From: Flavobacteriaceae bacterium
Lineage (GTDB): Bacteria; Bacteroidota; Bacteroidia; Flavobacteriales; Flavobacteriaceae
NCBI GenBank assembly: GCA_009886755.1
Contig: QXYU01000021.1
Location: 281-35,477 of the forward strand
Length of the DNA: 35,197 nt
Direction: 5' to 3'
The notes under the pieces are model-generated. The model was not told the DNA's origin. It was given only the letters and a program-made list of their open reading frames with translations, and made no database searches. The first letter of the stretch is position 1, and the number at the start of each line of letters is the position of its first letter. Of the stretch, positions 1-35,197 are shown in pieces. A program made the translations under genes and the position numbers.

Positions 1-2
1 TT

Positions 3-218
3 TGTACCTTCTGGTTCATCAATAGTTTATATAAAATAGGAGAAACTAAAAAAGCTAAAGCTCTCTTCGAAAAATTGCTGAGTTATAGCAATCATTTAGG
101 ATTGTTTAGTGAAGATCTTGATTTTAACACAAAACGTTTGTTAGGTAATTTTCCTCAAGCTTATTCTCATCTAGCTCTTATTGATGTTGCCATTACACTC
201 AATCAAAAAGAAGCTTGA
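3..218 (+). CDS. Glycoside hydrolase family 15-like protein, C-terminal fragment
   Basis: An open frame enters from the left edge and ends with TGA at 216-218, giving 71 residues. It reads through a helical segment (FWFINSLYKIGETKKAKALF), then LLSYSNHLGLFSEDLD and LGNFPQAYSHLALI. The pattern of an (alpha/alpha) barrel end with N-x-LGL-x-SE-D and LGNFPQA-SH is what I know from the C-terminus of bacterial GH15 (glucoamylase or trehalase-like) enzymes. The catalytic centre lies outside the window, so substrate cannot be judged. It is convergent with the tRNA-Arg gene. The family call rests on motif memory and is fairly but not fully certain. Confidence 0.6.
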   Translation, partial: CTFWFINSLYKIGETKKAKALFEKLLSYSNHLGLFSEDLDFNTKRLLGNFPQAYSHLALIDVAITLNQKEA

Positions 219-250
219 AGTTTTTAAAGGGGTTCCTTGTATGTTCTATT

Positions 251-290
251 AAAAGAAAAAAACCGTAAATCATAGGTGAAATACGGTTTT
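251..290 (-). terminator. Rho-independent terminator after tRNA-Arg
   Basis: On the - strand, AAAACCGTA (282-290) pairs with TACGGTTTT (259-267) across a 14-base loop and is followed by a T-rich tract. It begins 3 bases after the encoded CCA of the tRNA. The stem also reads on the + strand, where only four T follow, so it could weakly stop the convergent hydrolase transcript as well. Confidence 0.7.
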
Positions 291-293
291 AGA

Positions 294-370
294 TGGTGAC
301 CCAGGGAGGATTCGAACCCCCAACCCTCAGAGCCGAAATCTGATATTCTATCCAGTTGAACTACTGGGCC
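294..370 (-). tRNA. tRNA-Arg (anticodon TCG)
   Basis: The - strand folds into a full cloverleaf. The acceptor stem is GGCCCAG with CTGGGTC (one G-U pair), the D stem is GTTC/GAAT, and the anticodon stem is TCAGA/TCTGA around loop TTTCGGC with anticodon TCG, which reads CGA arginine codons. The T arm has loop TTCGAAT. The discriminator is A and the CCA end is encoded (294-296). It is 77 nt including CCA, has its own promoter directly upstream and a terminator directly downstream, and so appears to be a single-gene unit. Confidence 0.95.
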
Positions 371-379
371 ATGGTTTCG

Positions 380-410
380 CAAAAATACATGTTTTGACAG
401 ATTCATGAAA
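380..410 (-). promoter_or_regulatory. Promoter of tRNA-Arg (TTTC-N19-TATTTTTG)
   Basis: On the - strand a -33-like TTTC (407-410) lies 19 bases before TATTTTTG (380-387), an exact match to the Bacteroidota -7 consensus TANNTTTG. The predicted start falls a few bases before the mature tRNA 5' end at 370. Confidence 0.6.
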
Positions 411-468
411 AGGAAAAGAAGAAACTTCACTCACTGCCCTAGCTTTTTGCTATTCTAAATCATCAGAC

Positions 469-921
469 TTAGGCCATCAGCTTTGCCTTCACAATAGTAG
501 AAATGGTTTTCCCGTTGGCTTTTCCCGCTAGTTCTTGAGAGGCTTTCCCCATAACTTTTCCCATATCTTGCATTCCACTAGCTCCCATTTGACTGATGAT
601 AGCCTCCACAGCGGCTTCAATTTCAGTTTCTGAGAGTTGGGCTGGTAAAAAAGCTTGAATGACCTCTGCTTGTGCTTCTTCTGGCTCGGCTAGATCAGTA
701 CGGTTTTGTTCGCGAAAGATCGTCGCACTGTCTTTGCGTTGCTTGACTAATTTCTGAAGTAATTTAATCTCTTGATCCTCGGTCAATTCCTCAGCTCCAG
801 CTCCAGAGGTTTGCTCCAAAAGAATGGCCGATTTAATCGCGCGTAGCGCTTCGAGTTTTAAGGTGTCCTTTGCTTTCATAGCTGCTTTAATAGCAGCCGT
901 AATGTCTTGTTGTAAAGCCAT
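469..921 (-). CDS. GatB/YqeY domain protein
   Basis: A 150-residue protein, mostly helical, matching the YqeY family over its whole length: an N-terminal helical hairpin (LKLEALRAIKSAI), a central KLVKQRKDSATIF segment, and the C-terminal GatB-like tail with MGKVMGKASQELAGKANGK. The family shares the C-terminal tRNA-binding-like fold of GatB, the amidotransferase subunit that converts Glu-tRNA to Gln-tRNA. Stand-alone YqeY has no firmly established reaction. It follows ftsZ with a 2-base gap and is the last gene of the dcw run, so it is probably co-transcribed with the division genes. Length is normal for the family. The family call is secure; the role is unknown. Confidence 0.9.
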   Translation of the reverse strand: MALQQDITAAIKAAMKAKDTLKLEALRAIKSAILLEQTSGAGAEELTEDQEIKLLQKLVKQRKDSATIFREQNRTDLAEPEEAQAEVIQAFLPAQLSETEIEAAVEAIISQMGASGMQDMGKVMGKASQELAGKANGKTISTIVKAKLMA

Positions 922-923
922 GT

Positions 924-2864
924 TTAATCGACGTTATCGTGTAAAAAAGAATTGTTAGAGCGTAATTGTATTTGATCGTTGCTATCGGTGTCCAAAGATA
1001 TCCGAGAACTTCCGCTAGAAGCAGCGGTATCGTCTAAGTCCACACCCTGCCGTTTGTATGCTGGTTGTTTTTCCATCTCTTCAATGTGATGAATATTATT
1101 TTTAAAAGCATAATTGAATTGCTTCAACTGTTCTTTTCGCTTTTCATTCTCGCGGCGAACAGAGACCGTTATCGTTTGCTCAAAAGGGTTGCCATCGGAA
1201 ACGACTTCTGGAGTCTCTAAGATCGGTTCTTTTTCACTGACCTGAAAGACCTCTTCATTTTCATGAACGGTATCGGGTACTTCTGCTGCCTCCAAATCGT
1301 ATTTTACAATCGATTCCTCTTTGGGTGATTCCGTCCAAACAGTTGCACCAGTTTCAGATTTCACAGCATCTAAAGACATTTCAAAGTCAAGACTAAATTG
1401 ATTTTCTTCTGGCAATACCAACTCAGGAGCTACTACCTCTATTTCTCGAACATCATCCGCTATATCATTAAAAACAAAGGTTTCTTTGTCTTCAGTTTCT
1501 ATGGATTCTGACGTTTCTACCGTTTCAACGGCTGCTGGCTCTGATGGCTGAATCCATTCATAAATCACATCTAGATTCCGCAAAGCTTCTTTCTCTAATT
1601 CCTCAGTGTTGGCTTCGTCCATTGGAAGGGAAACATTGGCCAATTCGGTCACGGTCACTTCTGGTGTGTTCTGAGCTTCGATGCTAAATTCTTCTGCGTC
1701 ATCTTCTATCTCTTCCAACTGGTGAACCACTACTGGCTCAGCCTCAACTTTGGGTTTGGGCACAAAAACAGGCTCGACTTCATTGGCTGCTTCCACATCC
1801 AGCAATTGGTGTTCCATTTTCTGTTCGTCTTCCAGATTATGAATGATCTTTTTAGCTTCGGCATTCACAATCTCATGCTGTTGATCTGCTGCAAAGCCAG
1901 TAGCAATAATAGTTACAGAAATGGAACTCCCTAGGGTTTCATCCTCACCAACACCCATGATGATATTGGCATTGTTACCTGCTTCTCCTTGAATAAAATC
2001 GTTGATCTCCCCAATTTCATCAATGGTTATTTCCTCGGATCCTGAAACGATTAACAGCAATACATTACGGCAACCCGTAATTTTGTTATCGTTAAGCAGG
2101 GGAGAATCCAATGCCTTTTCGATAGCATCTTGAGCGCGATTGGCACCACTGGCATCTCCAGAACCCATAATGGCCGTCCCACTATCGGTCAGTACCGTTT
2201 TGGCATCCTTAAGGTCAATGTTTTGGGTATAGTGATGGGTGATTACTTCCGCAATCCCACGTGCTGCAGTAGCTAACACTTCATCAGCTTTGGCAAAACC
2301 GGCCTTAAATCCAAGATTCCCATATACTTCCCGAAGTTTATTATTATTGATTACGATGAGGGAATCCACGGCTTGTTTCATATTGTCCAAACCTCTTTGC
2401 GCCTGATCCACACGCAACTTGCCTTCAAACTGAAATGGCATGGTTACGATCCCCACGGTAAGAATATCTAAGTCTTTGGCCATTTGAGCAATAATAGGCG
2501 CAGCACCCGTTCCCGTTCCCCCTCCCATACCAGCAGTAATAAAAACCATTTTGGTTTGGGTCGTCAATAAGGTCTGTAAATCTTCAATGCTTTCTTTTGC
2601 AGCCGAAGCACCAATTTCAGGATTGGCACCTGCACCAAGACCTTCTGTTAGGGTAGCCCCCAATTGAATTTTAATTGGAACTGCACTCTCGCTCAAGGCT
2701 TGTGCGTCGGTATTACTCACTACAAAATCAACTCCCTTGATCCCTTGTCGGAACATATAATTGATGGCATTACTACCGCCCCCTCCAACACCAATTACTT
2801 TGATCACATTACTTTTATTTTTGGGTAAGTCGAAACTAAAATTGTCTTTGTTTTCTGATTGCAT
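924..2864 (-). CDS. ftsZ: Cell division GTPase FtsZ with long C-terminal extension
   Basis: FtsZ is the tubulin-like GTPase that forms the Z ring at midcell. The N-terminal nucleotide site begins with VIGVGGGGSNA (residues 23-33). The tubulin signature GGGTGTG is at 114-120, and the T7 synergy loop NIDLKD at 215-220 supplies the acidic residues that activate GTP hydrolysis in the next subunit. The core ends near residue 335. About 300 acidic, low-complexity residues follow, rich in Glu, Val and Thr, and then a conserved-looking tail with QPAYKRQGVDL, which probably acts as the C-terminal peptide that binds FtsA. Total length is 646 aa, against about 385 for E. coli; long linkers are known in this phylum. 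It starts 13 bases after ftsA ends. Confidence 0.98.
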   Translation of the reverse strand: MQSENKDNFSFDLPKNKSNVIKVIGVGGGGSNAINYMFRQGIKGVDFVVSNTDAQALSESAVPIKIQLGATLTEGLGAGANPEIGASAAKESIEDLQTLLTTQTKMVFITAGMGGGTGTGAAPIIAQMAKDLDILTVGIVTMPFQFEGKLRVDQAQRGLDNMKQAVDSLIVINNNKLREVYGNLGFKAGFAKADEVLATAARGIAEVITHHYTQNIDLKDAKTVLTDSGTAIMGSGDASGANRAQDAIEKALDSPLLNDNKITGCRNVLLLIVSGSEEITIDEIGEINDFIQGEAGNNANIIMGVGEDETLGSSISVTIIATGFAADQQHEIVNAEAKKIIHNLEDEQKMEHQLLDVEAANEVEPVFVPKPKVEAEPVVVHQLEEIEDDAEEFSIEAQNTPEVTVTELANVSLPMDEANTEELEKEALRNLDVIYEWIQPSEPAAVETVETSESIETEDKETFVFNDIADDVREIEVVAPELVLPEENQFSLDFEMSLDAVKSETGATVWTESPKEESIVKYDLEAAEVPDTVHENEEVFQVSEKEPILETPEVVSDGNPFEQTITVSVRRENEKRKEQLKQFNYAFKNNIHHIEEMEKQPAYKRQGVDLDDTAASSGSSRISLDTDSNDQIQLRSNNSFLHDNVD

Positions 2865-2877
2865 GACTTGGTAAAGG

Positions 2878-4200
2878 TTAAGCGTTATCTAAAAATTCTT
2901 TTAAGCGGTCTCCAAAACGTTCAATAATGGTTTTTCGACCTGTGGTCAAGGCAGTTTTGGGTAGTTCTTGATTTCCTTCTTCTGAAACGGTCATAGTTTC
3001 TGTATCCGACGGAGCTTCTTCTTCTATCAGTTCTTCTGAAGGACGCTCCAAGGCTTTCATCAACAAGCCCACGGCTGTAGCATACATGGGACTGGTATTG
3101 TTGGTGGACGTCTCACCAGCCAAATGCTCTCCGGGAAAGCCAATTCGGGTATCCATTCCCGTGATGTATTCAACCAATTGCTTGAGGTGTTTCAATTGAC
3201 TTCCACCGCCTGTAAGAACAATCCCTGCAATCAATTTTTTCTTCTGTACCGTATGCCCATAGTTTTTGATCTCAAGGAATACCTGCTCGATGATTTCAAT
3301 CACTCGTGCGTTAATGATTTTAGAGAGGGTTTTTAATGAAATTTCTTTGGGGTCACGTCCGCGTAATCCTGGAATTGAAACAATTTCGGTGTCTCTGTTT
3401 TCCCCCGGCCAAGCCGAACCGAATTTTACTTTCAGTAATTCTGCTTGTTTTTCAATAATGGAACATCCCTCTTTGATGTCCTCTGTAATAATGTTTCCTC
3501 CAAAAGGAATGACGGCTGTATGCCGAATAATCCCATCTTTGAAAATGGCCAAGTCTGTGGTTCCTCCCCCTATATCAATCAATGCCACACCCGCTTCTTT
3601 TTCTTCCTGACTTAAAACCGCATCGGAAGATGCGAGGGGTTCTAGGGTAATATTGGCCAATTTTAGATTGGCACTAACCACACAGCGACCAATATTTTTG
3701 ATGGAATGAACTTGTCCAACAACCACGTGAAAGTTTGCCTCCAAACGACCGCCATACATACCGATAGGTTCTTTGATCTCTGCCTGCCCATCAACTTTAT
3801 ATTCCTGTGGCAATACATGGATAATTTCCTCTCCGGGCAGCATCACCAATTTGTACACCTGTTGAATGAGCTGATCAATATCGTCTTGATCAATAACTTT
3901 TTCAGGGTTGGCTCTTGTGATATAGTCACTGTGCTGAAGACTGCGAATGTGCTGACCTGCAATACCTACCACCACATCTTGAATATCCTGACCAGAGGCC
4001 GCCTTGGCTTCTTCAACGGCTTGTTGAATTGATTGAATCGTCTGGGTGATGTTGTTGACCACCCCACGATGAACTCCCAAACTTTTGGATTTTCCGAGGC
4101 CTAAGATTTCAACTTTGCCGAATTCGTTTTCTACGCCGACCATCGCAACAATCTTGGTTGTTCCGATATCTAATCCAACTGAAACTGCGCTTTTTTCCAT
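2878..4200 (-). CDS. ftsA: Cell division protein FtsA
   Basis: An actin-like ATPase that tethers FtsZ filaments to the inner membrane and recruits later divisome proteins. The phosphate-1 motif GLDIGTTKIVAMVG is at the N-terminus (residues 9-22), and a second actin-type motif ALIDIGGGTTDLAIF lies in the middle. A third, AGIVLTGGGSQLKHL, sits near residue 330. The last residues (IIERFGDRLKEFLDNA) form an amphipathic helix of the kind that anchors FtsA to membrane. Length is 440 aa against about 420 in E. coli. It lies 2 bases after ftsQ and 13 before ftsZ, the classic ftsQAZ order. Confidence 0.97.
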   Translation of the reverse strand: MEKSAVSVGLDIGTTKIVAMVGVENEFGKVEILGLGKSKSLGVHRGVVNNITQTIQSIQQAVEEAKAASGQDIQDVVVGIAGQHIRSLQHSDYITRANPEKVIDQDDIDQLIQQVYKLVMLPGEEIIHVLPQEYKVDGQAEIKEPIGMYGGRLEANFHVVVGQVHSIKNIGRCVVSANLKLANITLEPLASSDAVLSQEEKEAGVALIDIGGGTTDLAIFKDGIIRHTAVIPFGGNIITEDIKEGCSIIEKQAELLKVKFGSAWPGENRDTEIVSIPGLRGRDPKEISLKTLSKIINARVIEIIEQVFLEIKNYGHTVQKKKLIAGIVLTGGGSQLKHLKQLVEYITGMDTRIGFPGEHLAGETSTNNTSPMYATAVGLLMKALERPSEELIEEEAPSDTETMTVSEEGNQELPKTALTTGRKTIIERFGDRLKEFLDNA

Positions 4201-4202
4201 AG

Positions 4203-4916
4203 TTATTGTTTTGTGGTGACTACCTGTCCTTCAAAAGCCAAATTGATTCGCCCGGCTAGGGAGCGTTCTTCTTGGGCATTCTGATAAGCCTGATAGGCTT
4301 TGAGTTTATTTATCTTTTCCTTCAATTTTACGGGCTGACCCAGACTTACTGTGTAAGGCAAGCCTGAAAAGTTTAAATCCAAACCTGTTTTTGTTTTTAT
4401 AATCTCGATTTGATTTTGTCGTAGAAAGAGATCTTGCTGAAGTGTTTTGACCAATTTTAAAAGCATTGGCAGTTCCGAATCTTCAAATTTTCCCCTCACG
4501 GACGGCAAACTATCAATTACTACAGAAGGCATTTGAAATCGGTTTCCTTGCTGATCGAGAAAAAAGGAATGTTCGCCTTTGATATGCAAAAAGGGCTTTC
4601 GCTCCTCAATTCGCATTCCTAGCCTTCCGTCAGGATACGTAAACGCCTCTGTCACTGCTACAGCAGGATTTTTTTCGATCAAAGATTCCAGCATACTCAA
4701 ATCTAAACTATCTTTTAGCTGGTCTGGTTTGTACCCTTTTTTTAGTATCAACAATTTATTAACGAGCGAGTCCGTCAAGAAAACAGGCTCTGTCGCTGAA
4801 AATTCAATTTCTACTGTTTTAATCTTTCGGTTTTTGTTCTGATGCAATGCAAAACCCGACAGCCCTATCACGACACTAAAAACAAAGGCAAAAAGGAGGA
4901 TTTGCTTGTTTTTCAT
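4203..4916 (-). CDS. ftsQ: Cell division protein FtsQ
   Basis: A 237-residue bitopic protein. It has a short basic N-terminus, one membrane segment (about residues 6-24, LLFAFVFSVVIGLSGFAL) and a periplasmic part with a POTRA-like start (VEIEFSATEPVFLTDSLVN). FtsQ links cytoplasmic and periplasmic division proteins. The sequence is weakly conserved, as usual for FtsQ in this phylum, so position between murC and ftsA carries much of the evidence. Its start codon overlaps the murC stop by 4 bases, which suggests translational coupling. Confidence 0.88.
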   Translation of the reverse strand: MKNKQILLFAFVFSVVIGLSGFALHQNKNRKIKTVEIEFSATEPVFLTDSLVNKLLILKKGYKPDQLKDSLDLSMLESLIEKNPAVAVTEAFTYPDGRLGMRIEERKPFLHIKGEHSFFLDQQGNRFQMPSVVIDSLPSVRGKFEDSELPMLLKLVKTLQQDLFLRQNQIEIIKTKTGLDLNFSGLPYTVSLGQPVKLKEKINKLKAYQAYQNAQEERSLAGRINLAFEGQVVTTKQ

Positions 4917-6226
4917 ATGCTTATTTGTTTTAATTCAGCAGCTACATTTCCAATATCTCCAGCCCCTAATAAAGCAACAACCCCTTTAGCGAGTTGGGAC
5001 ATCATGGGAGAGATTTGTTTTTTTAAAATCAATGCTTTATCAGCATGCTCGACTCGATCCAACAATGCCTCTGCCGTCACCCCTTCAATGGGTTCTTCTC
5101 GGGCAGGATAGATGGGAAGCACAAAAACACGATCGAACAATGCCAGTACTTTCGCAAAGTCCTCAAAAAAGTCTTTGGTTCGACTGTATAAATGCGGTTG
5201 AAACACAACTGTTTTTTCCATTTTCGGATAGCGTTCTTGCAGCGTGTCATAAACGGCTTGAATTTCTGTTGGATGATGCGCATAGTCGTCCACCAAAAAA
5301 AGTTCTGGTTGCCATTCGATGACATGCATCCGACGTTGGATTCCTTGAAAAGACGCTAATGCTTCCTGAATCGCTTGAGAGGGGATTCCTATCTCATGTG
5401 CTAGAGCGGCAGCCATAAGGGCATTTTTCAGATTATGAGGCCCTATCACAGCCACTTCAACAGGAAGGGCATCCTCTGAATTCAAGTAAAAATCAGCACC
5501 ATAGCCGACTCCTTCTAATTTTGTGTTTTTCACCTGATAAGCTTCCCCTATTCGCAACCCTTTTAGAGCAACCTCTGGCCCCAAAACAGTAACCTCCGTG
5601 ACCTGTGCTGCAAAGGTTTCAAAGGCTTCTTGGAAAGCTTTGGGTGAATCGTATATGTCAAGATGGTCTGGATCCAGGCTCGTAATGGCTGCAAACGATG
5701 GTTGAAGCTGTAAAAATGAGCGATCAAACTCATCTGCCTCTACCAATACATAACGATTACCCGTATGGATGTAATTGGTTTTATAGCCCTCAAGTATTCC
5801 CCCAACAAACGCTGTAAAAGGCCATTGAGCGGTTTTGAAAATATGAGTTAACAATGCCAAAGTTGTCGTTTTACCATGTGTGCCAGCAACCGCTACACAA
5901 ATCTGTGCATTGGCAATTTGCGCAAGCACCTTGGCTCTTTTTTCAATGGTAAATCCTTGTTCGATAAAGTATCGATACCACGGCTGGTCTTTTTTGATAG
6001 CCGCTGTGCAAACAATGGTTGTTGTCTGACGATCTACAAAGTCTGGCAAGGCTTTCGAATCAAATTCATAGACTACATCAATATCTTGTGCTTCCAGTTT
6101 TTTAGTCACCAAGCTTTGCACCCGATCGTATCCAGCCACTTGACTTCCTTGCTGCAGAAAATACTGTGCCAAGGCCGAGTTCCCAATGCCTCCAATACCA
6201 AGGAAAAAATAATGCTTTGGTTTCAT
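4913..6226 (-). CDS. murC: UDP-N-acetylmuramate--L-alanine ligase MurC
   Basis: Cytoplasmic ATP-dependent ligase that adds L-alanine to UDP-MurNAc, the first amino acid of the peptidoglycan stem. The N-terminal Rossmann motif FLGIGGIGNSALA (8-20) binds the UDP sugar. The Mur-ligase P-loop GTHGKT is at 115-120, and DDYAHHPTEI marks the C-terminal domain. At 437 aa it is near the usual 450-490. Both neighbours overlap by 4 bases (murG upstream, ftsQ downstream). Mpl encoded at 31264-32631 is a paralogue; the GTHGKT motif and dcw position favour MurC here. Confidence 0.95.
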   Translation of the reverse strand: MKPKHYFFLGIGGIGNSALAQYFLQQGSQVAGYDRVQSLVTKKLEAQDIDVVYEFDSKALPDFVDRQTTTIVCTAAIKKDQPWYRYFIEQGFTIEKRAKVLAQIANAQICVAVAGTHGKTTTLALLTHIFKTAQWPFTAFVGGILEGYKTNYIHTGNRYVLVEADEFDRSFLQLQPSFAAITSLDPDHLDIYDSPKAFQEAFETFAAQVTEVTVLGPEVALKGLRIGEAYQVKNTKLEGVGYGADFYLNSEDALPVEVAVIGPHNLKNALMAAALAHEIGIPSQAIQEALASFQGIQRRMHVIEWQPELFLVDDYAHHPTEIQAVYDTLQERYPKMEKTVVFQPHLYSRTKDFFEDFAKVLALFDRVFVLPIYPAREEPIEGVTAEALLDRVEHADKALILKKQISPMMSQLAKGVVALLGAGDIGNVAAELKQISI

Positions 6227-7311
6227 GAGGTTAGGGTTTCTATTTCGTTAATGATTGCTTCCACCGCATTGGGTCGAGCCAAGCGTTCAATGTTGGCTCC
6301 TAAGGTTGCACACAACGCTTCATCAGTAGCTAAGGCTATAAAGGTATCGTCAAAAGAGCTATTGAGGTCTTTCTCTGCCAATACCCATGCGGCATCTTGT
6401 GCCACCAAAGCTTGTGCATTTTTCATTTGATGATCTTCTGCCACGTTTGGTGACGGAATAAATAAAACAGGCTTGCCTACTTGTGCTAATTCTGAAATAG
6501 TACTGGCTCCTGCACGACTGATGATCAAGTCAGCTGCAGCATAGAGTTGATCCATTTCTTTTATAAAAGGACGAATGATACTTTTGGAGGAAGCCAATGA
6601 TTGGAATTGATCGTAATACAATTTCCCACACTGCCAAATCAACTGCCAGCCAAGATTATCAAACAAAAGGAGCTTTTCTGCTACCAATGTATTAATTCGC
6701 TTTGCGCCGAGACTTCCTCCAAGTATCACTATTGTTTTTTGTTTTGGATTGCCCCCAAAAAAGGATTTTGCCACTTCTGATTTTATATTCTTATTGCTAA
6801 TTTCTTTTCGGGTTGGATTGCCTGTAACGACAATTTTGTCTGCTGGAAAAAAAGACTCCATTCCTGGATAACTAACAGCAATTTTATTGACGATTCGCCC
6901 CAATAAACGATTGGTAATCCCCGGGAATGAATTTTGTTCTTGAATCAGGCTTGGAACTCTAAAGATACTGGCCACAAAAACCAATGGACCGCTAGCAAAT
7001 CCTCCTGTACCCACCACCAACTGTGGACGAAAGCGAATAAGATAGAAGAATGCTTGCCATAAGCTGACACCGAGTTTCACCGGAAATAAAAGATTACGAA
7101 GGGACCGTTTTCGCTGAAAACCATCAATCCAAATGCCATGAATGGGATAACCTGCTTGAGGTACTTTCTCCATTTCCATTTTACCATACCCTCCTACAAA
7201 ACGAATCCTTGCATTGGGAACTCGTGTCTGTAAGGCATCAGCAATTGCCAAAGCTGGGTAGATGTGACCTCCCGTTCCACCGCCTGATATGATGATTCTA
7301 TTCAATTTCAC
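6223..7311 (-). CDS. murG: Lipid II synthase (UDP-GlcNAc transferase) MurG
   Basis: Peripheral membrane GT-B glycosyltransferase that adds GlcNAc from UDP-GlcNAc to lipid I to make lipid II. The N-terminal glycine-rich loop GGGTGGHIYPALAIA (10-24) is the MurG signature. A second G loop, ILGGSLGAKRIN, starts the C-terminal domain. The donor-site region ISRAGASTISELAQVGKP and FIPSPNVAEDHQMKNA match the family's sugar-nucleotide motif. Length 362 aa is normal. It overlaps the end of ftsW by 14 bases and the start of murC by 4. Confidence 0.97.
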   Translation of the reverse strand: MKLNRIIISGGGTGGHIYPALAIADALQTRVPNARIRFVGGYGKMEMEKVPQAGYPIHGIWIDGFQRKRSLRNLLFPVKLGVSLWQAFFYLIRFRPQLVVGTGGFASGPLVFVASIFRVPSLIQEQNSFPGITNRLLGRIVNKIAVSYPGMESFFPADKIVVTGNPTRKEISNKNIKSEVAKSFFGGNPKQKTIVILGGSLGAKRINTLVAEKLLLFDNLGWQLIWQCGKLYYDQFQSLASSKSIIRPFIKEMDQLYAAADLIISRAGASTISELAQVGKPVLFIPSPNVAEDHQMKNAQALVAQDAAWVLAEKDLNSSFDDTFIALATDEALCATLGANIERLARPNAVEAIINEIETLTS

Positions 7312-8482
7312 TGAGTTCGGCTAAAGGGTTATCAGAAGGCGTTTCGGACACCTGTAAATTCCCGCTTACACTTAATAAAATTCCAAAAGCAATACAGGTC
7401 ATCCAAGCAGAGGTACCTCCGCTACTAATTAGTGGAAGGGTCTGGCCAGTTACAGGAAGTACCTGCAACGCCACACCCATATTGATCAATGCCTGAAAGA
7501 CAATGGGCAAGCCCATGCCTACCGCTAATAATTTTCCAAAGCTATCCGTTGTCTTATAGGCCACTACCACAATTCGAAACAACAAGACCAAATACAATAA
7601 AAGTAGCATACACCCTCCTATAAGCCCATATTCTTCAATGATGATCGCATAGATAAAGTCAGAAGAACTTTGGGGTAGGAAGTTTTTCATCACGCTTTTC
7701 CCTGCACCTACTCCCAACAGCCCCCCAGAGGCTACCGCGATCTTGGCTCGTTCTATTTGATAATTTCCCGCAACATTGTCTTCTGAATTAAAGTTTTCAA
7801 TCCGATTCATCCAAGTATCAACACGGTTGGGAATACTGTCTGGAAAAGCTTTTACCAAAAGAATAAAGAGCAAGAAGCCCGCAACACCGCTTAGCACAAT
7901 CCCCATAAGGTATTTGGCAGGATGACGTCCCACAAAAGCCAAAACAAAAGCCATTGCAAAAAGTAAGGCTGCTGTAGAAAAATTAGAGGGAAGAATTAGA
8001 AAAACAAAACTAAAAATGGGCAGCCAAAGCAGCAAAAAAGCCCTTCCAAAAGGCTGAGGTTGTCCTTCATTTTTAGCTAAATAATAAGCTACATAGATCA
8101 GTAGCGAAACAAAGGCCAATGTGGACGTCTGAAAACTCAATCCAATCACAGGGATTCGAATCCAGCGACTGGCATTTGCTCCTGCAATAACGGTTCCTTG
8201 TGAGGCGGTATAAATCAACAACAAAAAAACCAACGGAAGCGAAAGAATAGAGATTCCTTTGAAATAACTGTAGGGAATTTTGTGCACTAAAAACATCAAG
8301 AAAAAACCAAAAATAAGAATGATGCAGTGCTTGATCAGATAGCCCGTTGGGGTACCCACACCAACCACATAAGACAAATTACTACTAGCACTGAAAACAG
8401 GTAGAAAGGAAAAAATTGCCAATAGAGCTACTACGCCCCAAAGTACTTTATCCCCTTTAAAATGTCTAAATACGGATCGCAT
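7298..8482 (-). CDS. ftsW: SEDS peptidoglycan polymerase FtsW
   Basis: Integral membrane SEDS protein, the glycan polymerase of septal synthesis that works with FtsI. About ten hydrophobic segments span 394 residues. Family landmarks include a polar loop with YQIERAKIAVASGGLLGVGAG, EEYGLIGG, and the C-terminal PVTGQTLPLISSGGTS, which is diagnostic for FtsW/RodA. Position between murD and murG in the dcw cluster points to FtsW rather than RodA. It starts 3 bases after the murD stop. Confidence 0.95.
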   Translation of the reverse strand: MRSVFRHFKGDKVLWGVVALLAIFSFLPVFSASSNLSYVVGVGTPTGYLIKHCIILIFGFFLMFLVHKIPYSYFKGISILSLPLVFLLLIYTASQGTVIAGANASRWIRIPVIGLSFQTSTLAFVSLLIYVAYYLAKNEGQPQPFGRAFLLLWLPIFSFVFLILPSNFSTAALLFAMAFVLAFVGRHPAKYLMGIVLSGVAGFLLFILLVKAFPDSIPNRVDTWMNRIENFNSEDNVAGNYQIERAKIAVASGGLLGVGAGKSVMKNFLPQSSSDFIYAIIIEEYGLIGGCMLLLLYLVLLFRIVVVAYKTTDSFGKLLAVGMGLPIVFQALINMGVALQVLPVTGQTLPLISSGGTSAWMTCIAFGILLSVSGNLQVSETPSDNPLAELSEIE

Positions 8483-8485
8483 AAT

Positions 8486-9826
8486 TTATAAGTTTCTAAT
8501 GGCCGTTTTAAATTGATTGCCACGGTCTTCGTAATTTTCAAACAAATCAAAACTGGCACAAGCTGGAGACAAGAGCACATTCTCTTGTGGTTGTGCAATT
8601 TTGGCTGCAATCTTTACAGCTTCTTCCATGGACTGGGTTTCAATGATAATATCAACCACTCCTTCAAAGGCTTCAAAAAGTTTTTCATTGTTTACCCCGA
8701 GGCAAACAATTGCTTTAACTTTTTCATGCACCAAAGGCAGCAACTCTTCATAAGCATTGCCTTTGTCAACACCACCGGCAATCCATACCGTTGGCGCTTC
8801 CATACTCTCAAGGGCAAAAAAGGCGGCGTTTACATTAGTAGCTTTGGAGTCGTTTATAAACTGCTTTTTTTGAATTTTAAGAACTGGCTCCAAACGATGT
8901 GGTACTCCTTGAAAGGTTGATAAACTCTCTCGAATAACGGATTTACTGATCTGAAGTAAATCAGCAATAGTGGCAGCAGCCATCGCATTAAGCAAATTGT
9001 GACGCCCTTGAAGAGCTAAACTATTGGTTGGTATCATGGTTTTGGTTTTTTCTGTGGTTATTACTATTTGATTATCGTTGTGGGTTGTTTTTCTTTTGGT
9101 AGTAATCGCTTCGAGGCCAAAAGGATGTAAGGTGCTTTTCAAGGAAGCTGCTTCAATGTTTTGCACGAGCAGCTTATCGTCAGCGTTATACACCAAAAAG
9201 TCGGTAGTCTTTTGAGCACTGGCTATTTTCAATTTCGCCTTGATGTATTGACTAAAGTCATTGTTGTATCGGTCTAAGTGATCGGGAGTAATATTCGTGA
9301 TGGCCGCAATATGCGGCACAAACGCTCGAATATGATCCAGTTGAAAACTGCTGATTTCAAGCACATAAACATCAAATTGCTCTTCCGAAACCTGACGCGC
9401 AAAGCTGGTTCCGATGTTGCCAGCTAAGCCAACCTTCAAACCTGCATTTTTTAAAATATGATGCGTCAGTAAGGTGGTGGTTGTTTTTCCATTACTGCCT
9501 GTAATCCCAATGAGTAATGCATCAGTGTATTGAGCTGCAAATTCCAATTCTGAAACAATGGGAATATTATGAGCTTCTAACTGCGTAACAATCGGAGCAT
9601 CATTTGGAATACCCGGACTTTTCATGGCCCATTGCGCACCTTTCATCTGCTCAAAATCATGTTGGTTTTCTTCCCATCCAATAGCATGCTCTTGAAGCGT
9701 AGTCTTAGCGATTTGTGAAAGGGCATTACGATCTGAAACAAACACCTCAAAGCCTTGACGCTTTGCTAAAATCGCTGTTCCAACACCGCTTTCTCCAGCG
9801 CCCAATACAATTCCTTTTTCAGCCAT
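8486..9826 (-). CDS. murD: UDP-MurNAc-L-Ala--D-Glu ligase MurD
   Basis: Cytoplasmic ligase adding D-glutamate to UDP-MurNAc-L-Ala. From the chosen start the protein is 446 aa. It opens with [16 protein letters not shown], has the P-loop GSNGKT at 110-115, and the C-terminal domain with NDSKATN, typical of MurD. An open frame continues upstream to 9883, but those 19 residues lie inside mraY and precede the natural Rossmann start. The ATG at 9826 shares one base with the mraY stop (TAATG), the usual coupled arrangement, so it was preferred. Confidence 0.96.
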   Translation of the reverse strand: MAEKGIVLGAGESGVGTAILAKRQGFEVFVSDRNALSQIAKTTLQEHAIGWEENQHDFEQMKGAQWAMKSPGIPNDAPIVTQLEAHNIPIVSELEFAAQYTDALLIGITGSNGKTTTTLLTHHILKNAGLKVGLAGNIGTSFARQVSEEQFDVYVLEISSFQLDHIRAFVPHIAAITNITPDHLDRYNNDFSQYIKAKLKIASAQKTTDFLVYNADDKLLVQNIEAASLKSTLHPFGLEAITTKRKTTHNDNQIVITTEKTKTMIPTNSLALQGRHNLLNAMAAATIADLLQISKSVIRESLSTFQGVPHRLEPVLKIQKKQFINDSKATNVNAAFFALESMEAPTVWIAGGVDKGNAYEELLPLVHEKVKAIVCLGVNNEKLFEAFEGVVDIIIETQSMEEAVKIAAKIAQPQENVLLSPACASFDLFENYEDRGNQFKTAIRNL

Positions 9827-11049
9827 TAGCGAACTTTTAGGGTTACGATGGACAAAACAGCTAACAGGATTCCAACAATCCAAAAACGGGCAACAATTTT
9901 ACTTTCATGAAAGCCTTTCTTTTGAAAATGATGGTGCAAAGGGGACATCAGAAAAATTCGACGGCCCTCTCCCCATTTTGTACGACTGTATTTGAAATAA
10001 CTCACTTGTAAGATGACTGACAACGCCTCCATCAAAAAGATCCCACAAAGGATTGGCAACAATAATTCCTTGCGAACCATCAATGCAATAACAGCAATCA
10101 AAGCCCCTATTGTCAAACTTCCGGTATCGCCCATGAAAATCGAGGCAGGATAGGTGTTGTACCACAAAAATCCGATGAGTGCCCCTAAAAAAGAAGCCAC
10201 AAAAATGGTGATTTCTCCCACTTGAGGGATAAACATTATGTTGAGATAATCGGCGAAAATCAAATTTCCAGACACCCAAGCAAATACCCCAAGTGCAAAT
10301 ACCATAATCGCCGAACTCCCTGCCGCCAAACCATCAATCCCATCCGTGAGGTTGGCTCCGTTGGACACCGCTGTGATAATAAAAATCACTATCGGAATAA
10401 AGAGTAACCACGCCCAGTTTTTGTAAGCTTCGTTCCCCAACAGCATCGCATAGTCAAACTCGTTGTTTTTGATCATTGGAATGGTGGTAAGTGAAGATTT
10501 AATTGCGGGTTCAAAACGGTCTTGTACAGCTCCAGAAGTAAGTACCTCTATCGGTGGATTCTTTTTTTCTTTTCGAACGGTAACTTCTGGATGGAAATAC
10601 AAAACACTACCAATAAAAACACCCAAAATCACCTGACCCACCACCTTAAAAATCCCCTTGAGACCTTCTTTGTCTTTCTTAAAGATTTTGATATAGTCGT
10701 CCACCCCACCAATCATGCCCATCCAAAGAGTAGTGATGATCAGTAATTGAATATAAATATTGGTCAACTTGGCAAAAAGGAAAACCGGCAACAGGGTAAA
10801 TACTATAATCATAACACCTCCCATGGTTGGTGTTCCTGCTTTTTCTGTCTGTCCTTCCAATCCTAAATCACGAATGGACTCACCCACCTGCTTGGCTTGA
10901 AGAAAAGCAATAATGCGCTTTCCAAAAATAGTAGACAGCAACAGTGAAAATATCACCGCCAAAGCCGCTCGAAAGGAAAGAAACCCAAAAAGACTTGCCC
11001 CCGGGAATGCATACTGTTGTTCCAAATAATCGAAGAGATAGTAAAGCAT
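9826..11049 (-). CDS. mraY: Phospho-MurNAc-pentapeptide transferase MraY
   Basis: Integral membrane enzyme that moves phospho-MurNAc-pentapeptide to undecaprenyl phosphate, making lipid I. Active-site Asp pair DD is at 117-118 (GGVDDYIK), NLTDGIDGL at 233-241, and the HHHFQKKG loop lies near the C-terminus. At 407 aa it is about 47 longer than the E. coli enzyme. The extra part is a hydrophilic stretch at about residues 153-212 between two membrane segments. The open frame extends upstream to 11151, but [12 protein letters not shown] at 11049 is the family-like start and sits 1 base before the murE stop. Confidence 0.96.
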
Positions 11050-11050
11050 A

Positions 11051-12511
11051 TTAGTCGGTGTTAGAAAATATTTGTTTGGCGATTTCGTAATCGTTGAAAG
11101 GGATTTTTTTTCCTTTAATTTCTTGATAGGCTTCGTGACCTTTTCCAGCAATCAACACAATGTCATTGGGCTGAGAAAACTGAAAAGCCGCTTGAATGGC
11201 TTCCTTTCGGTCTTCTATCACAAGGGTTTTCTTATATGCCTCTGGTGCAACTCCAGCTCGCATTTCATCTAAAATTTGTCGAGGGTCTTCTCCACGAGGA
11301 TTGTCAGAAGTGAAAATAACTTGGTTGCTTTTTTGAGCAGCTATATGTCCCATTTGAGGGCGTTTTTCTTGATCTCTATTCCCACCACATCCCACAACGG
11401 TAATCAATGTTTCGTTTTTGGTTCGAATCTCATTGATTGTCTCCAAGGTGCTTGCCAAAGCATCCGGGGTATGTGCATAATCCACAATCACATAGCGATT
11501 ATCCGCTGCTGTATATACTTGAAATCGTCCTGGAACCGATTGCAATTGACTAATGGCACTCAAACTATCCAAAGCATCCAACTCCAATAGATCTGCCACT
11601 GCAAAAACCGCTACGAGATTGGAAGCATTAAAGCGACCAACCAAGGTGGTCCACACCTCAGTTCCTTGAATCTTCAAAAGCATCCCTCCAAATTGTTGCT
11701 CCAAAATCTGTAGGGGGTAGTCTGCATAGTTTTGGAGTGCATAAGTATGCTTTTTAGCCTTACAGTTCTGCACCATTACAATGCCGTTTTTATCGTCTGC
11801 ATTGATCAAGGCAAATGCCTGTTTGGGCAACTGATCAAAGAATTTCTTTTTAGTGTCGCGGTAGGCCGCAAAGGTTTTATGATAATCAAGGTGATCATGG
11901 GTCAAGTTGGTGAAAACACCTCCTGCAAAGGTGATACCTGCAATACGATCTTGCGCTATTCCGTGAGAGGAAACCTCCATGAAACAATGTGCAATTCCCG
12001 CCGCACGCATTTGCGAAAAATGCTCTTGAATCTCCAATGGATCTGGTGTGGTATGCGTTGCTTGTTTTACCGTAGTGCCATAGCAAACTTTAACGGTGGA
12101 CAGCAAGCCCGTAGGATACCCCAACGACTCAAAAAGCTCATACAGCATACTGGCTACGGATGTTTTTCCATTGGTACCTGTTACCCCAACCACTTTAATA
12201 TCTTGGGATGGATTTCCATAAAAATTAGATGCCATAATCCCCAAGGCTTCATGGCTATTGGAAACCTCCAAATAAGTACATTGAGAAACCCTTGATTTGG
12301 GAAGCTTTTCACAAAGAACAGCAATAGCTCCACGCTCAATAGCAGAGGATATATAGTCGTGTCCATCTACGCTTTCTCCCTCCAATGCCACAAAAAGAGT
12401 TTGAGGAGTTACTTTTCGCGAATCGAACGCCAATGAAGCAATCTGCAACTGCAAGTCTCCAGACACAGATTCCAAGGATACTTTATACAACAAATCCTGA
12501 AGTGCTATCAT
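11051..12511 (-). CDS. murE: UDP-MurNAc-tripeptide ligase MurE (meso-DAP type)
   Basis: Adds the third residue of the stem peptide. The P-loop GTNGKT is at 112-117. The specificity motif DNPR at 403-406 is the form found in enzymes that use meso-diaminopimelate, so the peptidoglycan is predicted to be of the mDAP type, which agrees with the mpl gene in the same window. Length 486 aa is normal. Its start overlaps the ftsI stop by 4 bases (ATGA). Confidence 0.97.
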
Positions 12512-14481
12512 GAAAGTTCGATTAGGATTTGTTTGGTTTGATTGGCGGGTGTTCCTGCTTGGATCGATTGACGAACCACTATACCTTTTCCTTTAGACTT
12601 GAGTTTAATTCCTATTTTTTTAGCTACTTCTTCAGCTTCTTTTCGGGTCATCCCGACTAAATCAGGAATGGCTTGTCCCTCCGATTTCTGATCCAAAGCA
12701 AAAAGTTCTTGACTACTGATATGGACTTCCTTTGGAGTACTAGTATATATTTTCATTGCGATGGTTTTAAATACCGGAGCCGCTACGGTTGCTCCGTAAT
12801 ACCCCTTTCTTTTGTTGGGTTTATGAATCACCACAATACAGGAATACTTAGGTGCATTCGCAGGAAAATACCCAACAAAACTTGAGACATACTGCATATT
12901 GTCCGTGGCGTAATCCACCTGAGAGGTTCCAGTTTTTCCAGCCATTAAGAGCGTTTCGTCCTTGATTCGGTAGCCTGTACCCCATTTTTTATCAACCACA
13001 TTAAACATCATCTGTTGTACTTTTTCCACCGTAGCTTTTGAGCAAATAGCAGGATTCAAAACCTCCTTGTGAAATACCTTTTCGGGACGGTTCCCCAAAC
13101 GACTGATTTGTTTCAAAAACTTAGGCTTAACCATCTCCCCTCCATTGGCAATGGCATTATAGAAACTCAGTGTTTGAAGCGGGGTCAAAGTCACTCCATA
13201 ACCGTAAGCCATCCAAGGTAATTCCAATCCATCCCAAGACGTATCTGTTGGATACGGGATTTTTGGTTTGGCTTCCCCTTTAATAGAAATTCCTAAAGGC
13301 TTATTTAGCCCCATATTATAAAGGCGGTCTACAAATTTTTTGGGGTTGTTTTTGTAATTATCATAAATGATTTTTACCATTCCAGTATTGGAAGAAACCT
13401 CAAAAACTTTTCCTGCCGTAAGCGTACCATAACCGCCTCGTTTGGAGTCTCGGACTTTATGTTTATTGTAAAATGTGAGTTCTCCTTTTCCTGTCTTAAT
13501 CCAATCGTTTACATCAACGACCCCGTCTTCTAAGGCCGCGATCATTCCCATTAGCTTAAAAGTAGACCCCGGTTCGTGAGCTTCTCCAACGGCATAGTTT
13601 AGTTTTTCGTAATAAGTTCCCTTTTTTGTCCGTCCTAAATTGACAATCGCTTTGACATCCCCCGTATTCGTCTCCATAACCACAACCGTTCCATGGTCTG
13701 CTTCATAAGACTCTAACTGCTGCAATAAAGCTTTATGTGCAATATCTTGGATGTTGACATTGATGGTGGTGTGCAAATCATACCCCTCTGTTGGTTCTTT
13801 TTCATTGCTATCATTGATTGGCTTCCACTGTCCATTGGCAATTTTCTGCTTCAGGCGCCGTCCAGACTCTCCTTTTAAATAGTGTCCAAAAGCCCCCTCC
13901 AAACCAACACGCAGATAAAACCCAGAGCGATCGCGTTGCTCATAGCCCACGGTTCGTTCTGCTACTTTTCCCAAAGGATGCTCCCGAACCAATTGTTGTT
14001 CAACGATCAACCCTCCTTTGTATAAAGGCAAATTAAAAATGGGTAAAGCTTTGATGGCCTGAAACTCAGAATAGGTCAGATTTTTTCCGATTAAAAAATA
14101 GCGACTCTTTTGAGTACGCGCATTTTGCAGACTTTTTAGATAATAGCTTTTGGAATGTCCTCTCAAAATCGCCAAGGAAGCTGCTAATTCTTGTTTGTTT
14201 TCCTCAAATAGCGACTTGGACACAACCATTGCGTCCCAACGAAGTTCATAACGGGGTACTGTAGTCGCCAAAATACTCCCATCATCAGCATAAATATTCC
14301 CACGACTAGCCTCCAACACAACACTTTTGAGCGTACTAGCTTCTAACTTTGAGGTGTAAAAATCTCCCTGTACCCATTGAATATAGAACAACTTCCCAAC
14401 CAAAGTCAAAGCAAACAACAGCAGTCCTATCGCCATAAAATAGACGCGATACATGATTTTAGTTTGTGAAGTGTTTTCCAT
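12508..14481 (-). CDS. ftsI: Septal peptidoglycan transpeptidase FtsI (class B PBP) with PASTA domain
   Basis: Class B penicillin-binding protein that cross-links septal peptidoglycan with FtsW. It has one N-terminal membrane anchor (about residues 12-34) and a dimerisation/pedestal domain starting near RGNIYADDGSILA. The transpeptidase domain has S306-xx-K309 (STFK, catalytic Ser), S363-x-N365 (SSN) and KTGTS at 516-520. A single C-terminal PASTA domain (about 600-657) begins IPDLVGMTRKEAEEVA. Length is 657 aa, against 588 in E. coli; the surplus is largely the PASTA domain. It lies 1 base after the ftsL-like gene and overlaps murE by 4. Confidence 0.96.
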   Translation of the reverse strand: MENTSQTKIMYRVYFMAIGLLLFALTLVGKLFYIQWVQGDFYTSKLEASTLKSVVLEASRGNIYADDGSILATTVPRYELRWDAMVVSKSLFEENKQELAASLAILRGHSKSYYLKSLQNARTQKSRYFLIGKNLTYSEFQAIKALPIFNLPLYKGGLIVEQQLVREHPLGKVAERTVGYEQRDRSGFYLRVGLEGAFGHYLKGESGRRLKQKIANGQWKPINDSNEKEPTEGYDLHTTINVNIQDIAHKALLQQLESYEADHGTVVVMETNTGDVKAIVNLGRTKKGTYYEKLNYAVGEAHEPGSTFKLMGMIAALEDGVVDVNDWIKTGKGELTFYNKHKVRDSKRGGYGTLTAGKVFEVSSNTGMVKIIYDNYKNNPKKFVDRLYNMGLNKPLGISIKGEAKPKIPYPTDTSWDGLELPWMAYGYGVTLTPLQTLSFYNAIANGGEMVKPKFLKQISRLGNRPEKVFHKEVLNPAICSKATVEKVQQMMFNVVDKKWGTGYRIKDETLLMAGKTGTSQVDYATDNMQYVSSFVGYFPANAPKYSCIVVIHKPNKRKGYYGATVAAPVFKTIAMKIYTSTPKEVHISSQELFALDQKSEGQAIPDLVGMTRKEAEEVAKKIGIKLKSKGKGIVVRQSIQAGTPANQTKQILIELS

Positions 14482-14482
14482 C

Positions 14483-14788
14483 TTAGTCTATAATTATTTT
14501 CACTGGTGGCTCCTGAGAAGGCTTTACTCCTTTTTGTTCTAAAACAGCTGCTACTTTGGTTTCCATTTTTAGTCGCATGAGGTCGGAGCGGTTCTCCACA
14601 AATTGACTCTTCAACGCCTTTAATTCCTCATTCAATTGAGCGATTTTGAAAATTTTGCGATCTGCACGATGCCCGCTTTCAATCATAATCATCGCTAATA
14701 GAGATAAAGTAAAAATGAGTCTCCAGTTTCGAAGCCCGCCCTCTTTAAGCAGAAACTCCATATTTAGAAATGCAAGGATCTGTTTCAT
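14483..14788 (-). CDS. FtsL-like cell division protein
   Basis: A 101-residue protein with the FtsL layout: a short cytoplasmic N-terminus, one membrane segment (about residues 23-38, WRLIFTLSLLAMIMIE) and a coiled-coil periplasmic part (AQLNEELKALKSQFVENRSD). FtsL partners with FtsB-like proteins and regulates FtsWI. Sequence similarity within the family is low, so the call rests on topology, size and the slot between rsmH and ftsI, where ftsL lies in most dcw clusters. Its start overlaps the rsmH stop by 4 bases. Confidence 0.82.
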   Translation of the reverse strand: MKQILAFLNMEFLLKEGGLRNWRLIFTLSLLAMIMIESGHRADRKIFKIAQLNEELKALKSQFVENRSDLMRLKMETKVAAVLEQKGVKPSQEPPVKIIID

Positions 14789-15687
14789 AGTTTTTTTGCA
14801 ATTCGCATTTTAGCACTGCGTGCACGGTTATTTATTGCTATCTCTTCCTCGTCTGGCAACACCAGTCCTCCTACCTTTTTAAAAGGGCATTCTTTGTTGC
14901 CATAAAAATCCACAGCTGCCGTCCCTTCGAATTGTCCTTCCCGAATAAACCGTTTCACCAAACGATCTTCTAAAGAGTGATAGGAAATGCAAACCAATCG
15001 TCCCCCAGGAATTAATACTTCGACTGACTGTTCCAAAAATTGCTTCAAGACTTCCAATTCTTGATTAACCTCAATACGGATAGCTTGAAACACTTGAGCT
15101 AAGATTTTATTAAGAAAACGCTCCGGCACCAATCCAGCTACTAGATCACGAAGCTGCTTTGTCGTGTGAATAGATTGGTCTTCCCGTTGTTTTACAACAG
15201 TCGAAGCTATTTTGTGTGCGTTACGGACTTCTCCATAGGCCTTAAAAATACTGACCAACTGCGGTTCCGAATAGGTGTTCACTATTGATGCCGCACTGAT
15301 CTCTTGACGTGTATTCATTCGCATATCCAATGGCCCTTCGAAACGCGTCGAAAAACCACGGGCATCACTATCAAACTGATGCGAGGAAACCCCAAAATCT
15401 GCCAAAATCCCATGGACTTGGGTAACCCCTTTGAATCTGAGGTATTGCTTTAAAAAAGAAAAATTAACTGGAATTAAATCAAATCTAGGATCCTCTAGTG
15501 CATTGGCTTGTGCATCGGAATCTTGATCAAAACCATACAGTTTTCCATCCGCATCCAGTTGATCCAAAATGGCTTTTGAGTGGCCACCTCCTCCAAAAGT
15601 AACATCCACATAAACACCGGAAGGATTGATTGCCAACCCCTGAATAGCCTCATCTAGCAAAACCGGTTTATGATAGGTCATTGTCAT
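14785..15687 (-). CDS. rsmH: 16S rRNA m4C1402 methyltransferase RsmH
   Basis: SAM-dependent methyltransferase acting on N4 of C1402 in 16S rRNA. The start region YHKPVLLDEAIQGL is followed by the SAM loop VDVTFGGGGHSKAIL (about 28-42). Further landmarks are GILADFGVSSHQFD and, later, GGRLVCISYHSLEDRLVKRF. Length 300 aa is typical. ATG codons at 15687 and 15681 are both possible; the second starts MTYHKPVLL and is closer to the family. Either one overlaps the mraZ end (20 or 14 bases). Confidence 0.96.
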   Translation of the reverse strand: MTMTYHKPVLLDEAIQGLAINPSGVYVDVTFGGGGHSKAILDQLDADGKLYGFDQDSDAQANALEDPRFDLIPVNFSFLKQYLRFKGVTQVHGILADFGVSSHQFDSDARGFSTRFEGPLDMRMNTRQEISAASIVNTYSEPQLVSIFKAYGEVRNAHKIASTVVKQREDQSIHTTKQLRDLVAGLVPERFLNKILAQVFQAIRIEVNQELEVLKQFLEQSVEVLIPGGRLVCISYHSLEDRLVKRFIREGQFEGTAAVDFYGNKECPFKKVGGLVLPDEEEIAINNRARSAKMRIAKKL

Positions 15688-16135
15688 CTTGATCTCCCAT
15701 TACTTCTTCGGCCAATGCCCCAAAATCCAATGTGGCAGCATCAATAGCAGCTTCGTACTGGTCCTTATCCCAAATCTCTAGAATATTAACCGCAGAAGAA
15801 ACCACCACTTCTTTTTGGATACTGGCATGAACCAGTAAATCCTTAGGTATCAGCAAACGCCCAGAAGCGTCCACTTCAACAATCTTTACTCCCGCCGTAA
15901 AACGACGAATGAAGTCTATATTCTTTTTATTAAATCGATTGAGCTTGTTGACCTTGGTCATCAACTGTTCCCATTCCTGCATCGGGTAAAGCTCAAGGCA
16001 ACTATTGAACACAGCGCGCTTCAAAACAAAGCCTTTGCTGACAACTGCCGACAACTGCTTTTTTAATGCCACTGGGATCATGATACGACCCTTGGCATCC
16101 GCTTTACATTCATATGTTCCTATAAAATGCTGCAT
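15668..16135 (-). CDS. mraZ: Transcriptional regulator MraZ
   Basis: First gene of the dcw operon and its DNA-binding regulator in other bacteria. It has two tandem AbrB/SpoVT-like half-domains, visible as KADAKGRIMIPVALKKQL (about 12-29) and VEVDASGRLLIPKDLLVHA (about 91-109). Together they make the double swapped-hairpin fold that assembles into a ring. Length 155 aa is usual. The ATG at 16135 is about 45 bases from a repeat array with the spacing expected of MraZ operators, so autoregulation is likely. Confidence 0.97.
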   Translation of the reverse strand: MQHFIGTYECKADAKGRIMIPVALKKQLSAVVSKGFVLKRAVFNSCLELYPMQEWEQLMTKVNKLNRFNKKNIDFIRRFTAGVKIVEVDASGRLLIPKDLLVHASIQKEVVVSSAVNILEIWDKDQYEAAIDAATLDFGALAEEVMGDQDDNDLS

Positions 16136-16161
16136 TTGAGCTTTTTAGATCATTATTAGAT

Positions 16162-16169
16162 CAAAAATA
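16162..16169 (-). promoter_or_regulatory. Probable -7 element of the mraZ/dcw promoter
   Basis: TATTTTTG on the - strand matches TANNTTTG and lies 26 bases before the mraZ ATG. I see no good TTTG at the ideal -33 distance; that region is occupied by the GTGGTAA repeats, which fits a promoter governed by a bound regulator. Confidence 0.5.
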
Positions 16170-16177
16170 AAAATTAA

Positions 16178-16225
16178 TTACCACAATTTACCACTATTTA
16201 CCACTTTGTTAATAACTTTTACCAC
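16178..16225 (-). promoter_or_regulatory. MraZ-box operator array (four GTGGTAA repeats)
   Basis: TTACCAC occurs on the + strand at 16178, 16188, 16198 and 16219, read as GTGGTAA toward mraZ. The first three are exactly 10 bp apart and the fourth is 21 bp further, so all four lie on nearly the same helix face. MraZ proteins of other bacteria bind short G-rich direct repeats with 10-bp spacing in front of their own gene. Position just upstream of the -7 element suggests repression of the dcw operon. The identity of the binder is inferred. Confidence 0.65.
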
Positions 16226-16280
16226 CCTTAGGATTTGTTGGGTTTTGACAAATGGAGACCTTATTAAGGTTCTAATTCTC

Positions 16281-16288
16281 TATATTTG
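16281..16288 (+). promoter_or_regulatory. -7 element of the hydrolase-engB promoter
   Basis: TATATTTG matches TANNTTTG exactly, 23 bases before the hydrolase ATG. The -33 region is weak. The element is divergent from the dcw promoter, and the repeat array lies between the two start sites, so one regulator could affect both. Confidence 0.5.
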
Positions 16289-16311
16289 CATTTCGGACAG
16301 GACAAGAGCGG

Positions 16312-17076
16312 ATGAAAAATCAAATCATTAAAAAAAGCGGCTATCGATATGTGGCCGAAGGCATTGGGCAACCCATAATCATCCTACATGGATTGATGGG
16401 AGGGCTCAGCAATTTCGAAGGGGTCTTTTCATACTTCACGAATCACAACTATCGCGTTATCATTCCCGAACTCCCCGTTTATGACCGCCCTCTCTTGAAA
16501 ACAACAGTGAAAGCGTTTGCTGAATATTTGCACGGGTTTATCGAATTTATGGAACTCAAAGATGTTGTTTTACTAGGGAATTCACTTGGTGGACACATCG
16601 GGCTTCTCTACACTAAGCTGCATCCAGAAATGGTCAAAGGACTCATTATCACTGGAAGTTCTGGGCTTTATGAAAATTCTATGGGAGATGGTTATCCAAA
16701 GCGTGGTGACTATCAATATATCAAATCCAAAAGCGAAGAAGTATTCTACGACTCCAAGGTGGCAACTAAAGAGATTGTTGATGAAGTGTTTGAAACCGTA
16801 AACGACCGCAACAAGCTCGTTAAAACTTTGGCGATAGCGAAAAGCGCCATTCGCCACAATATGTCCAAAGACCTTCCTAATATGGATACACCTACGGCTA
16901 TTATTTGGGGCGAACAAGACATTGTGACACCGCCCAACGTTGCTGAGGAATTTCATAAACTTCTCCCCAACTCCACTTTATATTGGATCGACAAGTGTGG
17001 TCATGCACCTATGATGGAGCACCCAGACCGCTTTAACGAAATCGTCATTGAGTGGTTTCAAAATAGCCAAATCTAG
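16312..17076 (+). CDS. Alpha/beta fold hydrolase
   Basis: A 254-residue alpha/beta hydrolase. The oxyanion region ILHGLMGGLSNF is at 24-35. The nucleophile elbow GNSLGG gives Ser91, followed by the acid Asp203 in WGEQDIVTPP and the base His231 in KCGHAPMMEHP, so the triad looks complete. There is no signal peptide, so it is cytoplasmic. Substrate cannot be read from the sequence; the family includes esterases, lipases and C-C bond hydrolases. engB follows after 6 bases, so the two are probably co-transcribed, and the pair is divergent from mraZ. Confidence 0.88.
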   Translation: MKNQIIKKSGYRYVAEGIGQPIIILHGLMGGLSNFEGVFSYFTNHNYRVIIPELPVYDRPLLKTTVKAFAEYLHGFIEFMELKDVVLLGNSLGGHIGLLYTKLHPEMVKGLIITGSSGLYENSMGDGYPKRGDYQYIKSKSEEVFYDSKVATKEIVDEVFETVNDRNKLVKTLAIAKSAIRHNMSKDLPNMDTPTAIIWGEQDIVTPPNVAEEFHKLLPNSTLYWIDKCGHAPMMEHPDRFNEIVIEWFQNSQI

Positions 17077-17082
17077 ACTATC

Positions 17083-17691
17083 ATGCAGATCGAGTCTGCC
17101 CAATTCACAATAAGTAATACAGACATACAAAAATGCCCTTCTGGCAACCGTCCTGAATTTGCTTTTATCGGACGATCTAATGTTGGGAAATCATCGCTGA
17201 TCAATGCACTTTGCAATCAAAAAAGACTGGCAAAAACTTCATCAAGACCGGGAAAAACACAGCTTATCAATCATTTCCTTATCAATGAGCAATGGTTTTT
17301 GGTGGATCTACCAGGCTATGGGTACGCCCGAGTTTCCAAAACACAAAAAAAGAAATTTCAGGCCTATATAGAAACGTATTTCCGAGAACGTAGTCAACTT
17401 GTTCTTGCCTTTGTACTACTTGATATACGCCATCCTGCTCAGCCTATAGATTTAGAATTCATCGCTTGGTTAGGATCACAACAGATTCCTTTCTACCTCA
17501 TCTTCACCAAAGCAGACAAACTGAAACCCAAAGCTATTGAACGGCAAGTCACCGCCTATACAGAAGCATTACAGGAAGACTGGGAAGAAGTGCCTCCCTA
17601 TTTTATTACCTCAGCGACAAGCAAAGAAGGTCTGGAGTCTGTAACCAATGCTATCGGTGACATTTTACAGGCTTTATCTGCCACACAATAA
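17083..17691 (+). CDS. engB: Ribosome biogenesis GTPase EngB (YihA/YsxC)
   Basis: TRAFAC-class GTPase needed for large ribosomal subunit assembly. G1 GRSNVGKSS is at 30-38, switch I includes SSRPGKTQ (53-60), G3 DLPGYGYA begins at 75, G4 TKAD is at 142-145, and a TSATSKEGL segment near 176 supplies G5. Length 202 aa is typical. Its stop (17689-17691) is only 2 bases from the gldC stop on the other strand, leaving no room for a separate terminator between the convergent genes. Confidence 0.97.
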   Translation: MQIESAQFTISNTDIQKCPSGNRPEFAFIGRSNVGKSSLINALCNQKRLAKTSSRPGKTQLINHFLINEQWFLVDLPGYGYARVSKTQKKKFQAYIETYFRERSQLVLAFVLLDIRHPAQPIDLEFIAWLGSQQIPFYLIFTKADKLKPKAIERQVTAYTEALQEDWEEVPPYFITSATSKEGLESVTNAIGDILQALSATQ

Positions 17692-17693
17692 GA

Positions 17694-18026
17694 CTATTTA
17701 ATATTTAACTTCTCCGCAAAGAACGCGGCAAAGTCTTCAAATCCCTGAGCCATTTTTTCGTCCTGAGTCGCTCGAAAATACGTTTCTCCCATCGTCACCA
17801 AACTTTGATGAAAGAACCGCTGCATCTGATCCACAGGCATATCTTTGACCCATAAATCCATCCGAAGCGTTTCTTGGGTCTCCCCGTCCCAAAGAGAAAG
17901 AAGCATCGCCTTAGCAGTCGCCTGCTCGATCCCACCGTCAGGAGCTGACCATTCTAATGTTTCTGGAATTTTATTTTCATCGAGCCCTACTTCTATCGTA
18001 ATGGGCGATTGTTTGCTTATGGCCAT
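17694..18026 (-). CDS. gldC: Gliding motility protein GldC
   Basis: A 110-residue soluble protein without a signal peptide that matches GldC of Bacteroidota, recognisable by the start IEVGLDENKIPETLEWSAPD and the central QATAKAMLLSLWD. In Flavobacterium it supports gliding motility, possibly by stabilising GldB, but is not absolutely required. The molecular role is unknown. It directly follows gldB (stop and ATG adjacent), the usual gldB-gldC pair. The gene alone does not prove the organism glides. Confidence 0.9.
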   Translation of the reverse strand: MAISKQSPITIEVGLDENKIPETLEWSAPDGGIEQATAKAMLLSLWDGETQETLRMDLWVKDMPVDQMQRFFHQSLVTMGETYFRATQDEKMAQGFEDFAAFFAEKLNIK

Positions 18027-19046
18027 TTATCTAGTGGGTTTGTAATTGGATTGTTGGAATATAGTGAGTGCCGGAAGGGCTAAAATTTCAGGATAGGTAT
18101 AGTCAGGGTTTTTTGCGCAAAATGCTTTGACAATTTCAGTACCCAGCCATACCCCAATCTGCCCGGGGGTTTGATTATCAATTTCCAGATAAAACTTAGA
18201 AAAAGGAGCTGGGGCTAAAAAACGTTGTATGAGTGATGGGTCGGTGCTATACAGCAACTGTTTTTCGATAAAATATTGCCAAATATACTTCTGATTTTCT
18301 TGTGTCCACTTTAGCTGCTCCTCTGAATAACCAAAGCGTATCGCTTCTGAAACATGGGGCACAAGGAGTGATTTCAAGTATTCAATTTTACCAAAATAAA
18401 TCAGCTGAGCCAAAAACGTTCTATTAGCAGGGGGAGCCAATTGGGTTTCTACAAATTTTTCCGCCACATGAGAGGTCAAATAGGCTACATCCATTTGCTG
18501 TCGGATATAGTTTGGAATCCCTTCGTATAAAGGATGTTGTTTCCCGAGATAGGTGTCCAGTGAAATAATCAAAAGGCTATCGGCATAAATACTTTTGCTT
18601 TGATAGTCCACGTTATTGATCAGTCCAATGGTGTGTGGGCTGGGAGTTGCTGGAAAATAGTATTGGATATGTTTGAACAAATGACTCAAATCCGACTCCA
18701 AGCTTTCCATCTTGGGGAATTTTTCATCAACAGCCTTTTGCAACAAAAGTTGAAGGCTGTCTTTTTGACGCTTGATCCAAACACTATCTGTAAATTGTTG
18801 TGGAAATAGAAAAGGATATTTTTCTTTGAGTTCTGGGATTTGATCGGGTGTTGCTTCATGGAATTTTCGATCGAAACGATCAATCGAAATCGAAACGGGA
18901 ATCGCTTTAATTTCGGCTTTAATTGCATCTGGGTTTTTACAAGAAAACCCAAAAAAAAGAACAATCGCCAAAAGTCCCTTCCTAGGGAACTGTTTTATTA
19001 TTCTAGAAATTGAGAAGCACATTCTTTTTAAAATATTAAAGCCCAT
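18027..19046 (-). CDS. gldB: Gliding motility lipoprotein GldB
   Basis: A 339-residue lipoprotein. A basic N-terminus is followed by a hydrophobic segment (about 24-34) and the lipobox FGFSC with acceptor Cys36. The mature part has GldB landmarks such as SIDRFDRKFHEA and YPFLFPQQFTDSVW. GldB is needed for gliding in Flavobacterium and is also kept in many non-gliding members of the phylum, so it has a broader cell-envelope role. An in-frame ATG at 19022 would shorten the n-region by 8 residues and is equally possible. It is co-directional with gldC. Confidence 0.9.
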   Translation of the reverse strand: MGFNILKRMCFSISRIIKQFPRKGLLAIVLFFGFSCKNPDAIKAEIKAIPVSISIDRFDRKFHEATPDQIPELKEKYPFLFPQQFTDSVWIKRQKDSLQLLLQKAVDEKFPKMESLESDLSHLFKHIQYYFPATPSPHTIGLINNVDYQSKSIYADSLLIISLDTYLGKQHPLYEGIPNYIRQQMDVAYLTSHVAEKFVETQLAPPANRTFLAQLIYFGKIEYLKSLLVPHVSEAIRFGYSEEQLKWTQENQKYIWQYFIEKQLLYSTDPSLIQRFLAPAPFSKFYLEIDNQTPGQIGVWLGTEIVKAFCAKNPDYTYPEILALPALTIFQQSNYKPTR

Positions 19047-19120
19047 AGTGGGTATTTAACACAACAATCACTAATATTATTCTAAATGAATAAAAATTAG
19101 TACCACCATCTCATACTTTT

Positions 19121-19151
19121 TTTCTAAACAGATGAAATGATTGTATTTTTA
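19121..19151 (+). promoter_or_regulatory. Candidate nadE promoter (TTTC-N19-TATTTTTA)
   Basis: TTTC at 19121-19124 is 19 bases before TATTTTTA (19144-19151), seven of eight matches to the -7 consensus. The nadE ATG follows 33 bases later. Confidence 0.45.
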
Positions 19152-19153
19152 TG

Positions 19154-19161
19154 CAAACATA
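19154..19161 (-). promoter_or_regulatory. Candidate -7 element for gldB
   Basis: TATGTTTG on the - strand is an exact TANNTTTG match, but no clear -33 motif precedes it. It would give a gldB leader of about 100 bases. It nearly abuts the nadE element, so the two divergent promoters may interfere. Confidence 0.3.
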
Positions 19162-19184
19162 CACTCTAATACCATAAAACAGCT

Positions 19185-19973
19185 ATGAAAAACCCTGAAA
19201 AAGTGATTGAGTATGTCGTTGAATGGCTGCGATCTTATGCTGAGCAATCGGGCATGAAGGGCTTTGTTGTTGGTGTCTCTGGAGGCATCGATTCAGCCGT
19301 AACTTCTACTCTATGCAGCAAGACTGGTCTGCCAGTAATCGCGCTGGAAATACCTATTCATCAAGCTGCCAACCAAGTAAGTCGTGCCCAAGAGCACCTT
19401 CAATGGCTAAGCGCAAGATTTGATAATGTCACCACCAATACCATTTCTTTGACAGGTGTTTTTGACGCATTTCAAAAAAGACTCCCTACCACCGATGAGC
19501 AACAACAACAATTTTTGAGTCTGGCTAATACTCGAGCCCGATTTCGTATGGCAACCCTTTACTATTTCGCGGCGCTCCACCGATATCTTGTTGCGGGTAC
19601 TGGCAATAAAGTCGAAGATTTTGGTGTTGGTTTTTATACCAAATACGGGGATGGCGGAGTTGATTTAAGTCCAATAGCTGATTTGAACAAAACTGAAGTT
19701 TTTGAAATTGCGGCACATCTTGAAGTCATTCAAAGCATTCAAACGGCCGCTCCAACTGATGGCTTATGGTATGACGGACGAACCGATGAAGATCAATTGG
19801 GTGCCAGCTACCCAGAAATGGAGTGGGCTATGGAGGCTCTGGCTCAAAAACTCCCCGAAAGCAAAATGAATTCACGTCAAAAAGAGGTGCTCAACATCTA
19901 CCAAGAGCATCATCGAAAAAACAAACATAAAATGAATCCAATCCCTGTTTGTATGATCCCAAAAAGTCTATAA
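19185..19973 (+). CDS. nadE: NAD(+) synthase NadE (ammonia-dependent form)
   Basis: Makes NAD from deamido-NAD and ATP. The pyrophosphatase-type P-loop SGGIDSA is at 32-38. Further landmarks are GTGNKVEDFGVGFYTKYGDGG (contains the deamido-NAD and Mg sites) and a C-terminal basic tail. At 262 aa it has no N-terminal glutaminase domain, so it should use free ammonia or a partner glutaminase. It stands alone on the + strand, with the decayed response regulator 59 bases downstream. Confidence 0.94.
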   Translation: MKNPEKVIEYVVEWLRSYAEQSGMKGFVVGVSGGIDSAVTSTLCSKTGLPVIALEIPIHQAANQVSRAQEHLQWLSARFDNVTTNTISLTGVFDAFQKRLPTTDEQQQQFLSLANTRARFRMATLYYFAALHRYLVAGTGNKVEDFGVGFYTKYGDGGVDLSPIADLNKTEVFEIAAHLEVIQSIQTAAPTDGLWYDGRTDEDQLGASYPEMEWAMEALAQKLPESKMNSRQKEVLNIYQEHHRKNKHKMNPIPVCMIPKSL

Positions 19974-19996
19974 AAAATAGCTTCGGCTAACTTGTA

Positions 19997-20004
19997 TAAA
20001 TTTG
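19997..20004 (+). promoter_or_regulatory. -7 element before the response-regulator pseudogene
   Basis: TAAATTTG is an exact TANNTTTG match 28 bases before the pseudogene ATG. It suggests the gene was expressed separately from nadE and may still be transcribed. No clear -33 motif is seen. Confidence 0.4.
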
Positions 20005-20032
20005 TACCTTAGTAATATGCAAATTACATACC

Positions 20033-20658
20033 ATGACACAAATCCTTGTACTGGATCCTCATCCTATCGTACACGCAGGTTTTGAGAAAATCGTATCGGA
20101 AACCGATTCGTTTGCGCTAGTTCCCTCAGCCTATCTGTATAACCATGCATTCAAGATTTTAGACACAACCCATGTTGACATCATTGTGATGGACATGGAG
20201 TTACAAGGAATCAGTCCGGTAACACTTATCGAGTAATTCCGTGAAAAATACCCAAAAGCCAAGATTGTGGTATTGAGCAACCAACCAAAGTCTATGCCGT
20301 TAGTCTTTTAAAAGCACTGGCTACTGCCTATCTGTCCAAAAAGACCTGCACCGAACTTTTGGTGGAAGCGCTTCAATATGTTCATAACAAAGGCTTTTAT
20401 GTCACCTCGCAACATCGCAATCAACTCAACTATAATGTGGACGTGGACTACCCACGTACCAATTTTGAAATTCTATCACCGAGAGAAATTGAAGTGCTCA
20501 AGTTTTTGGTCGATGGTGCAAAAAATATTGACATTGCCAAACAGCTATAAATCAACCAAAAGACGGTCAACACCTACAAGACTCGGATTCTTAAAAAATT
20601 AAATGTCGAAAACGCCTTTGATCTGTACATGCACACCAAATACCTTAGGATTCTTTAA
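20033..20658 (+). pseudogene. Decayed LuxR/NarL-family response regulator
   Basis: Joining two frames rebuilds a full regulator of about 208 residues. The receiver starts TQILVLDPHPIVHAGFEKIV with Asp8 and phospho-acceptor Asp54 (VMDMEL). The C-terminal LuxR helix-turn-helix contains LSPREIEVLKFLVDGAKN and INQKTVNTYKTRILKKLNV. Three lesions break it: TAA at 20234-20236 inside the receiver, a one-base loss (or two-base gain) near 20287-20290 in CCAAAG, and TAA at 20548-20550 just before the recognition helix. It has no partner kinase beside it. Its end overlaps the dnaG stop by 4 bases. Product identity is good; loss of function is very likely, because no translated piece keeps both domains. 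Confidence 0.85.
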
Positions 20659-22616
20659 ACCACCCGACTGAGTTTTTGGGAAACGAGTTGCCGGAGTTCG
20701 TTATACATATTGATTTCCTCTAAAAGGTTGGAATCTTCTGCGCTTTCTGATTGCAGCTGACTGTTTAGAGCTTGTATTTTTTCGCCTATCAAATAACGTC
20801 GGAGCGAAAGTATGGTCTGCGTCACAGATTGTCCTACTCGGTCTTGAGGCTGTTTTACAAATATATTTTTTTTGTCCCAGCTATGGAGTTGATACTTTTC
20901 ATTCTCCATCAGCATATCGGATAAAAGTACTGTGTATTCTTTTTCTACATCCTCAAAAAAGTGCTGCGGACTGATTTTCCCATCGGCTTGAAACTGCTCA
21001 ATTAATGTAGAATAGGTTTTTCGAAATAAAGGGTGTGTTAATTCAATCTCATCTTGTTGAAGATCTAAAAACACCTTTTCATGAACCGTTACTTCCATCT
21101 GCTGAACTGCCTCTTGAACGCCCCCTTCTCCGTCTTGCTGCATCACAACCTCTTCAAAAAAAGCTTTTTCATTGCCGTAATGAAGGAGCAATCGGATGAT
21201 TTGTTTTTCAAGCTCGAAAGATTCACTTATCTCAATCACTGCTTGTGGAGGCTCTTGAACCACTTCCATTGCGGGACGTGAATTTCTCCTTTTGCTCTGT
21301 TCCTTTTGTTCTTTCTGTACTAATTGCGCCAAGGCATTGAACAAAACCACTTCGGAAACAGCCATGGTTTTCGCACAACTTTGAATATAGACCTCCCGCT
21401 GGATAACATCAGGTATTTTCGCAATACTACTCACAATCGCACGTATGGTATCCGCTTTCTTTACGGGATCCTCCTGTGCTTCTTCCAACAGCAAGGTTGC
21501 CTTGTACTGAATAAAATCTTGTGCTTGACTGGAGAGATACGCACGAATGACTTCCTCGGTCTTTCCTTTGGCAAAACTATCTGGATCTTCTCCATCAGGG
21601 AAAGTACATATTTTCACATGCATATCCTGTTCCAAAATAAGGTCAATTCCGCGAAGCGACGCTCGAACCCCAGCGGCATCACCATCAAAGAGCACCACTA
21701 CGTTTTTTGTCAATCGGCGAATCAATCGTATTTGTTCTGGTGTGAGGGCTGTTCCAGAAGAGGAAACCACATTGGTGACCCCTGCTTGGTGCATCTGTAT
21801 CACATCGGTATATCCCTCAACGATATAGCAACAGTCTTTTTTAGCAATACTTTTTTTGGCTTCAAAAAGCCCATAAAGCACCTTGCTTTTATGGTAGATA
21901 TCACTTTCGGGAGAATTGAGATATTTGGCTGTTTTTAAGTCTTTCTTAAGAATACGCCCACCGAAACCCTGTACTCTTCCCGATAGGGTTCGAATGGGGA
22001 AAATAACCCGTCCTCGGAAACGATCAATGTTTTGCTTGCGTTCTTCATTAACGATAATCAATCCCGTCTTCTCCAAAAATTCCAAGGAATGAGTGGCTGA
22101 TTCTGCCGCTTCGCTCAAGGCTGTAATTTTCTCTGGGGCATAGCCCATGCCAAACTTCTTAATCGTTTCTTCGGTAAAGCCTCGTTCCTTAAAATAGGTC
22201 AGTCCAATAGCCTTGCCTTCTTTAGCTTCCCAGAGTGATTGCTGAAAAAATTCCTGTGCAAATTGAGCCACCACATACATACTCTCCCGTTCGGAGTTTT
22301 TTTGTTTCTCCGCATCAGTCTGCTGTGTTTCTTCAATCTCAATATTGTACTTCTTGGCCAAGTAACGAATGGCTTCAGGATAAGTAAAATGCTCGTGTTC
22401 CATCAAGAATGCAACCACATTACCCCCTTTCCCGCTGCTGAAGTCTTTCCAAATCTGCTTAACTGGAGAAACCATAAAACTTGGCGTTTTCTCTTGTGAA
22501 AAAGGACTTAACCCCTTGAAGTTGGAGCCCGATTTCTTTAGGACGACAAAATCCCCAATCACTTCCTCCAAGCGAGCGGCATCATATACTTGATCTATAG
22601 TGGATCTTGAAATCAC
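20655..22616 (-). CDS. dnaG: DNA primase DnaG (zinc-ligand-less)
   Basis: Makes RNA primers for replication. The N-terminal zinc-ribbon-like domain is recognisable (EKTPSF, GKGGN), but the four usual metal ligands are Ser37, Ser40, Asp58 and Ser61 instead of Cys, His, Cys, Cys. The catalytic core is intact, with the TOPRIM motifs VEGYTDVIQMHQAG and LFDGDAAG. The C-terminal part (about 430-653) is the helicase-binding region. Length 653 aa is slightly above E. coli (581). The start codon is GTG at 22616 (protein MISRSTIDQVYDAARLEEVI). I recall similar ligand loss in other flavobacterial primases, so this is probably lineage-wide. Confidence 0.96.
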   Translation of the reverse strand: MISRSTIDQVYDAARLEEVIGDFVVLKKSGSNFKGLSPFSQEKTPSFMVSPVKQIWKDFSSGKGGNVVAFLMEHEHFTYPEAIRYLAKKYNIEIEETQQTDAEKQKNSERESMYVVAQFAQEFFQQSLWEAKEGKAIGLTYFKERGFTEETIKKFGMGYAPEKITALSEAAESATHSLEFLEKTGLIIVNEERKQNIDRFRGRVIFPIRTLSGRVQGFGGRILKKDLKTAKYLNSPESDIYHKSKVLYGLFEAKKSIAKKDCCYIVEGYTDVIQMHQAGVTNVVSSSGTALTPEQIRLIRRLTKNVVVLFDGDAAGVRASLRGIDLILEQDMHVKICTFPDGEDPDSFAKGKTEEVIRAYLSSQAQDFIQYKATLLLEEAQEDPVKKADTIRAIVSSIAKIPDVIQREVYIQSCAKTMAVSEVVLFNALAQLVQKEQKEQSKRRNSRPAMEVVQEPPQAVIEISESFELEKQIIRLLLHYGNEKAFFEEVVMQQDGEGGVQEAVQQMEVTVHEKVFLDLQQDEIELTHPLFRKTYSTLIEQFQADGKISPQHFFEDVEKEYTVLLSDMLMENEKYQLHSWDKKNIFVKQPQDRVGQSVTQTILSLRRYLIGEKIQALNSQLQSESAEDSNLLEEINMYNELRQLVSQKLSRVV

Positions 22617-22653
22617 AGATTATGAGTTGGACAATAAAAATAGGAAAGTATCC

Positions 22654-23631
22654 TTAATATTTTCGCTCAATTACATAATTGAGCATTAATTCTAAGGCAT
22701 CACGGTAATCGGTCTTGGGATAAGTATAGAGAATTTCAAGTGCTTGGATTCGATAGGTCTTCATTTTTTCTAAGGCAAATTCCAAACCACCTTTTTCTTT
22801 GACCTTTGCGATCACTTGCTTTACTGCTTTTTTATCCTTGTTTTTGTTTTTGACAATATTGATTAACCATCGTCTTTCTTGGGGCGTAATCACATTAAGG
22901 GTTCGAATCAACGGGAGGGTCATCTTTTTTTCCTTGATATCAATACCTAGTGGTTTTCCAATTTTAGCCTCGCCATAATCAAACAAATCATCTTTGATCT
23001 GAAAAGCCATTCCAATCAGCGATCCGAATTTGTGCATTTGACGAACAGATTCCGGATCTGCATTGACCGATTGAGCTCCCATAGCACAACAGGCTGCAAG
23101 CAATGTGGCTGTTTTTTGACGAATGATTTCATAATATACTTCCTCGGTAATATCTAAGCTCCGTGCTTTTTCAATCTGAAGTAATTCACCTTCGCTCATT
23201 TCTCGGACGGCTTCCGAGATGATTTTAAGTAAATCAAAATCTTCATTTTCAATAGAAAGAATAAGGCCTTTGGACAAAAGATAGTCGCCTACCAGAACGG
23301 CAATTTTATTCTTCCATAAAGCGTTTAAAGAGAAAAAACCACGGCGATAGTTACTATCATCCACTACATCATCGTGAACCAAGGTTGCTGTATGAATCAG
23401 CTCGATTACGGAAGCACCACGGTAAGTGCGTTCCTTTACCTTGCCTTCACCAAACATTTTAGCAACCAAAAAAACAAACATTGGACGCATTTGCTTTCCT
23501 TTTCGATTGACAATAAAATGGGTGATTCGGCTAAGAAGCGAGACTTTGGACGCCATGGATTGGGTAAACTTTTTTTCAAAGTTTTCCATCTCATCATATA
23601 TTGGGGCTTTTATCCTTTCGACCACTTTCAT
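22654..23631 (-). CDS. Polyprenyl diphosphate synthase (trans type)
   Basis: All-alpha trans-isoprenyl diphosphate synthase. The first aspartate-rich motif HDDVVDD (86-92) and the second, KDDLFD (213-218), bind the Mg-pyrophosphate of the two substrates. KQMRP (46-50) is a conserved substrate-binding stretch. Length 325 aa and a non-bulky chain-length region fit a long-chain (octaprenyl or similar) enzyme for the menaquinone side chain, though chain length cannot be proven here. It sits between rlmN and dnaG on the same strand. Confidence 0.9.
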   Translation of the reverse strand: MKVVERIKAPIYDEMENFEKKFTQSMASKVSLLSRITHFIVNRKGKQMRPMFVFLVAKMFGEGKVKERTYRGASVIELIHTATLVHDDVVDDSNYRRGFFSLNALWKNKIAVLVGDYLLSKGLILSIENEDFDLLKIISEAVREMSEGELLQIEKARSLDITEEVYYEIIRQKTATLLAACCAMGAQSVNADPESVRQMHKFGSLIGMAFQIKDDLFDYGEAKIGKPLGIDIKEKKMTLPLIRTLNVITPQERRWLINIVKNKNKDKKAVKQVIAKVKEKGGLEFALEKMKTYRIQALEILYTYPKTDYRDALELMLNYVIERKY

Positions 23632-23639
23632 ACGCCTCT

Positions 23640-23647
23640 CAAATATA
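23640..23647 (-). promoter_or_regulatory. Candidate -7 element for the polyprenyl synthase gene
   Basis: TATATTTG on the - strand is an exact match, but it lies only 8 bases from the ATG and no -33 motif is clear. If used, the mRNA would be almost leaderless. Confidence 0.25.
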
Positions 23648-23681
23648 CTACTAAATTACCACCTCGTCTGGGAATCCCTTT

Positions 23682-24719
23682 TTATACTTGGGTTTTGTTG
23701 GCCAACTGTCCGCATGCGGCATCAATGTCGGATCCTCTGGAATTACGAATCGTCACGACAATCCCCTTGCTCTCAAGGGCTTGCTGGTATTCGGCTACTT
23801 TGGCATTGGAGGCTTGCTTGAATTGAGCATCTCCAATACTATTGTATTGAATGAGGTTTACTTTGGAAGGAACTTGATGACAATAGGCCACCAAAGCGTC
23901 AATATCTTCCGCAGTATCATTGATTCCTTCCCAAACCACATATTCAAAAGTCACTCTGCTTTTGGTGGTGTCATACCAATAGTGAAGGGCTTCAAGAAGA
24001 TCTTCCAAAGGAAATGTTTTAGCAAATGGCATGATTTGCTCCCGAATGCTTTGGCGTGCGCTGTGAAGGGATACAGCCAATTTGAATTTCGGATACTCCT
24101 CCGCCAATTTTTTAATCATTTTAGGAATCCCGGAGGTGGACAAGGTGATTCTTCTTGGTGCCATTCCCATTCCACTGGGGTCTGTGATTTTATCAATGGC
24201 TGCCACTACGTTTTTATAGTTCATCAAAGGCTCTCCCATCCCCATAAATACGATATTGGACAACGGACGGTTAAAATACATACGGCTTTGCTGATCCATC
24301 GCCATCACTTGATCGTATATCTCATCAGGATTCAAATTCCGCATTCGTTTCAAACGAGCGGTGGCACAGAAGGTACAGTCCAAACTGCAACCCACTTGAG
24401 AAGATACACAAGCTGTGGAACGTGTGGCCGTGGGGATCAATACGGACTCAACAATAAGTCCATCGTGAAGCCGCACGGCATTCTTAAGGGTTCCGTCTTT
24501 ACTTTTTTGCTGAGTGTCTATGGCTATGTGATTAATGGAGAAATGTGTTTCCAAAAGCGCACGGATGGGCACGGAGAGATTGGTCATCCCTTCAAAGTCA
24601 TGAATGCCTTTTTGCCAAAGCCATTGATAGACTTGGTTGCCTCGGAATGGTTTTTCCCCTTGTTCGATAAAAAAAGCCCTGAGTTCATCTAAACTAAGGG
24701 CTCGTACGTCTTGTTTCAC
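23682..24719 (-). CDS. rlmN: Dual-specificity 23S rRNA/tRNA m2A methyltransferase RlmN
   Basis: Radical SAM enzyme that methylates C2 of A2503 in 23S rRNA and A37 in some tRNAs. The 4Fe-4S cluster cysteines are Cys111, Cys115 and Cys118 (CSLDCTFC). Catalytic cysteines correspond to Cys104 and Cys336 (near the C-terminus, DIDAACGQLA). MGMGEPLMNY is the SAM-binding GEP motif. Both catalytic cysteines are present, which supports RlmN; Cfr shares this chemistry but methylates C8. Length 345 aa is typical. It follows queA after 17 bases. Confidence 0.96.
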   Translation of the reverse strand: MKQDVRALSLDELRAFFIEQGEKPFRGNQVYQWLWQKGIHDFEGMTNLSVPIRALLETHFSINHIAIDTQQKSKDGTLKNAVRLHDGLIVESVLIPTATRSTACVSSQVGCSLDCTFCATARLKRMRNLNPDEIYDQVMAMDQQSRMYFNRPLSNIVFMGMGEPLMNYKNVVAAIDKITDPSGMGMAPRRITLSTSGIPKMIKKLAEEYPKFKLAVSLHSARQSIREQIMPFAKTFPLEDLLEALHYWYDTTKSRVTFEYVVWEGINDTAEDIDALVAYCHQVPSKVNLIQYNSIGDAQFKQASNAKVAEYQQALESKGIVVTIRNSRGSDIDAACGQLANKTQV

Positions 24720-24736
24720 AATAGCAGTTTTGCAGC

Positions 24737-25786
24737 TTACAATATCAGCATGGCGTCGCCATATGAATAGAAATTGTAATCTTCTTTAATCGCTTCCTCA
24801 TAAGCTTCTTTGATGAAATCGGGATCGGCAAATGCAGAAACCATCATCAAAAGCGTTGACTTTGGCGTATGAAAGTTCGTGATCATACAATTGGCAATTG
24901 AAAAGTCGTAGGGAGGAAAAATAAACTTATGCGTCCATCCTTGATAGGTATTCAAGGTGTTTCTTGAGGAAACGGAACTTTCCAATCCACGCATTACGGT
25001 AGTCCCAACCGCACAAATTCTGCGTTTTTCTTGCAATGCATTGTTCACAGTTTCCACTGCTTTTTGATCGATAATGAGTTCTTCAGAATCCATTTTGTGT
25101 TTGGAGAGGTCTTCTACCTCAACAGGGCTAAAAGTCCCCAAACCAACGTGGAGTGTCAATTCGGCCAAGTCCACTCCTTTGATTTCCAAACGTTTCAACA
25201 AATGCTTAGAGAAGTGCAAACCAGCGGTTGGTGCCGCCACAGCCCCTTCGTGCTTGGCATAAATTGTTTGATAGCGTTCGGTGTCTTGGTCTTCTACATC
25301 TCTTTTGATGTATTTGGGAAGTGGTGTTTGCCCTAATTCCTTGAGTTTGGTTCGAAACTCCGCATAAGACCCGTCAAATAAAAATCGGAGGGTTCTTCCG
25401 CGCGAAGTTGTATTGTCGATGACTTCTGCCACCAAACTTTCATCTGGGCCAAAATAGAGTTTGTTTCCAATACGAATCTTACGCGCTGGATCAACCAATA
25501 CATCCCAAAGTCGTTGCTCTTCGCTGAGTTCGCGAAGCAAAAATACTTCGATACGAGCTCCTGTTTTTTCTTTGTTTCCAAACAAACGGGCAGGAAAAAC
25601 TTTCGTGTTATTCAGCACCATGACATCTCCCTCGTCAAAAAAATTGATCACATCCTTAAAGGTTTGGTGTGAGATGGAACCTTCTTTGCGGTTCAACACC
25701 ATCAGTCGGGATTCGTCTCGATCCGAAGCCGGGTGTTGTGCGAGTAAGGAACTGGGTAATTCAAAATTAAAATTAGAAAGTTTCAT
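24737..25786 (-). CDS. queA: tRNA preQ1(34) ribosyltransferase-isomerase QueA
   Basis: Moves the ribosyl group of SAM onto preQ1 at the wobble base to give epoxyqueuosine. Recognised by the start [23 protein letters not shown], then [31 protein letters not shown] and [19 protein letters not shown], all family hallmarks. Length 349 aa is usual. It has the clearest promoter in the window, lying between the aroA stop and its ATG, so it is transcribed at least partly on its own, with rlmN 17 bases downstream. Confidence 0.97.
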
Positions 25787-25805
25787 AGTCCGTATTTAGT
25801 GGATG

Positions 25806-25838
25806 CAAATATAGGGTGTCAAGGTAGGGGAAGTCAAA
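25806..25838 (-). promoter_or_regulatory. queA promoter (TTTG-N21-TATATTTG)
   Basis: On the - strand TTTG (25835-25838) is followed after 21 bases by TATATTTG (25806-25813), exact matches to both Bacteroidota sigma-A elements. The predicted start is about 10-15 bases before the queA ATG at 25786, giving a very short leader. Confidence 0.75.
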
Positions 25839-25854
25839 TATTTGGGGACAAATA

Positions 25855-27084
25855 TTATTTTTTATCTAAATGAAATCCAAGGGCTTCCAAATCTCTCCAA
25901 TAATCGGGATAGGATTTGGTGACAACCATGGCTTCTTCAATGATAATAGGAACTTTTAATGCCAGTGGAGCAAAGGCCAACGCCATGCGATGGTCTTGGT
26001 AAGTAGCGATTGCTATTTGAGATTTTAGTTCTGCTCCAGATTCCAAATGGAGACTGTCTTCTGTCACACAAATAACCGCTCCTAATTTGGTGAGCTCTTT
26101 TTCAAGAGCCACTAAGCGATCCGTCTCTTTGATTTTAAGCGTATGAAGCCCTGTGAGGTCGCACCCTACACCCAGTCCAGCACAACTCACGGCGATGGTC
26201 TGTGCCAAGTCGGGAGCATTCACCAGATCAAAAGCTACTTTTTCTGGCGGTGTGAAATTGGTTATTTTTTCAAGGACAATTCCCTTTTCAGTAAAGTGAG
26301 TGCTAACTCCCAATTCACGGTATAAATCTTGCAAAACGGCATCCCCTTGCAGACTGTCCTTTCGGTAGCTTGTGAGTTCAATTTTGGCTTCCGACGCCAA
26401 CGCCACCATACTGTAAAAATAGGAGGCCGAACTCCAATCCGACTCCACCACTAATGTTTGCGCATCCATCTTTCCCTGAAATGTGGCTATCTGAATGCGA
26501 TTTCCTTCAAATTGAGTCTTAATTCCCACACGTTCCAACAAGGCTTGGGTCATTTTTATATAGGGCACAGAAGTGATGGTTCCTTCCAAAACAATCTCCA
26601 ACCCTTTTTCCAAACGAGGTGCTACCAGCATCAACGCTGAGATGTACTGGCTGCTTACAGAAGCAGGCAATTGTACTTCTGTGGTCTCAATCTTTTTTCC
26701 TTCGATTCGTAATGGAGGATAGCCTTCCTTTTTTTCATAGGAAAGAGAGGCACCCAATTGGCGAAGGGCCTCGACCAAAATCCCGATGGGTCTTTCTTGC
26801 ATTCGCTGCGAACCGGTTATGCTAACGGTTTGACCCTCGCTGGTTGCGTAGTAGGCCGTTAGAAAACGCATGGTCGTTCCGGCATGATGAATATCTTTCA
26901 AAGGATCCGTACTTCCCAAGGCGGAAAGCATTGCTTTGACATCATCAGCATTGGAAAGATTGACTACTTCCAATTGTGGAAACAGAGCTTGCAGTACCAA
27001 AAGGCGATTGGACTCGCTTTTGGAACCGGTAATATTGAGTTGATGATGGAGTACTGCAGTGAGATGCTGGAGGGCAAGCTTCAT
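25855..27084 (-). CDS. aroA: 3-phosphoshikimate 1-carboxyvinyltransferase (EPSP synthase) AroA
   Basis: Sixth step of the shikimate pathway, joining PEP and shikimate-3-phosphate. Substrate residues are seen in GSKSESNRLL (20-29), the PEP-site loop HAGTTMRFLTAYY (67-79), and, late in the protein, LKIKETDRLVALEKEL and YQDHRMALAFAPL. Length 409 aa is a little below E. coli (427). In the loop, the first position is His and the fourth and fifth are Thr-Thr, unlike the common NAGTAMR; this may affect glyphosate response but cannot be judged by reading. It follows the MazG-like gene by 6 bases. Confidence 0.95.
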   Translation of the reverse strand: MKLALQHLTAVLHHQLNITGSKSESNRLLVLQALFPQLEVVNLSNADDVKAMLSALGSTDPLKDIHHAGTTMRFLTAYYATSEGQTVSITGSQRMQERPIGILVEALRQLGASLSYEKKEGYPPLRIEGKKIETTEVQLPASVSSQYISALMLVAPRLEKGLEIVLEGTITSVPYIKMTQALLERVGIKTQFEGNRIQIATFQGKMDAQTLVVESDWSSASYFYSMVALASEAKIELTSYRKDSLQGDAVLQDLYRELGVSTHFTEKGIVLEKITNFTPPEKVAFDLVNAPDLAQTIAVSCAGLGVGCDLTGLHTLKIKETDRLVALEKELTKLGAVICVTEDSLHLESGAELKSQIAIATYQDHRMALAFAPLALKVPIIIEEAMVVTKSYPDYWRDLEALGFHLDKK

Positions 27085-27090
27085 AATGAG

Positions 27091-27420
27091 TTAGGCGTTG
27101 AGCTTAGGATTGTTATGATGGCGGTCGTGGTCACGCTGGGTTTTGATATTCATTTTTTTGTCAAATGCGGCTTGTAAATCAATATCGGTTTGGTTGGCCA
27201 AACACAAAACCACAAAAATCACATCAGCCAATTCTTCCCCAAGATCTTTGTCCTTGTCAGAGGGTTTTTCGCTTTGTTCACCATAGCGTCGTGCAATGAT
27301 CCGTGCCACCTCGCCAACTTCTTCTGTGAGCTGTGCCATATTGGTCAATTCGTCAAAATAACGAACACCATGTTCTTGGATCCAGTCGTCTACTGCTTTT
27401 TGTGCATGAGCTAAATTCAT
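27091..27420 (-). CDS. MazG-like nucleotide pyrophosphohydrolase
   Basis: A 109-residue all-alpha NTP pyrophosphatase of the MazG/dUTPase superfamily. The metal-binding helices carry EEVGE (33-37) and EELAD (62-66). Such single-domain enzymes clean nucleotide pools of non-canonical NTPs; the actual substrate is not known. The C-terminus is rich in His, Asp and Asn (RDHDRHHNN), typical of this branch. The ATG at 27420 is 74 bases from the HAD gene upstream, and aroA starts 6 bases after its stop, so it is probably co-transcribed with aroA. Confidence 0.88.
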   Translation of the reverse strand: MNLAHAQKAVDDWIQEHGVRYFDELTNMAQLTEEVGEVARIIARRYGEQSEKPSDKDKDLGEELADVIFVVLCLANQTDIDLQAAFDKKMNIKTQRDHDRHHNNPKLNA

Positions 27421-27494
27421 CTGGGAGAGTTTCTCGCTAAAATAGAAATATTTATTGGGCTACAAATGTCCGAATCGGGTTGGATGCTTGATTT

Positions 27495-28190
27495 TTACAG
27501 CAACAGCGCTTCTATTTCTTTTAAGGAATGAACGATGGGACAAGCACTATGGCTTTCCTCCCCATGCGAATTAAAATGAATGGCTTGTATGGATAAATCC
27601 AAAGCTCCTTCAATATCGGCTTCTAAGCTATCCCCAATCATAATACATTCCATAGCTGTTTTTCCGGATTGGGCTAACGCATATTCAAATATTTCAGGGC
27701 TTGGTTTTTTATAGCCTACCTGTTCGGCTGTAAAAACGTGTCCAAAAAAAGGCTGTAGTCCTGAATTCCTCATTTTATGGAACTGAACATTGTCAAATCC
27801 ATTGGTAATGATGTGCATTTCGTAGCGTTTTTGCAGCTTTTCTAGCAATTCGAAGGTTCCATCAAACAAATGCGTAAAGTCACTGAGGTACTCGATATAA
27901 CGCTCATTGACAACGGACAACAAGCGTTCTGAATAGTCAAAATGAAGTATTTTGAATGTTTTTTCCAGTCGGAGATTCCGCAATTCGATATGCGTAATCT
28001 TATTTTCCCGATACAGTTTCCAACAGGAATGATTGATGGGACTATACACTTCAATAAAGGTTTGGAGAGGAATGGGAATGTTTTCTTCTTCAAAAATTTT
28101 CTGAAATGTAAGTGCAGAATTGGTTTCAAAATCCCAGAGGGTGTGGTCCAAATCAAAAAATAGTGTCGTTACGCTACTAAGGTCGAGCAT
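27495..28190 (-). CDS. YjjG-like HAD-superfamily phosphatase
   Basis: HAD hydrolase with all motifs: I FFDLDHTLWD (Asp13 nucleophile and Asp15), II ITNGFD, III Lys in YKKPSPEIF, IV GDSLEADIEGA. The helical cap of about 65 residues after motif I and the TLWDFE/NGFDN signatures point to the YjjG branch, which in E. coli dephosphorylates pyrimidine nucleoside monophosphates. Substrate here is inferred. The frame is open to a TTG at 28199, but the ATG at 28190 gives MLDLSSVTTLFFDLD and a normal length of 231 aa. It overlaps the end of the deacetylase-like gene by 14 bases. Confidence 0.9.
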   Translation of the reverse strand: MLDLSSVTTLFFDLDHTLWDFETNSALTFQKIFEEENIPIPLQTFIEVYSPINHSCWKLYRENKITHIELRNLRLEKTFKILHFDYSERLLSVVNERYIEYLSDFTHLFDGTFELLEKLQKRYEMHIITNGFDNVQFHKMRNSGLQPFFGHVFTAEQVGYKKPSPEIFEYALAQSGKTAMECIMIGDSLEADIEGALDLSIQAIHFNSHGEESHSACPIVHSLKEIEALLL

Positions 28191-29484
28191 GATGCTCAAG
28201 ATAGTTCAAAAAATTTTGTCGCCAAGGTCGATTGCTTTCCTCATCTTGCCAGATGGCATTGGAAAAAGCGAGTCTTTGCTTGGCCGTAGGGGTTGGATGG
28301 GCTTTCAGTAATTTTTCGAGTTTGTCAAAAGCCCTTTTGCAGCCAAGCATTCGCAGTCCTTTTTCCGTGGCTACAATCGGATGAAGCATCAGAGGGGTTT
28401 GGTATTCATTTTCCAAATCATAATAATAAAAAGGAACCGCCGTTGAAGCACGATAACCAATCGTCTCTTCGTATCCCATACTCAGATCATGATGCACTTC
28501 TTGCTCCAAAAGTTTGGCGTAGCCCTCAGAAATGGTTCCAACCCCTCGGTAAAAACACGCCCGAAGAATGGGACGGTGAATGAGTTGTTTAACATTATTG
28601 AGTTCAAAAGCGAGTTCTTCCGTATCCTGCTGCGCATGATGGGAAAACAATACCGAAACGGGAAAGTCATCAGAAACACCTTTGATAAGCGCCTGTAATT
28701 TTGTGTTGTAGATTGCCGTAGCAATACCCTCATAAGGTTTTTGAGCAAACAAAAAATAAAAGGCTGGTGCCACTTTTCCTTTTGACAAAAGAGGAATCAT
28801 TTGGTCATAGGTATCAAAAGGATCGCGCAAAATACGGAGTTCTACCAAACATTGCTCCAAGGCATCCCACAATTTTAAATGCCAAACCGATTGTAGCCAC
28901 TGCCCCAATTTGGTCAAGCTGGGTTTGTAGAGGTATTTAAACGGACTAGTGATGGTAAAAAACGGTCGTATTGGGCCATCGGAATCTCTATCGGGTGATG
29001 ATAAATCGGGGAATTCCTGTTGCAGTTCTTTTAAAAAAGCAACGGCCCAAGCATCCACTAGTGGAATTTCCAAGCTATCGGCAGCGGTGAGCCAAGAGGC
29101 ACTAGCAGGATAGCGGTTTTCTTCGTCCTTGAGATGCGGAAGGTATTCTTCATAACGTGACAAACAGTAAAAGCTAGCCGCGAAAATATCGAAAGGAATG
29201 CGTGAGTTGTTGTTATGCGAAAACAAAACTTGGAGGCCCTGCCACTCTCCTTTTTTTAATTCTTGATAGGAAATTCCCTGTTCGGTCAAAAAACCAGAAG
29301 CATACACATGGAACTCTTGCCCCAACGGCTGGGGTGCATAACTAAATTTAGCGCCTGAGAAAGCCACAAACGCATCCAAAGAAGATGTAAAAGAAACAGG
29401 AATCTCTAAAATTCGAACAAACAGTTGCCGAAACACATACTGGAATCGGGTGGTGATTTTTGGTGTATAAACAAGTAAACTCAA
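28177..29484 (-). CDS. DUF7033 / polysaccharide deacetylase-like protein
   Basis: A 435-residue soluble-looking protein of a family I recognise from flavobacterial genomes, where it is labelled polysaccharide deacetylase-like and lies beside radC and the YjjG gene. Landmarks are PFDIFAASFYCLSRYEEYLPH and GYRASTAVPFYYYDLENEYQTPL. The Asp-containing metal motif expected near position 190 is replaced by RPFFTITSPFKYLYK, so deacetylase activity is doubtful. The start is a TTG at 29484: a stop lies in frame 5 codons upstream and no ATG occurs early, and this TTG overlaps the radC TGA as TTGA, a coupled arrangement. The function is unknown. Confidence 0.75.
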   Translation of the reverse strand: MSLLVYTPKITTRFQYVFRQLFVRILEIPVSFTSSLDAFVAFSGAKFSYAPQPLGQEFHVYASGFLTEQGISYQELKKGEWQGLQVLFSHNNNSRIPFDIFAASFYCLSRYEEYLPHLKDEENRYPASASWLTAADSLEIPLVDAWAVAFLKELQQEFPDLSSPDRDSDGPIRPFFTITSPFKYLYKPSLTKLGQWLQSVWHLKLWDALEQCLVELRILRDPFDTYDQMIPLLSKGKVAPAFYFLFAQKPYEGIATAIYNTKLQALIKGVSDDFPVSVLFSHHAQQDTEELAFELNNVKQLIHRPILRACFYRGVGTISEGYAKLLEQEVHHDLSMGYEETIGYRASTAVPFYYYDLENEYQTPLMLHPIVATEKGLRMLGCKRAFDKLEKLLKAHPTPTAKQRLAFSNAIWQDEESNRPWRQNFLNYLEHHARP

Positions 29485-30184
29485 AACAACTGTTTATCTG
29501 CAAAGCTAAAGTATTTTTTTCCTGAAAGAATCACATAGTCAAGCAACTTTATATCAAAAAAGCCAGCGGCTTTGCGAACTCGTTGGGTCAGGTTGCGATC
29601 ACTAGCAATGGGTGTAAGGTTTCCGGAAGGATGGTTATGCGCCATGATAATGGCTGTGGCATTTAATTCTAATGCGCGTTTGAACAAAAGCCGTAGATCC
29701 ACCACCGTTTCCGCAATACCGCCTTTGCTGAGTTGCAGTTTGCCCACCGACCGATGAGCCCGATTGAGATAAAGCACCCAAAATTGCTCGTGATCCAAAG
29801 TCGACAGATCGTCTCTAAAAAACTGAAACGCCATGGCACTGGATTGAATGGCCGGTCGATCCAAAATACCCTCCGTGGAAAAACGAGAAGCAAGCCCCAA
29901 AGCGGCTTTGATCTTTACAGTCTTAGCCATTCCGATTCCATCGAACTTCGTGAATTATGCAATACTTTTTTGGTTCAATTGCTGTAAGCGATGTTCGGAG
30001 GTGCTGAGTAGATTTTTCATTAAATCCACAGCACTTAGCCCCGGCCGTCCGCTCCCTATAATAATGGCCAAAAGCTCGGCATTACTCAATGCCGATACAC
30101 CTTTTTTTGTAAAAGTTTTTCCCTCGGACGATCGGTCAAGTCCCAGTCTTTGATCGTTAGGTTGCGTTCTTTTTTGGGGCTCAT
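29481..30184 (-). pseudogene. radC: Disrupted radC (RadC/JAB-domain DNA repair-like protein)
   Basis: The complete gene would code for about 234 residues, starting ATG at 30184 (protein MSPKKERNLTIKDWDLTDRP). A frameshift lies in the A7 run at 30102-30108; after it the reading LSNAELLAIIIGSG continues in another frame. A TAA at 29955-29957 then interrupts SIA*FTKFDGIG, inside the helix-hairpin-helix region. After that the JAB/MPN domain is intact as a 149-residue frame from ATG 29930, with the metal motif HNHPSGN and the following Asp. RadC proteins are widespread but their repair role is unproven. The intact piece could still be made by re-initiation. Two separate lesions argue for a true pseudogene rather than a sequencing slip. 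Confidence 0.85.
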
Positions 30185-30235
30185 GGCTGTCTTTTTTGAA
30201 TTTAGATTAGCCGCTCATAATAGCAACATATAAAA

Positions 30236-30265
30236 CAAAAATAAAATATCACATCCTTTCATAAA
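30236..30265 (-). promoter_or_regulatory. Candidate radC promoter (TTTA-N18-TATTTTTG)
   Basis: On the - strand TTTA (30262-30265) precedes TATTTTTG (30236-30243) by 18 bases. The -7 element is an exact consensus match, identical to those before mraZ and tRNA-Arg. It would give a leader of about 45 bases to the radC ATG and may also drive the downstream deacetylase-like and HAD genes. Confidence 0.45.
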
Positions 30266-30628
30266 CTTTGGTTGTTATTTGCTGCTTTATTTATCCTCCA
30301 AATTTTATTGAGTCAAGTGCCATTGGAAAAAATCTTTATTGAATATCCGTAATCATCCATTATTTATGTATAGGGCTTGATTTTTCGGTAAATATTTTCA
30401 TTTTGAAGGCAACTACTGCATATAAGGACTAGATCCTAATATTTCATTTACACTCCTAGCCTAGTCTTTTTGTTCTTTGATGAGTGCTGAATCCCAACAG
30501 TAAGTTATTCATCGGCATAGAACAGATTTAAGGGGAGTGTTGACGTATAAAAGTAGTAAAAAACCAATCAAGCTAAAATTGACTTATTGTTAGCAAAAGA
30601 CAGCAGTCACTATGGGGATTGCATAAGA

Positions 30629-30646
30629 TGCTGTATTTTTACAGCA
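30629..30646. repeat. Perfect inverted repeat before the paiB-like gene
   Basis: TGCTGTA-TTTT-TACAGCA, 7-bp arms, ends 7 bases before the ATG at 30654. TATTTTTA inside it resembles a -7 element, so it could be an operator overlapping the promoter, or a hairpin at the ribosome entry site. Confidence 0.5.
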
Positions 30647-30653
30647 CTGCATT

Positions 30654-31307
30654 ATGAAATATCCACCACCACACCACCAAGAAGCCAATTTTGAGAATTG
30701 CGTCTATCTGGCAAAGGCTTTTCCTTTGGCTACTGTTATTTCTTCTTTGGAAGGCAGCATCTACAGCTCGCATATTCCGTTGGTATATCAAGAAAATGAT
30801 GGGCTTGGGGTTTTTGTGGGGCATCTAGATCGTTTCAATCCCCAATGGGAAAGCTTTCAAAAGGAATCATCTGTTACCCTGATTTTTCATGGGCCGGAGA
30901 CCTATATCTCACCTGCTGTCTATCATTCCACTCAACTGCCTACATGGAATTATTTTAAAGCGCATTTTAAGGGAGTTCCCCGTTTTATTGAGGATCCTGA
31001 AAAGGTGAAAAAGAGCCTTATTACCATGACGAAGGTACTGGAAGGAAGCGAACCACGCTATCGGCTAGAAGCTGACAACCCACGAATGGAAGCGGCTTTG
31101 GCTTATATCGTCGGTTTTGAAATTGAAATCACCGCTTGGGAGGGAAAACACAAAATCTCACAGGACAAGCACCAAAAAGATCGATCAGAAGCCCAAAAAG
31201 CCTTGGAAGATAAATATCCTGCCATGCAGGATATCATCCAAAACCTCTACGCACAACACCAAACTAGAACAACGTCAACTGACGAATCAACGCCTCCCAA
31301 TCCATAA
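30654..31307 (+). CDS. PaiB-family FMN-binding negative transcriptional regulator-like protein
   Basis: A 217-residue split-barrel flavin-binding protein of the PaiB family, with the start MKYPPPHHQEAN, the central GHLDRFNPQWESF, the WNYFKAHFKG motif and KISQDKHQKDR near the end. PaiB of Bacillus represses sporulation and protease genes, but most homologues are uncharacterised and may be flavoenzymes, so regulator is only a family label. The last 44 bases overlap the 3' end of mpl on the other strand. The tail after about residue 203 is polar and likely disordered. Confidence 0.85.
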   Translation: MKYPPPHHQEANFENCVYLAKAFPLATVISSLEGSIYSSHIPLVYQENDGLGVFVGHLDRFNPQWESFQKESSVTLIFHGPETYISPAVYHSTQLPTWNYFKAHFKGVPRFIEDPEKVKKSLITMTKVLEGSEPRYRLEADNPRMEAALAYIVGFEIEITAWEGKHKISQDKHQKDRSEAQKALEDKYPAMQDIIQNLYAQHQTRTTSTDESTPPNP

Positions 31308-32631
31308 TTCCGTAGTTTCCGGAACTCATCATCAGTAGCACCGTATCTTGATAGTCCATAGACTGAAGTTGCTGATGCAGCGCTTCGGGCTGGGTAAAGA
31401 CTTTTAAATTGGGATGCTGAAACGCCGCTTCAATACTTTCAACCGACAAGTCAGGACGGTTTTTGATTTTCAAGGCCGCAGGATCGTAAAAGATAAAGGC
31501 TTCATCAGCGGCATCCATAGTGTTTTGATAGGCTGGGATAAACTCAGGGTTCAAACTGCTGTAGGTGTGCAATTCCAAACAGGCAAGTACTTTTTTGCTT
31601 TCAAACTGTTTTTTGACCGCTGCTGTGGTTGCCTGAACCTTGCTAGGTGCATGGGCAAAATCCTTAAAAAGCCAACTACTTTTCCCTTTAGCAAGACGTT
31701 CCAATCTTTTGGACGCCCCTCTAAAAGAAGGAATTGCCTCCATAAATGCTTCCTCGCTAACCCCTACCAACTGACAAATCCATAGGGCGGCTGACAGATT
31801 GGACATATTGTGTTCTCCAAAAACAGAAAGGGGAACGCCTCCTTCATCGGTTTGCAAATAGGTCACTCCTGCTTGGATCGTATGTTGTGCGGTAGTGTAA
31901 GAAGTCTTTTTTATGGTGTTTTGGCTGGCCAATGCCAATCGGCTAACAACTGGATCTTCACTGTTGTAAATCAACACCCCGCCTGGCTGAATGCTGGCTA
32001 TAAATTTCTCAAACTGTTCAACATAGCTCGCATCTGTTGGAAATACATTCACGTGGTCTCGGGCAATTCCACTGATGACCGCCAAATGGGGTTCGTACCA
32101 AAGGAATTTTGAACGGGAATCGATGGCAGAAGAGAGATACTCGTCTCCTTCCAAGAGCACAAAATCATTGTTCTTGGTCAAATACACTGCATTTTCATAG
32201 CCCTCCAATGCGGCTCCGATCATGTAATCGATCGGTACCTGATGGTAGTGAAGCACATGGAGAATCATGGCTGTGATGGTGGTTTTTCCATGGCTACCAG
32301 CAATAACAATTCGAGTTTTTTCTTGATTGATATGGTAGAGATATTCCGGATAGGAGTAAATTTTTAATCCCAATTCTTGGGCGCGAAGCAATTCGGGATT
32401 GTCTTTTTTGGCGTGCATTCCCAAAATAACAGCCGAAAGATCGGTGGTTATTTTTTCAGGGAACCATCCCATCTGTTCGGGGAGTAATCCGGAGGCTTTT
32501 AGTTTGCTTAGTGAGGGATCAAAAATAGTATCATCGCTGCCGCTTACGGTTTTCCCTTTTCGGCTCAATGCAATGGCCAAGCTATGCATGGCACTCCCAC
32601 CAATAGCAATAAAATGTACTCTTTCTACCAT
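31264..32631 (-). CDS. mpl: UDP-MurNAc:L-Ala-gamma-D-Glu-mDAP ligase Mpl
   Basis: Mur-ligase paralogue that recycles the tripeptide L-Ala-gamma-D-Glu-mDAP by joining it to UDP-MurNAc. The start is VHFIAIGGSAMHSLA (5-19), in which GGSAMH distinguishes Mpl from MurC. The P-loop GSHGKT is at 112-117, and FKDFAHAPSKVQATTAAV belongs to the C-terminal domain. From the ATG at 32631, which overlaps the obg stop as TAATG, it is 455 aa; an upstream in-frame ATG at 32658 would add 9 residues inside obg and is less likely. It fits with the mDAP-type murE in the same window. Confidence 0.92.
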   Translation of the reverse strand: MVERVHFIAIGGSAMHSLAIALSRKGKTVSGSDDTIFDPSLSKLKASGLLPEQMGWFPEKITTDLSAVILGMHAKKDNPELLRAQELGLKIYSYPEYLYHINQEKTRIVIAGSHGKTTITAMILHVLHYHQVPIDYMIGAALEGYENAVYLTKNNDFVLLEGDEYLSSAIDSRSKFLWYEPHLAVISGIARDHVNVFPTDASYVEQFEKFIASIQPGGVLIYNSEDPVVSRLALASQNTIKKTSYTTAQHTIQAGVTYLQTDEGGVPLSVFGEHNMSNLSAALWICQLVGVSEEAFMEAIPSFRGASKRLERLAKGKSSWLFKDFAHAPSKVQATTAAVKKQFESKKVLACLELHTYSSLNPEFIPAYQNTMDAADEAFIFYDPAALKIKNRPDLSVESIEAAFQHPNLKVFTQPEALHQQLQSMDYQDTVLLMMSSGNYGIMDWEALIRQLTLF

Positions 32632-33638
32632 TAAAGGGTTTGGTTTAATAGTTTCCATAAACCGTCTTTCAATTCTTGGAGCCCTTGTTGCGCCACGGAC
32701 GAAATCATAAAGTGAGGCGTGTCTCCAAACTGCTCCTGCATTTCCTCTCGGTACTCGGCACGAAGCTCATCGTCTAGCAAATCACATTTGGTCAGTGCCA
32801 CCACATAATCTTTATCTACCAATTCGGGATTGTAGGCAATCAACTCTGCCCGTAGGGTATCAAAAGCTTTTTTGACATCTGTGGTGTCCGCTGGAATCAT
32901 ATAGAGCAAAATGGAATTGCGCTCAATATGACGTAAAAAGTAATGTCCCAAACCCTTTCCTTCAGAAGCCCCTTCAATAATCCCGGGGATGTCCGCCATG
33001 ACAAAAGATTGAAAATCACGATAAGGCACGATTCCCAAGTTGGGTTTTAGGGTTGTAAATTCGTAATCGGCTATTTTGGGCTTGGCTGCTGTCAAACTGG
33101 CCAGTAAGGTTGACTTTCCTGCATTGGGAAAACCGACCAAGCCTACATCGGCTAGTACTTTAAGTTCTAAAGTGAGTTGCATATCTGAACCTTCCAGCCC
33201 AGGTTGTGCATAGCGAGGCGTTTGTCGGGTGGCAGACTTAAAGTGCCAGTTGCCACGACCGCCCAGGCCGCCTTTGAGAAGTATCTCCTCTTGTTCCGTA
33301 TCGGTGATTTCAAAAAGGACTTCTTGCGATTCGGCTTTCTTCACTACTGTTCCCAAGGGAACATCAATATATACATCTTCGCCTTGGGCTCCGGAACTTC
33401 TGCTTTTACCTCCAGCCTCTCCGTGTCCAGCCCCAAAATGTCTTTTGAATTTAAAAGGATAAAGCGTCCATAGATTGGGATTTGCACGGATAATTACGTG
33501 TCCTCCTCGACCACCATCGCCACCGTCAGGGCCGCCCTTGGCTACAAACTTCTCACGGCGCAAGTGTGTAGAGCCGCTTCCTCCGTTACCAGAAGCAACA
33601 TGGAGTTTTACATAATCAACAAAGTTGCCTTCTGTCAT
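32631..33638 (-). CDS. obg: Obg-family GTPase (ObgE/CgtA)
   Basis: Essential GTPase linked to large ribosomal subunit maturation and stress response. The N-terminal Obg fold is glycine-rich ([20 protein letters not shown], 31-50, and later GGLGGRGN). The G domain has G1 GFPNAGKST (169-177), G3 DIPG (216-219) and G4 TKCD. It ends at 335 aa without the C-terminal OCT domain of Bacillus Obg. It lies between adk and mpl, with 6 bases to the adk stop. Confidence 0.97.
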
Positions 33639-33644
33639 ATTGTG

Positions 33645-34217
33645 TTAAATGCTATCAATCAACGTTGTAAGACGTGCGCTGATTTCTTCTAAAGAGCCAA
33701 TCCCGTCCACTGTATGGAATTTACCTTGGTCTTCGTAATACCGCTTCAAAGGGGCTGTTTTTTGGTTATACTCGTCAAAGCGATTTCTGATTTTCTGCTC
33801 GTCTTGGTCGTCCGAGCGACCGCTGGTTTCTCCTCTTTTCAGAAGTCTTTCAACCAAAATATCGTCCGATGCTTCCAAGGCAATGGTTGCAGAAACGGCC
33901 AAATTGCGTCCAGTCAAAAAAGTATCTAAGGCCTCGGCCTGCGCTTTTGTTCTTGGAAAACCATCAAAAATAAATCCTTCCGCTTGAGGATTTTTCTCAA
34001 CCTCTGCTTCTAACATATCAATCGTTACTTGGTCAGGCACCAAATCCCCTGCATCAATGTAGGATTGTGCCAGTTTTCCCAATGCCGTTTGGTTTTTTAT
34101 GTTGTATCGAAACAAATCTCCCGTAGAAATGTGGAGTAAATTGTAGTTTTCCTTAAGCAGTGCGGCTTGGGTTCCTTTGCCCGCACCTGGTTTTCCAAAA
34201 AATACAAGTATTTTCAT
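33645..34217 (-). CDS. adk: Adenylate kinase Adk
   Basis: Interconverts ATP + AMP and two ADP. The P-loop GKPGAGKGT is at 8-16. AMP-site residues follow in HISTGDLFR, and GFPRTKAQAE and the LID-start RLLKRGETSGRSDD are present. The LID is short, without a zinc-binding insert, so this is the short type of 190 aa. The frame is open upstream to 34268, but ATG 34217 gives MKILVFFGKPGAGKGTQ, the normal beginning. Confidence 0.96.
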   Translation of the reverse strand: MKILVFFGKPGAGKGTQAALLKENYNLLHISTGDLFRYNIKNQTALGKLAQSYIDAGDLVPDQVTIDMLEAEVEKNPQAEGFIFDGFPRTKAQAEALDTFLTGRNLAVSATIALEASDDILVERLLKRGETSGRSDDQDEQKIRNRFDEYNQKTAPLKRYYEDQGKFHTVDGIGSLEEISARLTTLIDSI

Positions 34218-34260
34218 ATCATATAAATCTGGGGCTAAGATATCCATTTTGTAGCCCAAT

Positions 34261-34292
34261 TTTCTCATAGCGGAAAGATATCCGTATTTTTA
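34261..34292 (+). promoter_or_regulatory. Candidate purK promoter (TTTC-N20-TATTTTTA)
   Basis: TTTC at 34261-34264 is 20 bases before TATTTTTA (34285-34292), which in turn is 14 bases before the purK ATG. It has the same arrangement as the nadE candidate. It lies in the 89-bp gap between adk and purK. Confidence 0.35.
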
Positions 34293-34306
34293 CCTCAAAA
34301 TTAAGA

Positions 34307-35197
34307 ATGAGCTTTTTTTCAAGTACCAAAACAATCGGTATTCTCGGCGGCGGACAACTGGGGAAAATGTTGCTCTATTGCACCCGCCAATGGGATGTCA
34401 GAACCCAAGTATTAGACCCTAGCTCCGAAGCTCCTGCTCGATTGGCTTGCGACTCCTTCCATATCGGCGATTTGATGGATTATCAAACCGTTGTTGCCTT
34501 TGGAGAATCGGTGGATATTCTCACTATTGAAATAGAAAATGTCAATATAGACGCTTTGAAAACCTTGCAAAAGAAGGGAGTTCAGGTTTATCCCCAACCG
34601 CAAGTACTAGAGCGCATTCAAAACAAATGCATCCAAAAAGAATTCTATCGGGAACACGCAATCCCAACCGCCGCTTTTGAAAATTTTGACTCCTTAGAAG
34701 ATCTGAAACAAGCCGTTGTCAAAGGCACCCTTTCTTTTCCTTTTGTTTGGAAATCTAGCAGTTTTGGATACGATGGATACGGAGTACAGATCGTTTGTGG
34801 CAACAAGGACTTGGAAGAACTGAAAGACGGAGCCTGCCTTGTGGAAGACCTTGTGCCTTTCCAAAAAGAACTCGCTGTGATGGTTTGCCGACGTCCGCAA
34901 GGTGAGATCAAAGTTTACCCTCTGGTGGAAATGGAATTTCATCCAACGGCCAATCAAGTGGAGTATGTATTGTGCCCTGCCCAGGTTTCTTCCGAAATCG
35001 AGACCAAAGCCACCGAAGTAGCACAAAAAGTTTCTGAAAAATTCAATCATGTCGGCTTGTTGGCCGTGGAATTATTTCTCACCCAAGAAGGAGAAATTCT
35101 AGTCAATGAAGTCGCCCCGCGACCACACAACAGTGGGCACTATACCATCGAAGCGGCCTATACGTCCCAATTCGAGCAGCACATCCGCGCCATTCTG
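34307..35197 (+). CDS. purK: N5-carboxyaminoimidazole ribonucleotide synthase PurK (3' end outside window)
   Basis: ATP-grasp enzyme of purine synthesis that forms N5-CAIR from AIR, ATP and bicarbonate. An open frame of 297 codons runs from ATG 34307 to the right edge without a stop, where about 380 residues are expected. The N-terminal GILGGGQLGKML (11-22) is the PurK signature. Further landmarks are WKSSSFGYDGYGVQ in the ATP-grasp B domain, LVEDLVPFQKELAVMV, and the catalytic end VNEVAPRPHNSGHYTIEA. It is divergent from adk. Confidence 0.95.
   Translation, partial: MSFFSSTKTIGILGGGQLGKMLLYCTRQWDVRTQVLDPSSEAPARLACDSFHIGDLMDYQTVVAFGESVDILTIEIENVNIDALKTLQKKGVQVYPQPQVLERIQNKCIQKEFYREHAIPTAAFENFDSLEDLKQAVVKGTLSFPFVWKSSSFGYDGYGVQIVCGNKDLEELKDGACLVEDLVPFQKELAVMVCRRPQGEIKVYPLVEMEFHPTANQVEYVLCPAQVSSEIETKATEVAQKVSEKFNHVGLLAVELFLTQEGEILVNEVAPRPHNSGHYTIEAAYTSQFEQHIRAIL

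Follow-up and report, generated by a model that had tools for sequence, protein, structure and literature searches.

The window, by which we mean the whole stretch of DNA that was analysed, comprises 35,197 nt of a Flavobacteriaceae bacterium (GCA_009886755.1, QXYU01000021.1, positions 281 to 35,477, forward strand). The region studied here separates mraZ from a divergent pair of genes, encoding an alpha/beta hydrolase and a GTPase of the PF01926 family which we take to be EngB, the name also used in an earlier note on this DNA. The genes and the promoter features between them are as follows.

11051..15687, minus strand: first dcw genes after mraZ, namely rsmH (mraW; PF01795), an FtsL-like gene (PF19579), a transpeptidase with PASTA (PF00905/PF03793) and a Mur ligase (PF08245)
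15668..16135, minus strand: mraZ, which opens the dcw cluster; its 155-aa product has two MraZ domains (PF02381 over the cut-off)
16162..16169, minus strand: TATTTTTG, putative -7 promoter element of mraZ (TAnnTTTG), between the array and mraZ
16178..16184, minus strand: GTGGTAA, putative MraZ repeat closest to mraZ, from the sequence and from column conservation in the family
16188..16194, minus strand: GTGGTAA, middle putative MraZ repeat, on the same grounds
16198..16204, minus strand: GTGGTAA, distal repeat of the conserved triplet, on the same grounds
16206..16215, minus strand: DnaA-box-like element TTATTAACAA, adjoining the array and containing the 9-mer TTATTAACA (16215-16207)
16219..16225, minus strand: optional fourth GTGGTAA copy, from the sequence
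16281..16288, plus strand: TATATTTG, candidate -7 element for transcription of the divergent hydrolase-engB pair, proposed from the sequence
16312..17076, plus strand: alpha/beta hydrolase (PF00561), a divergent neighbour in relatives too
17083..17691, plus strand: EngB-type GTPase (PF01926)

The nearest solved structures to the mraZ product by sequence are MraZ chains (1n0e, 9qlg, 9sx6 and 9qlr). Read towards mraZ, the intergenic order is GTGGTAAAAG TTATTAACAA A GTGGTAAATA GTGGTAAATT GTGGTAATTA ATTTT TATTTTTG, the last of these being a TAnnTTTG motif which we take to be a Bacteroidota-type -7 element. If transcription of mraZ starts at ~16156, which is our own estimate, the three proximal repeats lie at roughly -22 to -48, over the -33 region, and TTATTAACA at about -51 to -59. 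On the other side, engB is adjoined by gldC-/gldB-type gliding-motility genes (window 17694-19046; PF19937, PF25594).

The GTGGTAA array upstream of mraZ

Conservation was studied in 174 of 181 mraZ upstream regions, after omission of L001 and L002, which share their place with L003, of four duplicates and of L140, in which no start codon was identified. The 106 family-level regions, i.e. the best 30 of 117 matches in 120 genomes plus the best 80 of 225 GTDB relatives, minus four duplicates, are biased to near relatives and include the window itself; one of them (L029) is only 86 bp long. The 68 class-level regions (L120-L189 minus L140 and L188, a repeat of L163's genome) consist of the 30 best-scoring ones and of others chosen to spread over families among the matches listed (184 of 197 genomes matched), and comprise two of the window's family and one of its order.

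The earlier note had reported TTACCAC on the plus strand at 16178, 16188, 16198 and 16219, with spacings of 10, 10 and 21 bp, and these coordinates proved exact; the position it gave for the array, directly 5′ of TATTTTTG, holds for the three proximal copies. The 7-mer by itself shows no clear enrichment in the window (6 copies against 3.1 expected, with 9 of 100 shuffles reaching 6), which is the one point in favour of a repeat arisen by chance in AT-rich intergenic DNA. The significance of the array therefore derives from its phasing and conservation rather than from the bare 7-mer count. Three GTGG at an exact 10-bp period are present in 104 of the 106 family regions (the window's own included) and in 38 of the 68 class regions, 63 of which have at least two GTGG in 10-bp phase; three phased GTGG never appeared in dinucleotide shuffles (20 per region, all family and class regions). 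Divergent members of the family agree, with at least two phased GTGG in 9/9 usable regions (10 fetched). The GTGG columns are 99-100% conserved among the family regions and are mostly followed by TA, and in 106/106 the third copy is soon followed by TAnnTTTG, a match that was favoured by the way the regions were anchored. With phase, place and promoter context conserved, and with the shuffles devoid of such arrays, chance is refuted as an explanation and its probability is negligible.

In the window's own genome, two GTGGTA units at a 10-bp period occur only at mraZ, and a wider MraZ regulon, considered but set aside, would rest on seven matches to GTGGNANNNNGTGGNA (two at mraZ, five elsewhere with weaker units) against two for the control. 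The sequence features of a MraZ box, direct GTG-core repeats at a 10-bp period and conservation alongside mraZ in relatives, are found here. Such a pattern is the signature of an operator overlapping the promoter, and this array is very probably the MraZ operator.

According to the earlier note, the array would be a flavobacterial version of the MraZ box, its core differing from those of E. coli and mollicutes. A conserved array of MraZ-box type does precede mraZ, but the separate core does not survive comparison: E. coli K-12 reads GTGGGAAATT GTGGGGCAAA GTGGGAATAA before mraZ, a GTGG unit (GTGGGAA) with an equal period, which rules out a distinct flavobacterial core. Since E. coli K-12 carries GTGG at a 10-bp period, the window array is regarded as made of the ordinary MraZ unit. 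The MraZ box of E. coli, reportedly described by Eraso et al. 2014 (cited in PMC8475190), resembles that of the window in its GTGG unit, its 10-bp direct repeat, its three clear copies and its place ahead of mraZ-rsmH. Both arrays differ in their relation to the promoter: those of E. coli and Burkholderia are located downstream of the -10 element, according to PMC7761207, and that of the window upstream of the -7 element. Binding of MraZ to direct repeats ahead of its own operon is described for E. coli and mycoplasmas in PMC8475190, where the mollicute repeats before mraZ are given as AAAGTG[T/G] and are said to have no counterpart elsewhere in the genome of M. genitalium. Judged by its letters, the mollicute form is compatible with a GTGG-type unit read from the preceding As. 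Like the window array, it consists of direct repeats sharing GTG before mraZ; unlike it, the window and its family have a nearly invariant GTGG, then mostly TA. That a repeated GTG is common to B. subtilis, E. coli and mycoplasmas has already been published (PMC7761207). The MraZ part of our findings is confirmatory: it adds Bacteroidota to the known range of the MraZ box, which is located here upstream rather than downstream of the promoter element; within the literature searched (titles, beginnings of abstracts and passages), we found no description of a Bacteroidota MraZ box or of a DnaA box at mraZ.

As to function, the three GTGGTAA repeats lie on one helix face, and a ring of MraZ subunits would read successive repeats; MraZ bound in this way would block RNA polymerase and mraZ would repress its own operon. 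Autorepression is the likeliest outcome by analogy, binding and direction being taken from E. coli and Mycoplasma genitalium (PMC8475190) and the operator from conservation. Because MraZ of mycoplasmas has been called an activator, according to PMC7761207, its action here may be of either sign.

Another suggestion of the earlier note was that the fourth copy could let MraZ control the divergent hydrolase-engB unit. This copy is real where present, being found in 30 of the 106 family regions against 0-5 at four control offsets, and the window shares it with the three relatives nearest to it (L033-L035); the divergent arrangement itself is conserved in 102/106 family loci, the other four being loci with less than 1500 bp of upstream flank. 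All this would suit co-regulation, but 30/106 and, at class level, 2/68 regions is poor retention, and the copy is 55 bp away from TATATTTG. We see in it an optional extra which nothing ties to engB, and consider MraZ control of the divergent unit through it very improbable.

A DnaA-box-like element adjoining the array

The 21-bp gap between copies 3 and 4, overlooked in the earlier note, is filled by TTATTAACAA (16215-16206, minus strand), and elements of this type are conserved more widely than the fourth copy. Of the 106 family regions, 105 have a TTWTYMACA no more than 45 bp away from the array on its 5′ side, as do 57 of the 68 at class level, the shuffle means being 5 and 2.5, respectively. 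It is absent from one family and 11 class regions, the latter including one of the window's family with an Ala-type DnaA (G244, L151). Inspection by eye of nine divergent family members revealed TTATYAACA in seven, TGTGGATAA, which is TTATCCACA reversed, in another and TTATAAACA in the last. TTWTNCACA, the DnaA consensus in its exact form, is present in 19/68 class regions (1.15 expected) and in 1/106 family regions (2.75 expected); the window 9-mer TTATTAACA departs from it by an A at position 6. The E. coli repeats have no TTWTNMACA nearby; within the 334 bp ahead of mraZ the sole match is TTTTCCACA, ~190 bp upstream of the repeats.

Forms with A at position 6 (A6) have precedents. The DnaA box consensus is TTATnCACA (PMC11511705), and in Mycoplasma hominis and two relatives TTATTAACA has been named as a putative DnaA box (PMC2751442). 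For an origin of Cyanothece, PMC4674748 gives TTATCAACA as a predicted box, within an oligonucleotide made for EMSA, and TT(T/A)TCAACA has been proposed as a mollicute motif, one doubted by its authors for phytoplasmas (PMC3322544). The element shares with the DnaA box and these A6 variants (mycoplasmas, phytoplasmas, Cyanothece) the 9-mer TTWTYMACA, and part of the class has the exact canonical form. It differs from known boxes in that the family has mostly A at position 6 and in that the sites are at promoters, with no origin cluster found.

The box is in forward orientation in 103/106 family and 41/68 class regions, and in reverse in 4 and 18, respectively. Its reverse form, TGTGGAWAA, resembles the MraZ repeat, and reverse boxes were for this reason considered as extra MraZ repeats. 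This candidate was rejected: in the class reverse boxes GTGG is mostly out of the register of the array (usual offsets -13, -15, -25 to -27 and -35 to -37), and array copies almost never read TGTGGAWAA (3/318 in the family, 0/204 in the class). Three family regions are excepted, as their reverse boxes, at -21, coincide with the place of the fourth copy and may be MraZ repeats.

The same box at other genes and the search for an origin

Two copies of TTATYAACA separated by 2-31 bp were found in 54 of 60 family genomes; such pairs number 103, and those of the reversed pattern 16 (our own sums). Among 50 paired-box loci, 23 are located before HU, 12 before dnaB, one before nrdB and 14 elsewhere, HU and dnaB having been called by short protein motifs, with a Pfam check of one HU (PF00216), one DnaB (PF00772) and NrdB (PF00268). 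Among the 30 loci listed by the search itself there are 18 HU, three dnaB and nine others; the other 20 were hand-picked, partly for their look, so that the share of dnaB in the whole set is inflated. The start-to-start spacing is 20-21 bp in all HU and dnaB pairs, and a GTGG pair was found near none of the 50 loci examined.

These pairs bear on the simplest alternative, an operator for MraZ only, in which TTWTYMACA would be a further component of the MraZ site or a UP-like, promoter-enhancing stretch of AT-rich DNA. Such a role would fit an AT-rich element that adjoins the array in most of the regions viewed, and UP elements act at the position where it sits. It fits poorly with a 9-mer paired before HU and dnaB with no GTGG pair nearby, with an orientation and a distance that differ among families, and with four f20 regions which keep the element though the first GTGG copy is gone. 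We therefore hold a MraZ-only operator to be distinctly unlikely, and the adjoining element to be probably an independent, replication-linked site.

The window's own genome has no TTATYAACA pair, and TTATYAACAA is not enriched (26 sites against 22 for the control); of ten sites inspected, three are intergenic and seven in open frames, as chance predicts. Its dnaB has one TTATCAACA ~86 bp ahead of the start.

No shared replication origin emerged from any of the candidates considered, namely triple boxes, the rpe region, the region upstream of dnaA and a pair of TTATCCACA in C24. Three direct TTATYAACA boxes occur in 7 of 120 family genomes with no shared place, and so no origin with these boxes was found. 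In genome G089, five TTATCCACA and one TTTTCAACA are clustered between a YpdA-like gene and rpe (L377:1424-1548; genes named by eye), which, from its sequence, looks like a candidate replication origin with canonical boxes; such boxes may thus serve origins in Flavobacteriaceae. A similar TTATCCACA cluster was absent from 30 rpe loci of other genomes (58 genomes with rpe). In the window's own genome TTATCCACA is not enriched (21 against 35 for the control). The two copies in C24 are 764 bp apart, and the window genome's own dnaA is preceded, ~108 bp upstream, by one TTTTTCACA (L192:3760-3768), a box with C at position 6 (C6) in a genome with an Ala-type DnaA.

DnaA residue 435 and a proposed composite operator

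Residue 435 of E. coli DnaA is described as base-contacting, in helix 5, and variation at 435/438/439 has been proposed to alter box recognition (PMC5043019). The DnaA of the window's genome reads DHATV, i.e. it has Ala at E. coli position 435. For comparison of this residue with the mraZ-side box, DnaA was obtained from 65 of the 68 class genomes and boxes were accepted within 60 bp rather than 45. The A6 form is found in 34 genomes with Ala and 4 with Ser/Thr, the C6 form in 1 and 15, respectively, and the box is absent in 11/65 (1 Ala, 10 Ser/Thr). The association of A6 or C6 with Ala or Ser/Thr has a Fisher p of 6e-9 with genomes treated as independent though related; when each family-state combination is counted once the figures are 18:3 and 1:10 (p 4e-5, kinship likewise ignored). 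The dnaB side offered 64 usable loci out of 65, two of them with a truncated upstream region, and the most upstream ATG was taken as the start. Here A6:C6 is 21:2 among the 37 genomes with Ala and 9:16 among the 27 with Ser/Thr (p 8e-5 with sites as the unit, kinship ignored). A box within 350 bp was absent there in 17/37 Ala genomes (including the two with a truncated upstream region) and 10/27 Ser/Thr genomes, counts made without a shuffle control. On a tree built from pieces of MraZ and DnaB, the DnaA state changes four times, two of these changes being forced by supported branches, and a phylogenetic pair test had too few independent pairs (2 and 1) for a decision. Since the association is confounded by clade, with four DnaA changes and few pairs, it is suggestive only that the sixth base of the box follows residue 435.

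If the element is replication-linked, its ligand may be a protein other than DnaA, i.e. another replication- or cell-cycle-linked regulator of mraZ, HU, dnaB and perhaps nrd. The set of genes would suit any cell-cycle regulator, the family genomes yielded no origin-type cluster of TTATYAACA, and the TTATCCACA cluster of G089 together with TTTTTCACA before the window's own dnaA suggests that DnaA may still read C6. On the other hand, such a regulator would leave unaccounted for the exact DnaA boxes found at this very place in the class regions, mostly in genomes with Ser/Thr at 435, and an A6 form found mostly where DnaA has Ala. We regard another regulator as rather unlikely, and lean, if slightly, towards DnaA as the protein that would bind the adjoining element.

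The reading that we prefer, with a probability of about 0.58, is that the dcw promoter carries a composite operator, made of the MraZ array and a probable DnaA box. From the anatomy and conservation of the promoter and from the box before HU and dnaB, which are observed, we infer that TTATTAACA, which borders the array on its 5′ side, most likely serves these bacteria as a DnaA box. DnaA bound there would increase or decrease dcw transcription depending on the state of replication, both binding and sign being part of the inference; DnaA at this place could touch MraZ or compete with it. A broader proposal, which we hold to be less likely than not, is that DnaA of Bacteroidia directly co-controls the dcw cluster, HU and dnaB, in the first case through the box adjoining the MraZ operator, its recognition having shifted between C6 and A6 with Ser/Thr and Ala at 435 and an entire replication-division regulon having been rewritten. 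The coupling of replication and division in Bacteroidota has, to our knowledge, been little studied, and this promoter may read both processes. If this is true, a MraZ operator beside a DnaA-type box, kept across much of the class, and the boxes at HU and dnaB would constitute a concrete, testable regulon.

Some details of individual loci may be added. In five family loci (L260, L261, L262, L266 and L278; site at 1500) the paired boxes, 20 bp apart, lie ~130-140 bp before a 90-aa HU-family ORF and are mostly followed by a TTTCCCTTG...TATAAATTTG-like promoter. The dnaB-side pairs end about 30-80 bp before the dnaB ORF in family genomes (L279, L292-L294, L296-L301). Two TTATCAACA, 12 bp apart, are located ~176 bp before the gene for the small subunit of ribonucleotide reductase (L307, G023), and in the window's own genome TTATTAACAA is also found 65 bp before recA (L427, 0-based offset 997).
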